A DNA stretch of 58,170 nt from a virus: positions 1 through 58,170 of IMG/VR virus record IMGVR_UViG_3300045118_000304, one strand, 5' to 3'. Made by a program: the position numbers and the translations under genes. A model generated the notes under the pieces. It ran no database searches and was not told where the DNA came from. It saw only the letters and a list, made by a program, of their open reading frames with translations. Below, one piece after another: positions 1-58,170 of this stretch; the stretch's first letter is position 1, and every line of letters starts with the position of its first letter.

Positions 1-3000
1 ATCAATAGTCATAGCCAGACCATTATATGTGTAAATCTTTAGGCCATTATAAGTGGCTGTATATTTTTCAAAGTAAACATCAGAAGCACCTACATAGATA
101 TTCCCATCTACAAGTAAGTTGTTATCAGCTACATCTGATGTACCTCCTACATGTAATCCTTTACTAATGGATAATGAATTTGTGTTTCCAGTAAGTACAT
201 TAGTATTGGGTAAAGTTATAGTTCCTGTAAAGTTCGCAGAACTTGAAATAGTCTGTCCGTTAATAGTGCTTGCTACTGCTAAAGTGCCAGTAAAACTGGC
301 AGAACTTGAAATAGTTTGTCCATTTACTGTTCCACATTGAAATGCTGCTGCCGTCTTTAATACCGCTGCACTATCTCTATATAGCCAAACGTCGATAGGA
401 TCACCAGTACCTTCACCAAATCCTATTCCCTTTTTATTAAAAGAAGGGCCAGCATAAATTCCTATGTAGTATAGACAATAGTTAGCATTTTGACTTGTTC
501 CAGAATAAGATATTATATCACCACCACCATAAAGTACCATTAGACATGTATTACTACCATTTAATAAAAAAGTAACATTCTCTGCTGTTACTGAAACGTC
601 TCCTCCTTGTCCAGTGGAAGATGCATACAAACCTCCAACATTAAGAGTTCCACCAGAAATTGTTCCACCAGAAATTGTTCCACCAGTAATTGTTGCAGTT
701 GAAGTAAAACTGCCTACTAACCGCATCACATTATTAGAAGTATCATAACCTATATAAACAGAACCATCACCTTTACCAACATAAAAATAGGTATTATTAG
801 CTCCTATAGTTCCCCACGGCATTGTTACATTTCCGGTGGTTTTAGCTGCGGCAAAAACTGGATACGCCTCAGACTCCCAAGATGCACAGAAACCATATCC
901 ATTTTTCCAATCAGGTGTAGAACCCCAATAGTTTCTGCCCACAAAAGCCCACATCCATTGTGAATTTATATACTTGCCTACATACATAGAAGGATTGGTT
1001 GAATTGGCTAGTAGATTCAAGTATACATTATTTGAGTCATTGTATGTTAGAGCATCAGAACCAATAACCCAACTCGCTATTCGTGCCGTGAGTACTCCTG
1101 TAGATAAATTTTTAGAGAATTGAACATAGGGAGTGCTGGTATAATCTGGAGATAATGAGAATCCAAATTCATTCTGCCAATCACTGCTATAATACAGAAG
1201 CCCTACATTAACACCTATCTTAGAACTTGTATTCCTCATAAACAACGATGAAGCTACTGAGTTAGCAATAGAATATAATGTAGAGTAATTATCACCTGAT
1301 GTTTTATATAAAGCAGAATCTGTAAAATTCCAACCGGCAATCTGATACTGACGAGTTGTCATTTCAAATACTGGGGCTGTATTATAGTCGGCAGCTAAAG
1401 TAAATCCAAATTCATCACGCATACTTGATTCACGATAAACATTTCCAATACAAATAAACGGACCTGATGAACCGCCACGCATAATAATTGAAGGCTTAGT
1501 ATAAGCGCCGCTGAATTGGGTCGCATCCGAGAGAATATAAACATAATCTTGACCGTGATCATGCCACAAAGCTTTATTATTAAATCGCCAGCCCGCAATA
1601 TGCGCTCTAAATGAAGAACTATTATCATTCTTATCACACGATATCTCAAATAAGTTGCCAAGATTCCATTGAACAAATTGAATCCCATAACGTACATTAT
1701 TTCCTGTTGCCGTCCATTTAGATACCCCACTCCAAGTGCCTCCGGGATCAACATCTGCTACCCGTCCAACAAATAATTTAAAAGTATCAGAACCGCCATT
1801 ATGATTACCTATTGTCAAACCCGCCGTATAATCTCTCGCTGCATAATCTTCAAATCTACCTGCTTTTGAAGCTAAACGAACTCCAGTTCCTTGCCAGTAT
1901 TTTTCATCTACTGCATCAGATAAGGAATCTTTAGCAAAAACCGTAGGGTCGAAAGACCAACCGGCAATATGACTTGTATTAGTGGCATCAGCAGTTAAGA
2001 AAAACAATTCATTTCCAGAAGCATCATAAGCATTTATACCAAATTTGGTAGACCAACCCCATGCTGTTGTTAATATTCGACCAACCGTTATTCGAGCAAC
2101 ACTTGTTGTTGAATAAGCAGCACCGTTAACAATAGTTAAAGCAGCGCCACCAGCATCTTGATAAAGTGCCACAGATTGTGTTCGACTATCACCAGCATTT
2201 TTATAAAAAGCGTATTGATTTATTCCCCAATTGGCAATATGAGCTGTTCCACCGGAATCAACACGCATTATAGATGTTCCAGATGAATTTAATAGCTCAA
2301 AACCAACAACATCACTACCAGAATCAAAAGCTTTAAGAGAACCAAGACGTAAATTCCATCTTGATCCATCATGAAATCCTAAATAGGTTATAGTTCCAAT
2401 AACGCCCATCTCCATCAGAACGCCAGAAGAACCTCTTAGCCAAAAAATTGGTCTTGATCCATTATCCCAAAATCCGAATCCGGCAGAGTTATTAGCTTCT
2501 CCTATACCGGCACTAAGATAATTACCTATTTGAAGAATAGACCCTAATGTCATTCTATTTGCATCAAAACTAAATCCAGAAATTGTTGCTGTCCCACTTG
2601 TAGGTAAATAGAAATTTTTTGTTGTTCCAGAACCAGTATATCCAGATATGCCGGATGAATTAATAACAACGGCTTGATAACCATCAACGGTATAACGTCC
2701 AATGTATGTTCCTGCTGCTGCAATAGCTGTTGATGTTCCAGCATCAAGAACTCTCATCCCAGCAGAAGATAGAGATATTGTTGGATTTTGAATACTTCCA
2801 CCAAATCCTCCTGCTATTGCCCACATACCGTAACCTGACCCAGTATTACTTCCATCTGTTTTTTGATAAACAGTAGTTATACTACCGCTTTCAACTTGCA
2901 ATCCCCAGAAGGCAAGTTTCTTAGTTGCTCCACCACTATGACGCAATACCCAGTCCATCCCCGACTGATAACCAGTAAAACTTGTTCTTACAACACTTAA

Positions 3001-6000
3001 TCGTGTCCAAGTATCAGCGTAGATAGTTCCAAACACTCCCCAAATATCGCTATTAACTGTACCGTTTGTATCAGTCCAAACCCAAACCGATGTAGTGTAT
3101 GTTCCACTGGATAACGCTCCGGTCAAATTCAGATAATACCATAAATCAGTTGCATCATCAGATTTATGATATAATACTGTACTTCCATCTGGCGCAGTTA
3201 CATTACCAGTAATATCTGTACCGACACCACCACCAGATCGCCCATAAAAACAATCATCGGATACACCTGTAAGTAAGTTAGTATGTATCTTACCAACGTA
3301 GAAAGTATTACCTATGGTAGAACCTCCACCTACAGCAAGTGTTCCAACAATATTTGCATTACCTTCCGCATACAAATCTCTTGTATAAACTCCAAACGTG
3401 CTTGATGCTAATGCTCCATATGTTAGTGTATTGACTCCACTTAAATCGCCAATTTGAGAACGAGTTATTAAATCGGTCTGTGGAGCAGTCGTCCATGTCG
3501 CTATGCGATCATACGGACGATTACCTACTTCATTCAGCGCACATCTTTCTAAAATACCGTTCCCCGATACTCCATAGTCTAAAGCAATAGTTCCTTTTGT
3601 ATAAGTAGTAGATGTACCAGACTGTTTTGTATATGTGTAACGCTGATATTTATTTGTGGTATCTCTATCATAATATGTTACAGTCAACCACGCTTCAGTA
3701 ATATCCAAATGAAACGCGCCCATCGAAATATTCTTAATGCGAACATAATCTCCGTCAGCAAAAACCTGACCTGTATAGCCAGTGATTTCTTCTACATACA
3801 AATAAGTATCAGTACCACATACAAAATCTTGATATAATTTAGCAGCAGATTTACAAATAATTTGTCCACCAACTAATGCTTGTTCAATATCAGTAATAAA
3901 TGATTTTGCATGCATCTCATTGACAGTTAGTTTTCCAAACACAGAGCCAACTTGTGTTAAATAATATCCAGTATATGGATCACTTACAGAATAGGTAGTT
4001 GAATAGATAGCTTTTGCGTTTGCCATTATTACATTGCCAGCAAATGTAGCAGAGTCGTCACTTTCTAAAATACGTAGTGCTTCAACACCGGCAACTGTAA
4101 CAGCAAATCTTGCCCCTCCACTTGTTTCTCTTGATATATACGTATTTGTCCCAACACCAAGCATGTATCCTTTACCCGTAGCAATAGTCACATTTCCATT
4201 GGACAAAGTAAGATTACTTGGAACTACCACATTCCCAGAATTGTCAATCGTGATTGAATTAGCTAAAGCATAATTATCGCCGCCCAGATACAAATAGCTG
4301 TCTGTACGCTTTAAGACTCCTATAAATGCTGCTGATGTATTTGATTGAGGTGCTATGACACATATATTATTTGGTATAACAATTTCATTACCTTGAAATT
4401 GACCGCTTGTGTAAGAAGTTAAATTAACTCCAATAGCAACGGCTCTTGTTGCTTCACAAGTGCCTAATTGCAATACTCGATAAGCACCACTATAACCAAA
4501 ATAAGAATCTGTTATGTATAATGGTGTTGACCCTATACCAACACCGAGCGTACTCTTATTTAATCTAAGTGCATAGCCAACGCCATACGAATAAAACCCC
4601 AAATCATTTGTTGTCTCAATTAAATTAACATCCCAAACCACTGAATCAGATCGTTTTATCCTAAATGGTGTCTGACTTCCAGCAGCAGTAATATTTACAA
4701 TTAGTCCATAATAATCATAATTGGTTGTTATATAACCATTCGTTAAAGTAATGTTATTTGCAAATGTAACAGCGTTAGTAGTCTTATCAAAAATTACTGT
4801 ATTTGTACCACTTTCGTTGTAAATATACAAATTACTATTACTAAGCTCTCTTTGACCAACAAACCATTCTCCGGCTCCATTAGTTCGATAAGATAGTCCG
4901 AGATAGTTTGTGTTTGCAGGACGATTTAAAACAAAATATTTATTGGTAATTGGCTGTAAATATATGTTCTCCTTGAACATCCAAGAACTATTGCTAATGT
5001 GAGCTGAATAGCCATAACTTGTATGCTCAACATAATATTCACCAACGGGAGTAGTTTTGGAATTATTAATAGTTGGATTTACTGTAAAACAATTTAATAA
5101 CCTCCAATTTATATTTACTCCGTAAGTTACTGGATTTAGTTTAACGTAAACAGACTTTGCTCCTCCATTTACTCCCTCCAAACGCACAGCCAACAGTCGA
5201 GGATTGTAAGAATGATGCTCAATTTCCAACATAGGAGAATACGAATCAGGAGTATAATATGTTGTCATTACTTTTATTTCAAAAGGCTGCTCATTGTCTG
5301 TAGAACTAATATATCCTTTAACAGTAGCATAACCATATTCACCTCCAAATGTGAATAATTTTAGCCAGACAGGATCGCTACCCGCTTCCCAACTTTCTGT
5401 GTAAGTCGTTGAATTGTACATTCCGTTGCTTATTACAGCATTAGCAAATGTAGCTACATGATCAGCTCCAAGCGTTAATGTTAAAGCATCATCAGAGCCG
5501 TAAAATGCCGACCAGCCATCATCGCGCACAAGAAATCGTGTACTTCCACTTGAGTTGGATGCTTCAAAACTGTATGTACTCGAACTTGTTCCAGTACCAC
5601 GAACAGATAATCTACCATTACCTATTACTGGAATGCCTACAAATCCATTTTTATCTATTAACAATCTTACTAAATCAGGCGCACTTAATCCTTGTGATGA
5701 TTCTGTCCTGATTGCGAAATCACCATAAGCGTATTGATCGTTACCTAACCACCAACGTCTTGAGTCAGATGCTCCAGATTTATAATCCCAAGCCACATAT
5801 TTACCATCTGTAGCGCTTGGTAATGTTATAGATGTAAATGGAGTTGCTGTTTCAACACCGATATAACCATTGCGCTGGGTTATTCCAGCGTGCCAAGAGC
5901 TACCATACCAATCATATAGCGTCCATGCAGAATTACTTAGAGGATTAAGGGCGAATGCTGGGGTAGAAGAATTATAAGCTACCCCCAATCCTGTAGATTG

Positions 6001-9000
6001 CGAACCTGCTACAATTGTAAATCGTGAAGTATAATATCCATTTATGGTTGGATCATTCCCTCCAACAACCACAGATCCAATTGAAGAAGCCAAAACTACA
6101 GCACCCTGAGAAGAAGGATTGCCTGTAGTCGTCGTACCATCAGCAAAACTCGGTGTTATAAAATTACCTAAATGAACAGCAGTACTTGTAAAATCATATG
6201 AAACTGTTAATTTAGACCCAGAATCAAATAAACCATTATTCTGGTAAACCTTAACCTTCATCACTAAGGTTGATGAAGAAGCGGTATCAACATCTAAAGT
6301 GATCGAATTAGATACCCCTTCTTCATAATCCGACGCAATATACGCCGTCATATTATATTCACCACCTGCATACCAATCTCTTACTCTTACAGTATATCTG
6401 CGAACCAAAAAAACAGGATTGGCATTACCTGTCTCCATTCCAGAAAAAACTAAAGTAACTGTTCCAAATAAAACCCCAGACTTGTATCCTGTATCTGGAT
6501 TAGTAAACTGGAGAACTTTGCGAATTTGGGAATCCTCTGTATAGCTAAAAACTTGAGAACCAGAAAAACGCTTACTTAATGAAGGCGTACCAGAAACAAA
6601 CTCAATACTACCGATATTGCTCAAATCAATAACAGTTTCAGAACCAGAAGTATTTCTTGTAGCCCATGTAACCCAATCTGATTCGGCTTTATTTAGAACT
6701 CTTATATTACTTTGATGGAGTAAGACCCCCGAAGTTCTTAGATCTCCTATCGTTATCCAACTACCAAAAAGATACCCACCATAACCGCTGCCTTGATTAC
6801 AACGGACACTCCAACCACTCTGATCGTTTAACAAACCAATTCCAGAAGAATCCCAATATAAATATCCTTTAATAGTGCTATCGTGATTCGTCCTCATTCT
6901 AATACCGCCAGAAGTAGGACTTCCTCCAGAAGAAATGTTCCAAAAGTTTAGACCGTCACAATACCAATGCGTAGTTTGAACTTCATTATATAATCCTGTT
7001 TTATTAGTCGTAACGTAAAACCAGTCGTCGGTAGAAACTATACTTGTAAAATAGGCCCGCATACTTTCATGAACATAAAATGGTCGCTGCCAACTACCTC
7101 CAACAGCACGACGGTAAAGATTCATTTTATCACCACTTACGTGCCACATCCAACCAACGTTAGACTGATCTGTTTCACAGAATGCTAATGTAGGCGCGTC
7201 ACCTACAAGTTTAATTCCTCCACCCCAACCTTCAGGATTTGAACTGGTATCAAACCAATTTTGATATATCTGCAATTTGCTATTATAGTCAGTGGCAAGA
7301 TTACCACCAAGAATAATAGAACCTCCAGAAGTGGCATTTAATATTAATGGCAAAGTTGAATAAGAGGCGAGTTCGGCGTACTTAAATGTCTTACCAGCAT
7401 TGGTAATATAAATATTAAAATTCATATCGACGCCATTTGTTATATCAACTAATCTGTTAGCACTTGACCCCTCAGTCGTATCAAATATACTCAAACTCGA
7501 ATATCCGGCATTTGCAAAAACACCTTGCTTGCTAATTGATACTTCACCATAATGGTTAATCTGCATGTGAGCTATAGCACCAACAGCCCAATTATTCGAT
7601 GTGGCAAAATACATCTTGCTACCATAAGTACCACTTGATTGCACATATATACCGGCATGTGTTTTGTCAGCGTAACTGGGATTCGGAATACCCCAAGTTA
7701 TACCTTGTGAATAATCATAATAGCTGACATCATTAGTAGGCTCAAAATGCAATCCACATTGCGAAGTCAATCCGGGAGTGGGATAACTAATATTAATTGG
7801 AACTTTATCAATTGTAATATTACCGCTACTCGTTATAGCACCAGAATTAATTGTTGATGCAAATGTAGCATTGCGTGACGTATCAAAACTTAATGCTGCT
7901 GCCCCCTCATAATACAGACGAAAAGTATCACCTGTTATTTCGATATAAGCCGACCTGGCAGTTGAACCAGTTTTATTGAAGTAAACGTACGGATTAGATG
8001 CATTTTGTGTAATTAATACAGATCCCTGTATTGTGCCCAAATTAGAAAAATTACCTGTTGTAATATCCCAATAACTTAACCAATAGCTATTTGAATGATT
8101 ATAAAAGCCAATTAGACTTGATGTAGATGTCCCTGAATTTATTATATCTACTTGCTTTCCATCTGTGTTTGATGCAGTAAAACGCAGATAACGATTATCA
8201 ACAGAGTTGTCTTTAACAATTTCAATTCCTGGACTTGTTGAAGTAGTAACAGTGAGTTTCCCACTACTCATTATAGCACCTACTGTAAAGCTACCAGTAC
8301 CTATACTAAAGTTTGCTCCTAAAGTAGGAGCCGTTTGTGAGCCCTTAGCAACATGTGCTCTGGTTCCTAACGCCCATTTGGTATTAGTAGTATCCCAGTA
8401 TATTAATCTATTTGTTCCGCCGGTTCCACTATCGATTTCGAATCCAGCATAATTAGGAATTGCTGCGTCATTATTAACTACTTGAAATGGATTAGCAATG
8501 ATAACTGTACCATAATTAGTCCAGGTTCCATATGAAATAAATGAATTATAAACGGTCAGTGAGTCTATTTCGGCGGTAAATCCTTTTAATTCCGCCACAC
8601 CAGACCCAAATTTTAAATACTGACTTTCACTATTTACTACATATAATCCTTTAGCGTTTAATTCAGAAAATGGTGTAGTCGATTTAATTTCGATATCATC
8701 TATATACAAACCTACTTGATTATTACCAGATATCGTTATTGTTATATCGCTATCAGTTTGCGGTGTAAAAGTCGCTACAAATTCAGACCAGTCATAAAGA
8801 CCGCCCTGACCAGAATCATAATTTAAAAGTTCATGTTCAGTATCATCATAATTTGCATATACTCCTACAGTGCCTTCCATAGGCCAATACCAAAGTGTAA
8901 TTGAAGTAGAATGTCCTGGAACGGCTGCACCAAGATTTTTTGAGGTCCAACACATCCAATCACGTTCAGACGCACCTGTTCCCAAAAAACTATAAGTGCC

Positions 9001-12000
9001 GGTATGTGCTTTAGATGTAGATCGAGCAAATCCAGTACTTGTACTCCAACCATTTGCACTAGATTCAAAATCAGTAGTATCTAATCCACTGGAAGTAATT
9101 GAGCGCCATGATGTATTTCCAGTCATATATGTGATTGGTATACTATTAATATCGTTTATATACAAACCATAACTATCAATAAGTACTTTAGCTGTAGCAT
9201 AACTTGTACCGCCAAATCCTCCTACTGTTCCCCATAGTCCGTATGTGTTAGTTGTTAAATATCCTAAACGTGCTTTCTCTGAAGAACTGTATTCGGCCAT
9301 TACATAAGGATGACTATCAGCTACACTCATAATAACACCGGTACCAGAACTAATATTTTCAATTGTATTAGCATTGATTGTCCAGCCACCGACAGTTATA
9401 ACTCCAGCAGATGTCCATGCGATATTACTACTTGCCAAATATCCAGAACCATTTGTTGCTAATGAAATACGAGTATAATCATTTCCACCAGAACGATAAA
9501 GCAGTCGAACACCGTTTGTTGAATCTACAGTAACAAATGAGTATGAATTGGCGTATTTACCGGCAGCGAAGCCATAAACGTTTGACGAATAACCGTATAT
9601 GCCATTTAAATTACCAATTGCCCAATGTTCAGTCCAAGCATTATAAGTTACATCATTATCACGGACATTTCCAACGATCGTAGGTCCATATTGTGCCGCA
9701 CTTTTAACACTACGCAACGAATATAAATCGATAAAACCATCTCCTGTGACCCCAGTATTAAATATTGCGTCGCCGGCGTACCATGCATGAGCTGCATGTT
9801 CTTCGATGTTTCTATCCACTACGTATGTGTAAGGTCCTACTCCTGATGGACCGGATTCAATTTTCATAAATTCAATTACTGCATTTGCTTCTAAATATAC
9901 AATATCACCAACAACCAAATTATTATGTTTTGTATATATTGTAGTGGCAGATTCGCTTGCAGCCAAATCCGACGTTAGTACTGTGGTAGGTCCTACCAAT
10001 ACGCGGCCGCCAATTGTTGCTAATGTATCTTGTGCTACTAATGTCTCAACTATAAGTTCAGCGGCATGTAAGGTAAGATATTTTTTACTTAATGAACCAA
10101 GATTTAAATCGTAATTACTTGCGGGTAAAATATCATTTCCGGTAGGATCAAGTATTATATCTCCGCCAGGAGCGATGTTTAAATTTACCCCTGTGTCTGT
10201 ATAAAGATTACCACCCTTAACATATAAATTACCAGTTAATGAGGCACCAGCGCTAAATTCTACTAATCCAGAACTACCGGTTAATGTATTCGAGTTGGGC
10301 AATGTTAATGTGCTGCTTAGTGTTAAGGCGTCTGAAATCGTTTGTCCACCACGTCCGGCAAGATACAAATATTGTGTATGATCATCACCTGTTGTTAAAT
10401 TCGATAATGCGTGGTGATCTGTAGCTATATAATTCGATGTCGGCAACGGAGTAACTGCGCGGTAATCTGCCGCTTCGATATACGTTGGAGGGCTTCCAGT
10501 ATTACGATAAATTATTCGATACAATAATTTCATCTCTGCTACCGGTAATGTATCGTATATTAGATTTTCGGGAACATTGTTTGCGCGTGCATTTGCTATA
10601 TTAGCATCGACTCTTTGTCCCATCAACACCATAATAGGATAAGATGTATTATTCGACGCAAATACCCAGTAGGCCACATAATTATTCGCCGGCACAGCTG
10701 TTAGTGTTGTGCTATTATTATATTGAATATTACTACTTACTTCATAATAAGGAACGGCCGATCCTGCTATTGACTTGTAGGCTGAGGATCCATCGTGATA
10801 TAATACCATACATGAAGTTTGTTGCGTAATTTCATGTTCAATATCTTCATCATATATTTCTCCCGCAGCAATCGTAATACTGCTATTACCAAATGTACCT
10901 GCTAAACCAGATGCATAACGAGTTCCTACAGTTTCATGTAAGTATTCATGCGTCCATTGATCGCGCCCCATCCAGTGACGTTCGTCTGAAAGTATTCCTA
11001 CACCAGTAGTTGAATTCCAATAAACACCGGCTACTAAGCATTGATCGAAACCAGGATATGAACTGCTTGCAGTTAATGTGGGTACATTATCAACTAAACT
11101 ATAATATATCCAGTAAAAATTAGTTGAATCTGTAATTGTTACATATGATGTATTTAATGTATATTCAGAACCGTTCAGATAAACTTTAAAATTTGTACCT
11201 GTAATAGTCATACGACGGTTTGTATTATTAAATGACAATGCTGTATCAGCACGATTTGGAAATCCTGTATAGTGCTTAGTCGTTGTAAACAATGTAGGTA
11301 GTTTTACTGATGTGCCTAATGTTAACGCAACAAAAGTCGGTGAACTAGATGATAATACCGGATTCGCGCCTTCGACTACTGATACATTATTTATTTTGTA
11401 AGTTTTGCCTGATGCGAGATTCCAGTGTTCAGTTGATGTCCAATTAGTGTTTGACAGATCCCATAAGATAGTCTTATCAGTAGTGCCCTTCAAAATAATA
11501 CCACCACCGTCTGCCAATGCATCGGTTGGATTTGTACTAACAGCCATTGAAATTTGCTTGTCGGCTACTTTAAGAACTGAAATATCTACTTCATCAATAT
11601 CCCCAGTTAAATATATATTTCCGGCAATGTATATATCTCTTCCAATATGTACATCACGTGGTCGTCCGGTGTTTATACTTCCAATATCATATGTCGCGTC
11701 AGTCTCATAATTGAAACTTGCCCCACCGTGCAATATTACTCCGTTTTTAGTTATTCCGGTCTGCCCACCTGCACCAGTTCCAGTTCGTTTTGCAACTATC
11801 CACGCTGAATCTCCAGATGAATATGTTAGTAATTGATTATCACCGCTAGTGTTATCTACTTCAATTCCACCATAACTTGGTAATGCGGCATTATAATTCA
11901 AGACCTGTATCGGAGCTGAAATAACTACTGAACCATATTGATGCCAAGTACCATACTGATTAAAATTACCATAGATGGTTAAGTCTTCTACTTCAAAACC

Positions 12001-13635
12001 ACTTCCTTTTATCTCTGCTATTCCCTTGCCGAATTTGATATATGAATTTGCATTGTTTACAAGGAAGAGTCCTGCTGCGCTTAACTCCGAAAACGACGAC
12101 GAATATTCCAGACGTACTGTTGAGAGATAATATTCATACACAACTGTGCCTGATATAGTAACAGTAATTATACCATTAGTGGTAGTGGTGAAAGTTTTTT
12201 GCCACGTACTATTTGTATATGGAGGAACGGTTACAGTATAATCGGTATAACTTCCGCTATGTGCAATGCGAATAGTAATATCTGAAGGAGCATTAGCGCA
12301 ATTATGTTCTATTCTTAAAGTATAAGTTTTATTTGCAACTCCGGCCCCTAAACTTTTATAAGTTGATTTTCCAGACCCCGCTGTTGCTTTAATATAGTTA
12401 GTTATCCAAGAGAAGCCATTTGTCACATCCCAACCTTCTGCGCTGGAAGCAAAGGTAGCGTTTTCTACAACTGTCGTATCAATAGAACGCCAATCAGTAT
12501 CACCAGTAATATATGTTATGGGGGCGCTATAGTCATCATTAATATATAGTCCAGAGCTATTAATAAATACTTTTGCGTTATCATACGATGTGCCGCCAAA
12601 TCCACCAACAGTTGCCCAAATACCATTTACATCACTAGATAGATAACCCATTCTAGCATATTCGGTGACACCGTTACCAACACCTATGTATGGAGTATTT
12701 GTACCAACCACCTCTATCTTGCTTCCTGAAACTTCGCGTACTAGGCTGGTTTCGGTAATTGCCCATCCGCCGATCTTTGCATAGATATCTGTCAATGTTC
12801 CAACAGTTTGACCATCATTATATAACGCTACCACTGTCTGACCGAGTTCATCAATTCCTCGGATACTTGCAGTATCGATTATGAAACCAGAAGCACCACC
12901 ATCAGAGATGCTAATCCCTTTTTCGACCCGAATACGTCCGGCATCGATTTCGTCGGCCGCTAAACGACTTGTAATTTTTATTTTGAGATTAGAATTACCA
13001 ACATGTGCACCAATGATCTTTACTTTATAAGCAGCACTTATCAATGATGTTGTAAGATCATATATAATAGTTTCACCAACAGCAAGATTACATGGATCGG
13101 CCGGTGTGGCATTCCAGTCAGTTAAGTTGTATGCGGTGTCAAAATCCGGCGTTGTAATAATTGGATTTTTATGTTGTTGTATTAATGTTATTTCAAGCCC
13201 AGATACAGTTGCAGTACCCACATTTGATATGGATACTCGTGTGGCATTTATAGCAACAGCATACTCTACTAATACAGTTGAATCATCAATAATAGTAATA
13301 GTTTCACGTAACAATCCTTGTATATCGGCTGGTTGTATAGGATCAAGCATATCATCCCCCATTATGTCGATCCATTCCCAATCGCCATTTGGTGTCATCG
13401 CTTGAATCATTCCGCTACCAATAAATTTTATATGATACCGTCCGGATGGAATTTCACTTTCGTCTTTCGTTATACTCCAGTAACCATCTTCATCTGTTGT
13501 GGTATAACCAATGATTTCTTGTGTATCTGCTCGTAGTAATTGAATATAGACACCAATTACTGGATTTCCGTTGGTATGGAATTTTTTGCCTTCAATTGTT
13601 ATTCGATGATTTTCTATTTTGTAAGATGTTGCCAT
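1..13635 (-). CDS. Giant tail fibre / adsorption protein, N-terminal part (at least 4,545 codons, cut by window edge)
   Basis: The frame opens with ATG at 13635-13633, just after a good Shine-Dalgarno (AAGAGGTT) and a TAA in the same frame. I sampled lines across the whole stretch and found no stop down to base 1, so the product exceeds about 490 kDa and its C-terminus is outside the window. Residues 1-100 look like a carboxypeptidase-regulatory/Ig-like beta domain. The rest is Gly/Ser/Thr/Asn/Tyr-rich, with short recurring motifs such as IAGWNF, IAGWSF, IAGWRF and IANWGI, phrases like LYINDD..PITYITG and FSELSAAGL, and GGTISGG triplets near the window edge. Such composition is typical of phage fibre or host-recognition proteins. 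It is last in the tail operon, 9 nt after the preceding fibre-like gene. The receptor and any enzymatic domain are unknown. Confidence 0.85.
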   Translation of the reverse strand, partial: MATSYKIENHRITIEGKKFHTNGNPVIGVYIQLLRADTQEIIGYTTTDEDGYWSITKDESEIPSGRYHIKFIGSGMIQAMTPNGDWEWIDIMGDDMLDPIQPADIQGLLRETITIIDDSTVLVEYAVAINATRVSISNVGTATVSGLEITLIQQHKNPIITTPDFDTAYNLTDWNATPADPCNLAVGETIIYDLTTSLISAAYKVKIIGAHVGNSNLKIKITSRLAADEIDAGRIRVEKGISISDGGASGFIIDTASIRGIDELGQTVVALYNDGQTVGTLTDIYAKIGGWAITETSLVREVSGSKIEVVGTNTPYIGVGNGVTEYARMGYLSSDVNGIWATVGGFGGTSYDNAKVFINSSGLYINDDYSAPITYITGDTDWRSIDTTVVENATFASSAEGWDVTNGFSWITNYIKATAGSGKSTYKSLGAGVANKTYTLRIEHNCANAPSDITIRIAHSGSYTDYTVTVPPYTNSTWQKTFTTTTNGIITVTISGTVVYEYYLSTVRLEYSSSFSELSAAGLFLVNNANSYIKFGKGIAEIKGSGFEVEDLTIYGNFNQYGTWHQYGSVVISAPIQVLNYNAALPSYGGIEVDNTSGDNQLLTYSSGDSAWIVAKRTGTGAGGQTGITKNGVILHGGASFNYETDATYDIGSINTGRPRDVHIGRDIYIAGNIYLTGDIDEVDISVLKVADKQISMAVSTNPTDALADGGGIILKGTTDKTILWDLSNTNWTSTEHWNLASGKTYKINNVSVVEGANPVLSSSSPTFVALTLGTSVKLPTLFTTTKHYTGFPNRADTALSFNNTNRRMTITGTNFKVYLNGSEYTLNTSYVTITDSTNFYWIYYSLVDNVPTLTASSSYPGFDQCLVAGVYWNSTTGVGILSDERHWMGRDQWTHEYLHETVGTRYASGLAGTFGNSSITIAAGEIYDEDIEHEITQQTSCMVLYHDGSSAYKSIAGSAVPYYEVSSNIQYNNSTTLTAVPANNYVAYWVFASNNTSYPIMVLMGQRVDANIANARANNVPENLIYDTLPVAEMKLLYRIIYRNTGSPPTYIEAADYRAVTPLPTSNYIATDHHALSNLTTGDDHTQYLYLAGRGGQTISDALTLSSTLTLPNSNTLTGSSGLVEFSAGASLTGNLYVKGGNLYTDTGVNLNIAPGGDIILDPTGNDILPASNYDLNLGSLSKKYLTLHAAELIVETLVAQDTLATIGGRVLVGPTTVLTSDLAASESATTIYTKHNNLVVGDIVYLEANAVIEFMKIESGPSGVGPYTYVVDRNIEEHAAHAWYAGDAIFNTGVTGDGFIDLYSLRSVKSAAQYGPTIVGNVRDNDVTYNAWTEHWAIGNLNGIYGYSSNVYGFAAGKYANSYSFVTVDSTNGVRLLYRSGGNDYTRISLATNGSGYLASSNIAWTSAGVITVGGWTINANTIENISSGTGVIMSVADSHPYVMAEYSSSEKARLGYLTTNTYGLWGTVGGFGGTSYATAKVLIDSYGLYINDINSIPITYMTGNTSWRSITSSGLDTTDFESSANGWSTSTGFARSTSKAHTGTYSFLGTGASERDWMCWTSKNLGAAVPGHSTSITLWYWPMEGTVGVYANYDDTEHELLNYDSGQGGLYDWSEFVATFTPQTDSDITITISGNNQVGLYIDDIEIKSTTPFSELNAKGLYVVNSESQYLKFGSGVAELKGFTAEIDSLTVYNSFISYGTWTNYGTVIIANPFQVVNNDAAIPNYAGFEIDSGTGGTNRLIYWDTTNTKWALGTRAHVAKGSQTAPTLGANFSIGTGSFTVGAIMSSGKLTVTTSTSPGIEIVKDNSVDNRYLRFTASNTDGKQVDIINSGTSTSSLIGFYNHSNSYWLSYWDITTGNFSNLGTIQGSVLITQNASNPYVYFNKTGSTARSAYIEITGDTFRLYYEGAAALSFDTSRNATFASTINSGAITSSGNITIDKVPINISYPTPGLTSQCGLHFEPTNDVSYYDYSQGITWGIPNPSYADKTHAGIYVQSSGTYGSKMYFATSNNWAVGAIAHMQINHYGEVSISKQGVFANAGYSSLSIFDTTEGSSANRLVDITNGVDMNFNIYITNAGKTFKYAELASYSTLPLILNATSGGSIILGGNLATDYNSKLQIYQNWFDTSSNPEGWGGGIKLVGDAPTLAFCETDQSNVGWMWHVSGDKMNLYRRAVGGSWQRPFYVHESMRAYFTSIVSTDDWFYVTTNKTGLYNEVQTTHWYCDGLNFWNISSGGSPTSGGIRMRTNHDSTIKGYLYWDSSGIGLLNDQSGWSVRCNQGSGYGGYLFGSWITIGDLRTSGVLLHQSNIRVLNKAESDWVTWATRNTSGSETVIDLSNIGSIEFVSGTPSLSKRFSGSQVFSYTEDSQIRKVLQFTNPDTGYKSGVLFGTVTLVFSGMETGNANPVFLVRRYTVRVRDWYAGGEYNMTAYIASDYEEGVSNSITLDVDTASSSTLVMKVKVYQNNGLFDSGSKLTVSYDFTSTAVHLGNFITPSFADGTTTTGNPSSQGAVVLASSIGSVVVGGNDPTINGYYTSRFTIVAGSQSTGLGVAYNSSTPAFALNPLSNSAWTLYDWYGSSWHAGITQRNGYIGVETATPFTSITLPSATDGKYVAWDYKSGASDSRRWWLGNDQYAYGDFAIRTESSQGLSAPDLVRLLIDKNGFVGIPVIGNGRLSVRGTGTSSSTYSFEASNSSGSTRFLVRDDGWSAFYGSDDALTLTLGADHVATFANAVISNGMYNSTTYTESWEAGSDPVWLKLFTFGGEYGYATVKGYISSTDNEQPFEIKVMTTYYTPDSYSPMLEIEHHSYNPRLLAVRLEGVNGGAKSVYVKLNPVTYGVNINWRLLNCFTVNPTINNSKTTPVGEYYVEHTSYGYSAHISNSSWMFKENIYLQPITNKYFVLNRPANTNYLGLSYRTNGAGEWFVGQRELSNSNLYIYNESGTNTVIFDKTTNAVTFANNITLTNGYITTNYDYYGLIVNITAAGSQTPFRIKRSDSVVWDVNLIETTNDLGFYSYGVGYALRLNKSTLGVGIGSTPLYITDSYFGYSGAYRVLQLGTCEATRAVAIGVNLTSYTSGQFQGNEIVIPNNICVIAPQSNTSAAFIGVLKRTDSYLYLGGDNYALANSITIDNSGNVVVPSNLTLSNGNVTIATGKGYMLGVGTNTYISRETSGGARFAVTVAGVEALRILESDDSATFAGNVIMANAKAIYSTTYSVSDPYTGYYLTQVGSVFGKLTVNEMHAKSFITDIEQALVGGQIICKSAAKLYQDFVCGTDTYLYVEEITGYTGQVFADGDYVRIKNISMGAFHLDITEAWLTVTYYDRDTTNKYQRYTYTKQSGTSTTYTKGTIALDYGVSGNGILERCALNEVGNRPYDRIATWTTAPQTDLITRSQIGDLSGVNTLTYGALASSTFGVYTRDLYAEGNANIVGTLAVGGGSTIGNTFYVGKIHTNLLTGVSDDCFYGRSGGGVGTDITGNVTAPDGSTVLYHKSDDATDLWYYLNLTGALSSGTYTTSVWVWTDTNGTVNSDIWGVFGTIYADTWTRLSVVRTSFTGYQSGMDWVLRHSGGATKKLAFWGLQVESGSITTVYQKTDGSNTGSGYGMWAIAGGFGGSIQNPTISLSSAGMRVLDAGTSTAIAAAGTYIGRYTVDGYQAVVINSSGISGYTGSGTTKNFYLPTSGTATISGFSFDANRMTLGSILQIGNYLSAGIGEANNSAGFGFWDNGSRPIFWLRGSSGVLMEMGVIGTITYLGFHDGSRWNLRLGSLKAFDSGSDVVGFELLNSSGTSIMRVDSGGTAHIANWGINQYAFYKNAGDSRTQSVALYQDAGGAALTIVNGAAYSTTSVARITVGRILTTAWGWSTKFGINAYDASGNELFFLTADATNTSHIAGWSFDPTVFAKDSLSDAVDEKYWQGTGVRLASKAGRFEDYAARDYTAGLTIGNHNGGSDTFKLFVGRVADVDPGGTWSGVSKWTATGNNVRYGIQFVQWNLGNLFEISCDKNDNSSSFRAHIAGWRFNNKALWHDHGQDYVYILSDATQFSGAYTKPSIIMRGGSSGPFICIGNVYRESSMRDEFGFTLAADYNTAPVFEMTTRQYQIAGWNFTDSALYKTSGDNYSTLYSIANSVASSLFMRNTSSKIGVNVGLLYYSSDWQNEFGFSLSPDYTSTPYVQFSKNLSTGVLTARIASWVIGSDALTYNDSNNVYLNLLANSTNPSMYVGKYINSQWMWAFVGRNYWGSTPDWKNGYGFCASWESEAYPVFAAAKTTGNVTMPWGTIGANNTYFYVGKGDGSVYIGYDTSNNVMRLVGSFTSTATITGGTISGGTISGGTLNVGGLYASSTGQGGDVSVTAENVTFLLNGSNTCLMVLYGGGDIISYSGTSQNANYCLYYIGIYAGPSFNKKGIGFGEGTGDPIDVWLYRDSAAVLKTAAAFQCGTVNGQTISSSASFTGTLAVASTINGQTISSSANFTGTITLPNTNVLTGNTNSLSISKGLHVGGTSDVADNNLLVDGNIYVGASDVYFEKYTATYNGLKIYTYNGLAMTID
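647..691 (-). repeat. Three 15-nt direct repeats in fibre gene
   Basis: Three consecutive near-identical 15-mers (on the plus strand GTTCCACCAGAAATT) encode a GGTIS-type pentad repeated three times. They are a short in-frame tandem repeat and a likely hotspot for length variation. Confidence 0.8.
8440..9240 (-). repeat. Internal duplication in giant fibre gene, second copy
   Basis: Partner of the copy at 11860-12600, offset 3.38-3.42 kb. The nucleotide landmark CCGCCAAATCC occurs at 9209 and 12593. In this copy a roughly 90-residue stretch rich in W, Y and D (a carbohydrate-binding-like beta domain) lies between the WRSI and FSEL landmarks. Confidence 0.7.
11860..12600 (-). repeat. Internal duplication in giant fibre gene, N-proximal copy
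   Basis: This segment encodes a run containing GGFGGTSY, LYINDD, PITYITGD, WRSI, FSELSAAGL, YIKFGKG and YGTWHQYGS in that order. The same order returns about 3.4 kb further along the gene at 8440-9240 (LYINDI, PITYMTGN, FSELNAKGL, YLKFGSG, YGTWTNYGT). Limits are approximate; the copies are diverged, so this is an old duplication. Confidence 0.7.
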
Positions 13636-13644
13636 TTAAACCTC

Positions 13645-16515
13645 TTAATTTAGTGCCGGTCGCCCAAATATCACTATAGTTCCTGTTACTCCTGAATAAT
13701 TATCTGGATCTGTTCCATCATCATAAAGATCCACAATTATGTTACGGTCTCCATAATCTTCTTTTATAACAACGTCGCTAGTTTGTACGAAACCTACGTC
13801 GCTCCCGGTAATCAGCAGTGAATCTGCCAGCGCTTTACCAGTTACTCCTTCTTGATACCAACGCATACGACATTTGCGTCCAACAAGAACATCACAATCA
13901 AAATATGCTTTGGTTATTTCGTAATCAATTAATAACCCTTTCGCCACGTACACAGTTCGGCCGCGTTCTGTTGTACCAATACGGAATATACTATTTACCG
14001 TAGGATCGGCGGTAGACCCGTTCATCGCACGTAACACCATAGTAGTGCCTTGATCATTTTGATCTAAAATATCCGCTACTATATATGTTCGTCCTGACGT
14101 TTCATCCGAAAATACCTCGCCTATTATTTCTCTGGTCAATACCGTTCTAGATGTATTCGTGTCCCTTGTCCATGTGCCGGTTACATTATCTATATGAAAA
14201 TATCCTGATTGCCCGCCCGTAGCGTAAATCACTAAATAGATAGTTTTTCCAACTGTCCCTGTCGGTATTGATGCAGAAATTGTTTTTGTCGTCTTCGCAG
14301 AGAAATTTGCTGGTATTGTGCCTTGATATAAATTTGTTGCCGCGCAAGGCGCAGCAGTGCCTGCAATAGATTGTCGCAACATTACTCCCAAAGTATGTTG
14401 TGGCGTCGAGCCTTCATATGATACCTCAAAACTCATCTCAATCGAACTAACTCCTGACGGTATTACAAATTCCTGACATATTGCAGCCTGCATTGGATCG
14501 GCAGTGCTATTTACACCCATTTTTACGTGACCGCCGGTAATACCACCCCAGTCTGCTGCGTTCACCCATGCTGTATTTCCATGACCGCTGGTCATATCAT
14601 ATCCAAAGAAGTTTGTCCATCCAGCAATGTTGGAACCGAACGTACCGTTTACTACTGATACACTTTCAGATACTAATCCACTATAGGCAGGAGTAACTAC
14701 ATCTTTAACTCTGACCACACTATAGTGTTCGCTCCCACCACCGTAACCAGTACCGCCATAAATCGTAGCATCTATGATACCCTGAAACGTTCGAAAGTTA
14801 ATAGGTGTTTGCACTATAATACTATCATTAGGTGCAGCACCACCTCCGCCTGATACTACAGTAGTAGATAGTCCGGTCGATACTGCAACTTGTCCGCCTA
14901 CTAATGGTCTAACAGTGATTCCATAAGTATATCTACCGGGGGTAGAAATTTCTACTTCAGTGTGATTAGTCACCACACGTTGATAATTTGGTGTAGTTAA
15001 ATTTACACCACCTGTTGCCGATGTGTACAACACTTCATATGCGGTTGCTAGAGTCCAACCAGCTGAACTGGTGGTACCAGGATTTATAGCAACTTTAAAG
15101 CCTGCGTATGTAGGAGTGGCAGTAACAGATGCATTAGAATTATTCAATAATGCAATTTTTGTTATATATGGAATTGTGTAACTAACCACACCAGAATTTT
15201 CATATTTTAAAGGCTCCTCTTCTTTAGTATAAGAACAGTTGGAGTTTAATTGTTGATACGCCGATTTCATAAACTGCGTACAACTTCTAACGGATATGGA
15301 ATATTTTTGTCCTAACGGTAAATCAACTGTCGCCTCCGGAAATACAACTAAATTACCATTAACATCTGTAATTGTATATTTTATCGACCATTCTCGAATC
15401 TGCTGTCGATCTTGTTGTCCAGTATCATATGGTATTGCAACAATCTCATAAAATTCTGCATCATCGTGTATCGTGACAGTACCAGCTAAATTTTCTGATG
15501 GGGTACTACCATCTAAATTACGTATCGTAATTGTATATGTATTAGTAGCGTATGAACTAACTGTTATTTCATAGTCTTTGTTCCATGTATGATGATATAA
15601 GTGCAATCCTACCAATGCATTTGCAGCCGAATAAGGAACTGTTGATATATATGATAACTGTGGAATAGTCAGTATACCACCACCGCCGCCGTCAGTTGCT
15701 GTGGCATTTACTATACCCCAAGCTAATTTTACTGTAACGTTAGTACTAGCCATTGCTTTCTTTGTATCTATTGGCAAAAATGCGTCCATAGTAGTGTCTA
15801 TGTGCTCAATTATTTCTGCCGGTAAAACGTCCTTAATTACAAATAATTCTGGTTTGGTCGGAGCTGTACCTTCAGTCAATACCTCTGAGCCCCCAACTTT
15901 TAAAGATGTGGTAACTGTAACAGGACCGCTTATTGTTTGTCTGTCAGTAAAATCTGTACGTACGACATAACCTGGTAACGGATCAGTTTTTAATACGAAT
16001 AAATTCTCATCCCTTCGGTCATCTATAGCCGTTACTACTACGCCGGAAACTGTAATATCTGCTATTAATAATCCAGATGTTACCGTATCCCAAGCGAAAT
16101 CATATCCATCAATTTCTCTGGTTGGTGTTAAGTTTTCTCCCGCAGTATATTTAAAACCATTCATCACCGCAGTATATCCAGAATTATCTGGACTGCTATA
16201 AATGTATAACGTATGCACACCGTTGGTGCCGGGTAGAGCAAACGTTTGTGGCGACTCAACATCTAAGAACTCGAGATTCTCGGTCAAGGCCGTACCTGCG
16301 GCTATATTTATAAACCCAGGTGTTGTGTAAGATGCCTTTAACGTGGTATCAGCTGCAGCAACCGTACCATCTTGTGCACGTTCGGCTATAATACCAAAAG
16401 TCTCTATAAATGCTCCTAATGAATTGGCTATACCATTTTTTATATAAGTTTGTAAATCAGTAAATAATTGTTCTAAATTATGACGTGCACCATTTTTTGC
16501 TAATACTTTATTCAT
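13645..16515 (-). CDS. Fibre-like adsorption protein (956 aa)
   Basis: ATG at 16515 follows GAGGAA, 2 nt after the upstream stop. The first 200 residues resemble phage proteins placed between baseplate and fibres: MNKVLAKNGA, then alternating beta segments ending in YDFAWDTVTSGLLIADITV and a DDRRDENL stretch. The middle carries fibronectin-III-like segments (P.ITKIALL, then a VTVRPLV-like strand). Residues around 640-770 form a carbohydrate-binding-like jelly-roll (NGTFGSNIAGWTNFFG, HIDNVTGTW). It probably links baseplate and the giant fibre or contributes to adsorption. Family not identified by name. Confidence 0.7.
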   Translation of the reverse strand: MNKVLAKNGARHNLEQLFTDLQTYIKNGIANSLGAFIETFGIIAERAQDGTVAAADTTLKASYTTPGFINIAAGTALTENLEFLDVESPQTFALPGTNGVHTLYIYSSPDNSGYTAVMNGFKYTAGENLTPTREIDGYDFAWDTVTSGLLIADITVSGVVVTAIDDRRDENLFVLKTDPLPGYVVRTDFTDRQTISGPVTVTTSLKVGGSEVLTEGTAPTKPELFVIKDVLPAEIIEHIDTTMDAFLPIDTKKAMASTNVTVKLAWGIVNATATDGGGGGILTIPQLSYISTVPYSAANALVGLHLYHHTWNKDYEITVSSYATNTYTITIRNLDGSTPSENLAGTVTIHDDAEFYEIVAIPYDTGQQDRQQIREWSIKYTITDVNGNLVVFPEATVDLPLGQKYSISVRSCTQFMKSAYQQLNSNCSYTKEEEPLKYENSGVVSYTIPYITKIALLNNSNASVTATPTYAGFKVAINPGTTSSAGWTLATAYEVLYTSATGGVNLTTPNYQRVVTNHTEVEISTPGRYTYGITVRPLVGGQVAVSTGLSTTVVSGGGGAAPNDSIIVQTPINFRTFQGIIDATIYGGTGYGGGSEHYSVVRVKDVVTPAYSGLVSESVSVVNGTFGSNIAGWTNFFGYDMTSGHGNTAWVNAADWGGITGGHVKMGVNSTADPMQAAICQEFVIPSGVSSIEMSFEVSYEGSTPQHTLGVMLRQSIAGTAAPCAATNLYQGTIPANFSAKTTKTISASIPTGTVGKTIYLVIYATGGQSGYFHIDNVTGTWTRDTNTSRTVLTREIIGEVFSDETSGRTYIVADILDQNDQGTTMVLRAMNGSTADPTVNSIFRIGTTERGRTVYVAKGLLIDYEITKAYFDCDVLVGRKCRMRWYQEGVTGKALADSLLITGSDVGFVQTSDVVIKEDYGDRNIIVDLYDDGTDPDNYSGVTGTIVIFGRPALN

Positions 16516-16516
16516 A

Positions 16517-17545
16517 TTATTCCTCGAATCCTAAATATATTTTATGGAAATGTATAGGTAACAATTTATCACGATAGTCCTCGTAAAATGTCACATTATA
16601 TGTTAAGTTTTCAATATTATTTTCTATTAGTAACGTGTTATATTGTGTTAACGCGTTAGTATACTGTCCTATTTTTGTTGGATTATTATAATAATCCCAT
16701 ACATTTATTCCGGAAACCAATAAATCAAATTGATCAAGTTCTGTACCTGAGGCGACAATGTTAAAACCAGAGGGTATTAAATATTGTTCATTACCAACTG
16801 TAACTGTATATATGCCTTCGCTATATACGTATTCAACTGTACCACCTTCATACGCAAAAGGTAACCCCAGCGCTATAGATAAACCATCCTGTAATATTTT
16901 AATCGTAGGCTTTTCTAACTGTTTATTCAATAACGCCCATATTAAAAATTTCAAATGTTTATACTTATTTTCTGAAGTATTTGTCTTATAAATATTATAT
17001 GAATTAAATTTTTCAATATCAATATTTACCATACGGGCCCAAGTTCCGAGCAAGACAGGATTAACTCTATATACTAATGGTACCGAAACAGTGAATACTT
17101 CTAAGTTTGTGTAACGTTCATCCCAAAACGGATCTCTTAGCCAATACAAAGTATTCATTCCAGATATTGAATAATCTACTCCTTCGATATAAACGTGATC
17201 TACTCCGCTAGCCAGATAACTATATCTTTGTTCCATCGTTGGAATAGTTAAAATCCAGTCATCCAGATAATACTTAAATATTACAGTAGGATCCTCCATT
17301 ACATTAATTAAGTCTTCAATCCCTGAGCATACAAATGTATAAGTTAATGGACCTTCCTCTATAATTGGGGGCAAATATTCCAGTGATCTAGAATTTTGAA
17401 CATCCATCATAAATGTGGACAAACGCTCTATACCGCTAGACAATGTTTCCCACTCAGCTTCTACATTGGTTTTGTCTACAACCTTTGACCAAGCATCGCT
17501 TAAGTAATTCCATAAATCTTGAGCATTGCGATTTACTGTTATCAT
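16517..17545 (-). CDS. Baseplate/tail protein, unknown (342 aa)
   Basis: Starts with ATG inside ATGA overlapping the stop of the upstream 547-aa gene, so translation is coupled. It is rich in Tyr, Trp and acidic residues. Its position after the J-like gene and before the fibre genes is where P2-type phages place tail protein I and fibre-attachment proteins, but I see no decisive motif. A baseplate periphery role is inferred from position. Confidence 0.65.
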   Translation of the reverse strand: MITVNRNAQDLWNYLSDAWSKVVDKTNVEAEWETLSSGIERLSTFMMDVQNSRSLEYLPPIIEEGPLTYTFVCSGIEDLINVMEDPTVIFKYYLDDWILTIPTMEQRYSYLASGVDHVYIEGVDYSISGMNTLYWLRDPFWDERYTNLEVFTVSVPLVYRVNPVLLGTWARMVNIDIEKFNSYNIYKTNTSENKYKHLKFLIWALLNKQLEKPTIKILQDGLSIALGLPFAYEGGTVEYVYSEGIYTVTVGNEQYLIPSGFNIVASGTELDQFDLLVSGINVWDYYNNPTKIGQYTNALTQYNTLLIENNIENLTYNVTFYEDYRDKLLPIHFHKIYLGFEE

Positions 17546-19185
17546 TGTTTTGTTAATCCAGTCATTGTGTATTCGTCAGCATATAGTCCATGTAAAGACG
17601 GAACTGTATAACTTGTTACAATATCTACTTCACGAGTAAGTGTTCTCTGCTCATTCCACTCTCGAATTGAAATATCTATTGTAGAGACATCTATATATGT
17701 GGCACCTGCCGCCATTAATTTAGATATTATTTCGGATATTGTTATAGTTTTCGTACCTATCACATAATCTTTTATGGTTTTGTATGCTTTATCCAATGTC
17801 AACGATCCGCTGTATACCAAGGTATTCACAAATAGTAATGCCGGAGGCATTATTTTGCCTAGACTATCTGTTCCAATAAATCGATTTTCTGGAGCATCTA
17901 GTAAGGCTTGTAAACCCACTCCATCGCTATAATATCTATATGTTATATCTAGATCAATATCTAAATAATCAGGCGATATTGCTAAGTATGGAACGTCTCT
18001 AGTGGAATAAGCATTTCCTACATTTTCACTAAACAAGTTCCAGTCGGTACCCTCGACCAACTCAGTTTGTTGCACAGTCGTGATTATTTTTGCGACATTA
18101 AATAAAGGCAATACTACACCTTCGACATTAGTCAGATTTATACGACCATCGCTAGTTGATAAAGTCTGTGTTCCTTCCATTATTTTCTCAGGATCATATA
18201 CATATATATCAGACTTTCCTCCAACATGTATTCCCGACGGTGATGTGTTTTCGATGCTTACATAATAAGTAGTAACATTACTTACATCTATTTCGGCAGT
18301 TGGTGTAGTTACACAAATACGTACAAAGTTATCCGTATCTCTATAAGTACTTGATAATGTTATAGTAGTGCTTAACACTGCCAACTCTGGAGAAATTGTG
18401 CTATTATATGAATGTGTTCCAAATAATTCCCATTCTTCTAATAATCTATTCCAGATATATCCGTTGATGCCGGCAGTAGTACCATCCATTCCATATCCAT
18501 GATATTTTATTGTTGCTGTGGTTCCATTAGGAAATTTAGAAGGTTCCGCCTTTAGTTCAAACATCGCCACTGTATGTAGCGAATTCAAACTAGCGATTTG
18601 AAGATCATCATAATACCATTCAGCCCCATTAGTTTCTAATACTGCTATACCAAAATGTGTCCCATTCGATCTTGGAACAAAGCCTCCGTGCGACACATGT
18701 ATCATATTTGGTAAAGATTCATTGAAACCGCCTAATGCAAAGTCCCAAATCCAGACATCTAAAGAATAATTTTGACCGATATCCATTCTAAACGAATATT
18801 TTGTATTTGGATTAATAATCCCAGATGCCGCAGCAAGAAACGAATTCTCCCCAACATTTTGTAATACAAACTTATCTGTAAACATTATATCATCGGTTAA
18901 TGGATTACTATCTACCAGATATACATTGTATTCAGTTCCACCAGCCGAGTACCACGCAAAACCTAATCCATCGGAGGGGGCAATAGAATTTTCTTGTCTT
19001 AACACAGTTATATAACTTAGTTTTCTATTGATATCACTTGTTTTAAAATTACCAGTGACGCTAATTCCATTATGTACAGTTAGCGGCGTGTGTAATATCG
19101 GCAAATAATTTTCCGCTTTTGGTGTACTTAACATAGTGTTAATATTTGAAATTGTATCCTGTATTAATTGTAATTGTTCTTGCAT
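17542..19185 (-). CDS. Baseplate-associated structural protein (547 aa)
   Basis: ATG 19185 is preceded by AGAGGATT. After a short N-terminal helix (MQEQLQLIQDTISNINTM) there is a long beta-rich region. Residues 60-200 resemble a concanavalin/LamG-like sandwich (YSFRMDIGQNYSL, DVWIWDFALGGF, WYYDDLQIASL), so carbohydrate binding or fibre anchoring is plausible. It lies between J-like and fibre genes, in coupled translation with the next gene. Function unproven. Confidence 0.65.
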   Translation of the reverse strand: MQEQLQLIQDTISNINTMLSTPKAENYLPILHTPLTVHNGISVTGNFKTSDINRKLSYITVLRQENSIAPSDGLGFAWYSAGGTEYNVYLVDSNPLTDDIMFTDKFVLQNVGENSFLAAASGIINPNTKYSFRMDIGQNYSLDVWIWDFALGGFNESLPNMIHVSHGGFVPRSNGTHFGIAVLETNGAEWYYDDLQIASLNSLHTVAMFELKAEPSKFPNGTTATIKYHGYGMDGTTAGINGYIWNRLLEEWELFGTHSYNSTISPELAVLSTTITLSSTYRDTDNFVRICVTTPTAEIDVSNVTTYYVSIENTSPSGIHVGGKSDIYVYDPEKIMEGTQTLSTSDGRINLTNVEGVVLPLFNVAKIITTVQQTELVEGTDWNLFSENVGNAYSTRDVPYLAISPDYLDIDLDITYRYYSDGVGLQALLDAPENRFIGTDSLGKIMPPALLFVNTLVYSGSLTLDKAYKTIKDYVIGTKTITISEIISKLMAAGATYIDVSTIDISIREWNEQRTLTREVDIVTSYTVPSLHGLYADEYTMTGLTKQ

Positions 19186-19187
19186 AT

Positions 19188-20540
19188 TTAATCCTCTGTG
19201 AATTTATTTTCTATTCCCAACGCATCTAGTAAATTGGTAGATAATGCGTTTTGATCTATCATTGATGCATAAGATGGATTTTGAGTAAGTGCCAAATTAA
19301 TAACATTTTTTATCAAAGTCATAAATCGTTTGCTAACAGGGATAGGAGTTTGTTCTAAAACCGCCGCAGCTGGAATGTATCCAAGTCTTACACCATCATC
19401 AGTGGCAGCAATTTCATAAGCATTCCACAACGAGCTTGTGCCAACATATGCGTCTCCCGCAATCCACTTCGGATCCAAAGCTCCGCCAACAAAAGGATCT
19501 TGCAATAATAATGTTGTCTGTAAGGTTGTCTTATAAGCATCTTTTAAATAATAAATATTTGCATACTGCGCAGTAGTAAATTGTGTTATATATTCATCTG
19601 GTATAGGCATATCGGGTACTAATCCTGACGTGGTGGGGTCATCATAAAATAACGTCCAATATGCTTTACTTTGAGTATACGGATATTCATCAAATGATGG
19701 TACCGAATCAAACAAACCGCTTGTTCTTATGTAATATCCTCCAGAGGCAGAAATATAAAAATCTGTGACGCTGATCTTTCCCCTATAGTCAACCAAATAA
19801 TAATTTTCCAATGATTCAACCCCTGAATAATGTAAGTCACGTACCATACGATCATCGCCTGCACCAATAACTACTGTTTCATATACTGACGGAAAATTTT
19901 CAGTAATAAGATTATTAAAACTCTGTTCGCTGGCAAGACTTCGGTTCATTACGGCGTTTATTAATCTTTCGGCATATTCAGTATTTGTCTCTGCTAATAT
20001 CCCGGCGGCAAACGCTACTGGGTTCGTTATCTGCGACGGTTCAATAGCAAAATCAGTTGATGTAATAGAATTTGGATCAAGTGGTGTTCCCAATGTGTCA
20101 TATGTAGCTACTACGGGAATCAATCCAGTGGAATATAAGGGGAATCGCCATAAATTGGCATTCATGGTTCCTTCAGATATAGTAAATGTTTTTGTCGTTG
20201 CATATATACGACTATCCAATGCAGTAAAAGTTGTACCAATTGGGATCGATATGTTTTGTGCGATATCATAAAACATTTCTACATAACCAGTGGATGGAAT
20301 CGCTTGTCTGCGGTAAACTAAAAAATTACTGCCGATAGCATCTAGTTCGTCGGGGTTGATCTTCTCTGGGTCTTTCAATCCCAAATTATCTAATAAATAT
20401 TTTAATTGAGTAAGTACCGGGTCCATCATGGCCGCAGCTGGATTCACAAATAATTCAGACAGTGGAGAATTATCTGATACATCTAGATTTGGCAGTTTAG
20501 CTTTTAAAATTATTTTTATGTATTCTCTTGTTGTTAACAT
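19188..20540 (-). CDS. Baseplate wedge protein, J/gp6-like (450 aa)
   Basis: The middle contains the family hallmark: a run with AGILAETNTEYAERL, then NRSLASEQSFNNLI, then FPSVYETVVIGAGDDRMVRD. Known Baseplate_J/gp6 proteins carry an equivalent (E/D)T(D/N)..(F/Y)..R(L/I)...R..(A/S) stretch followed by GAGDP.M.RD. The N-terminus (TTREYIKIILKAKLP) matches the usual helical start. It follows the gp25-like gene directly, the conserved W-J order of contractile phages. It builds the baseplate wedge around the hub. Confidence 0.85.
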   Translation of the reverse strand: MLTTREYIKIILKAKLPNLDVSDNSPLSELFVNPAAAMMDPVLTQLKYLLDNLGLKDPEKINPDELDAIGSNFLVYRRQAIPSTGYVEMFYDIAQNISIPIGTTFTALDSRIYATTKTFTISEGTMNANLWRFPLYSTGLIPVVATYDTLGTPLDPNSITSTDFAIEPSQITNPVAFAAGILAETNTEYAERLINAVMNRSLASEQSFNNLITENFPSVYETVVIGAGDDRMVRDLHYSGVESLENYYLVDYRGKISVTDFYISASGGYYIRTSGLFDSVPSFDEYPYTQSKAYWTLFYDDPTTSGLVPDMPIPDEYITQFTTAQYANIYYLKDAYKTTLQTTLLLQDPFVGGALDPKWIAGDAYVGTSSLWNAYEIAATDDGVRLGYIPAAAVLEQTPIPVSKRFMTLIKNVINLALTQNPSYASMIDQNALSTNLLDALGIENKFTED

Positions 20541-20541
20541 A

Positions 20542-21042
20542 TTACACCGTTAATATATATTCTTCATTACTTTCTGTTACCACAATGACCTCAACCAGCA
20601 CTGTTGTACTATCTGTTGGATCTAAATAGATATCACTTAATTGTAAATCTACTAGTAGTTGATTAGCTGCTAATGTTTGACCGGCTTGTGCTTCTAATAT
20701 TTGTTTTTTTACCGATGCTAACGCTGATGTCACTCGAACATGTAGTTCTAATGTATCAGAAGTATTTTGGACTTTTATCTGCGTAATTAAAGAGCCCATA
20801 CCAGGATTAAATAAGCTTTCCCCAAAAGTCGTAAGTAGTGCAAGAGTTATTTTATCTAATAAAACTTGCACACCAGTAGATTTTTTCGGTGCCGCACCAA
20901 AAGTCAACGAAATTTCACCTGTATTTTCATCGACACTGACTATGGACATACTTACACCTTTGGTCGAGGTTGGTAAATTCTCAGTTAATTCAAAAGTTAG
21001 TCCAGTGTCAGATGATTTAAAAATTTCATTATATGCACTCAT
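20542..21042 (-). CDS. Baseplate wedge protein, gp25/W-like (166 aa)
   Basis: I start at ATG 21042, which overlaps the TGA of the upstream gene as ATGA, rather than at an in-frame upstream Met that would lie deep in that gene. Residues 55-110 carry LLDKITLALLTTFGESLFNPGMGSL, the 'llTTpGER..NPefGsgL' pattern of gpW/gp25 proteins. This family forms part of the baseplate wedge and nucleates the sheath in contractile tails. It is followed immediately by the J-like gene. Confidence 0.8.
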   Translation of the reverse strand: MSAYNEIFKSSDTGLTFELTENLPTSTKGVSMSIVSVDENTGEISLTFGAAPKKSTGVQVLLDKITLALLTTFGESLFNPGMGSLITQIKVQNTSDTLELHVRVTSALASVKKQILEAQAGQTLAANQLLVDLQLSDIYLDPTDSTTVLVEVIVVTESNEEYILTV

Positions 21043-22946
21043 AAAGCCAGCCCCATAAAAAAGTCTGATGTTGCGTCGCCAGTTCCTTCCCACCAAGGCG
21101 CGGTATCTGGCGGTTTGTTTTCGTCAGCCTTGGCTGTTTGTTCAACTTGTTTACCTTGAATCTTCGCTTCTTCGTCAACTTTAGCATTTGTTAGCCCAGA
21201 TTTATTATTAGCATGATTACAATCACCAGTTATTTTTTTAAATAGATTGTTTACATTATTTATTGCACCGGACGCCGTTTCAATCATAGCCGTTGCAACG
21301 CTACTTAATGTATTTGCCAGATTAGCAGTTTGGCCGGATACCAAACCAGTTACTAACGCGGCGCCAAATGGACTTTGCTGTGCTAATTGTGATAATGCTT
21401 TTGTAACCGCAGAAACCAGCGGATTATTTAATATATTTAATTGTTTTAACAAAGACAATAGATATGTATCTTCGGCGATAGCGCGTAACAATAATGCCCG
21501 CACTTCAGTAAATAACACAACAGCTCTACGTAATACTGCTTTATTTAACGGTGCAGTGACAGCGAATCCTGTAATAACTAATGAGAGCTTTAACAAGCTA
21601 TCTATAGCTTCCTCATCATACTTTTGATACGCAGTGGAATTTAAATATGTTTGTATTTTTTCTATTATATAGAAATCACTGGCCACCGCGTTAAAAGCTT
21701 CGCCCGCTTCGGTTTGTTGTGCTAATAATTGTTTTGCACCTTCTAATTTAGTAACTGTCCATGCTTTAAATAAAACTGGTTTGGCAATGGCGTTTGTTAG
21801 TGTTCCTGCCGCAGCACTATCTCCTACTTCTTTCAGATGTTTTGCAACACTAGCTTCTACTTCTTCGATTATTGACTTGGCTGGACTCAAAGAATACCAT
21901 AGTACTTTAGCAGAAGTCTTTAGTGTTGACCAATTGAGCGTCCAATTTTTAATTAATTCCACCTGCTTTTTTATTACAGCGTGAGTGGCAACCAATCCCT
22001 TATTTGTATCGATCCAAGATAAAGTTTGCAAAAATGAATTTTCTTTCGGTATATCTTTACTCCATTGTGTTTTTAACGTGTTGTATTGTTGTTGTCGTTG
22101 TATTAATATTGTATTGCGGTCTTTTGCAACGCCGGGGATGGACTTCCCAAATGTTAAATCGATACCTTTTATTTCAACACCAAGGATACTTGCGCCAGAG
22201 GTTATGATTGCTAATTGTGTTAGATGCCAAATATATGCTTCAGCCAGCATTATATGCTCAGCAACTACACCTTCTAATATAACATCTTTAAAGGCCTGTC
22301 CGACACTTTTCTTTTTTGTAAGTATATCGTTAAAAAACTTTTGTCCTAATTTGCGTGATCGATCCCCGGTTATAATTCCAATAGCTACGTCGATATTATA
22401 AATTACTTGCCTCAGTAATGATGTATTAAAACGTGGTTTTTCTGAAGATAAACTTTTTTGTATTACGTTTAAATCCTCCAATGCTTTTTTGATAAAGGGA
22501 TAAGCGTATTTTAATTGAGTGTTAACTGATTTTATATATGGTTTTGATAATCTTCGTAATATATTTAATGCGCCGTCCGTATGATATAATATTTCATTTA
22601 GTGATAATAATCGTAATGCGACCTGCCTTTTCAGGGAATCCAAGGTCATCCCAAAAGAGACTGATTCGGCTTCCGCGGATAGATTCAAAATAGAAACTAG
22701 GCCGGCCAAAGCACTAGATGCAAATGCGCCTAATTTTTCTTGTGCGGCTTCTTGCATTTGTGTCACAGCGGTTTGTATACCTGCGGAAGTTAATCCTCCG
22801 ATAGTATCAGATAATCCCGATATAATTGAATCCAGTGCAGGTATTCCAGTGCCAGCAAATGCACCTGCAACACTAGCTTCCTTTGAGGCTTTTACTTTCT
22901 TTAATATATCCTCCGAAGTAGTCGGAGGGCACACAAATGATGCCAT
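21039..22946 (-). CDS. Large helical baseplate-region protein, unknown (635 aa)
   Basis: ATG at 22946 shares its A with the preceding TAA (TAATG) and has AAGGA upstream. Mostly alpha-helical and Ala/Leu/Lys-rich, with hydrophobic segments near residues 30-90 (GLTSAGIQTAVTQM, ALAGLVSILNL) and 500-560 (GAALVTGLVSG), and a charged C-terminus. It has no recognised enzyme motif. Its position between the sigma-like gene and gp25 suggests a structural or assembly role. Confidence 0.6.
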   Translation of the reverse strand: MASFVCPPTTSEDILKKVKASKEASVAGAFAGTGIPALDSIISGLSDTIGGLTSAGIQTAVTQMQEAAQEKLGAFASSALAGLVSILNLSAEAESVSFGMTLDSLKRQVALRLLSLNEILYHTDGALNILRRLSKPYIKSVNTQLKYAYPFIKKALEDLNVIQKSLSSEKPRFNTSLLRQVIYNIDVAIGIITGDRSRKLGQKFFNDILTKKKSVGQAFKDVILEGVVAEHIMLAEAYIWHLTQLAIITSGASILGVEIKGIDLTFGKSIPGVAKDRNTILIQRQQQYNTLKTQWSKDIPKENSFLQTLSWIDTNKGLVATHAVIKKQVELIKNWTLNWSTLKTSAKVLWYSLSPAKSIIEEVEASVAKHLKEVGDSAAAGTLTNAIAKPVLFKAWTVTKLEGAKQLLAQQTEAGEAFNAVASDFYIIEKIQTYLNSTAYQKYDEEAIDSLLKLSLVITGFAVTAPLNKAVLRRAVVLFTEVRALLLRAIAEDTYLLSLLKQLNILNNPLVSAVTKALSQLAQQSPFGAALVTGLVSGQTANLANTLSSVATAMIETASGAINNVNNLFKKITGDCNHANNKSGLTNAKVDEEAKIQGKQVEQTAKADENKPPDTAPWWEGTGDATSDFFMGLAL

Positions 22947-23656
22947 TACATACTTTCCTTAACACGTTGTGCTATTCTTTTGCTTATTGTTCTAATCTCT
23001 TCTTCAGTTTTATGTAACTTACGTGATATTTGTTGTAAGTTTAACTTCGGGGCCCCACCTATTCCAAACCAATACTCTATGACTTTTTGTTCTTCGGGGG
23101 TACTACTCCAATATACAAATTCTACGAGGTCTCTACTTGAATCTGTCATATTCAATTGACTATCAAAGAACGCCTCTTCCTTACCTTGTATGACGTTTAA
23201 GTCGGCGCGTAATTCAGCCTGCATACGTTCTACTTCTGCAGGCGACCACTGTAGTTCATCGGCCAGTTCTATTACTGTTGGCTCACGATTTAGTGATTCG
23301 GTTAAGTTGGCCTTTATATTTTTAAATTTACTTATGGCTATACCTCGGTTTTCGGGTATTTTTCCAACGTTTTGATACTCAAGCACATATCTATGTAAAT
23401 GCTTTAACTCATGACCAACATGCGTATTTAATTGCGTACCCATCGTCGGCTTAAAGGTGCTAAACGCCTTTAAAGCCAAAATACGTGCCTGGCTTTCAAT
23501 TGCGGGTCTAGGTAACGGCGCACCAGTATATTTATTTACATATGATTGTAAAAATGGATCCATTGAACGCAACAACTGATTGGCGAATTGAGGATCACCT
23601 GTATGCTTCCATCGCTTCCAAATTGCTATCTCGTTTTGTTTTAAATTATTACTCAT
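22946..23656 (-). CDS. Sigma-70-like transcription factor inside the tail operon (236 aa)
   Basis: Three regions resemble sigma-70 in order. Residues 31-100 fit region 2 (FLQSYVNKYTG, then ALKAFSTFKPTMGTQLNTHV, then LKHLHRYVLEYQNVGKIPEN). Residues 124-150 fit region 3 (EPTVIELADELQWSPAEVER). Residues 185-235 fit a region-4 helix-turn-helix (LNLQQISRKLHKTEEEIRTI). It overlaps its upstream neighbour by 8 nt and its downstream neighbour by 1 nt, so it is co-translated with baseplate genes. It could direct late transcription, or be a structural protein derived from a sigma factor. The region-2 melting motif is weak. Confidence 0.7.
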   Translation of the reverse strand: MSNNLKQNEIAIWKRWKHTGDPQFANQLLRSMDPFLQSYVNKYTGAPLPRPAIESQARILALKAFSTFKPTMGTQLNTHVGHELKHLHRYVLEYQNVGKIPENRGIAISKFKNIKANLTESLNREPTVIELADELQWSPAEVERMQAELRADLNVIQGKEEAFFDSQLNMTDSSRDLVEFVYWSSTPEEQKVIEYWFGIGGAPKLNLQQISRKLHKTEEEIRTISKRIAQRVKESM

Positions 23657-24617
23657 TTTTTAGTGCTTTTCTATATTCATTCAAATATGCAGAATATGCT
23701 GCATCCCGGTCTTTCTTCAACTTATCTAGTTTATCATCTGTCATACCTGTTCCTGCTTCGATGCCTATCGCTGCCTCGCGCTTTTCAGTAATTAGTTTAG
23801 CTTCGGCTTCCGTTACCTGAGCAACTAAATCATTGTATATCTTTAATAAATTATTCAAAGTTGTTTTTAAAGTCTTCGATGTTGCTATTCCTGGAGTATA
23901 CTGATTACGAACATAAGCGTTATAAAAGTTTTCTTCCATTACAGCCCAAGTCATTTGAAACTGTACCAAATACTGATTATTGGTATCTCTAGTTAATTGT
24001 AATTGTACCGGATAACCAATAATTGATGACCGTTCAAAAAACAAGCCTGCTATATTATTCTGTTCCACTAGTTTTGTACCGCGCAACTGCTCATCGTAAA
24101 ACATTTGAAATGAGGTAGACCAACGATACTGATCGCGAGTACGCAAAGAAAACATTCTGTCGACATCGGCCAAGCCCAATTCGACCGCCATTAATTCACC
24201 GTATATGTTGTCATTTGTATAACTTGAGTCTAATGCCTCAATAAGCATACCTTGAATTGTATATACCTTAGTACGCTCGCCGAAGAAAAATAATTTCGAT
24301 TCTCGAAATGTCTCAATTATTTGAAATCGCTCCAATTTAGGTTTTGTTATACTTTGCAGAAAGAAATTTTTAGTCATATATTTAATACGACGATCAGTAG
24401 CATTAAATATTGATATAACTGCCGGTTGTTTTATCTCCGATAAATTTATTGTATGAGATTTTTCATTTTGTTCTGTTGAAATCGTTAAAGCATCGTCTGC
24501 ATCTGGAGTAACCTGACTTTTTTCGGGTACAGTCATTATACTATTAAGTGAACCACCGGTAGCAGTAACTTTTGAATAAGTATTACTAATTACCGCAGGT
24601 ATATAAAATAATGGCAT
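23649..24617 (-). CDS. Tail/baseplate hub-region protein, unknown (322 aa)
   Basis: I start at ATG 24617, which overlaps the stop of the upstream gene as TAATG and has AAAGGA before it; an in-frame ATG 18 nt upstream has no such support. Residues 100-215 look like a tail-tube-type beta fold (FQIIETFRESKLFFFGERTKVYTIQG, LQLTRDTNNQYLVQFQMTW). The C-terminus is a charged coiled coil. Position after the hub-like gene suggests a tube initiator or hub partner; this is inference. Confidence 0.6.
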   Translation of the reverse strand: MPLFYIPAVISNTYSKVTATGGSLNSIMTVPEKSQVTPDADDALTISTEQNEKSHTINLSEIKQPAVISIFNATDRRIKYMTKNFFLQSITKPKLERFQIIETFRESKLFFFGERTKVYTIQGMLIEALDSSYTNDNIYGELMAVELGLADVDRMFSLRTRDQYRWSTSFQMFYDEQLRGTKLVEQNNIAGLFFERSSIIGYPVQLQLTRDTNNQYLVQFQMTWAVMEENFYNAYVRNQYTPGIATSKTLKTTLNNLLKIYNDLVAQVTEAEAKLITEKREAAIGIEAGTGMTDDKLDKLKKDRDAAYSAYLNEYRKALKNE

Positions 24618-26989
24618 TATTCTAATCCTTTCCAAACAGCTACGGCCGGGTTTGTAGCTTTAAAAATATTTAATATCATGTTTTGTCGTTCTCGTATAAA
24701 AGGTCTAGGAGAATCCATGTCAACTTGCCCTACGAAGTAAGGTTTTCCTGCGGAGTCACATAGTGATCTAGCGGTTAGTTTATCTACTGCATTTGATAAT
24801 CCAGACATTAATTCTTTTAACGTAGCTAATCGTCGATATGTCAAATCATCTGTGAACTTTTTTAGGGTCGCCGTATCTTTTATAACATTGTATTTTTCTT
24901 GTAATTTTGCGGCGCATTTACTTGTAGAAAGTGGATCTATATCTTCGCCCCTAGCGTTTAATTGTAAATTATTAACACAATAATCATAAACTGAACTATC
25001 TGAGCGTCCAGTCAAATACACGTATAACCTTCCACCAACTTCTTTAACATTAAATTCAGATAATGTCGGTGGCAATATGTCTTTATATGGATCAAGGAAA
25101 TCGGCGTAACTTTCTGTCGGTAGAGATGTATCAACACAAGATACGTGTGATAAATTTATATTTTGTACTGCTTCTCCTTGCGCACTGATATTTATAATAT
25201 TTGTAGTAATTACACCAGTGAGTGGACCAAAGTCTTTTAACAATAATAACGATTGTGCACCACACACTCGATATGGCGAAAAAGTAACACGCAAAGCAGC
25301 GGTTCTGCCTATACGACGCTTCTCTACGTAAATAGTTTCAGCAAGTTGCATTTTATAATTCATTAATGCTTCAGAACCATTACCCATATTCATGCGATCA
25401 AATAATTTTTTATCTGTATCTATCTTTTCGAAATTTTTATCAGAAGAAATTGCTGCAGGAGATTCAACTTCGGTAGATAACGAATCTTTTACCGCATTCA
25501 ATAGGAATGCTTGTTCTAAAGCGCTATCATCTTTTTCCACCAATGACACGACACCACGCATTGCCTCTTCATTGGTGTATTTTAATATATCAATAACATC
25601 TTTATTTAATACGGCATTATCATTAGATATAGTTTTATTTTGTGACAAAGTTTTAATTTGCTCATTTTCAGTGCTCGCTAATCCAATAGTTTTCTGGTTT
25701 TTAAAAGATTTTATATATTTGTCAAATGTATCCACAACCCAACGTTCGGATTCTTCAGATTTCACGGCGCCTTCTCGCAACGCTTTTCTTGAAGACGCAG
25801 TTAACTTTGAAAGTTTATTTATTACATCACTGACCAGTATTTTTGCTGGCACAATAATAGCCAACATAGCATTTATAATGATGTTGCCGCTTTCGTCTTT
25901 GGTTGGAATTGTATTGGAAGTATAAATCAATCTAGTTGGTTCATTTCTCCAAGAACGATTCATTTGTATTGTTTCGACGTCATCATCGAAAAATACATTA
26001 TTGGATATGGGCGCCAACAGATTACATTCTGGTGCAACAATAACTTTAGACAAAGTTAATTCAGCAATGTCGCTTAAAGCATCGATTGTTAGAACCGGCG
26101 CCGCAAATTCCTGAAAAGTATATTTAAACGGCTCTAAAATTTTTCGGATAGCTGATGAAACAGGCATTGATCCTGAACTTGCGATACCACGTATACGTTC
26201 TTTTAGATATGCTAGCACGGCAGTACTCTTTGCAAGATTTTCCATAGTGCCAGACCCGATATAATTTATCATTGAATCAAATAATAAACTTTGCATCAAG
26301 CCATTTAAAAACGGGCCATACTTAAACAAAAAGTGATTTATAACTAGTGCAATTCTTGCACGCAATTTTGTACCGCGGTGAAATTTAAAATCCGGCCCCT
26401 CCGGCGGATTATTTTTCCAATATGCTTTTAAACCTGCCATTAATTTATTACGACTATTTGTCGAGCCTAAAACTTGTTCATAATCTTTTATAGTTTTGTC
26501 GTCTTTGGTTGTATCCATAAAGTTCACAAGACTAAGTAATAGTGAAGGAAACTTACTATAATATATCCCCTTTCCATCTGCCCCAGTATTAGTAAAATAA
26601 TTTATACCGAGCATAACGGATTCAGCTGCCGTTGGGATAGTAGCATCTATCGGTACTATCGGATTTGTATCCCAATTACCTGTAAATCCAGTAAATGTTA
26701 ACTGCACTTCGGATGAGGTCGCTGTACGATTCAGCCCGTTATCAGTGTATTCACCAAAAAATATAACCACTTCTTCATATACAGGTATTCCATCTTTATA
26801 ACTTTTAATTTCTTCCAAGGTTATAACACAAATAGTCTTCGGTAAAATATTAAAGATATTTTTTATAGGAACCACATTTATGATAGCGGTTGGTGGTGTT
26901 CCGATTTGTTCGATTATATGTATATTTGAAAAATCAATTTCTACATTTTCAAGATATACATGACATTTTATTTTTGATGCTGATAGCAT
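24617..26989 (-). CDS. Baseplate hub-like protein (790 aa)
   Basis: ATG 26989 follows GAGGATAT. The first 130 residues (KIKCHVYLENVEIDFSNI, AIINVVPIKNIFNILPK, IFFGEYTDN) look like the first beta barrel of phage hub/late-control-D-type proteins. A long helical middle follows, then a beta-rich stretch (TAALRVTFSPYRVCGAQSLLLL, GVITTNIINISAQG) that resembles the second hub barrel. It follows the tape measure directly, the usual hub position. Assigned from position and fold impression, not a diagnostic motif. Confidence 0.6.
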   Translation of the reverse strand: MLSASKIKCHVYLENVEIDFSNIHIIEQIGTPPTAIINVVPIKNIFNILPKTICVITLEEIKSYKDGIPVYEEVVIFFGEYTDNGLNRTATSSEVQLTFTGFTGNWDTNPIVPIDATIPTAAESVMLGINYFTNTGADGKGIYYSKFPSLLLSLVNFMDTTKDDKTIKDYEQVLGSTNSRNKLMAGLKAYWKNNPPEGPDFKFHRGTKLRARIALVINHFLFKYGPFLNGLMQSLLFDSMINYIGSGTMENLAKSTAVLAYLKERIRGIASSGSMPVSSAIRKILEPFKYTFQEFAAPVLTIDALSDIAELTLSKVIVAPECNLLAPISNNVFFDDDVETIQMNRSWRNEPTRLIYTSNTIPTKDESGNIIINAMLAIIVPAKILVSDVINKLSKLTASSRKALREGAVKSEESERWVVDTFDKYIKSFKNQKTIGLASTENEQIKTLSQNKTISNDNAVLNKDVIDILKYTNEEAMRGVVSLVEKDDSALEQAFLLNAVKDSLSTEVESPAAISSDKNFEKIDTDKKLFDRMNMGNGSEALMNYKMQLAETIYVEKRRIGRTAALRVTFSPYRVCGAQSLLLLKDFGPLTGVITTNIINISAQGEAVQNINLSHVSCVDTSLPTESYADFLDPYKDILPPTLSEFNVKEVGGRLYVYLTGRSDSSVYDYCVNNLQLNARGEDIDPLSTSKCAAKLQEKYNVIKDTATLKKFTDDLTYRRLATLKELMSGLSNAVDKLTARSLCDSAGKPYFVGQVDMDSPRPFIRERQNMILNIFKATNPAVAVWKGLE

Positions 26990-26998
26990 ATATCCTCG

Positions 26999-29770
26999 TT
27001 ACCAATGTACTTTAACATTTATATAACCAGTGGCTTGATCAGCAGCTTTTTTCAGCGTAGCTGTGTTTGTAATAATTTCTTTCAATGCCGCTGCCTGCGC
27101 AGCGTTACTTTGTGCTTGCATCGTTGCTTCAGGACTTAGTCCTCCAGTCATACCTATTGCGCCGAACTGTTTCATTTGTTTTGCTATTAGATCCAGTTGG
27201 TCATTTACCTTTTTTTGATCTTTCAGCTGATCGTCTACTTTTGCTTTCTCGGCACTAATTCCTGATTCTTGTAATAGATCACTGGTTTGAGAATTGAAAG
27301 TATCGGCACCAGTACCTCGTCCGATAAGCTCGGCGGCGCCACGAGCGACCACAGCGCCAGCGCGGTTTAATGTGGCTGTCAGCCATTTATTTGCTCGAAA
27401 TGTCTTACTAACTTCAACACGCGATGCAATATCTTCACGTTCTAGCCCCCATTCATCTAGCCCCCGCGCTATTCCTCGTAAAAAAGAAACTTGCGGGCCT
27501 GCTAATATATCACTTACTGTTTGCTCTTCTTGTGCCGCAGTAGTTTTGTTATACAATTGTGTTATTCTAGTTGCTTCCCCCTTAGTCATCCCGGGTTTAG
27601 CAAAATCTTTTATATTTGACACCAACTTTTCATTTATAAGAAGTTGCATTTTTTCTTGTGTCATTGGCTCGGCAAGTCGTTCTTGCAGCGTCTTCTCCGC
27701 CGCCGTGGTTTTTGAATCAACTTGACGTAATTTATTTAAATTTCGATTTATAAAATATTCTCGTGCAAGAGTTGTTTGTTTGTCATTTGCGTCAGACACA
27801 CTTTCAAGTATATTTTTTCGTTCATTTTCAGAAGCATATATTAAGTCGACCACCGCTTTTTCAGATCCAAGAACTTTTTGTAAATCATCGAAACGTTCGT
27901 GATCTATTCCAGTGAACAGGGCGTTTATAGCAGAAGTGCGTGTACGTGTTATATAATCAGGCTCTCTCAATGTTGCGTTACCAAGTACTTTTTCAGCGTA
28001 TTGTTCTAATCCTCGCAAAGCCGTAGGTAATCCTAGAAAGTTTCCTGTAGCAGCCATTGTATTACTAATGACATTTGTAAAACGATCAGACATCTGGGCA
28101 AGTGTCGATGGAGCCATATCAACCGCTGTTTGATAGCCGGTATTACGTAGTTTAGCTATATTAACCGTTGCACCTCCTGTAGCCATTCGATATGATGATT
28201 CGGCATCTGGTAACGACACCCCTAGTGTTGTCTGCGCAAATCCCATAAAATTTTCCATTGTAGGATTTATATTTAACATCTTCATAACTGATGCTATATC
28301 TAATCCGCGCATAGCCGCAAGGACTGTGGGATTTTCATTACTGATTAATTTACCCATACGACCCTGCATTCCCAATATGCCTTCGATTCCCCCGGCACTA
28401 AGATTTGCAACTGCGGTACCAATCGCTTCTTGTGGACTCATACCAACGGTACCCATTAATCCGCCCGATGTCATACCCGCAGCAAAACGAGTAAAGCCAT
28501 TCATACTATTAGCCCATTCGTATCCCATACGAGTTGTATTTAATGTATATTGTTGTATTCCACCATACTGTTGTATTAGTTCCATCGGAACGGTGCCTGC
28601 TTCGACAAATGATTTAGTACGTAATAATGCATCCATTCCTCCCGCAAACGCTGACCCTAAATTTATCCCGGTACCACGTACCATCTCCGCAGCTTGTTGT
28701 GCAAATGACATAAATTCTTTTGGTGTATAACCAGCAGCATATGCCATTGTAGCTGTACCTATTGCTGAATTACCGGTTATAGGTCGTCCATACATTTGCA
28801 TGGTATTCATATACTGTAAAGCGTCTTCTTCAGTAAGACGTAATATCTGCATTACTTTGCGATGATTCTCAATCATATCTTTTGCACGAGTTCGATATTC
28901 TTCTGCTGATCTTACAGTATCGAACCCACCAATAGCGGTATATTCCTGCATTACACGTTGTACATCAGTATTTGTAACACCATATCCAACCAATGCCTCG
29001 CTTCTTGCTACAGTTGATAAATCCTGGCCAATCTGTAAAGCTTGCTGTCTTGTGAATCTTCCAGCAAATGTACGCCAAGAAGTATTATATGCAAAATCAC
29101 GGATTGCGCTTGCTTGTTCGTAATCTCGTAATATGGTAGTTCCTGCGACATCATATGCCATATCACCTACCATACCTCCGAGTACAGTTCCAATAACACT
29201 TCCAAAAGGTATTGGAGTTAGGCTTCCTGCTATACCACCAAGCATTGAACCGCCTATTCCAAATGTTAACCTGCCTGATTGATTAGCAAATTCATAGCCT
29301 GCGCGTCGTCGGAACTCTCCTGGCGTAAGTGACATTGATGGGTCATATCCCAAACCAATAACATTGGCGGTTAAGTTTTGAAAAACACCGCGGTTATGAA
29401 ATGACGGTATTGGCGCACCTTGTGCAGATGCAAACATGGGTACATCAACCTGTGATAAATAAGATGTCATTACATCGTTATTAAATTTCTGAAATCCAAG
29501 ACGCATGGATTGCATTGCACGATGTACATCGTTCTGCGCATTCTGTGCCGCGCTTATTGTATTATTTATATCTTGCCCTAGCGATATTTGTGCATTTGCC
29601 AGCGCTTGCTGCATTGGGAAAGCAAAAGCTGCGGGTTGTGTTGAAGGAGTAATTGTATTAAATACTTGCGCACCGAGGGCCTGGTCGATTTGTGCGCGTA
29701 CCTGTTGTAGTTGAGAAGCTAAATCACTTGTGTCTATTTTTAGTCTATATTCAAGATCTTGATCTGCCAT
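26999..29770 (-). CDS. Tail tape measure protein (923 aa)
   Basis: Recognised by context, since it directly follows the frameshifted chaperone gene, and by composition: an N-terminal coiled coil (YRLKIDTSDLASQLQQVRAQI), a long Ala/Met/Gln-rich helical body, and a Gly-rich hydrophobic segment at residues 170-215 (GGSMLGGIAGSL, GSVIGTVLGGMVGD). At about 0.15 nm per residue its length predicts a tail near 140 nm. There is no strong Shine-Dalgarno. The start lies inside the end of the frameshift extension, so translation may be coupled to it. Confidence 0.8.
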   Translation of the reverse strand: MADQDLEYRLKIDTSDLASQLQQVRAQIDQALGAQVFNTITPSTQPAAFAFPMQQALANAQISLGQDINNTISAAQNAQNDVHRAMQSMRLGFQKFNNDVMTSYLSQVDVPMFASAQGAPIPSFHNRGVFQNLTANVIGLGYDPSMSLTPGEFRRRAGYEFANQSGRLTFGIGGSMLGGIAGSLTPIPFGSVIGTVLGGMVGDMAYDVAGTTILRDYEQASAIRDFAYNTSWRTFAGRFTRQQALQIGQDLSTVARSEALVGYGVTNTDVQRVMQEYTAIGGFDTVRSAEEYRTRAKDMIENHRKVMQILRLTEEDALQYMNTMQMYGRPITGNSAIGTATMAYAAGYTPKEFMSFAQQAAEMVRGTGINLGSAFAGGMDALLRTKSFVEAGTVPMELIQQYGGIQQYTLNTTRMGYEWANSMNGFTRFAAGMTSGGLMGTVGMSPQEAIGTAVANLSAGGIEGILGMQGRMGKLISNENPTVLAAMRGLDIASVMKMLNINPTMENFMGFAQTTLGVSLPDAESSYRMATGGATVNIAKLRNTGYQTAVDMAPSTLAQMSDRFTNVISNTMAATGNFLGLPTALRGLEQYAEKVLGNATLREPDYITRTRTSAINALFTGIDHERFDDLQKVLGSEKAVVDLIYASENERKNILESVSDANDKQTTLAREYFINRNLNKLRQVDSKTTAAEKTLQERLAEPMTQEKMQLLINEKLVSNIKDFAKPGMTKGEATRITQLYNKTTAAQEEQTVSDILAGPQVSFLRGIARGLDEWGLEREDIASRVEVSKTFRANKWLTATLNRAGAVVARGAAELIGRGTGADTFNSQTSDLLQESGISAEKAKVDDQLKDQKKVNDQLDLIAKQMKQFGAIGMTGGLSPEATMQAQSNAAQAAALKEIITNTATLKKAADQATGYINVKVHW

Positions 29771-30496
29771 TGCGTTTTACATAGTTTTTAGGAAACTTCT
29801 TTTCAAGCGCGGATAATTTTTTTATTTTATCTTCAAATTCCTGCTTGGGTAACTTCGTTTTTTGGTATCGTTCGGGAAATGTCAGCTCATCCAAGTGTTG
29901 TTGTATCTCATTTAGATTTTTTACTTCAGCCGCATTTTCACGATCTACTATTGCCGCATATTTTTGCAGCGAACTATGTATATACGCTAATAGATCTTGT
30001 CGTTGTAATTCATTTAACAGTACATATTCCCGTACTGATCCTTTGCCCCCAGGATTTATACCTTTGATGTAGAGTTGGAGTCTGCGCCTGTTCCTGGGGT
30101 CGTAGTAAAATTTTCCTGTAATGTCTCCGGGGTAATTAATTGCTTCAATTCTTTTTCGAATTTAGTTTGCACTTGTATCATTTCATCGATAACTGCAGTA
30201 GGGCGGTTTTTTACAAACTCCAATGCTACTGCTGTACTGTCGAAGACGGTCTTTTTATCCTTTGTTTCATAAGCTTTTAATACCTGTGCCAACGTTTGAA
30301 TCGCAAAAGAATGCAAAACATACACCGAAGCACCTTCAGCCGGTATAGCTTGTTCAATTGCCAGCTGTGTTCCACCTACTAATGAGGCGATAGTTATCTT
30401 GGCTAAACCGCGAATTATTTCTTCGGTAGTAGTTGTTTGACCGTTTATAACAAGATCTTCTAACCACTTTTGTTGTTTTTCTGTTAATTGTGTCAT
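29751..30496 (-). CDS. Tail assembly chaperone, -1 frameshift fusion (G-T-like, 248 aa)
   Basis: The -1 frame is open from upstream of the slippery site to TGA at 29753-29751, fills the otherwise empty 285 nt before the tape measure, and has no ATG of its own. Shifting at A AAT TTT (30107-30113) adds about 118 charged helical residues (KGINPGGKGSVREYVLLNEL at their start). Many long-tailed phages make G and G-T in this way, and both bind the tape measure during tail assembly. The fusion overlaps the tape measure start by 20 nt. Confidence 0.8.
30056..30496 (-). CDS. Tail assembly chaperone, zero-frame product (G-like, 146 aa)
   Basis: ATG 30496 is preceded by AAGGAGAA five nt upstream and is the first gene of the leftward operon. 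The product is a small helical protein lying just before the tape measure, as lambda G and its analogues do. Its C-terminal 17 residues (TTPGTGADSNSTSKV region) are low-complexity and lie downstream of a slippery heptamer, so a fraction of ribosomes should leave this frame before the stop. Confidence 0.75.
   Translation of the reverse strand: MTQLTEKQQKWLEDLVINGQTTTTEEIIRGLAKITIASLVGGTQLAIEQAIPAEGASVYVLHSFAIQTLAQVLKAYETKDKKTVFDSTAVALEFVKNRPTAVIDEMIQVQTKFEKELKQLITPETLQENFTTTPGTGADSNSTSKV
30107..30113 (-). other. -1 programmed frameshift heptamer A AAT TTT
   Basis: In the zero frame the codons are GAA AAT TTT; the heptamer fits X XXY YYZ exactly and allows AAT/TTT to re-pair as AAA/TTT. A GGAG lies 11 nt upstream, at a distance like that of stimulatory Shine-Dalgarno-like elements. 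No strong downstream hairpin is obvious. Confidence 0.75.
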
Positions 30497-30515
30497 GTAT
30501 TCTCCTTATGATATG

Positions 30516-30544
30516 ATTATACTGTTTTTTATAATCAAATGCAA
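30516..30544 (-). promoter_or_regulatory. Leftward sigma-70-type promoter for tail operon
   Basis: On the minus strand TTGCAT is followed after 17 nt by a perfect TATAAT (30521-30516), about 20 nt before the chaperone ATG. Predicted +1 is near 30509. Confidence 0.6.
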
Positions 30545-30565
30545 GACTATTATGGTATAAGATTA

Positions 30566-30594
30566 TTGAGTTTCAGGTGTTTTATTATTATAAT
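30566..30594 (+). promoter_or_regulatory. Rightward sigma-70-type promoter for replication arm
   Basis: TTGAGT (30566-30571), a 17-nt spacer, then perfect TATAAT (30589-30594). The predicted +1 is near 30601, leaving a leader of about 9 nt before the helicase ATG at 30610. It forms a back-to-back pair with the leftward promoter. Confidence 0.65.
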
Positions 30595-30609
30595 TAATGA
30601 AAAGAATTG

Positions 30610-32929
30610 ATGAATGTAAATATAAGTGGTGAATTAACCATAACCGATTACACAGAAGACGAGGCACACCAGATAAAAGCGAGCCTTGTGACCGAAAATC
30701 CAACCTGGGTAACGGCTATGAGTATGAACAAAAGTCTGTGGGGGATCGAACCAAAGCTTCGATTTTACACAGAAGCAAACAATACAATAACCGCCCCCGT
30801 TGGTTTCCTTTCGTCATTGAAGATAATAAATCCTAATTTACAGATTGATGATAATCGCTATTATAGCAAAACTCCTATACAAATAGAATTTACCGGGGAG
30901 TTACGAGATTATCAAAAAACTGCAGTAGATGTATTAAGTAATACAACAAACGGGGTTTTATGCTCTATCACGGCTTCAGGAAAAACCGTTATAGCCTGTG
31001 CGTTACTTGCAAAACTAAAACAACCTACATTGATACTGGTAGATACTATAGAACTTGCGCATCAATTTATTGCGCGATTAAAACAGTTCACCTCAGTAAA
31101 GAATATAGGAAAAATCGGCGCGGGCGAAAGAAAAATAAAACCAATAACTGTAGGGCTATTACAAAGCGTAAAAAAAATTGATCAATCAGAATTAAATAAA
31201 TTCGGAATGATAATATGCGATGAGGTATTGACAAGGTCCACATATTACGTATAATAACTTATGAAAAATAAAATTAAGATATTATATAAAAGTGGGTTGT
31301 CGGCTTATCAAATAATGCAAAAACTACACATTGCTTCAAAAGAATTAGTATACAATGTTATACATGAAGAAAAATTAACTAGGGACTACGAAGAATGCAG
31401 ACACCCTGGTTTGAATAGTCGTTATTTTAAAAATATAGATACAGAAGAAAAAGCGTATATACTTGGATTAATATTCGCCGACGGTTGTGTTAGAAAAAAT
31501 CGCCCAGGCATGACCTTAGCACTACATCCGAATGATCTGTACATGTTGCGACGGATTAAAGATATTTTAGGAACCAAGGCAAAGATTCAAATATCAAAAC
31601 AACCTTTAGCGGTGTATTATATAAATAATAAACAAATGAGATTAGACGTCATAGCTAAAGGGTGCTTGCCACAAAAATCTCTACGAGGTGGAAAACCCAA
31701 AAATATTCCTATAAAATACACACATCATTTTATTAGGGGTATATTTGATGGTGATGGTTCGATATATATAAGAAAAGTTCCTCATCTTAGATACTGTTTT
31801 GACATATCTGGCAATATCGATGTTGTTTCTTGGTGCCATAAAAGATTAAAACTTTATACTAAGATAACAAAACACCGCTCAATATTTAGATTAGAGACGA
31901 CTAATTTAATTGAAGTTGTTAGAATATTTAATTATTTATATAAAGACAGTACAATTTTTCTAAAGAGAAAAAAAGCATTATTTGAAAAAGCTTGTGCCGC
32001 ACTTGATCGTAAGATCAAAGGTGTAAATCAAGGAAAAACGGTAAAAACCCGTGATGGGCAATACCGTGCTAAACGCAAGGATAGCAAACAGGCCCTGCGC
32101 AGTGTAGAGCATAGGAATTGAATAAATATAATATTCCCAAGAGTCCTTGACATCCTTATAGGATGAAAATATATGCCGAGCTACAAAGTAATTTGTAGAA
32201 ATTGAGATAACAACCTCAATGATAACAAAATGACACATCGTACCAGCAAAAACATACGCTGAAGTTATTTCAAAGATACCAGCAAAATATAAATATGGAT
32301 TATCAGCCACACCAGAACGAGCTGATGGTCTTACTAAAGTAATATTCTGGTTAACCGGCCCATTGGTACATCAGGTTCCAGATGCCGCTGTTGCAGATAG
32401 AATTGTAAAACCTGTATATGAGTATATAAAAACTTCATATACGTATCCATTATTTGATACGTCAGAATATGGTATCATGATAACGGATATGGGTACTAAT
32501 GACATAAGAAATAAATTAATAGTTGACACCGTAAATAAATATAAAACACAACAATGTGTTCTATTGTGTCATAGACAAGAACATGCTCAGAGACTGGGTG
32601 CGTTACTACCGGACTCCGTAGTTTTATTATCCAGTGTAAAGAAAAAAGATCGCGCCGCTATTATGCAGCAACTTGAAAGCGGTAAAAAGCGTATTGTTGT
32701 TACTACCTGGCAATTGTTTCATAAAGGCATCGATCTGAAGGAGCTTGAGATCTTATTTATATGCGCACCAACACGAAGTAAAGTGTGGTTAAAACAAAGC
32801 GCCGGCAGACTAATGCGAGTTTCAAATAAGATAAAAAAGAATCCAGTCATTATTGATTTTGCGGATGTAAATATAGATTTACTAAAATTCCAATGGTATG
32901 CAAGAAAGAGAGTATTTACACAACTATGA
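30610..32929 (+). CDS. XPB/UvsW-like SF2 DNA helicase, split by group I intron (exons 30610-31226 and 32233-32929; 437 aa spliced)
   Basis: Exon 1 carries LRDYQKTAVDVL (Q-motif-like), Walker A ITASGKT and the first part of motif II (IICDE). Exon 2 opens with HIVPAKTY and carries motif III LSATPERADGL and motif VI QSAGRLMRVSNK. Joining T31226 to A32233 gives GAT GAG GTA CAC, restoring the DEVH box in frame; 617 + 697 nt is exactly 438 codons. Read unspliced, exon 1 runs into a stop at 31254. Such helicases remodel replication forks and recombination intermediates. I use ATG 30610 rather than the TTG just before it. First gene of the rightward arm. Confidence 0.85.
31227..32232 (+). mobile_element. 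Group I intron in helicase gene (1,006 nt) with LAGLIDADG gene
   Basis: The boundaries obey group I rules: the 5' exon ends in U and the intron ends in G, and splicing restores the helicase frame through motif II. The 3' part holds nested hairpins: ACGGTA/TACCGT around CCC/GGG (near 32038-32068), GGAAT/ATTCC (P8-like), CATCC/GGATG, CTACAAA-GTAA-TTTGTAG with a GNRA loop, and ATTGAG/CTCAAT near the 3' end. P1 and P7 were not assigned with confidence. Confidence 0.75.
31261..32121 (+). CDS. LAGLIDADG homing endonuclease (286 aa), intron-encoded
   Basis: Two LAGLIDADG motifs are visible: YILGLIFADG (residues 66-75) and FIRGIFDGDG (157-166), with the acidic residues of a monomeric two-motif enzyme. 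Residues 11-34 look like a helix-turn-helix. It sits entirely inside the helicase intron, starting 34 nt after the 5' splice site. It would cut intronless alleles at the motif II coding sequence and spread the intron. The last 30 or so codons (KTVKTRDGQYRAKRKDSK) are read through ribozyme-core hairpins, so this tail is constrained by RNA structure. Confidence 0.85.
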   Translation: MKNKIKILYKSGLSAYQIMQKLHIASKELVYNVIHEEKLTRDYEECRHPGLNSRYFKNIDTEEKAYILGLIFADGCVRKNRPGMTLALHPNDLYMLRRIKDILGTKAKIQISKQPLAVYYINNKQMRLDVIAKGCLPQKSLRGGKPKNIPIKYTHHFIRGIFDGDGSIYIRKVPHLRYCFDISGNIDVVSWCHKRLKLYTKITKHRSIFRLETTNLIEVVRIFNYLYKDSTIFLKRKKALFEKACAALDRKIKGVNQGKTVKTRDGQYRAKRKDSKQALRSVEHRN

Positions 32930-33141
32930 TTATGACCAAGTACAGACGCAATTTTACAACATGCAAAATAATATTGAAACCAGAAGAATCACACTGTTTA
33001 TTAATATATATTCTTTACTTTCTTGGAATAAAAATTACTACTATAAAAGAAACATATAACACGTTATTGGACGCTGAAAATGCGTATGATTATTTATGTA
33101 AATATCATGAAAGGTTAAAATATGGTTGTGTCGATAAATAA
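32926..33141 (+). CDS. Small basic protein, unknown (71 aa)
   Basis: The start at ATG 32926 overlaps the helicase stop (ATGA), which argues for coupling; an in-frame ATG further upstream would lie within the helicase. Rich in Lys, Tyr and Ile, with a C-terminal EETYNTLLDAENAYDYL-like helix. It overlaps the peptide deformylase start by 20 nt. No function recognised. Confidence 0.5.
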   Translation: MIMTKYRRNFTTCKIILKPEESHCLLIYILYFLGIKITTIKETYNTLLDAENAYDYLCKYHERLKYGCVDK

Positions 33142-33565
33142 AGCAGATAACGAGGCACAATTGCGGATATTACGAACACCAGCTACTCGTGGTGAAGTGG
33201 GCCCAGCGGCCTTGTTGGCAGTAGATTTAATAGACACCGCTAAGAACTATGAAATATGTATGGGGCTGGCAAGTAATCAAATCTGGACAAAAGAAAATGA
33301 GCCCATACCGCATGTATTTGTAGTAAATATTTCTGATAATTGGAAAGTATTTATAAATGCAACGGCAAAAAGATCGGGTAAATACTTCTCGTTTGAAGAA
33401 GGATGTATGTCAAAACCCGGGTATAAGAAAAGATGTATTCGTCGAGAAATCGTTACCGTATCATATATGGATGAGGAAGGTACTCCACACGTTGATAAAT
33501 TTGTCGGTATGCCGGCAATTATTATACAACATGAGTTGGATCATATGACCGGAAAATTAATTTAA
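33122..33565 (+). CDS. def: Peptide deformylase (147 aa)
   Basis: All three active-site motifs are present: GLASNQ (48-53, the GxGLAAxQ motif), EGCMS (93-97, with the metal-binding Cys) and HELDH (137-141, two metal ligands and the catalytic Glu). It ends six residues after the last motif, like other phage deformylases that lack the C-terminal helix of bacterial enzymes. It removes the formyl group from nascent chains. It fits with the release factor and tRNAs in this arm as translation support. Confidence 0.92.
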   Translation: MVVSINKADNEAQLRILRTPATRGEVGPAALLAVDLIDTAKNYEICMGLASNQIWTKENEPIPHVFVVNISDNWKVFINATAKRSGKYFSFEEGCMSKPGYKKRCIRREIVTVSYMDEEGTPHVDKFVGMPAIIIQHELDHMTGKLI

Positions 33566-33573
33566 GGACTTAA

Positions 33574-33942
33574 ATGACTGAAATTATAAAAGAAGTATTA
33601 AGAAAATATCCGACTGCAAATTTAGCGTCAGAGAGCACTATCGAAGAAATAGCGGATAAGATCGAAGCAAGATTTGACGAGTTATTACAAGACAAAAGCA
33701 ATATACCAAAAGCAGTATTTACGCAACAAATGTTATATGTTTTCAAACAGGTGGCGCAACAACTAGAGAATGCAAATCAATTAGACGCTATAAAGGTTCT
33801 TTATGAGGAACTAGTACAAGTCTGTAAATATTATAATAACGGACAGAATTTATTAGGACTTTCCGAAGCATTGTCGGAATTAATAGCCACAGCTGCCGAA
33901 GCCACATCAGAACTAGAATCATGCGCTACGAACAAAAGCTAA
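33574..33942 (+). CDS. Helical protein, unknown (122 aa)
   Basis: ATG 33574 follows AAGGACTTAA, 8 nt after the deformylase stop. The product is acidic and almost wholly helical, with heptad-like spacing (IEEIADKIEARFDELLQDK, then LENANQLDAIKVLYEEL). No catalytic motif. It overlaps the next small gene by 22 nt. Confidence 0.55.
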   Translation: MTEIIKEVLRKYPTANLASESTIEEIADKIEARFDELLQDKSNIPKAVFTQQMLYVFKQVAQQLENANQLDAIKVLYEELVQVCKYYNNGQNLLGLSEALSELIATAAEATSELESCATNKS

Positions 33943-34160
33943 CAAGTGGAATTGTTTTTTATTACGAGATAACCGGCAAACAGGTAGATAAGTTGTTTGC
34001 CGTTTATTTTAGTTACGGCAGCGTAAAAGATGAGACAGATTTTCAGTTTCACCAAGAATTTTTAAAGCGAGATTCGTTTAGTAGTATGCAAAGTACTATT
34101 GAAGAACTAAAAAAATATTGTACTAATAAAGGATTTAAACATGTCTCTACCAAACACTGA
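33921..34160 (+). CDS. Small protein, unknown (79 aa)
   Basis: Overlaps both neighbours (22 nt upstream, 20 nt downstream), as expected in this compact operon. Mixed alpha/beta, aromatic-rich (GIVFYYEITGKQVDKLFAVY). Nothing recognised. Confidence 0.5.
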   Translation: MRYEQKLTSGIVFYYEITGKQVDKLFAVYFSYGSVKDETDFQFHQEFLKRDSFSSMQSTIEELKKYCTNKGFKHVSTKH

Positions 34161-34398
34161 TTATACGCCGCCAGGGTATCAGGTCGCTAGAGCGTGTGGC
34201 AATTGTTTATATTATAGAAAAGTAACTGTTTCACACGGCACATGTCGACTAGAAACACTAGCTAACCCGACAGCTCCAAAGCGACCGACGCATCTAATTT
34301 GTACTTGTGATGCGCATGTTTTTAAAAATCACAGCGTGACTATACATAGGATACACCATGATTTCAATGCAGCCATTCCAGATGACAGACAACTATGA
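34141..34398 (+). CDS. Small cysteine-rich, probably zinc-binding protein (85 aa)
   Basis: Contains CGNC (residues 19-22), then C33 and a CTC pair, spacing that suggests a small zinc-binding fold. Its stop lies 41 nt inside the next reading frame. No family assigned. Confidence 0.5.
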   Translation: MSLPNTDYTPPGYQVARACGNCLYYRKVTVSHGTCRLETLANPTAPKRPTHLICTCDAHVFKNHSVTIHRIHHDFNAAIPDDRQL

Positions 34399-34801
34399 CT
34401 GCTTTCAGTTTGCATTCAGAGATAAATTTGATTATGTAGCGAAACAACTCGAGATTGCTACAGCATTGGACTCCAGTAAAATCTCCGTGCCTTTCTCCGT
34501 TGTACATTTAAATAATTTTTGGTTATTCTTACCAAGTACACAGCATGATGATACGCATCATATGATTATTACAAATGTAGTTTCATCGCTCGCACATGTA
34601 TTTTTATCAAGAATACGTATGCGTGTACATTACACAAGACCACAGTCTATCAATGTCATAGGAATTATAGAGGGCCATATTGGATTGAATTCACGACGAT
34701 TATTTAATTCTATAAGTATGCAACCAGATATGTTTATGAAAGCACCGACATATGAAACTATGCGAGAAGACTTAAGAACCGGTTTATGGATAACAACTTA
34801 A
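34358..34801 (+). CDS. Protein of unknown function (147 aa)
   Basis: Overlaps the previous gene by 41 nt and the next by 16 nt. Contains aromatic and His-rich stretches (STQHDDTHHMIITNV). The start may be a few codons downstream (Met at codon 4 or 9). No motif recognised. Confidence 0.5.
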   Translation: MISMQPFQMTDNYDCFQFAFRDKFDYVAKQLEIATALDSSKISVPFSVVHLNNFWLFLPSTQHDDTHHMIITNVVSSLAHVFLSRIRMRVHYTRPQSINVIGIIEGHIGLNSRRLFNSISMQPDMFMKAPTYETMREDLRTGLWITT

Positions 34802-35853
34802 TCTTTGCTATTGAAAAACTAGGGGCCACGATCTACTTATTTGGTGAATGTGTTTGGGCAACAGCATTAAAAATAAAAGTGCAGTATTATAAGTTAGCTA
34901 TAATTGGAGTAACCCGCGAACAGGTAATTCCATTGTTAGATAACTATACATTGCACAGAACAAAACCAACACTGCAGATAAGTGACGGTGACACAACATA
35001 TGAATTGTATTTTTTGAATAGTATAGATAGTGTACCATTTGATCCTATATCGATAAACAATGCTATTCTCAGTCTGGATGGCAAGGTATTTCGCGCCGAT
35101 GATTTAAAGAATAAACTCATTCGTGCCAATACCTCCACATTTCTCGATTACCCCGAAGAGTTATTACGGATATGTCGCATTGCTGCGCAAACCTCTTTTG
35201 CCGTAGATGTCCCAACGTGGGTAACAATGTACGAACATTCACGATTGATCAAGAATGTAGTAAAGAGCAACCCAGCATATATTGGAAAACAATTGCAACA
35301 AATAATTATGTCAAAAAATCCGGGGCATGGTTTTCGTTTGATGTTAGAGACCAACGTACTACAATATATTTTTCCAGAGTTAGCACGTTGTAACAATATT
35401 CGTCAAACACGTCGGGGCGAAGGCATCAATGTATTTGAACACATATTGTTGGCTATAAATGCGGCAGCACTTGAAGAAGAAATCAGATGGACTATGTTAT
35501 TTCATGATATGGCAAAACCAACTACTATGGATATTACTTCCGATGGTAAAATGCATTTTTTCAAACACGAATTTGTAGGCGCCGAGCTCGCTGTAACATA
35601 CATGACAAAATATAAATTACCGCCGTCTCTAATACAAACTGTAAAGATATTAATAGAGAATCATATGTTTGACGCGGACCCGAAGTTAACCGTAAAGGGC
35701 GTGCGTCGTCTAATTAAAAGAGTCGGCAAAGAAAACATATATCAACTTATAAAAGTGCGAGAAGCGGATAGACGTGGTACCATGGTTCCACCGTCAAATG
35801 ATAAGATAGAATTGTTAAAAACCAAAATCGAAAAAGAATTATCAAATGTTTAA
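34786..35853 (+). CDS. CCA-adding enzyme/poly(A) polymerase homologue with HD domain; nucleotidyltransferase residues lost (355 aa)
   Basis: Residues 10-140 follow the class II CCA-enzyme head and neck closely: IYLFGECVWATAL stands where GG.VRD.LL is expected, FDPISINNAI for RRDFTINA, ADDLKNKLIR for the GG.DL..R.IR motif, and FLDYPEELLRICRIAA for the ED..R.LR..RFA motif. The catalytic DxD is replaced by KLAI, and the Arg-Asp of VRD by Trp-Ala. The C-terminal HD domain keeps its ligands (FEHI at 218-221, LFHD at 238-241, a later FKHE). Likely a phosphohydrolase or tRNA-end-binding protein rather than a polymerase. Notable because no phage tRNA here encodes CCA. Confidence 0.8.
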   Translation: MDNNLIFAIEKLGATIYLFGECVWATALKIKVQYYKLAIIGVTREQVIPLLDNYTLHRTKPTLQISDGDTTYELYFLNSIDSVPFDPISINNAILSLDGKVFRADDLKNKLIRANTSTFLDYPEELLRICRIAAQTSFAVDVPTWVTMYEHSRLIKNVVKSNPAYIGKQLQQIIMSKNPGHGFRLMLETNVLQYIFPELARCNNIRQTRRGEGINVFEHILLAINAAALEEEIRWTMLFHDMAKPTTMDITSDGKMHFFKHEFVGAELAVTYMTKYKLPPSLIQTVKILIENHMFDADPKLTVKGVRRLIKRVGKENIYQLIKVREADRRGTMVPPSNDKIELLKTKIEKELSNV

Positions 35854-36268
35854 CACCTATATCATAATTATTGTTACAACGTTAATTATTGCCTTAATTT
35901 ATACGGCATTCTTTTACAGGGTGCAATATTTAAAGATATATCGACAAAAGAAAGCATCAGAAGTCCGCCTGGGACAAATAGCCGAACATTTGGTTCCGTA
36001 TCTGAAACATTTTCAATATGATCCAAAAAGAGCTCATTTTTTAGGGATGCCTGTAGATTATATTGTATTTGACGATAATGCAATAATATTTTTAGAAATT
36101 AAAACTGGAGCGTCAGGACTAAATCGTACACAACGCAACATAAAAAAATTAATTGATGATGGTAAGGTTAGATGGGAAGAATTACGATTAACTTCGAATT
36201 CTATGTATCCTAAAGACGACCAAAAACATAGCTTTGACTTATTAAAAAGAGCAGGAGTAGAATTATAA
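35846..36268 (+). CDS. Membrane-anchored Holliday-junction-resolvase-like nuclease (140 aa)
   Basis: Residues 3-25 form one hydrophobic membrane segment (YIIIIVTTLIIALIYTAFF). The soluble part has the restriction-endonuclease-like core: E39, D71 and E84-I-K86 (LEIKTG), then the conserved GLNRTQR...I..GKVRWEEL pattern known from Holliday-resolvase-related proteins with an N-terminal membrane anchor. Probably a DNA nuclease at the membrane. Overlaps the upstream gene by 8 nt. Confidence 0.75.
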   Translation: MFNTYIIIIVTTLIIALIYTAFFYRVQYLKIYRQKKASEVRLGQIAEHLVPYLKHFQYDPKRAHFLGMPVDYIVFDDNAIIFLEIKTGASGLNRTQRNIKKLIDDGKVRWEELRLTSNSMYPKDDQKHSFDLLKRAGVEL

Positions 36269-36275
36269 GTTTAAT

Positions 36276-36304
36276 TTGCTTTTAATACACAAATTTAGTA
36301 TATT
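36276..36304 (+). promoter_or_regulatory. Sigma-70-type promoter placing +1 on an AUG
   Basis: TTGCTT (36276-36281), a 17-nt spacer and TATATT (36299-36304). Predicted +1 is about 36311, the A of the next gene's ATG, so the transcript would be leaderless. There is no Shine-Dalgarno before that ATG. Confidence 0.5.
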
Positions 36305-36310
36305 TAAGCA

Positions 36311-36604
36311 ATGACAGACTTTAGTAAATACTTCGACAAATATATAGTTTTAGTGACAAACTACACCACATCTCCCCAAGAATTAAAATCATTAAAAAGC
36401 GAACAATACGATATAAAAATAGTTAAATATAACGATAAGTATGTATGCGTACGCAGTTTGAAAGAAGATGATTTGCGGGATGAAGACTATGTTATTTGGC
36501 TGCAAACAATGTGGCAAATCGAAGAAGACATAACACTTTTCTTGAGGAATAGCAAAGAATGGATCGAAAAAGATCTAGTCAGAACATCACAAAAACAGCC
36601 TTAA
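36311..36604 (+). CDS. Small acidic protein, unknown (97 aa)
   Basis: Starts six nt after a promoter -10 box. Mixed alpha/beta; contains DLRDEDYVIWLQTMWQIEED. Overlaps the next frame by 46 nt. No function recognised. Confidence 0.5.
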   Translation: MTDFSKYFDKYIVLVTNYTTSPQELKSLKSEQYDIKIVKYNDKYVCVRSLKEDDLRDEDYVIWLQTMWQIEEDITLFLRNSKEWIEKDLVRTSQKQP

Positions 36605-36999
36605 AACCATACACACGCCTAAAACGCAAATATCATTCAGTCCAGGTACAAACTTTTTTGATAATGGTAACCACGGAAAACGTCGAATCAGACGCAAATA
36701 AAAAATTTGATCATACCGGCTTTACATTAAAAGTTGTTGAAAGAGGTATCGATAATTACTATGGTGTGCGCACACAAGAATTATCGTATACCAAAAGCGG
36801 TCATGTTGCATATCCGATTTTCACTGATTTTTCACGAACTACCGTTCTTGATACATTGCGTACACTAGGAAATACACCGTCTCCTGTAATACACCGCTTG
36901 ATACGAATAGGATTAAGCGCCAGGCAAATAGGTCAAATACGAAGATGGCATATTTCCGACTGGCGGGTATTACCCGTAAAAATACATTTTAGTAAATAG
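36559..36999 (+). CDS. Basic protein, unknown (146 aa; start uncertain)
   Basis: The open frame begins at 36559, overlapping the upstream gene by 46 nt. An internal ATG at 36664 would give 111 aa (MVTTENVESDANKKF) without overlap and may be the true start. The C-terminal part is basic and may bind nucleic acid (IRIGLSARQIGQIRRWHISD, helix-turn-helix-like). Unrecognised. Confidence 0.5.
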   Translation: MDRKRSSQNITKTALKPYTRLKRKYHSVQVQTFLIMVTTENVESDANKKFDHTGFTLKVVERGIDNYYGVRTQELSYTKSGHVAYPIFTDFSRTTVLDTLRTLGNTPSPVIHRLIRIGLSARQIGQIRRWHISDWRVLPVKIHFSK

Positions 37000-37008
37000 G
37001 ATTAAGTA

Positions 37009-37758
37009 ATGAAAATATTACCTGTGGGTTCCTCGAGTTCCGGGAACTGCACATTAATTTATAACGATAATACACGCATCTTAATCGATTGCGGTATATC
37101 GGCAAAAAGGGTTTTTGAGAAAACAGGGCACAAGGAATTCAGCGCCCTGTTTATTTCTCACGAACATAGCGATCATATTGTTGGCGCAGGCCCTGTTGGG
37201 CGTAAAACCAAAGTTCCTATATATATTCATGAAGCTGTTTTCAAAGCAAAAGAAACAGATTTAAATGATTGTGAAATCAAATATATAAATGAGACATCTG
37301 TACTGCAAATTAAATCTTTGATAGTTAAACCTTTTTCAACAAAACACGACGCAAAGTTTGCACTGGGTTTTATAATTGAAGAGCCCGCTACAAATACGTT
37401 TCTCTGCTATTTAACCGATACTGGCAGCATCAGCAAAACTATGCGAGAACGTACAAAACATTGTAACGCCTTTTTCATCGAATGCGATTATGACGATGAA
37501 TTATTGGCAACTTACGACGGATACGACCAATTATTAAAGGATCGTATTAGCTCCAACTTTGGTCACCTTAGTACATCACAGGCTTTAGAATTTTTATCTG
37601 AGTTTGATTTGACTAAGACAAAGGGAATAGTTATTGGTCATATAAGTCCAAGGACTAATTCGCCCGAAAAAGTTAAGGAGCATTTTATGAAGAAATTTGC
37701 AACACTTGAAAATAAATTTCATATTGCTCCATTTGATGCCCCCTTAGAATTGACATGA
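37009..37758 (+). CDS. MBL-fold hydrolase, YycJ/WalJ-like (249 aa)
   Basis: Starts GSSSSGNCTLI...ILIDCGISAKR, the opening of YycJ-type metallo-beta-lactamase-fold proteins. The metal motif is HEHSDH (51-56); later metal-ligand candidates are STKHDA, TDTGS and a terminal VIGHIS. Relatives act as nucleases, and some phage MBL proteins degrade cyclic-nucleotide signals, so a DNA repair or anti-defence role is possible. Start supported by AGGATTAAGTA. Confidence 0.8.
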   Translation: MKILPVGSSSSGNCTLIYNDNTRILIDCGISAKRVFEKTGHKEFSALFISHEHSDHIVGAGPVGRKTKVPIYIHEAVFKAKETDLNDCEIKYINETSVLQIKSLIVKPFSTKHDAKFALGFIIEEPATNTFLCYLTDTGSISKTMRERTKHCNAFFIECDYDDELLATYDGYDQLLKDRISSNFGHLSTSQALEFLSEFDLTKTKGIVIGHISPRTNSPEKVKEHFMKKFATLENKFHIAPFDAPLELT

Positions 37759-38084
37759 TATATAAAACATTCTTTAAATCGGTTTATTCACTTGGGCAAC
37801 ATTCCGACGACTACAAAAAGTTGATTGGCAAACGTGTCGGCAAAGTATACGAATATACATCATCGTCAGACACCATTATTGTGCATCTTGGCAATACCTA
37901 TCTTCATATAGCAGTTGGTAAAGATGTTCAGGCGCCGGTATTAAAGAACTTAATAAGCGTTGCATTAACCCACAAGAAACCAGTGAAGTTGGAATTCTGT
38001 GAAAACTTGCAGAACCTTCAGATGGTGGATCAGGTAGTTTTAAAAATAAATGAGTATTTAGGATTTCAAGATATTTTAATATAA
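37755..38084 (+). CDS. Protein of unknown function (109 aa)
   Basis: ATGA overlap with the MBL gene. Beta strands around residues 30-55 (RVGKVYEYTSSSDTIIVHLG) followed by helices. No known motif. Located between two nuclease-like genes. Confidence 0.5.
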   Translation: MIYKTFFKSVYSLGQHSDDYKKLIGKRVGKVYEYTSSSDTIIVHLGNTYLHIAVGKDVQAPVLKNLISVALTHKKPVKLEFCENLQNLQMVDQVVLKINEYLGFQDILI

Positions 38085-38091
38085 GGTATAA

Positions 38092-38760
38092 ATGGTTTTT
38101 CAAAAAGATACAACTGTTTTTAATAAACAATTAGCCTTCGACATCGAAACCATCCCTACGCGGGATGTTGTGCCCGATGAACTAGAAGAACTGATAACAC
38201 GTAAGATAGAAAGGGCACAGAAGTCAAATCCACTGCTCAATGTTACAAGCGAACGCCGTAAAATTATGGCTACTGATCCTTTGTTAGGACAAATTATTTG
38301 TATAGGTATGTATTACTCTACAAGTGACACAAAAGTGGCACTCACCGATTCTTCTGAAAAAGTTATTTTAGAAAAATTTTGGAAAGCAATTAGTGTATTT
38401 AATGGTGTTTTCGTTGGGTTTAACTCAGTTAGATTCGATGTCCCCTTTATTATTAGACGAAGTATGTTACATAGGATAATACCTACGAATTCGTCTTTTC
38501 TGCAATATACACGCTTTGATCCATTTCCTCCTCATTTTGATGTAATGCTTCAATTGTCTGGACGAGACGGATTTTTAAGTTTAAAAAATGCATGCGCGGC
38601 ATTCGGTATTCCATCACCAAAAAACGGCAAGATACACGCAGAAAATGTCGAACAAGCATATAATGAAGGAAAAATAAAAGAGATCGCCGAGTATTGTTTA
38701 GGCGATGTTGTGGCTACTCACAAGTTATACGAAATTATAATCGATTATATAGTAAAATAA
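38092..38760 (+). CDS. 3'-5' exonuclease of the PolB-exonuclease-like family (222 aa)
   Basis: Exo I is FDIETIP (D17, E19), Exo II is GFNSVRFDVPFI, and Exo III-type YCLGDVVATHKLY is near the C-terminus. The FDVMLQLS and GLSLKNACAAFGIP-like segments match the stand-alone DnaQ-fold family related to the PolB proofreading domain. Probably a ssDNA exonuclease in replication or recombination; the next gene is the Sak4-like ATPase. Confidence 0.8.
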   Translation: MVFQKDTTVFNKQLAFDIETIPTRDVVPDELEELITRKIERAQKSNPLLNVTSERRKIMATDPLLGQIICIGMYYSTSDTKVALTDSSEKVILEKFWKAISVFNGVFVGFNSVRFDVPFIIRRSMLHRIIPTNSSFLQYTRFDPFPPHFDVMLQLSGRDGFLSLKNACAAFGIPSPKNGKIHAENVEQAYNEGKIKEIAEYCLGDVVATHKLYEIIIDYIVK

Positions 38761-38763
38761 TTA

Positions 38764-39964
38764 ATGAGCTTATTTAAAAAACCAACTAAAGACGATAGAC
38801 GGTTAAAGATGTATGTATTCGGCGAAAGCGGTGTTGGGAAAACGCTAACTTCGCTATACTTTCCATCTCCTGCCGTAGTCGACATCGAAGGTGGCACACA
38901 TTTTTATGTCGACAAATTTGAAATGACGCGATTACTTACAACGGATATAGATGAAATAAATCGAGCCGTCGATGAGTTAATCGAAGATCCCACAGGAATA
39001 AAAACATTTGTTTTGGACAGTATGACCGCATACTGGGACTTGTTGCAAGACAAACACCTAAAACGTCTAAGGGTGAAAAAGGCAAAGCCTGATTATACAT
39101 TTCAACCGATGGATTATCGGTTGCTTCAGGCTGATTTAAAATCCTTTATAAACAAGTTGTTAGCATTAGATCTTAATATCATTGTAACAGCTAAATCAAA
39201 AAATGAATATTCTGCAGAGAGCAGTGAATTCATGAAAATAATTGGTAAAAAACCAGACGGTCCAAAGGAAGTACCGTTGACATGAAAAGAAAATATACTG
39301 GTCCAATTCGTTTTTAAAATAAATATGTTTATCTTGAAATTACAGATAAAAACACGAATATTGGATAAAATAGCGGCCTATGTAGAGAAATCTTATAGGA
39401 AAATCGGGAATAACGGAGAAACTCCTTAACCAGTAAGGACAATTCCGTAGCGGAAACGCTCGAACGACTGACAACCGACTTCAAGTATGAAGATGATACA
39501 GTCTGCTCTATAGATATATATAAAACTATAGCTAACACATGGATTTATTTGACATAGTCCTTGAACTTATGTTTGGTCCAAATGATACCAGAATAGCAAA
39601 AGTTATAAAAGATCGTACTAACACATTACCAAAAGAGTTTGAATACACATATCAAGAGTTAACGAAGTACTTGGATATGAAAGAACTAGAGCGTGAACCT
39701 GTTGCACTCCGTGCGGTACAACGCTTGAATCAAGTTTCTAACCGTACCGTTGCTATAACACTAGATGGTCAAACCGTGATGACCGGCGGTATAACAGTAG
39801 AAACTTTCACAAAACTTCGTGACATTATTCCACATTTTGAGGAACGGGAATTAAAAGATAAATTACAGGAGGACTATTATGTTGGTTCTCTACTCGATCT
39901 GAAAGAAGACGAGGCAAAGCAGTTCCTTACTGATCTACAAGCAAAACTAGGTATTAATAATTAA
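38764..39964 (+). CDS. Sak4-like RecA-fold ATPase, split by group I intron (exons 38764-39277 and 39543-39964; 311 aa spliced)
   Basis: Exon 1 has Walker A GESGVGKT, an early VVDIEGG strand and Walker B TFVLDSMT. Exon 2 supplies FDIVLEL and a C-terminal region ending in a helical tail. Joining T39277 to A39543 produces VPYLFDIVLEL, the usual PYLFDIVL form of these AAA/RecA-like phage recombinases; 514 + 422 nt is exactly 312 codons. Unspliced, exon 1 stops two codons later. Sak4-type proteins promote single-strand annealing with an SSB-like partner, which is the next gene. Confidence 0.85.
39278..39542 (+). ncRNA. Small ORF-less group I intron (265 nt)
   Basis: The 5' exon ends in U and the intron ends in G. 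The core can be drawn in the correct order: TCGG (P3), ACGGA/TCCGT enclosing CCTTA/TAAGG (P4-P6), GACTG (P7 5'), CCGA (P3'), CTTC-AAGTAT-GAAG (P8), ATGATA joining segment, then CAGTC (P7 3'). A CTATAG/CTATAG pair follows as P9-like. It encodes no protein; its mobility would depend on another endonuclease. Confidence 0.85.
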
Positions 39965-40386
39965 TGAGCTATAACTTACGCGATGTTAAGGGATCGAGTT
40001 TTGATCCTATTCCAGAAGGCCGTTATAACCTAACGGTGGATAAAGCAGAGTTAACAACTGCAAAAGATAGTGGTAATCCTATGATCAAAGCGACTTTGAA
40101 GATTCTCGATGGAGACTTTAAAGGTCGTTTAGTATGGGATAATTTTGTATTAACAGATAAATCCCTGTGGAAGTTAAAGGGAATTCTAGAAGCAATTGGT
40201 AGTAATATTGCTGAATCTGTAAATGCTACTGAACAAGATATAGCCAATGCATTACAAGGTGCAAAGGTGAATGCTTGGTTAGAAATTCGTATTGGTCCAA
40301 ACGATCAAACATCAAATACAGTAAAAAACTACGCCAAAATAACCGAAGAAACGGTTGCAAGCAAAAAGAACAGTCTTTTAGCTTAA
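39964..40386 (+). CDS. DUF669-like ssDNA-binding partner of the ATPase (140 aa)
   Basis: Starts MSYNLRDV, then FDPIPEGRYNLTVDKAEL, KATLKILDGDFKGRLVWDNF and LWKLKGILEAIG, the pattern of phage DUF669/OB-fold proteins encoded next to Sak4-type ATPases. ATG overlaps the ATPase stop by one nt. It probably binds single-stranded DNA at recombination sites. Confidence 0.75.
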   Translation: MSYNLRDVKGSSFDPIPEGRYNLTVDKAELTTAKDSGNPMIKATLKILDGDFKGRLVWDNFVLTDKSLWKLKGILEAIGSNIAESVNATEQDIANALQGAKVNAWLEIRIGPNDQTSNTVKNYAKITEETVASKKNSLLA

Positions 40387-40396
40387 TAGCTTTATT

Positions 40397-40418
40397 GGCC
40401 TCGGTAAATATCGAGGCC
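40397..40418 (+). terminator. Hairpin GGCCTCG/CGAGGCC, terminator or processing site
   Basis: Perfect 7-bp stem with an 8-nt loop, between the ssDNA-binding gene and the metallopeptidase gene. Only two T follow, so it is a weak or partial terminator, or an RNA-processing/stability hairpin. Confidence 0.5.
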
Positions 40419-40428
40419 TTCATGTATT

Positions 40429-41151
40429 ATGGATAAATTCATACAAAGAGCTTTAACACGTTCACAAATAAATGAGATACTACAATTTTTGTCGTATCAT
40501 TTAGGGTATACGCCGCCGCAAAAGTTTACTATAATTTTTGCTAAGACTCCAGAACAATTCGCAAAGTTGCATGGAACAGAGCCGGGCCAAACGACGGTAG
40601 AGGAAATAAATTCAGCTGTACCTACGTTACCGGCAATATTTGATCATGGAACGAATACGGCGGTATTTCAAGGATTTTCTTACGTTCAAGGTCTTGCGGT
40701 ACCGCATTTCATAATACCTATGGCCACAATCTTACATGAATGTATACACTTTTACCAGTATTCCGCCGGAAATTTTGGGTCGTGGCAAACAATGTACGAA
40801 GGAACCAGCGAAATATTGGCTTGCTTCTTTGCCGATGATTACCAGTTCGATTACAAGAACGAAGTCATATATAGCTTTAACTTGGCAATGATCATCAACG
40901 ATAATAATTTCTGGGAAGCAATGAACTGGATAAAACGCTACACTGTTCATAGTGATAAAAATGGATTCGTAGCACGTAGTATTTTACAGACACCCACATT
41001 TGCAAAATTTAGACCGACTAATTTGATGCGGTGGTTAGATGCTAATACGTTACATAAGATTAAAAACGAAGAGATACGAAATTTATTTACAAAGTACAAT
41101 CTTTCGTATATTAAAAAACAATTACATAAGAATCGTCAACTAATTTCATGA
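40429..41151 (+). CDS. Zincin-type metalloprotease-like protein (240 aa)
   Basis: HECIH at residues 103-107 (HExxH) with a downstream EGTSEILACFFADD that offers a third ligand (Glu) about 20 residues later, as in gluzincins. No signal peptide, so it acts inside the host or virion. Substrate unknown; head or tail processing and host-protein attack are both possible. ATG 40429 lies just after the hairpin. Confidence 0.7.
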   Translation: MDKFIQRALTRSQINEILQFLSYHLGYTPPQKFTIIFAKTPEQFAKLHGTEPGQTTVEEINSAVPTLPAIFDHGTNTAVFQGFSYVQGLAVPHFIIPMATILHECIHFYQYSAGNFGSWQTMYEGTSEILACFFADDYQFDYKNEVIYSFNLAMIINDNNFWEAMNWIKRYTVHSDKNGFVARSILQTPTFAKFRPTNLMRWLDANTLHKIKNEEIRNLFTKYNLSYIKKQLHKNRQLIS

Positions 41152-41157
41152 GGTAAT

Positions 41158-41394
41158 ATGAAGCTCACGATGCCATGCCCGGGCGGATGTAACGGTACAG
41201 GAAAAATAAAAGCATTACGAAGACGATGTGGTACATGTCACGCAGAGGGAGAGATCACTCTGACAAAATATCATAAAATACTAGGTAATTATACAGAACT
41301 TAGGAATGTATTAGCTTTTGAAGAATTCCTGGCTGATCAAAAACGAAAAAAGCATGAAATTTCAGTACAAGATAAACGGCAACCACAGGGGTAG
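41158..41394 (+). CDS. Small DnaJ-type zinc-finger protein (78 aa)
   Basis: CPGGCNGTGKI and CGTCHAEGEI give two CxxC-xGxG knuckles, equal to one DnaJ zinc centre without a J domain. SD ATGAGGTAAT precedes the ATG. It may bind a protein or RNA. Overlaps the next gene by 41 nt. Confidence 0.65.
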   Translation: MKLTMPCPGGCNGTGKIKALRRRCGTCHAEGEITLTKYHKILGNYTELRNVLAFEEFLADQKRKKHEISVQDKRQPQG

Positions 41395-42013
41395 CCGTGA
41401 TACAAAGGATAGTGCGATAAGAGCAGCCCGAAAAGCTGCTCTTTCCATTTCAGACAGAGGTATAATTCATGTAGAGGTAGTAGACGAAGCTTCTGAAAAT
41501 GTCATACATAGAGACATGGTTTTAGATGAAAATATAAAATCATTAGAAACAGATGATTTAGCTTCGATCGGCATGATAGTACCTGGAACATACAAAATAA
41601 ATAACGACATCAAACCAAAAGCTGCAGAAAAATTATTTAAGATTGGTGACTATACAAAGTTAAATAATGAACTGTATAAAATAATATCAGTATCGGAATC
41701 CTGCGCTCGCGCGCAACCGGTATTAAAGAAAAAAGTAAAAATAAAAGATAAACTTACAGATAAAGAACGAGAGTTCTCCATAACTCGCCGTGCTGTATCA
41801 TTAGCTCCTTCAGCAACAAATGTTTTAACTACGGAAGAAGTAGAAAAAGAATTAAAAAGAATAAAGGAATTAGAAAATGGAAATAGTAACACAAATAGTG
41901 GAGTCGATCGAAGCAATAGTAAACTCATTGCACAGCCAAAAGGAAAAAATTCTGGAACTGGTGGACACAGGAGTAAAAATAGCAGAAAAAATAAAGTCCG
42001 AGGAAAAAGATGA
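41354..42013 (+). CDS. Protein of unknown function with basic low-complexity tail (219 aa)
   Basis: I start at ATG 41354 (MKFQYKINGNHRG); an in-frame ATG at 41318 lies deeper in the upstream gene. Residues 1-55 are compact (KFQYKINGNHRGSRDTKDS, then AIRAARKAALSISDRG). Residues 170-219 are Asn/Ser/Lys/Gly-rich, and a second, better-looking small ORF overlaps this tail in another frame. Function unknown. Confidence 0.5.
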   Translation: MKFQYKINGNHRGSRDTKDSAIRAARKAALSISDRGIIHVEVVDEASENVIHRDMVLDENIKSLETDDLASIGMIVPGTYKINNDIKPKAAEKLFKIGDYTKLNNELYKIISVSESCARAQPVLKKKVKIKDKLTDKEREFSITRRAVSLAPSATNVLTTEEVEKELKRIKELENGNSNTNSGVDRSNSKLIAQPKGKNSGTGGHRSKNSRKNKVRGKR

Positions 42014-42035
42014 ACGACTTACTGATCCAAATTAA
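41877..42035 (+). CDS. Small helical protein overlapping the 219-aa gene's tail (52 aa)
   Basis: ATG 41877 follows AAGGAATTAGAAA, a better Shine-Dalgarno than most genes here. The product starts MEIVTQIVESIEAIVNSL and looks like an amphipathic helix, whereas the overlapping frame is low-complexity. It overlaps the upstream gene by 137 nt and the next by 26 nt. Confidence 0.5.
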   Translation: MEIVTQIVESIEAIVNSLHSQKEKILELVDTGVKIAEKIKSEEKDERLTDPN

Positions 42036-42189
42036 AGTTATAGAGGACGCCGCTGACTTTGTCACTAATCCTAATACACAAAAGAAACTCTTGGATATAT
42101 TATATAAAATATTCCAAGATAGAGGAATCGTAGTATCAATCGATGTCAATGAATCAACTAGAGAAGAGGATACAACAAGCCAATCTTAA
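42010..42189 (+). CDS. Small protein, unknown (59 aa)
   Basis: ATGA overlap with the 219-aa gene's stop. Starts MNDLLIQIKVIEDAADFV, helical, acidic C-terminus. Overlaps the start of recU by 47 nt. No function recognised. Confidence 0.5.
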   Translation: MNDLLIQIKVIEDAADFVTNPNTQKKLLDILYKIFQDRGIVVSIDVNESTREEDTTSQS

Positions 42190-42655
42190 GTACCGCAAAA
42201 ATAAAGTTGCGGTAATCAATAAGGTTGAAGTTCCTATTCTCCTTACCAACCAAGGGCTCATACCAAAACAAAGTACAGTAGATTTCACAGGTATTTATAA
42301 AAGATCAATGAAAGAACATAATAAGTACTCTTCCATTGATTATGACGAAATCGTTGTAGGGCAAGGTATAGCCTTTGATGCAAAAGAAACGTTAAGTAAA
42401 ACTTCGTTTCCTCTAAATAATATTAAACAGCATCAATTAATATTTTTGGAGTATTTTGAAGACTGTGGAGGAACAGCCTTTTTTCTGATACATTTTAAGA
42501 AACTACATGTCGATCATGCGTTTGTCACGCCACTTGCTTTTGTCAAAAAATATTGGTATGATGAATCCTCACGCCGAAGCCTTCCTTATGCTGAATTCGA
42601 CCAGAAATGGCTTACGGAAATCGATAATTATTTAAAGTATTTTAATGACATTTGA
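42143..42655 (+). CDS. recU: RecU-like Holliday junction resolvase (170 aa)
   Basis: Shows the RecU series: NLKYRKNKVAVINKVEVPI, then STVDFTGIYK (D47), GIAFDAKETLSKTSFPLNNI (D79, E82 after K81) and HQLIFLEYFEDCGGTAFFLI. All the usual catalytic acidic residues appear present. It resolves four-way junctions, pairing with the helicase and Sak4-like module. RecU is typical of Bacillota and their phages. A second Met three codons in is an alternative start. Confidence 0.88.
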   Translation: MSMNQLEKRIQQANLKYRKNKVAVINKVEVPILLTNQGLIPKQSTVDFTGIYKRSMKEHNKYSSIDYDEIVVGQGIAFDAKETLSKTSFPLNNIKQHQLIFLEYFEDCGGTAFFLIHFKKLHVDHAFVTPLAFVKKYWYDESSRRSLPYAEFDQKWLTEIDNYLKYFNDI

Positions 42656-42929
42656 CACTTTTAACAATGAATGTTTAGGTATTGTTATACAAGATTGGCC
42701 ACACATGTCTATTGGTATGTTTATGGCTATAGATGTAGAATGGGGAAAATTATCTCCGATTCCAACAACTAATCCACTATCGAAAGAATGGGCCTGTGTT
42801 GATTCCGATCTTTATATACGCTTAGACAAAATAAAATTAATTAAACATATAAAATATGCAGAAAAACTCAAACAAGAAACAAAAAGTATCTTCGACGATA
42901 ACAGTCCCGGTAAAAGTGCTATCGGATAA
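42645..42929 (+). CDS. Protein of unknown function (94 aa)
   Basis: Overlaps recU by 11 nt and dut by 74 nt. Contains GIVIQDWPHMSIGMFMAID and a basic C-terminal helix (IKLIKHIKYAEKLKQE). No motif recognised. Confidence 0.5.
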   Translation: MTFDTFNNECLGIVIQDWPHMSIGMFMAIDVEWGKLSPIPTTNPLSKEWACVDSDLYIRLDKIKLIKHIKYAEKLKQETKSIFDDNSPGKSAIG

Positions 42930-43320
42930 AGCTATATTACCAACTAAAACACATGATACAGACGCATGCTACGATTTGTATTCTGTAAAGCAAATCAGAC
43001 TAGCTGCGAATGGCTTTGATGCCGTTCAGACTGGGATCGCGTTCAATATTCCAAAAGGATATTTTGGCAAAATATATGAACGCAGTGGAGTATCGTTACA
43101 ACGTCCTATAACAGTGAAAGCTGGGGTTATAGATGCTGGATACACCGGTGAAGTAAAGGTGATCGTACACAATCACGGTGATTATCCAGAAATGATCGAT
43201 GCTGGTACAAAATTGGCGCAAATTGCGTTTCATGCGGTACCTGACATCGAATTAGTTAAGGTAGATGAATTTAAAATCACCGCACGTGGTGATAAAGGAT
43301 TTGGTAGCAGCGATCAATGA
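42856..43320 (+). CDS. dut: dUTP diphosphatase (154 aa)
   Basis: All five trimeric dUTPase motifs are visible: DACYDLYS (36-43), YERSGVS (74-80), GVIDAGYTGEV (90-100, catalytic Asp), GTKLAQIAFHAV (117-128) and RGDKGFGSS (144-152). It hydrolyses dUTP to dUMP. It overlaps the next gene, the class II RNR, by ATGA; together they shape the dNTP pool. Confidence 0.93.
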   Translation: MQKNSNKKQKVSSTITVPVKVLSDKAILPTKTHDTDACYDLYSVKQIRLAANGFDAVQTGIAFNIPKGYFGKIYERSGVSLQRPITVKAGVIDAGYTGEVKVIVHNHGDYPEMIDAGTKLAQIAFHAVPDIELVKVDEFKITARGDKGFGSSDQ

Positions 43321-45440
43321 ATTATTTAGAGGAATTATCCAATTTTATTTTTACGAGCAAATATGCTCGTTACAATGAAAAAGCTGGTCGTAGAGAGTCT
43401 TGGGAAGAGGCTATAAAACGACTTGAATCCATGCACAAAAAACACTATTCATTTCTATCTGATGAAGATAAAAAAGAAATCGAATGGGCTTTTGACCTTG
43501 TGCGTGTAAAACGTGTAGTACCGTCAATGAGATCAATACAATTTGGTGGCAAAGCGATTGAAGCACATCAATCACGTATTTTCAATTGTGCTTGTCGCCA
43601 TGTTGATTCTCTTCGTGCGTTTTCGGAGATATTTTATTTGTTATTATGTGGTAATGGCGTAGGAATTGGTTTATCAAATATGTTTCTTAGCCGATTACCT
43701 AATTTAGTAACTGAAAAAGACAAAACAGGCACAATCATTACTTACGCAGTAGAAGATACCATCGAAGGATGGGCCGACAGTTTAGAAGCGTTGTTGAACT
43801 GTTATTTTAAAAATACTGCATACACAGGTAGAAAGATTGTGTTTGATTACAGTAAAATACGTTCTGCCGGCACTCCGTTAAAAACGGGTGGTGGCCGTGC
43901 TCCCGGATATAGAGGTCTAAAGAATGCTCATAAAAAAATAAAACTTTTATTAGACCATATTATCGAGGATTTGCATCAATTAAATTTAAAATCTATCAAT
44001 GCATATGATATATTAATGCATGTAGCCGACGCAGTAATAAGTGGAGGTATTCGTCGAAGTGCTACGTTAGTATTATTCGATAAAAACGATATTGATATGA
44101 TAAATGCAAAAGCATTCTTTACTGTACATAAAAAAGGTCGTTTTGAGCTAAACGCGAAAACAAATAAACACGAAGGTTATGTAATACTAGAAGATCCTGC
44201 ATACCCAGGCAAACAAAAAATCGAGGTAGAACTAGATGACTGGGCTTTATCTGATTTGCAACAGAATCAACGTATAAGTTGGTTTGATGTTTATAAACAT
44301 AGAGCAAGAAGTAATAATAGTGTTTTGTTACTTCGAGACCAGTTAACTTCAGAAGAGTTTAAAGAAATATTCGAACGAACAAAAAATTTCGGTGAACCCG
44401 GGTTTATATTTGGTAACCATCCATGGATGAGTACTAATCCATGTGCAGAGATCGGCTTTATTCCGGTAACTGATGATGGTGTTTGTGGCGTACAATTTTG
44501 TAATTTAACTTCCATTAATGGTGCAGAAATACATACACTAGATGATTATTTAACTTGTGTAAAAGCTGCCACAATCATTGGGACACTACAGGCCGGCTAC
44601 ACATATTTTCCTTATTTATCACCGGCCGCAAAAAAACTAACTGAAGATGAAGCATTGCTGGGTGTATCAATGACCGGTATGATGGATAATCCTCAAATAT
44701 TATTGAATCCTGCGTATCAAAAACAAGCTGCGCAATTAGCAGTTGCAACAAATAAAGTGTGGGCAGAGAAACTTTATATAAAACAAGCTGCCCGCGTGAC
44801 GTGTATAAAACCAGAAGGAACCGCAAGTTTAGTATTGGGAAGTGCGTCTGGTATACATGCACATCATGCAAAAAAATATTTTCGACGGGTGCAAGTAAAT
44901 AAACTTGATCCGGTATATATGCACTTCAAAATCGCAAATCCGCACATGAGCGAAGAGTCGGTTTGGAGCGCAAATAAAACAGACGATGTAATCACCTTTC
45001 CTATAGAGGTTCCGGAAGGGGCGATAGTAAAAAAAGATCTAGATGCCATAGCGCATTTAGACCTCATTAAATCAACACAACAAAACTGGGTATTACCAGG
45101 AACCAGTGTTGCTAATAGAAAAAATGTTACGCATAACGTATCATGTACAGTCATAGTAAAAGCTGATGAATGGGACAAGGTGCGTGAGTATTTATTTAAT
45201 AACAAAAATAATTTCGCCGCTGTAGCATTGTTGGCACAAACAGGTGATAAAGATTTCAAACAACCGCCACTTGAAGCTGTGATAACAGAGCAAGATAAAC
45301 AATTGTGGGATACTATTATAACTTCGTTCAAATCTGTAAATTACAAGACACTAAAAGAAGAAGAGGATAGTACTACATTACAGCAAGAATTAGTATGCGC
45401 AGGCGGACAATGTGAATTACCAATTTTAAGTAACGGATGA
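43317..45440 (+). CDS. Class II (adenosylcobalamin-dependent) ribonucleoside-triphosphate reductase (707 aa)
   Basis: Matches the monomeric RTPR type: VKRVVPSMRSIQFGGKAI near the start, FNCACRHVDSLRAFSEIFYLLLCGNGVGIG, the active-site NPCAEIGF (Cys and Glu), RVTCIKPEGTASLVLGSASG, and a C-terminal cysteine pair (CAGGQC) for re-reduction. It makes dNTPs with or without oxygen but needs host cobalamin. A single-gene enzyme suits a phage. It follows dut by ATGA overlap. Confidence 0.9.
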   Translation: MNYLEELSNFIFTSKYARYNEKAGRRESWEEAIKRLESMHKKHYSFLSDEDKKEIEWAFDLVRVKRVVPSMRSIQFGGKAIEAHQSRIFNCACRHVDSLRAFSEIFYLLLCGNGVGIGLSNMFLSRLPNLVTEKDKTGTIITYAVEDTIEGWADSLEALLNCYFKNTAYTGRKIVFDYSKIRSAGTPLKTGGGRAPGYRGLKNAHKKIKLLLDHIIEDLHQLNLKSINAYDILMHVADAVISGGIRRSATLVLFDKNDIDMINAKAFFTVHKKGRFELNAKTNKHEGYVILEDPAYPGKQKIEVELDDWALSDLQQNQRISWFDVYKHRARSNNSVLLLRDQLTSEEFKEIFERTKNFGEPGFIFGNHPWMSTNPCAEIGFIPVTDDGVCGVQFCNLTSINGAEIHTLDDYLTCVKAATIIGTLQAGYTYFPYLSPAAKKLTEDEALLGVSMTGMMDNPQILLNPAYQKQAAQLAVATNKVWAEKLYIKQAARVTCIKPEGTASLVLGSASGIHAHHAKKYFRRVQVNKLDPVYMHFKIANPHMSEESVWSANKTDDVITFPIEVPEGAIVKKDLDAIAHLDLIKSTQQNWVLPGTSVANRKNVTHNVSCTVIVKADEWDKVREYLFNNKNNFAAVALLAQTGDKDFKQPPLEAVITEQDKQLWDTIITSFKSVNYKTLKEEEDSTTLQQELVCAGGQCELPILSNG

Positions 45441-45443
45441 TTA

Positions 45444-45716
45444 GTGAGATATGAATGTGTACGGGATGATATTCCTGTAAAATGGCATGAATTGGATTTA
45501 CTACCCGGATTAAATAACGAGTGGATACTAATTCAGTCAAACGGTATCGTAGATCCTTCTAAAACAGAATTAATTAGGAACCAACCGGCTGCCGAGTTTC
45601 GTGGAACCTTTGAACAAGCTAATATAGAATTAGAAAAACGTATAAAAACGCTTGAGCAGCTAGGTTACGTTAAAGTCGAAAAAAAGACGGATGATACAGA
45701 ATTATTACAACCTTAA
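45444..45716 (+). CDS. Small acidic protein, unknown (90 aa; GTG start)
   Basis: GTG at 45444 lies 3 nt after the RNR stop; no in-frame ATG is available nearby. Contains DIPVKWHELDLLPGLNNEWILI and a helical C-terminus. Overlaps the next gene by 26 nt. Unrecognised. Confidence 0.45.
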   Translation: MRYECVRDDIPVKWHELDLLPGLNNEWILIQSNGIVDPSKTELIRNQPAAEFRGTFEQANIELEKRIKTLEQLGYVKVEKKTDDTELLQP

Positions 45717-46032
45717 AATAGGTTGTCCATTAAAAAAAGTAACAATTGAAAACCTAGAAATACGCCGCCCTATGGGGCGAAATAAGTTATATCTTAAAGT
45801 AACTGATGGGCAGCGCTCATTCACTGTAAACGAAATATGGTGTAAAGATGATAACAAACCTACACAAGGCTTATGGATGGATTTTGACCAAGACGGTCAA
45901 ATTTTTGCTACAAGCGACTTGGCTCGATTACTTGCTTCTTTGGATATTAGTTCAATTGGCGAATTAATCGGCAAAGTTATAACAGTGAAACCAAAAAATA
46001 ATGGATTTCTTTGTGTAAAAATAGGTGCCTGA
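45691..46032 (+). CDS. Protein of unknown function (113 aa)
   Basis: Beta-rich, perhaps OB-like (KVTIENLEIRRPMGRNKLYL, SFTVNEIWCKDD, GKVITVKPKNNGFLCVKIGA). Its stop lies inside the stem of a perfect hairpin. Function unknown. Confidence 0.5.
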   Translation: MIQNYYNLKIGCPLKKVTIENLEIRRPMGRNKLYLKVTDGQRSFTVNEIWCKDDNKPTQGLWMDFDQDGQIFATSDLARLLASLDISSIGELIGKVITVKPKNNGFLCVKIGA

Positions 46033-46043
46033 CAACAGGCACC
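46024..46043 (+). terminator. Perfect 8-bp hairpin at gene end
   Basis: GGTGCCTG-ACAA-CAGGCACC covers the stop codon of the preceding gene. It is followed by an A-rich run on this strand and by T-rich sequence on the other, so it may act as a processing/stability hairpin here rather than a strong terminator. Confidence 0.55.
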
Positions 46044-46053
46044 ACCAAAAAAA

Positions 46054-46335
46054 ATGACTATACAAAAAGCTATTACGTTGATTCCCGATGAAGAGTTGAG
46101 AAAAATGTTTTATACCTTTCTTGACAAACATAAACTTCTTGATCATGAAGTAATTACTTGTTACCAAAACATGGGCGGGATTATATATATTGAACCATTT
46201 ACTGCAATCGTTAAAAATAATCGTACAACACTTTCGCCTGTTCCATCATATCATGTATCCGGAGGATACCATGGGCCGAATCAGGAGTTAATGTGTTTAT
46301 ATGGTTTGATGTCGATTTTGCTTGACACTAAATAA
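46054..46335 (+). CDS. Protein of unknown function (93 aa)
   Basis: Starts 10 nt after the hairpin without a Shine-Dalgarno. Contains IPDEELRKMFYTFLDKHKLL and a C-terminal GGYHGPNQELMCLYGLMSILL. Its last codons overlap the -35 box of the promoter for the tRNA region. Confidence 0.5.
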   Translation: MTIQKAITLIPDEELRKMFYTFLDKHKLLDHEVITCYQNMGGIIYIEPFTAIVKNNRTTLSPVPSYHVSGGYHGPNQELMCLYGLMSILLDTK

Positions 46336-46350
46336 AAAATTACGTATATT
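46322..46350 (+). promoter_or_regulatory. Near-consensus promoter for the tRNA region
   Basis: Perfect TTGACA (46322-46327), 17-nt spacer, TATATT (46345-46350). Predicted +1 is at 46356-46357, coinciding with the ATG of a small ORF. It is the best promoter match I found and heads the tRNA cluster. Confidence 0.7.
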
Positions 46351-46355
46351 AATAC

Positions 46356-46490
46356 ATGCAATTCTTCGAACAAAAATATCGCACATTTATTGTAGGACTT
46401 GATAACCCATCTGTCATGCCCTGTGGGTGGTATTTATGTTCACCATCCAGACCCCATCTATGGGGCGTACTGACAAGGTCCGTGAACTAA
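46356..46490 (+). CDS. Small possible leaderless protein (44 aa)
   Basis: ATG lies five nt after the -10 box, so mRNA would start at or beside the AUG. Starts MQFFEQKYRTFIVGL, with CGWYLC in the middle. Ends 4 nt before the first tRNA. Small size leaves doubt. Confidence 0.4.
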   Translation: MQFFEQKYRTFIVGLDNPSVMPCGWYLCSPSRPHLWGVLTRSVN

Positions 46491-46494
46491 ACCG

Positions 46495-46565
46495 CCGCTA
46501 TCATCTAGTGGCCCAGGATATAAGATTCTCAATCTTAATACACGAGTTCGAATCTCGTTAGCGGT
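46495..46565 (+). tRNA. tRNA-Glu(CTC)
   Basis: Acceptor CCGCTA/TAGCGG, Glu-like D-arm (ATCTAGTGGCCCAGGA), anticodon stem TAAGA/TCTTA with loop TTCTCAA (anticodon CTC), T-arm CGAG-TTCGAAT-CTCG. No encoded CCA. First RNA of the cluster. Confidence 0.85.
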
Positions 46566-46842
46566 ACAAAAATTACAAGAGAACCCGTTACACCACGGTG
46601 AGGAACTTCAGCTCATACAAAGAAGCGAGTGGGAGAAGAATGTGACCAAGATATACTGAGGAAGTTTGTGGCTATCTTTCCGAACGTAATTCAAAGCCAT
46701 CACATTATTCGTTCGCACCACCAGCAAGTATGCAACTCAAACAGACCCAGGACGGCACGCTTCTTGTCTAATAACGGTCGGGTAGAGGCCAATAGAGAAA
46801 TGACGGGATAAAACAAAAAGCTGGGTAAGCTCGGTAATAAAT
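46566..46842 (+). ncRNA. rnpB: Candidate RNase P RNA
   Basis: The stretch exactly fills the gap between two tRNAs and shows bacterial RNase P landmarks in order. P1 is ATTAC..GAG / CTC.GTAAT (46572-46581 / 46830-46838); P2 is CCCG/CGGG (46584 / 46804). A CR-I-like GAGGAAC at 46600 is followed by P4 TTCAGC (46607-46612), pairing with GCTGGG (46820-46825). TAGAGAAATGAC (46793) compares with UAGAUGAAUGAC of E. coli M1 RNA, and ACAAAA stands just before the P4 3' strand, as in ACAGAA. An internal AATGTGA/TCACATT helix fits a specificity domain. Assigned by eye, with no covariance model. A 60-codon ORF here looks spurious. Confidence 0.6.
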
Positions 46843-46915
46843 GGCGCTATCGTCTAGTTGGTTAGGACACGACTCTTTCAAGGTCAAAAGGCCGGTTCAA
46901 TCCCGGCTAGCGCTA
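46843..46915 (+). tRNA. tRNA-Glu(TTC)
   Basis: Acceptor GGCGCTA/TAGCGCT (G-U first pair), Glu-type D-arm CGTCTAGTTGGTTAGGACA, anticodon loop CTTTCAA (TTC) on a 4-bp stem with a C-A mismatch at its base, T-arm GCCGG-TTCAATC-CCGGC. No CCA. Confidence 0.82.
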
Positions 46916-46918
46916 CTA

Positions 46919-47134
46919 ATGAAACAGAAAGAACCGAATTTCATAGCTCCGAAGTTTAAATGTACTTGCGGACAAAAATTAAAAGCAACAGACCCCGAAG
47001 CATTCTTTAATACTGCATATACATATATTTATAAATGTCCGGTTTGTGGAATAAAGTGGATAGTAACCTGCGAAGAATCTGGAAATGATTATGAAAATGG
47101 TATTAATCTTTTGACAGGTGTTATAGAAGAATAA
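46919..47134 (+). CDS. Small zinc-ribbon protein (71 aa)
   Basis: ATG 46919 lies three nt after the tRNA-Glu discriminator base; an in-frame ATG at 46841 would lie across the tRNA and is rejected. CTCG (residues 15-18) and CPVCG form a zinc ribbon. No Shine-Dalgarno apart from tRNA sequence. Function unknown. Confidence 0.65.
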   Translation: MKQKEPNFIAPKFKCTCGQKLKATDPEAFFNTAYTYIYKCPVCGIKWIVTCEESGNDYENGINLLTGVIEE

Positions 47135-47139
47135 TATTA

Positions 47140-47436
47140 ATGTATTTACAAGATGAAGAACTTCAAAAATGGATTTCACAAAAAACAGGGCTTGCTTTTG
47201 ACTCAATAAGTGAAATCGATTTATTACAAATTATACATAAAAAACATTGGAATTGCTATGTAAGTACGATAGGATATGCCAGCGAGGCGCGGGTTGATGT
47301 TGCACATCTTTATTCTTTATTAATGGATCCTAGACAATATTATTATCGTATTTTAACCTGTACGGGCGTACAAATTTGTCATTATAATAAATTATTTCCA
47401 TGTTTGGTACATGGTGCAATTGGGGCGTTAGTGTAA
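47140..47436 (+). CDS. Protein of unknown function (98 aa)
   Basis: Starts five nt after the zinc-ribbon gene. Contains EELQKWISQKTGLAFDSISE and HWNCYVSTIGYASEARV. Its final five codons and stop lie inside tRNA-Asp, so excision of the tRNA would shorten the message at or near the stop. Confidence 0.6.
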   Translation: MYLQDEELQKWISQKTGLAFDSISEIDLLQIIHKKHWNCYVSTIGYASEARVDVAHLYSLLMDPRQYYYRILTCTGVQICHYNKLFPCLVHGAIGALV

Positions 47437-47495
47437 TTGGTTAACACGCCTGCCTGTCACGCAGAAGAGTACGGATTCGAGTTCCGTACGCCCCG
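47422..47495 (+). tRNA. tRNA-Asp(GTC)
   Basis: Acceptor GGGGCGT/ACGCCCC, anticodon loop CTGTCAC (GTC), T-arm ending TTCGAGT. Discriminator G, no CCA. Overlaps the upstream gene's last 15 nt; the next gene's ATG is one nt after its end. Confidence 0.92.
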
Positions 47496-47496
47496 C

Positions 47497-47730
47497 ATGA
47501 AACACAACAGAGACAAAGATGAATTAAAGGTTTTAAAACGTAAAAGAGTTTGGGATAGATTTAAGTGGTGGTATAATAATCAAACGAATAGGTTGTTTAA
47601 AAATCATTGGTTGAAAGATAGTTGTAGTATGTGTAAATATGAACAAGCTATCAAATATCGCGAACATACTATACAACGCAGAAAAGATAAAAAAGTCATT
47701 AATGAACAATTAAATGACATGGAGACATAG
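47497..47730 (+). CDS. Small basic protein, unknown (77 aa)
   Basis: ATG is one nt after tRNA-Asp. Lys/Arg/Trp-rich (DELKVLKRKRVWDRFKWWYN), with CSMC in the middle. The stop lies ten nt inside tRNA-Phe. Possibly nucleic-acid-binding; function unknown. Confidence 0.6.
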   Translation: MKHNRDKDELKVLKRKRVWDRFKWWYNNQTNRLFKNHWLKDSCSMCKYEQAIKYREHTIQRRKDKKVINEQLNDMET

Positions 47731-47794
47731 CTCAGTCGGTAGAGCTCTAGGCTGAAGACCTGGGTATGCACTGGTTCGATTCCGGTTGTCTCCA
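47721..47794 (+). tRNA. tRNA-Phe(GAA)
   Basis: Acceptor GGAGACA/TGTCTCC, D-arm TAGCTCAGTCGGTAGAGC, anticodon stem CTAGG/CCTGG with loop CTGAAGA (GAA), T-loop TTCGATT. Discriminator A, no CCA. Confidence 0.92.
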
Positions 47795-47801
47795 CAATAA
47801 A

Positions 47802-47876
47802 CGACGCGTAGCTAAATTGGTGACGGCAGCCGCCTTATACACGGAAGATATGTGGGTTCAAGTCCTACCGCGTCGA
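47802..47876 (+). tRNA. tRNA with atypical anticodon arm, probably Ile(TAT)
   Basis: Perfect acceptor CGACGCG/CGCGTCG and T-arm GTGGG-TTCAAGT-CCTAC. The anticodon stem keeps only CCG/CGG as firm pairs with mismatches on both sides; the best 7-nt loop is CTTATAC (anticodon TAT, T33). A larger loop is possible, so the amino acid is uncertain. Confidence 0.65.
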
Positions 47877-47894
47877 CTAAAAAATACAATAAAT

Positions 47895-47966
47895 TCAGCA
47901 GTAACTCAACGGTAGAGTGCCTGGCTGTTAACCAGGATGTTGAAGGTTCGAGCCCTTCCTGCTGAG
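47895..47966 (+). tRNA. tRNA-Asn(GTT)
   Basis: Acceptor TCAGCAG/CTGCTGA, anticodon stem CCTGG/CCAGG with loop CTGTTAA (GTT), T-arm GAAGG-TTCGAGC-CCTTC. Discriminator G, no CCA. Confidence 0.92.
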
Positions 47967-47969
47967 CTA

Positions 47970-48101
47970 GCGGGTCGATAGATGTTAGTTATCGGTTAAA
48001 GCATATATCTCAAAAATATAACACTCTAGGTTCAAGTCCTAGCGCGTATGAAAATACGTAGTAGCTAAATTAAAAACACTGACGTCGCTTAAATTACCCG
48101 C
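47970..48101 (+). tRNA. tRNA-Leu(CAA)-like gene with rearranged acceptor stem (possible circular permutation)
   Basis: A D-arm-like segment, an anticodon arm TATAT-CTCAAAA-ATATA (48004-48020, anticodon CAA), a 5-nt variable loop and a perfect T-arm CTAGG-TTCAAGT-CCTAG are followed by CGCGTAT plus G (48043-48050). No matching 5' acceptor strand lies upstream. Instead ATACG (48054-48058) directly follows and pairs with CGTAT across GAAA. An outer pair GCGGGT/ACCCGC (47970-47975 / 48096-48101) brackets the whole. Either a permuted tRNA or a decayed one; the short variable loop is unusual for Leu. Confidence 0.45.
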
Positions 48102-48106
48102 GATAT

Positions 48107-48189
48107 GTATCTGTTGAGCAACTGGCTGGCTCGCCTGACTGTAGATCAGGTCCCCTTTGGGCGTGGGGGTTCGAATCCCTCCAGATACA
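48107..48189 (+). tRNA. tRNA-Tyr(GTA)
   Basis: Acceptor GTATCTG/CAGATAC, anticodon stem CCTGA/TCAGG with loop CTGTAGA (GTA), long variable arm (TCCCCTTTGGGCG) typical of bacterial tRNA-Tyr, T-loop TTCGAAT. No CCA. Confidence 0.92.
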
Positions 48190-48191
48190 CT

Positions 48192-48266
48192 GTGGCCGTA
48201 GGACAATTGGCTTAGTCCGACAGGTTGTGGCCCTGTACGTTATGGGTTCGAATCCCATCGGTCACC
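48192..48266 (+). tRNA. tRNA-His(GTG)
   Basis: Acceptor GTGGCCG/CGGTCAC, anticodon stem ACAGG/CCTGT with loop TTGTGGC (GTG), C73. The base before the acceptor is T, so the G-1 normally needed by His-tRNA synthetase is not encoded opposite C73. Confidence 0.88.
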
Positions 48267-48323
48267 TACATTCCCCTTGTGTCCCTGAAGAAATTCAAAC
48301 CTTGGGTAGAAAGGAAAAACATC

Positions 48324-48990
48324 ATGAGTAACATTTTATTGGAATTACAAGCTGGCGAGGGTGGAGCGGATGCAAAACTCCTCGTCGAGGATCAATTAAG
48401 TATTTATTTAAAAGTCGCGTATAAACACGGACTTTGAGGCAATTCCAATATATGTTAGTGATGGGTTTGCTTCAGTTCAGGTTATCGGACAAAGAGCAAA
48501 GGAATTATTTGAAAACGAGGGTGGTGCGCACCAATGGCACAGAGTTCCTCCTACAGAAAACCGAGGACGAACACATACCTCTGTTGTAACAGTTGCAGTG
48601 TTGGATCTTATAGAACTTCCCGAGGTCAGTATAAATTTTAATGACGTTGAAGTTACAACCACTAAAGGAAGCGGTCCTGGAGGACAGAATCGTAATAAAG
48701 TTGAAACAGTTGTTGTATTAAAACATAAATCAGGGTTAACTGTTCGTTGCGGTTCCGAAAGATCCCAGTACCAAAACAAACAACTTGCTTTTGAAATATT
48801 ATATTCTAAGTTACAACGTATCGCTAAATATAATCATCAAAAACAAGCGGCCCAAAATAAACGATTGCAGATGGGGTCGGGACATCGAGCAGAAAAAATT
48901 CGTACTTATATGGTAAAACATAATTTATGGATTGACCATAGAACAAACGAGCGACGCGATCTGAAAGCGTGGATAAAGGGTAAATGGTAA
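48324..48990 (+). CDS. RF1-type peptide chain release factor with +1 frameshift at CUU UGA (221 aa)
   Basis: ATG 48324 follows AAGGAAAAAC. Codons 1-37 (LLELQAGEGGADAKLL, as in RF1 LEIRAGTGG) end at CTT TGA (48432-48437). A +1 shift over T48435 continues GAG GCA ATT in a frame open to 48990. The rest shows HRVPPTENRGRTHTS (RF1-type PxT anticodon motif, 75-77), SGPGGQNRNKVE (GGQ 119-121) and GSGHRAEKIRTY near the end. Domain 1 and the C-terminal extension of cellular RF1 are missing. CUU UGA is the core of the bacterial RF2 shift site, but here it is in an RF1-like gene and no strong upstream Shine-Dalgarno is seen. A sequencing error is the main alternative. Confidence 0.8.
48432..48438 (+). 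other. Putative +1 frameshift site CTT TGA G
   Basis: Slippery CTT followed by in-frame TGA; slipping of peptidyl-tRNA-Leu by one base gives UUU pairing and continues in the +1 frame. Same core as the known prfB site. The usual Shine-Dalgarno-like stimulator three nt upstream is weak (ACACGGA). Confidence 0.65.
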
Positions 48991-49003
48991 TAGCATAGAC
49001 ATA

Positions 49004-49105
49004 ATGACAGACATTATATCTACGTTACGATCTTTGAAAATAGAGTACCAAATATGTTTGAATCAATGTTGCGCATGGTTTGCCCAGCAATATACATTGT
49101 CGTAA
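49004..49105 (+). CDS. Very small ORF, doubtful (33 aa)
   Basis: MTDIISTLRSLKIEYQIC is the start of the only sensible reading between the release factor and the next RNA. No clear Shine-Dalgarno. It may be chance. Confidence 0.25.
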   Translation: MTDIISTLRSLKIEYQICLNQCCAWFAQQYTLS

Positions 49106-49114
49106 AAGGTACAA

Positions 49115-49243
49115 AGCTATAATAGCTACTCGTGCATACGCATAAAAATATAATTAATGGACTGCGGCTTTAATTGAAGTATTTTATGCCTGGAAATGAA
49201 ACGTTCCATTAAGAGTAACCGCAGAGTCACAGCTATTATAGTT
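49115..49243 (+). ncRNA. Structured RNA with 13-bp closing stem, unknown class
   Basis: CTATAATAGCT (49117-49127) pairs perfectly with AGCTATTATAG (49231-49241), and two more outer pairs (A-U, G-U) extend it. Inside, CTGCGG/CCGCAG closes a domain holding TTAAT/ATTAA and TGGAA/TTCCA helices; a small TGC-ATAC-GCA hairpin precedes it. It ends two nt before tRNA-Val, so tRNA 5' processing would define its 3' end. No known RNA family recognised. Confidence 0.6.
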
Positions 49244-49245
49244 AT

Positions 49246-49320
49246 GGGAGATTAGCTCAGCTGGTTTAGAGCGTCGGTCCTACAAACCGAAGGTCCACGG
49301 TTCGATCCCGTGATCTCCCA
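49246..49320 (+). tRNA. tRNA-Val(TAC) with C33
   Basis: Acceptor GGGAGAT/ATCTCCC, D-arm TAGCTCAGCTGG, anticodon stem TCGGT/ACCGA. The loop is CCTACAA: anticodon TAC preceded by C where nearly all tRNAs have U33. T-arm CACGG-TTCGATC-CCGTG. No CCA. Confidence 0.88.
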
Positions 49321-49325
49321 CACAT

Positions 49326-49808
49326 ATGGAAAAGACAGACAATACAATCACTGTCGATATGCGCAAACATTTTAGCAGGCGTCTTCGAGAGGCTGCTAAT
49401 AAAAAACTTGCTTCCATAAAGCAAGAGTACGGCGATCTCGACAAACACATGTACGATTATAAGGATGAACGGGACACGGCTGCTTTATTACCATTAATCC
49501 TAAGCAAAGAAATTACGGTTGCGGATATAGATATATCCAAACTAATCAATCCTTTAAAAGAAGCCATAGATGAAATTTATTCTCCAAGTATCGATATCCT
49601 CGATCTTTTCGGTTCCACGGCATCGGCAAAAATAAGTAAACAAGGAAAGCAGTTACTACTTAAACATAAGGCGGCATTAGCTGAATGTGCAAAACGTGAA
49701 AATGCCGTCGAGAAGGAAATAGCCCGTATTGAGGATAAATTATTTTTTGGTGGAAGCGGAAAATCATTATTAAAGCTTCTAAAAGAGTTCATTGCAAAAA
49801 AGTTTTAA
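49326..49808 (+). CDS. Helical protein, unknown (160 aa)
   Basis: ATG is five nt after tRNA-Val. Highly charged coiled-coil helices (DMRKHFSRRLREAANKKLAS, then KHKAALAECAKRENAVEKEI) flank a middle with IDILDLFGSTASAKISK. A hairpin follows the stop, then tRNA-Pro. No enzyme motif. Confidence 0.65.
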   Translation: MEKTDNTITVDMRKHFSRRLREAANKKLASIKQEYGDLDKHMYDYKDERDTAALLPLILSKEITVADIDISKLINPLKEAIDEIYSPSIDILDLFGSTASAKISKQGKQLLLKHKAALAECAKRENAVEKEIARIEDKLFFGGSGKSLLKLLKEFIAKKF

Positions 49809-49817
49809 ATAACAACC

Positions 49818-49838
49818 GACAACATCATTGATGTTGTC
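49818..49838 (+). terminator. 9-bp perfect hairpin before tRNA-Pro
   Basis: GACAACATC-ATT-GATGTTGTC, 9 nt after a stop codon and 4 nt before tRNA-Pro. Only TTA follows, so processing or 3'-end protection of the message is more likely than full termination. Confidence 0.55.
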
Positions 49839-49842
49839 TTAC

Positions 49843-49916
49843 CGGAGTGTAGCGTAGTTGGCTAACGCACATGCCCTGGGCGCATGGGATCGCTGGTTCG
49901 AGTCCAGTCACTCCGA
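49843..49916 (+). tRNA. tRNA-Pro(TGG) with C33
   Basis: Acceptor CGGAGTG/CACTCCG, anticodon stem CATGC/GCATG; loop CCTGGGC has anticod TGG with C at position 33. T-arm CTGG-TTCGAGT-CCAG. Discriminator A, no CCA. Confidence 0.85.
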
Positions 49917-49956
49917 CACTATAAATAACTAATGTTAAACAATTTCTTGGTTTAAT

Positions 49957-50799
49957 TTGACAACTTATAAGAAAACCGTTCATGATTTAGAAAGACGTTT
50001 TAAGGTAGCAGAAATTTTTATATCTACATTAAATGCACATAGGTATCATGTCACAAAAGAATTAATTCCGTCGTTATTAGAGGTTGGAACTTATTTTGAA
50101 TATTATGGAACAGTTTTGGGACATACATTATTGTTAGGAATATTTCGACACATTAGTGGAGCAGCTACGTATGATGTAGAATCAGGTGAGGATAATTTTC
50201 AATTTAGTCAGGCTAATTTTTTAAGAACGTGTGTTTTTGCAGCTAGATGTTTATACAGGTCAGATCAAAAAATAAATTACAGGTACGAAATTCCCGGTAT
50301 TCCGGAAACTTACTTCTGTCAAACAATTCATTGTTATTCTATAGCAGATATAATAAAGGCGATTGATGATAATCATGCATTTAGACGACCACTTTCAGCG
50401 GCTGCAAATAAACGTGGTCTTTACACATTAGAAGATCGAAAACGTGTTGCACCTGAATGGTTTGATAAGCATCCTCACGAAGAATCCGTAATTTTAGCGA
50501 AAGAAAAATATGTAAAGACCAAGATGCTTATTATTACTGATACACCAAAAAAAATTATATCAGCACCAGAACTTCTTATGGATGCCGAATTATGTGATTC
50601 GCTGGAAAGAATATATCCAGATCTTGAATTAATATTAAAATTCACAGGTATTGAATCCCCATTCATACGAAAAGGATTTGATGCTAAAAAAAGTGAGGAC
50701 GGAAAATTAATAATCGCTAGCGGAGAAGGATATTTCAATTTTCATGCTGATGAAATGATTCGTGCATTAGTCCAATTAAAAGAACAGGGGCTGTTTTAA
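49957..50799 (+). CDS. Protein of unknown function (280 aa; TTG start)
   Basis: The frame has no ATG near its beginning; TTG 49957 is the first plausible start (TTYKKTVHDLERRFKVAE). The middle is aromatic and His/Cys-rich (YRYEIPGIPETYFCQTIHCY) and the C-terminus is acidic. No family recognised. It lies between two tRNA-Pro genes. Confidence 0.6.
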   Translation: MTTYKKTVHDLERRFKVAEIFISTLNAHRYHVTKELIPSLLEVGTYFEYYGTVLGHTLLLGIFRHISGAATYDVESGEDNFQFSQANFLRTCVFAARCLYRSDQKINYRYEIPGIPETYFCQTIHCYSIADIIKAIDDNHAFRRPLSAAANKRGLYTLEDRKRVAPEWFDKHPHEESVILAKEKYVKTKMLIITDTPKKIISAPELLMDAELCDSLERIYPDLELILKFTGIESPFIRKGFDAKKSEDGKLIIASGEGYFNFHADEMIRALVQLKEQGLF

Positions 50800-50806
50800 A
50801 ATTAAA

Positions 50807-50881
50807 CGGAATATGGGCCAATTGGTAGGCCACCAGTTTCGGGAACTGGACATCGTGTGGGTTCAAGCCCCACTATTCCGA
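50807..50881 (+). tRNA. tRNA-Pro(CGG)
   Basis: Acceptor CGGAATA/TATTCCG, anticodon stem CCAGT/ACTGG with loop TTCGGGA (CGG, U33 present), T-arm GTGGG-TTCAAGC-CCCAC. No CCA. The next ATG is three nt after its end. Confidence 0.88.
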
Positions 50882-50884
50882 CAA

Positions 50885-51097
50885 ATGCCAAAACAATACA
50901 AGATATTGACAAGCCGAGGTATACATTTATCGTTTAGAAAAGGCATACTTGCGGGAAATAGGAAATTAAAAATTTACGGAACATTAGATTGTTATAGCGG
51001 CAAACGTATGAAAAAAAAGAATCGAGTATTTTTTCTTACAGAACTAGATGCATTACAATGTAGTTATCGCCCCTGTAAAATTTGTATGTATAAATGA
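50885..51097 (+). CDS. Ada-type zinc-binding domain protein (70 aa)
   Basis: The end reads YGTLDCYSGKRMKKKNRVFF..ELDALQCSYRPCKIC, matching the metal-binding domain of Ada and related small proteins (C...KRM...NRV.F.....A...GYRPCKRC). ATG lies three nt after tRNA-Pro; upstream in-frame Met codons would be inside the tRNA. It overlaps the next gene by ATGA. Role unknown; perhaps DNA binding. Confidence 0.7.
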   Translation: MPKQYKILTSRGIHLSFRKGILAGNRKLKIYGTLDCYSGKRMKKKNRVFFLTELDALQCSYRPCKICMYK

Positions 51098-51303
51098 ATT
51101 ATTATAAACAAGTAAAAATACAATATGATGATGGTGCATTTGAAATATGTTGGATACCTGAAGAATTTGCACACAAGCATCGCCGAATTATAGTAGATGA
51201 TAAATATGCTAGAGTATTAATAATCTATATGGACATTCGTTTGACTGAAGATCTTATTGAAATAAATCAAAAATTTCCGTTACGGAAAGCAACCGATATA
51301 TGA
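51094..51303 (+). CDS. Small protein, unknown (69 aa)
   Basis: ATGA overlap on both sides. Beta-rich start (YYKQVKIQYDDGAFEICWIP), then helical. No function recognised; co-translated with the RNA ligase. Confidence 0.6.
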   Translation: MNYYKQVKIQYDDGAFEICWIPEEFAHKHRRIIVDDKYARVLIIYMDIRLTEDLIEINQKFPLRKATDI

Positions 51304-51908
51304 AACAATATCCAGAAATTCCTAAAGATGTGCCATCTTTTAATGCACACGTGTTCGATAAAATAGATGGTAGTAACTTACGTTTTGAATACAGCAAAAA
51401 ACGTGGTTGGTTTAAATTCGGTACGCGCACAAGATTATTTGACCAATCAGATGACGTATTTGGATCAGCAGTTCCTTTATTTCACGAAACGTTGTTATTC
51501 CCGCTTACCCAAATTATGATTGATAACCGATTTGAACATGCGGTAGTGTTTGCAGAATTTGCTGGGAAAAGAAGTTTTGCTGGACAACATGAAAAAGATG
51601 ATGTGAAGACACTGACGGTGTTTGATGTGGCCTTAGATAAAAAAGGATTCGTATCTCCTAAGATGTTCATAAAATTATTTGACGGTAAAGTACTGATACC
51701 AAAATATCTTGGATATTATCGCTGGAATAAAGAATTTACCACTAAGATCTATTATAATGAAATAGAAGGAATCACTTTTGAAGGAGTCGTCGGCAAAGAT
51801 GGGGAGGGGACGCACTACAATATGGCAAAAGCTAAGACATTGCAGTGGTTAAATAAAGTACATGCTTTATATTCAGATAATCTAGCAGATAAGATAATAA
51901 ATAGTTAA
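51300..51908 (+). CDS. RNA ligase (nucleotidyltransferase fold, 202 aa)
   Basis: Ligase motifs in order: motif I DKIDGSN (nucleotidyl Lys21), FKFGTRTR (motif Ia-like), motif III VFAEFAGKRSF (82-93), motif IV FEGVVGK (160-166), motif V AKAKTLQW (176-183). It resembles phage Rnl2-like and DRB0094-type ligases and lacks an accessory domain. It seals nicks in RNA through an adenylated intermediate; in a tRNA-rich phage the likely job is tRNA repair after anticodon cleavage. Overlaps the next gene by one nt. Confidence 0.83.
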   Translation: MKQYPEIPKDVPSFNAHVFDKIDGSNLRFEYSKKRGWFKFGTRTRLFDQSDDVFGSAVPLFHETLLFPLTQIMIDNRFEHAVVFAEFAGKRSFAGQHEKDDVKTLTVFDVALDKKGFVSPKMFIKLFDGKVLIPKYLGYYRWNKEFTTKIYYNEIEGITFEGVVGKDGEGTHYNMAKAKTLQWLNKVHALYSDNLADKIINS

Positions 51909-52468
51909 TGGAACAACTAATCTGCGGTAAAAACCATAAGAAGATCGGGGTAACTCCTTCGATCGTACTAATTAATCCTAAATATCCAAGAAACGTTGGC
52001 GCAATAATACGTGCTGCATCTTGTTTTGGTATAGCCCAGGTTTGGTACACCGGCAATCGTGTATCAATGACACCAACAAAAGATTATCGTTTACCAAGAG
52101 AAGAACGGATGAAGGGTTATAAAGAAGTTACACTCACACAATTTGATTATCCGTTTGATATGTTTGAAAAAGCAATTCCTATTGCAATTGAAGTGCGAGA
52201 AAACTCTGAAAACTTATTAGACTTTGAACATCCATATAATGCAGTGTATGTTTTTGGTCCAGAAGATGGTGGTATTGAACGAGTACATATGCAACACTGC
52301 CATCGAATTGTCACTATACCCACGAAACATTGCACAAACTTGGCAGCGGCTGTTTATCTTACTTTATATGATAGATATGCCAAACGAGTACGTGCAGGAA
52401 AAGATCAAATATTCAATATAGGAAAAAATGAACAACGAGGTTATGAAGAAGGGGCTGAATTTGGATGA
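51908..52468 (+). CDS. SpoU/TrmL-like RNA 2'-O-methyltransferase (186 aa)
   Basis: SPOUT motifs: 1 NPKYPRNVGAIIRAA (23-37, Asn and Arg present), 2 VYVFGPEDGGI, 3 TIPTKHCTNLAAAVYLTLYD (Ser and Asn of the usual motif partly changed to His-Cys-Thr-Asn). It has the compact length of TrmL, which methylates anticodon-loop position 34. It lies directly after the RNA ligase; both point to tRNA protection or repair. Overlaps the CYTH gene by ATGA. Confidence 0.85.
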   Translation: MEQLICGKNHKKIGVTPSIVLINPKYPRNVGAIIRAASCFGIAQVWYTGNRVSMTPTKDYRLPREERMKGYKEVTLTQFDYPFDMFEKAIPIAIEVRENSENLLDFEHPYNAVYVFGPEDGGIERVHMQHCHRIVTIPTKHCTNLAAAVYLTLYDRYAKRVRAGKDQIFNIGKNEQRGYEEGAEFG

Positions 52469-52950
52469 TACCAAAAGAAATTGAATATAAATTTTTGTTC
52501 TTTGATGAGAATGTTGTGCTTCCACAGCTGGCTCAAGCTAGTAAATCAATAAAATTAATGCAGGGTTATACAATAGATGGGATTAGGTTTACTCAACGAG
52601 TACATGAAGATAATACAAAAGATTATAAAATAAATTATAAATTAGGAATGGGTGTAGTTCGGGACGAAGCACAATGTCAAATAGATGAAAATGTGTTTAT
52701 TGCAATTTGGCCCTTAACAATTGGTCGACGTGTTTACAAAACACGTTATCACTTTCCACTGGAATCTGGTCTTATATTAGAATTAGATGTATATCAACAT
52801 TCGAGGAAATGGCCATTGATCACTGGAGAAATAGAGTTTGCTACGGAAGAGGAAGCAGATAATTACTCAGACACTGAATTGGGGCGCTTCGGCAGTTTTT
52901 TATATGTAACTGGCGACTCTGAGTATCTGAATATAAACTTAGCCTGTTAA
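52465..52950 (+). CDS. CYTH-domain protein (161 aa)
   Basis: The ExExK signature is KEIEYKF (residues 4-10). Charged tunnel strands follow (RFTQRVHED, DYKINYKLG, VYKTRYHFPLE, LILELDVYQ, GEIEFATEEEA). CYTH enzymes hydrolyse triphosphates (thiamine triphosphate, polyphosphate, RNA 5' triphosphate). RNA 5'-end processing would suit its place after RNA ligase and methyltransferase, but the substrate is unknown. Confidence 0.8.
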   Translation: MIPKEIEYKFLFFDENVVLPQLAQASKSIKLMQGYTIDGIRFTQRVHEDNTKDYKINYKLGMGVVRDEAQCQIDENVFIAIWPLTIGRRVYKTRYHFPLESGLILELDVYQHSRKWPLITGEIEFATEEEADNYSDTELGRFGSFLYVTGDSEYLNINLAC

Positions 52951-52958
52951 TAAATTAT

Positions 52959-53032
52959 GCTCTCGTACATCAATTGGACAGAGCTGCGCCTTCTAAGCGT
53001 GAGCGTTGCGAGTTCGAGTCTCGCCGAGAGTA
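52959..53032 (+). tRNA. tRNA-Arg(TCT)
   Basis: Acceptor GCTCTCG/CGAGAGT (first pair G-U), anticodon stem TGCGC/GCGTG with loop CTTCTAA (TCT), T-arm GCGAG-TTCGAGT-CTCGC. No CCA. Confidence 0.88.
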
Positions 53033-53035
53033 CAA

Positions 53036-53051
53036 GATGCCCCTTAGCGTA
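53036..53051 (+). repeat. Left arm of inverted repeat flanking hsp20
   Basis: GATGCCCCTTAGCGTA pairs with 53530-53546 (TACGCT-C-AAGGGGCATC) over 16 bp with one bulged base; the two arms enclose the small heat-shock gene exactly. Confidence 0.8.
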
Positions 53052-53075
53052 TTTTCATTCATAAGGAGAAAATAT

Positions 53076-53528
53076 ATGCTACCTATTTTAAAAAGAGACT
53101 TTGCCTCTGATATAGAATATTGGCTTAATGATATTAGAAAAGCCTTTGAGGAGGCAGCAAATTTGGAACTATGTTTTGAACCTATTGGTCGAGCATTTCC
53201 AAAAGTAAACATTTCCGAAACAGACAAGGAATTTGTCATAGAAGCGGCTTTGCCTGGTTATGGAAAAGATCAAATTAAATTAGAAGTTACAAATGATAAA
53301 GGAAGAAAGTTTCTTACTGTAAAAGGTGAGAAATCTGGGAAGGCTTCTAAGAAAGATACACGTTATCTTGCTCAAGAAGTACATTTTTCCTCGTTTCATC
53401 GTTCCTGGGCGCTTCCAGCCGATGTAGATGTAGATGCCATCAAAACTAATATGGATAGTGGAGTTCTTACTATCGAACTTCCAAAAACAAGTCCAAGCAT
53501 CGACAAAAAAGAAATAACTATTAGCTAA
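53076..53528 (+). CDS. Small heat-shock protein, Hsp20/alpha-crystallin type (150 aa)
   Basis: ATG 53076 follows a strong AAGGAG; an in-frame ATG at 53038, five nt after tRNA-Arg, would add 13 residues and is possible. Alpha-crystallin domain from FPKVNISETDKEFVIEAALPG through DQIKLEV, LTVKGEK and WALPADVDVDAIKTNMDSGVLTIELPK (the A-x-x-x-n-G-V-L motif). It prevents protein aggregation during lysis-stage overproduction. It is framed by inverted repeats. Confidence 0.92.
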   Translation: MLPILKRDFASDIEYWLNDIRKAFEEAANLELCFEPIGRAFPKVNISETDKEFVIEAALPGYGKDQIKLEVTNDKGRKFLTVKGEKSGKASKKDTRYLAQEVHFSSFHRSWALPADVDVDAIKTNMDSGVLTIELPKTSPSIDKKEITIS

Positions 53529-53529
53529 C

Positions 53530-53546
53530 TACGCTCAAGGGGCATC
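53530..53546 (+). repeat. Right arm of inverted repeat flanking hsp20
   Basis: Begins two nt after the hsp20 stop; complementary to 53036-53051. It could form a long-range mRNA stem or be a remnant of a cassette insertion. Confidence 0.8.
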
Positions 53547-53551
53547 ACTTT

Positions 53552-54163
53552 ATGACAATACATATAATTGGTGATATACATGGATTATACACAGAAATAT
53601 ATTTGCCTATGATCAAGAAGATTGATGGACCTTCAATTCAATTAGGCGATATGGCCCATGGATTCCCAAATACATTTTTACCTGAGTTGCCGTCTCAACA
53701 TAAATTTATCCGCGGTAATCATGATAATCCAGAACTATGTAAAACACATCCTAATTATCTTGGAGAATTTGGATATATCGAAGAATGGGATATATTCTAT
53801 CTAGGGGGTGGTTGGTCGACAGATTGGGACAGTAGAATTCCTGGTGTATCTTGGTGGTATGATGAGGAACTGTCAATGCGACAATGTTATGAAGCCTTAA
53901 AATTATACGAGGTGTCAAAACCACGAATAGTGCTTTCACATGATTGTCCGGAAATAGCAAAGATAAGTATGCTGATATATTTATACGGAAAACATGCGTA
54001 TAATCAACCTTCCAGAACAAATCAATTATTGCAAGCCATGTTTGAACTTCATAATCCATCTTATTGGTGTTTCGGTCATTTCCATCATACACGAAAATTT
54101 ATAATTCACAAAACTGCCTTTCAGTGTTTAGGAAAGGCACAATACACAACAATAGAGGTTTAA
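53552..54163 (+). CDS. Calcineurin-like metallophosphoesterase (203 aa)
   Basis: Metal motifs in order: GDIHG (7-11), GDMAHG, RGNHDN, a later VLSHDC and GHFHH. This is the PPP/lambda-phosphatase and ApaH-like superfamily. The substrate (protein phosphate, dinucleotide, cyclic nucleotide) cannot be told. Starts 23 nt after hsp20. Confidence 0.88.
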   Translation: MTIHIIGDIHGLYTEIYLPMIKKIDGPSIQLGDMAHGFPNTFLPELPSQHKFIRGNHDNPELCKTHPNYLGEFGYIEEWDIFYLGGGWSTDWDSRIPGVSWWYDEELSMRQCYEALKLYEVSKPRIVLSHDCPEIAKISMLIYLYGKHAYNQPSRTNQLLQAMFELHNPSYWCFGHFHHTRKFIIHKTAFQCLGKAQYTTIEV

Positions 54164-54165
54164 CA

Positions 54166-54882
54166 ATGCACGAACTAGTAAAAAAGGCACGAAGCTTTGC
54201 AGAGAAACGACATGCAGGACATAAATATGGTACATTGCCAGTGGATATTATAGTACATCTTGATAACGTTTATCATGTTTTAATGGAATTTGGCGAAACC
54301 GACCCATCGATGTTAGCGGCAGGATTCTTACATGATATATTAGAAGACACAAAAACTTCGCAAGAGGAACTGCAAGAAGAATTTGGTATGATAACTACTG
54401 CATTGGTTTTAGCGGTTACTGATGGAGAAGGTAAGAATCGTAAGGAACGCAAAGAAGCAATGTACAATAAAACGGCGGGTCATTTGCGATTCACACGTTT
54501 AAAATTAGCTGACCGTATAGCAAACATGCGGTATTCCAAGGCTGAAAAGTCTCCGCAGCTGACAATGTATATGAAGGAGTATCCAGAATTTAAAGCTCGC
54601 TTATTCTTTGCGAACGATGGTAACGAAAAAATGTGGGAAACATTAGACGCTTTAATGAAAAGTGTGATTCCACGGACATTCAAATTGAGTCGTGAAAAAG
54701 ATGTTAGCGGTGTTTCTGGAAAAGGTATAGTAGGAGAAGGAGTTATATTTACAAACGGTAAATGCGTAGTAACATGGTATGGAAAAATAGCATCAGTCAC
54801 TGTTTATAACACATTCGAGGATTGTGAGCAAATACATGGACACGAAGGAGCAACAAAATTTGTATTCGATAACAAGTTTTAA
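54166..54882 (+). CDS. HD-domain hydrolase (SpoT/MESH1-like) fused to a small C-terminal beta domain (238 aa)
   Basis: I start at ATG 54166, three nt after the phosphatase stop with AGAGGTTTAACA upstream; the open frame extends further up but only inside that gene. HD ligands: H-x-Y region KRHAGHKYGTLP, FLHDILEDT and LKLADRIANM. This is the layout of ppGpp hydrolases (SpoT/MESH1). Residues 185-238 (VSGKGIVGEGVIFTNGKCV, then VHGHEG-like IHGHEGATKF) form a separate small beta domain. It may lower alarmone levels during infection; activity is inferred. Confidence 0.8.
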   Translation: MHELVKKARSFAEKRHAGHKYGTLPVDIIVHLDNVYHVLMEFGETDPSMLAAGFLHDILEDTKTSQEELQEEFGMITTALVLAVTDGEGKNRKERKEAMYNKTAGHLRFTRLKLADRIANMRYSKAEKSPQLTMYMKEYPEFKARLFFANDGNEKMWETLDALMKSVIPRTFKLSREKDVSGVSGKGIVGEGVIFTNGKCVVTWYGKIASVTVYNTFEDCEQIHGHEGATKFVFDNKF

Positions 54883-55312
54883 GGACGAGTGGGAATTCTT
54901 ATCAAATTTCTATCCAGCCCCCATCACATATGATGGCGCTGAATATCCTACGGTTGAACATGCTTTTCAGGCGGCCAAAACATTGAATCCTGCGCAGCGC
55001 GAAGAAATTCGAGTTGCACCGACTCCGGGTAAAGCAAAACAGTTAGGACGAATAGTTGATCGTCGTCCTGATTGGGAACTTATAAAACAAACTGTTATGG
55101 CCCAGTTGTTGGCGGCCAAGTTCACTAATTACCCCGAATTACGAAAAAAGTTAATAGCGACGGGTAATCTTTTTCTTGAAGAAGGTAATACTTGGCATGA
55201 TAATTACTGGGGAGCATGTACGTGTGATTACTGCAAAACTCAATACAAGTATAATATTCTGGGTACGTTATTAATGACAACTAGAGTATTTTTGCAATTG
55301 GATTTGGCATGA
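54836..55312 (+). CDS. NADAR/YbiA-like N-glycosidase (158 aa)
   Basis: NADAR signature: FLSNFYPAPITYDGAEYPTV, EHAFQAAKT, AKQLGR and a terminal LGTLLM. ATG 54836 is used; a GTG four codons upstream is an alternative. It overlaps the HD gene by 47 nt. Family members hydrolyse ADP-ribose N-glycosidic bonds, and some reverse ADP-ribosylation, so an anti-defence role is plausible. A CTCDYC pair near the end is unusual and may bind metal. Confidence 0.85.
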   Translation: MDTKEQQNLYSITSFKDEWEFLSNFYPAPITYDGAEYPTVEHAFQAAKTLNPAQREEIRVAPTPGKAKQLGRIVDRRPDWELIKQTVMAQLLAAKFTNYPELRKKLIATGNLFLEEGNTWHDNYWGACTCDYCKTQYKYNILGTLLMTTRVFLQLDLA

Positions 55313-55334
55313 AAGGATTGTGAATAATATTAAA

Positions 55335-55408
55335 CGGCATCTAGCTCAACTGGTTAGAGCATTGGTCTGATAAGCCAAAGGTTCTGGGTTCAACCCCCAG
55401 GGTGCCGA
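55335..55408 (+). tRNA. tRNA-Ile(GAT)
   Basis: Acceptor CGGCATC/GGTGCCG, D-arm TAGCTCAACTGGTTAGAGC, anticodon stem TTGGT/GCCAA with loop CTGATAA (GAT), T-loop TTCAACC. No CCA; the next ATG is two nt after its end. Confidence 0.92.
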
Positions 55409-55410
55409 CG

Positions 55411-55629
55411 ATGAAAGCAAAAATCACATGGAGTATGGACGTTTATAAAGATCTCGACAAATTTGTAGACAGGTCCGCAAAAAATATTACGGACGAAATA
55501 GACAAAGCCTTTGTTAACATAATTACACGAGAATATTACAAAACAAATCCATTAGTATTTAAATTAAGTTACAGAACAACCTCTTTACAAGAATTCTTGA
55601 AAAGCAGCACTCGTAGCAAAACTGGATAA
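55411..55629 (+). CDS. Small protein, unknown (72 aa)
   Basis: ATG two nt after tRNA-Ile; stop 23 nt inside tRNA-Lys, so the C-terminal residues (STRSKTG) are encoded by the tRNA 5' half. Helical, Lys/Asp-rich. Function unknown. Confidence 0.6.
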   Translation: MKAKITWSMDVYKDLDKFVDRSAKNITDEIDKAFVNIITREYYKTNPLVFKLSYRTTSLQEFLKSSTRSKTG

Positions 55630-55680
55630 TGCAGCGGACTTTTAATCCGTTAGGTGGAGGTTCGAGTCCTCTCGGGTGCA
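55607..55680 (+). tRNA. tRNA-Lys(TTT)
   Basis: Acceptor GCACTCG/CGGGTGC, anticodon stem GCGGA/TCCGT with loop CTTTTAA (TTT), T-arm GGAGG-TTCGAGT-CCTCT. No CCA. Overlaps the upstream coding region by 23 nt. Confidence 0.92.
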
Positions 55681-55684
55681 CAAA

Positions 55685-55820
55685 TTATTACGGCGACAAA
55701 GGAGCGAGATAGAGTGCCGAAGGTCTGAAGTGGGTGAAAGGTAACGCAAGCAGACTGCTCAAAGCTCATAAGGGATAATGACTTTCACTACCCCCGATCC
55801 ATATTTGAGCGCCGTAATAA
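55685..55820 (+). ncRNA. Structured RNA with perfect 11-bp closing stem and possible pseudoknot, unknown class
   Basis: TTATTACGGCG (55685-55695) pairs perfectly with CGCCGTAATAA (55810-55820). Inside, GGTCTG (55722-55727) pairs with CAGACT (55751-55756), and its loop contains GTGAAAG (55734-55740), which pairs with CTTTCAC (55782-55788) outside the loop, giving an H-type pseudoknot. It starts four nt after tRNA-Lys and ends 10 nt before a gene. No ORF, and no known RNA family recognised. Confidence 0.7.
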
Positions 55821-55830
55821 ATTATAAATT

Positions 55831-56073
55831 ATGCTAGAACAATATAAACAAGAGGTGCGCAAGTATTTAACTTGGTGCTATAATTTAAAAGTTTCATATG
55901 GCTGGAATCCAGCATCAAAACTTGAATTCGATCAGTTCGAATTAAGTCCAAGAGATTATTTAATACTCCTTGAAAAAAATGCTTATCTAAAAGGTATGGA
56001 AGCATTATTGAATCTTAATAACATAGATATTAAAAAAATATATGCAGAAGTAGAATTATCCGGGGGATGGTGA
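55831..56073 (+). CDS. Small protein, unknown (80 aa)
   Basis: Helical; MLEQYKQEVRKYLTWCYNL at the start. The stop lies 13 nt inside tRNA-Leu(TAA). Follows the structured RNA by 10 nt. No motif recognised. Confidence 0.6.
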   Translation: MLEQYKQEVRKYLTWCYNLKVSYGWNPASKLEFDQFELSPRDYLILLEKNAYLKGMEALLNLNNIDIKKIYAEVELSGGW

Positions 56074-56141
56074 AATTGGCAGCCACATGGTCCTTAAAAG
56101 GCCACGCGAACAGCATGAGGGTTCGAATCCCTCTCTCCCGA
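56061..56141 (+). tRNA. tRNA-Leu(TAA)
   Basis: Acceptor CGGGGGA/TCTCCCG, anticodon stem TGGTC/GGCCA with loop CTTAAAA (TAA), long variable arm, T-loop TTCGAAT. No CCA. Overlaps the end of the upstream gene. Confidence 0.9.
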
Positions 56142-56144
56142 CTA

Positions 56145-56172
56145 TTAGGAGTTGCACAATAAGTGCACCTAA
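56145..56172 (+). terminator. Bulged hairpin before csp
   Basis: TTAGG-agt-TGCAC-aataa-GTGCA-CCTAA: two 5-bp helices separated by a 3-nt bulge, starting just after tRNA-Leu and 33 nt upstream of the csp ATG. Likely a processing or 5'-stability element. Confidence 0.5.
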
Positions 56173-56204
56173 TGCAACAAAACAACATAAAGGATCAAAG
56201 CAAC

Positions 56205-56411
56205 ATGGAACAAGGCACAGTCAAGTGGTTCAATAATGCCAAAGGTTATGGTTTCATAACCCGTGCCACCGGTGAAGATGTTTTTGTACATTACAAGGCA
56301 ATCACGGGTGATGGTTATAAATCACTAAAAGACGGCGAAGCGGTTAATTTCGACGTCGAGCAAGGAGAGAAAGGTCTCCAAGCGAAAAATGTTACAAAAG
56401 CAACTTCGTAA
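56205..56411 (+). CDS. Cold-shock protein (68 aa)
   Basis: [15 protein letters not shown] (RNP1 KGYGFI), VFVHYKAI (RNP2) and a normal Csp length. Start chosen at [14 protein letters not shown] lies upstream. It binds single-stranded RNA or DNA and melts structure, which would suit a region of tRNAs and hairpins. Framed by a hairpin on each side. Confidence 0.93.
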
Positions 56412-56416
56412 CGACT

Positions 56417-56434
56417 GGTGGGAGTAATCCCACC
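56417..56434 (+). terminator. GNRA-capped hairpin after csp
   Basis: GGTGGGA-GTAA-TCCCACC, seven pairs with a GTAA tetraloop, extended by ACGA/TCGT with a 2-nt bulge. It touches the start of tRNA-Leu(CAG). No T-run, so more likely a processing/stability element. Confidence 0.6.
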
Positions 56435-56435
56435 T

Positions 56436-56516
56436 CGTCTCTTGGTGGAATTGGTAGACACAACGCGTCCAGAACGCGTCGCGAATAGCATGAGAGTTCG
56501 AGTCTCTCAGAGACGA
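56436..56516 (+). tRNA. tRNA-Leu(CAG) with C33
   Basis: Acceptor CGTCTCT/AGAGACG, anticodon stem ACGCG/CGCGT; loop TCCAGAA has anticodon CAG with C instead of U33. Long variable arm, T-loop TTCGAGT. No CCA. Confidence 0.88.
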
Positions 56517-56518
56517 CT

Positions 56519-56962
56519 ATGGAATGGTCTAAATATTTTTTTGATTTAGTAACTGTTATTAAAACAAAGTCCAAGGATCCCTCTACAAAGGTTGGATGTG
56601 TTATAGTTGGGCCGTATAATGAAATTATATCTACGGGTTTTAATGGTATTCCTAGATTAGTAAATGAATCTCCAGAACGATTCGAACGCCCGGCTAAGTA
56701 TATGTACACAGAACACGCCGAAAGGAATGCAATTTACTTAGCAGCACGTCGTGGCGTATCTCTAGATGGTGCACGTATTTACTTAAGTTGGTATCCATGT
56801 GCAGAATGTGCCAGAGCTATAATTCAATCAGGTATCTGTGAAGTTTATATCGATAATACACGATGTGAAGATAACCCCGAAGCTAACGAGCGTTGGGGCG
56901 AAAATTTTAAAGCGGCGTTAATAATGTTGAATGAAGCAAAAATACCGATTTATGTTATATAG
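56519..56962 (+). CDS. dCMP deaminase (147 aa)
   Basis: HAERNAI (66-72, zinc His and catalytic Glu) and PCAEC (93-97, zinc cysteines), preceded by DPSTKVGCVIVGP. It makes dUMP from dCMP; together with dUTPase and RNR it supplies thymidylate precursors. ATG two nt after tRNA-Leu(CAG), with no separate Shine-Dalgarno. Confidence 0.93.
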   Translation: MEWSKYFFDLVTVIKTKSKDPSTKVGCVIVGPYNEIISTGFNGIPRLVNESPERFERPAKYMYTEHAERNAIYLAARRGVSLDGARIYLSWYPCAECARAIIQSGICEVYIDNTRCEDNPEANERWGENFKAALIMLNEAKIPIYVI

Positions 56963-56968
56963 TGTTAA

Positions 56969-57048
56969 GGCCTTGTGGTGAAACTGGCAGACACAACAGA
57001 TTCAAGATCTGTCGCGAAAGCATAAGAGTTCGAGTCTCTTCAAGGTCA
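56969..57048 (+). tRNA. tRNA-Leu(CAA)
   Basis: Acceptor GGCCTTG/CAAGGTC, anticodon stem ACAGA/TCTGT with loop TTCAAGA (CAA, U33 present), long variable arm, T-loop TTCGAGT. No CCA; its AAGGT may serve as Shine-Dalgarno for the ATG two nt after its end. Confidence 0.9.
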
Positions 57049-57050
57049 CT

Positions 57051-57236
57051 ATGAAACAAATAAATCTAAAACCAAAATGGTTAAATAAGTATTCGCAAAC
57101 TCCTTTACATAAAAAACTCTATGGCGAAGAAAAACAATATGACCATATGATAATTTGTAGTGCAGACCGTCGAAAACCAATAGGGTGTGATCTCTGTATA
57201 TGTCTAAAATTTTTAAGAAAGGATGTAAAATGTTAG
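57051..57236 (+). CDS. Small cysteine-containing protein, unknown (61 aa)
   Basis: ATG two nt after tRNA-Leu(CAA). Basic start (KQINLKPKWLNKYSQTPLH), CDLCIC near the end, possible zinc site. Overlaps the next small gene by 7 nt. Confidence 0.6.
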   Translation: MKQINLKPKWLNKYSQTPLHKKLYGEEKQYDHMIICSADRRKPIGCDLCICLKFLRKDVKC

Positions 57237-57367
57237 AACTATTACAATTCATTATGTCAGATTTTTGGATATGGTTAGGTACTTGTTTATTAATATTAGC
57301 TATAGGTGTTGCTATAAATAATATAATTGTCGGTTTTAAAGGCAAATGTGTAAATTGGAATTTCTAG
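57230..57367 (+). CDS. Small single-span membrane protein (45 aa)
   Basis: ATG after AAAGGATGTAAA. Residues 13-36 are hydrophobic (WIWLGTCLLILAIGVAINNI). The TAG stop overlaps the first two bases of tRNA-Leu(TAG). Could be a holin- or superinfection-type peptide; unproven. Confidence 0.6.
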   Translation: MLELLQFIMSDFWIWLGTCLLILAIGVAINNIIVGFKGKCVNWNF

Positions 57368-57445
57368 CCTCTTGGCGTAATTGGCAGCCGCGTACGGCTT
57401 AGGACCGTATTCTTCGGAGTAAGGGTTCGAGTCCCTTAGAGGCTA
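57366..57445 (+). tRNA. tRNA-Leu(TAG)
   Basis: Acceptor AGCCTCT/AGAGGCT, anticodon stem TACGG/CCGTA with loop CTTAGGA (TAG, reading CUA), variable arm TTCTTCGGAGT, T-arm AAGGG-TTCGAGT-CCCTT. No CCA. Confidence 0.9.
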
Positions 57446-57449
57446 CACT

Positions 57450-57932
57450 ATGAAAAAAATAAAAAATATATGGCCAGAGACTAAAGGCATGTCCTGGCGA
57501 GGTAAATTATATGAATGGTGGTACTGGTTTATTGCTTGGAGACACCCCCATAATATACTGATTTTAAATCGACCACCAACATGGTGCGATAAGGACGAAC
57601 TTATTCGTTTAGCAGTATTTGAATATCTCGTACGTTTCATTGAGGATGAGTTTGCAATGAATCGTGTTGATTGGGACAGTGATCCAAAACATCAAGAAGC
57701 TGCAAAGGCTTTATTAAAAGCATATAAATGGATAAAAGAGGAACGTCCCAAAGCAGTAGAAAAATACGAGACATTACTACACAATGTTTTTGGCAGTATT
57801 TCGTGGGAGGAACTAGATAAAATAAGCAAAAAAGATGCAGAATCTGTGCATAAAGCAGAAAGATTTTATGAAGCTAAAGACCAAGAAATTTTACATTTAA
57901 TAATTCAATATCGATCTTACATGTGGACATAA
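57450..57932 (+). CDS. Protein of unknown function (160 aa)
   Basis: ATG four nt after tRNA-Leu(TAG); the acceptor strand AGAGG may act as Shine-Dalgarno. Trp-rich start (WRGKLYEWWYWFIAWRHPHN), acidic helical remainder (KALLKAYKWIKEERPKAVEK). Resembles unnamed phage helical proteins; no function recognised. Confidence 0.65.
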   Translation: MKKIKNIWPETKGMSWRGKLYEWWYWFIAWRHPHNILILNRPPTWCDKDELIRLAVFEYLVRFIEDEFAMNRVDWDSDPKHQEAAKALLKAYKWIKEERPKAVEKYETLLHNVFGSISWEELDKISKKDAESVHKAERFYEAKDQEILHLIIQYRSYMWT

Positions 57933-57933
57933 T

Positions 57934-58080
57934 ATGAACCAATCAATAGATACCTACGGATGTTTTGATATGGATTTTAATTCACTCGAAATATCTAATA
58001 AACAAATTATAACCGGTGTGATAATCGGCGTGACACTTTTAGGGTTAGGTATATTCCTTTATTATAAGTCACACAAATGA
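57934..58080 (+). CDS. Small single-span membrane protein (48 aa)
   Basis: ATG two nt after the previous stop. N-terminal 24 residues polar; residues 26-45 hydrophobic (IITGVIIGVTLLGLGIFLYY); short basic tail. Ends five nt before tRNA-Thr. Confidence 0.6.
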   Translation: MNQSIDTYGCFDMDFNSLEISNKQIITGVIIGVTLLGLGIFLYYKSHK

Positions 58081-58085
58081 ATATA

Positions 58086-58159
58086 TGGCCGGAGTAACTC
58101 AGCGGTAGAGTACCTGCATGGTAAGCAGGAGGTCATGGGTTCAAGTCCCATCTCTGGCT
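58086..58159 (+). tRNA. tRNA-Thr(GGT)
   Basis: Acceptor GCCGGAG/CTCTGGC, anticodon stem CCTGC/GCAGG with loop ATGGTAA (GGT), T-arm ATGGG-TTCAAGT-CCCAT. No CCA. Confidence 0.9.
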
Positions 58160-58160
58160 C

Positions 58161-58170
58161 ATGAAAAAAA
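58161..58170 (+). CDS. Start of next gene, cut by window edge
   Basis: ATG AAA AAA begins one nt after tRNA-Thr, repeating the tRNA-then-ATG pattern. Only three codons are visible. Confidence 0.4.

Follow-up and report, generated by a model that had tools for sequence, protein, structure and literature searches.

The window analysed here, 58,170 nt long (positions 1 to 58,170 of the 58-kb IMG/VR virus record IMGVR_UViG_3300045118_000304), carries a release factor gene that sits between tRNA-His and tRNA-Val. Frame 0 opens with ATG at 48324 and runs to a CTT codon at 48432–48434 that is followed by TGA at 48435–48437, and the +1 frame then continues from GAG at 48436 to TAA at 48988–48990 without loss of protein, so that the fused product would comprise 221 residues. 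The original prediction, that a conserved protein is interrupted exactly at CTT TGA G and that the +1 frame carries on its domain 2, held with exact coordinates. The features of the locus are the following.

48107–48266, plus strand: tRNA-Tyr and tRNA-His just upstream of the gene, part of the phage tRNA array
48310–48315, plus strand: ribosome-binding site AAAGGA, read directly from the sequence, with the start codon 8 nt downstream
48324–48437, plus strand: zero-frame open reading frame of 37 codons covering the start of domain 2 (AGEGGADA region and helix) and ending in TGA, supported by homologue conservation and by dN far below dS in pairs
48423–48431, plus strand: position of the Shine-Dalgarno stimulator in 47 of 55 homologues (commonly CGGAGG plus 3 nt)
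48432–48437, plus strand: +1 shift site CTT TGA (slippery CTTT), followed by G, supported by CTT in 55 of 55 homologues
48436–48990, plus strand: +1-frame continuation of 184 codons plus TAA, encoding the remainder of domain 2, domain 3 (GGQ) and domain 4
48547–48555, plus strand: PPT recognition motif, of the RF1-type PxT form, from sequence and alignment
48679–48687, plus strand: GGQ catalytic motif, from sequence
49246–49321, plus strand: tRNA-Val just downstream

The tRNA array of the window contains 19 tRNAs by ARAGORN, and an extra low-scoring tRNA at 47978–48050 (31.1 bits with Rfam), slightly upstream of the release factor gene, went undetected by that program. Also translation-related are a SpoU-type RNA methylase at 51908–52468 and, at 34786–35853, an HD-domain protein with a polyA-polymerase/CCA-enzyme RNA-binding region. 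The helicase gene at 30607–32929 contains a LAGLIDADG open reading frame (31261–32121) that separates a preceding ResIII/DEAD part from a following Helicase_C part. The interruption is probably an intron or other homing-endonuclease insertion; Rfam identified no known intron at this helicase.

Scanning IMG/VR with two queries, the read-through protein and an alignment, gave about 140 loci, which were then classed by a three-frame profile search. The queries were mostly frameshift members, and the class frequencies are therefore biased by the manner in which the loci were found. A +1 shift is needed in 58 sequences, 55 of which remain after dropping those with more than 80% identity, and in these frameshift homologues the frame changes, with two exceptions, at profile position 37. 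CTT immediately precedes the stop in every one of the 55 distinct homologues, set against a background in which CTT accounts for 22% of the Leu codons of the carriers, and this conservation is beyond chance even on the assumption of no more than 20 independent lineages. The stop that follows is TGA in 45 homologues, TAG in nine and TAA in one. A stop, in most cases UGA, thus breaks the gene at a conserved codon and has to be bypassed by a +1 shift from CUU. No frame change or internal stop was found in 80 bacterial RF1 genes. The release factor gene is also carried by the uncultured huge-phage records LR745206, LR745208 and LR756501–504, and only one gene with an RF-1 domain was present per carrier record; ribosome recycling factor was not found in 17 carriers.

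The original prediction had proposed a comparison with homologues and would have been refuted by homologues lacking any frame change. That comparison has now been run: 55 distinct homologues share the +1 site, while ten family members show no recoding at all and 28 relatives carry in-frame stops. Because ten members do without it, we infer that recoding is dispensable in some settings.

A sequencing error, an assembly error or a decayed gene would also produce an interrupted reading frame, and in favour of such an explanation the window is known from a single metagenomic contig and its copy lacks a stimulator. It is refuted by the homologues, in which the same codon recurs in 55 divergent genes. 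In close homologue pairs dN is well below dS on either side of the shift, identical shift sites occur in the separate assemblies L006 and L007, and among the relatives with in-frame stops the UGA is fixed in four Variovorax isolate genomes. We regard error or decay as all but excluded. Recoding of these phage RF1-like genes is well supported, and very likely real as far as sequence alone can tell; the efficiency of frameshifting, the codon specificity of the product and the purpose of the arrangement are inferred.

The fused window product contains PCRF and RF-1 domains above cut-offs and scores 175 bits against NF001859 and 169.6 bits against TIGR00019 (RF1), compared with 119 for RF2 and 73.8 for PrfH. 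The 423-bit threshold of TIGR00019 for full-length RF1 is not reached. Matches to the RF1 models begin at model position 104–112 (112 for TIGR00019) and the alignment to the RF1 crystal structure starts at residue 88, from which it follows that domain 1 is absent, as had been predicted. Peptide chain release factor H (PrfH) was rejected as an identity for the product, as the score of 73.8 against TIGR03072 lies below the cut-off of 166.65. The GGQ motif is kept in the window and in 55 of 55 frameshift homologues, and the recognition residues are widely retained (Gln181 in 54, Pro184 in 48, Thr186 in 45 and Thr194 in 50 of the 55). The window protein has PPT, His193 and Thr194, with His in place of the RF1 Gln181 that is present in the other 54. 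His193 of RF1 lies in the decoding site. It is replaced by Gln in 26 of the 55 proteins, so specificity or accuracy could possibly differ in about half of the family.

An AlphaFold2 model of the L033 protein, which requires no recoding, has a pLDDT of 91.6, and this predicted structure matches ribosome-bound T. thermophilus RF1 with a TM-score of 0.93. In domain 2, the long helix (14–33) precedes the shift site and the next strand (37–44) follows it. When placed in a tree alongside bacterial RF1 and RF2 sequences, the phage and plasmid proteins fall into a single clade (100/99), which neighbours RF1 and is distant from RF2; the bootstrap of the careful tree, to which this and the further support values below are subject, was not fully settled. 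By motif and tree the proteins are likely to be of RF1 type and not RF2, in agreement with the PxT-based assignment made originally, and their release activity is an inference.

Pairing with the anti-Shine-Dalgarno sequence of 16S rRNA was scanned with an 8-nt segment slid along the genes. The best pairing lies just before CTT, with a mean of about -7 to -8 kcal/mol (z -3.9), and the stimulator is strong in 45 of the 55 genes, medium in two and lacking in eight, the window being among the eight. The internal Shine-Dalgarno ends about 3 nt upstream of CTT in 45–47 of 55. Its commonest form, CGG AGG NNN CTT TGA, amounts to GGAGG, three bases and CTT, which is the spacing of prfB (PMC12421855), and where Arg is encoded at the stimulator position the codon is AGG in 32 of 33 cases.

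The window has AAACACGGA at 48423–48431 before CTT, with a duplex of only -1.1 kcal/mol and hence no stimulator, so that its copy lacks the Shine-Dalgarno present in most relatives, a point that went beyond the original prediction. A fold of the 81 nt downstream in the window, considered as a replacement stimulator, was no better than those of shuffled sequences, and the base after the window UGA is G, compared with the C of prfB. Since there is neither a Shine-Dalgarno stimulator nor a C after the UGA, the window copy is by inference the least certain instance of frameshifting, though the protein sequence is conserved before as well as after the shift. The efficiency of this site may be low, or another stimulator may be used. 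The other copies without a Shine-Dalgarno are L029, L045, L054, L060, L075, L081 and L105. The third codon before the stop is CAC, AAC, AAT or TAC in seven of the eight stimulator-less copies, and these codons could perhaps reflect a different stimulator.

The base following the shift-site stop is C in 37 of the 55 homologues. Where the codon after the shift encodes Asp it is GAC in 29 cases and never GAT (background frequency of GAC 0.445, p 6e-11), and therefore UGA-U is avoided at the shift site. By comparison, U follows 12 of the 17 terminal UGAs of the frameshift genes. The terminal stops of the same 55 genes are TAA in 31, TGA in 17 and TAG in seven, so UAA is the commonest terminal stop whereas it occurs once at the shift site. 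We infer that the site likely prefers a stop that is read by one host factor alone, in a weak context; an amino-acid constraint on the next codon may add to the UGA bias.

It could be argued that the shift plays no part and that internal initiation or re-initiation yields a downstream fragment that functions by itself. A GTG at 48598 in the +1 frame and the annotation of the Variovorax gene as two open reading frames would be consistent with this. On the other hand, conservation of the +1 frame begins with the codon directly after the shift, the recognition loop of the window protein (48547–48555) precedes the first +1-frame start codon at 48598, and there would then be no reason for the conserved CTT, the stimulator and the weak +4 base. 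We consider internal initiation very unlikely.

The 28 relatives that show no shift, including a gene of a Variovorax megaplasmid, have in-frame stops instead, nearly all of them UGA. The original prediction foresaw neither this replacement of the frameshift by an in-frame UGA nor the presence of UAG (nine genes) or UAA (one gene) at the shift site itself. After redundancy removal the 27 phage relatives have one or two in-frame stops and no frame change, with the stops at profile positions 37, 38, 39, 44, 51 or 52; position 37 is the equivalent of a Trp in many bacterial RF1s (RGW/KGW). The base after the 33 in-frame UGAs of the phages is A in 22 and C in 11, never T or G, whereas the terminal UGAs of the carriers are followed by T in 112 cases, A in 101, C in 95 and G in 93; such an A/C-only context has a p of about 6e-11 by simple multiplication. 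The in-frame UGAs are inferred to be leaky, and it is likely that they are read through, most probably as Trp. In L026 (CTA TGA CTG, 3112–3114) and L030 (CTC TGA CTG, 3106–3108) Leu codons flank the in-frame TGA near the old frameshift position, and either readthrough or a short hop over the stop is possible there.

The readthrough-class phages were initially taken to be UGA-recoded, a reading that was rejected on coding density and stop usage, the latter checked on 20-kb stretches of the carriers. Genome-wide reassignment of UGA to Trp (code 4) would make the in-frame UGAs ordinary codons, and in its support these lie at Trp-like positions. Stop reassignment does occur in phages. Against it, UGA ends genes in the carriers, where the open frame beyond it is mostly short, and sense UGA is scarce in most AT-rich carriers (0.0–0.6 per 1000 codons, against 10–16 for TGG). 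The AT-rich exceptions are W04, G001 and G020, with 7.2, 2.1 and 1.2 sense UGAs per 1000; UGA still ends genes in all three, and the frame behind terminal UGAs closes within 2–5 codons. High-GC carriers are less clear by this measure. The release factor gene itself ends in TGA in L074, L126, L131 and L134, UGA appears to be an ordinary stop in the window phage (13 of 32 longer open reading frames end in it), and 13 of 31 genes of the Variovorax plasmid end in TGA. No suppressor tRNA with a UCA anticodon was seen in the stretches scanned, which are partial genomes only. Reassignment would moreover leave the frameshift class unexplained, and it is very unlikely.

Putative readthrough of individual UGAs is best illustrated by four Variovorax isolate megaplasmids, in which the release factor-like gene is split by TGA-C, is annotated as two open reading frames and lies next to an array of 43 tRNAs within 48 kb; we infer that these are the strongest case. 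The copy of Variovorax sp. WDL1 is L290 2471–3175, corresponding to NZ_LR594690.1 61340–62044, and this strain and the three other isolates provide cultivable material for the study of readthrough.

Within the phage and plasmid clade, 87 rows make up an inner clade (99/97) to which every frameshift and readthrough member belongs, together with four members that have no recoding, and six plain members lie outside it. There are two well-supported readthrough clades, one with the stop at position 37 (100/100) and one with stops at positions 44/52 (99/99), while L026, L030, L139 and Variovorax stand apart from both. Members with UAG at the shift site are scattered tips. The window adjoins the 44/52 clade in the quick tree and the L003/L032 group in the careful tree. 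The simplest reading, which is an inference, is an ancestral gate that turned into readthrough on several occasions and disappeared on a few.

Taken together, these genes likely encode compact RF1-type release factors of phages and a megaplasmid whose synthesis is gated by the efficiency of stop recognition. In prfB a slow stop lets the peptidyl-tRNA-Leu slip from CUU to UUU, aided by Shine-Dalgarno pairing. In the phage genes, ribosomes would terminate and yield a useless peptide as long as the factor for the gating stop (RF2 for UGA) is plentiful, and when that factor becomes limiting, for example late in infection or upon host shut-off, the ensuing pause would lead to the shift or readthrough and the phage factor would be made. 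Host shut-off, high demand and defence are candidate triggers of such a shortage. The PxT loop is expected to confer release at UAA and UAG, and the outcome would be an RF1-like reserve serving these two stops. Because the stop is mostly that of RF2 and the product is RF1-like, UGA-gated copies would be switched on by a shortage of RF2 and not by their own, i.e. cross-regulated by RF2, whereas UAG-gated copies would be self-regulated. The control by RF2 through UGA that was originally proposed remains an inference, as does the UAA/UAG specificity, and a pure RF2 sensor does not account for the nine UAG sites.

Alternatively, the phage factor may itself act at UGA, which would give plain negative feedback of the kind known for RF2. 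UGA occupies the site in 45 of 55 genes, the site is close to the prfB cassette, and specificity could have been altered in the proteins with Gln for His193 (26 of 55) or a non-Thr residue at PxT (10 of 55). However, PxT and Gln181 are of RF1 type in most members, the tree places the family beside RF1, and the SPF motif is absent in the members inspected; self-feedback at UGA is therefore unlikely. We favour, with some reservation, a bolder form of the cross-regulation model, in which the release factor reserve is gated by the termination state of the host, failure of RF2 at UGA would activate an RF1-type factor, and the gate was rebuilt several times (as a +1 shift at UGA, UAG or UAA, or as UGA readthrough) with its purpose kept. 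The existence of such a family suggests that large phages have to cope with termination capacity as a bottleneck.

The frameshift of prfB is the textbook example of a release factor sensing its own shortage; what is new here is that an RF1-type factor has a frameshift, that the shift site can contain UAG, and that in-frame UGAs are candidates for readthrough. Both systems have a CTTT slippery site, UGA, a weak base after the stop and a class-I release factor as product, and prfB shares with most of the phage homologues, the window excepted, an internal Shine-Dalgarno 3 nt upstream. They differ in that the phage product is RF1-type and not RF2, in that UAG and UAA also occur at the phage site, and in that this site lies at codon 37 in domain 2 whereas that of RF2 lies at codon 26 near the N-terminus. 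Because the site is at a different place in the protein, the phage gate arose independently of prfB. A 2025 mBio survey found neither a conserved or convincing frameshift motif in prfA nor any TAG in that of prfB (PMC12421855), every CUU-stop +1 shift in RECODE is prfB according to the PRFect paper (PMC10885494), and a 2016 review considered in-frame UGA readthrough in RF2, and its UAG counterpart in RF1 genes, unknown in bacteria (PMC5009743). The negative statements of the survey and the review concern bacterial genes, and the present family is phage. The huge-phage paper reports the presence of RF1/RF2 (PMC7162821), and its text does not contain frameshift, UGA, TGA or recod-, i.e. no recoding of release factors is described. 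Recoding of RF1-type factors in phages is thus new relative to the open-access literature searched, and a report elsewhere is possible. Like PrfH, the family consists of RF1/RF2 relatives without domain 1, but it retains the canonical PxT and RF1 residues. The eRF1 of Mimivirus and Megavirus, which requires readthrough at UGA-C and a frameshift at CUU UAG C or CUU UAA C (PMC3521657), is likewise a viral class-I release factor whose gate consists of a frameshift and readthrough, in local contexts similar to those of the phage genes. That eRF1 is eukaryotic/archaeal-type and not homologous, both events occur in one gene, and the host is eukaryotic; the resemblance is a striking convergence.
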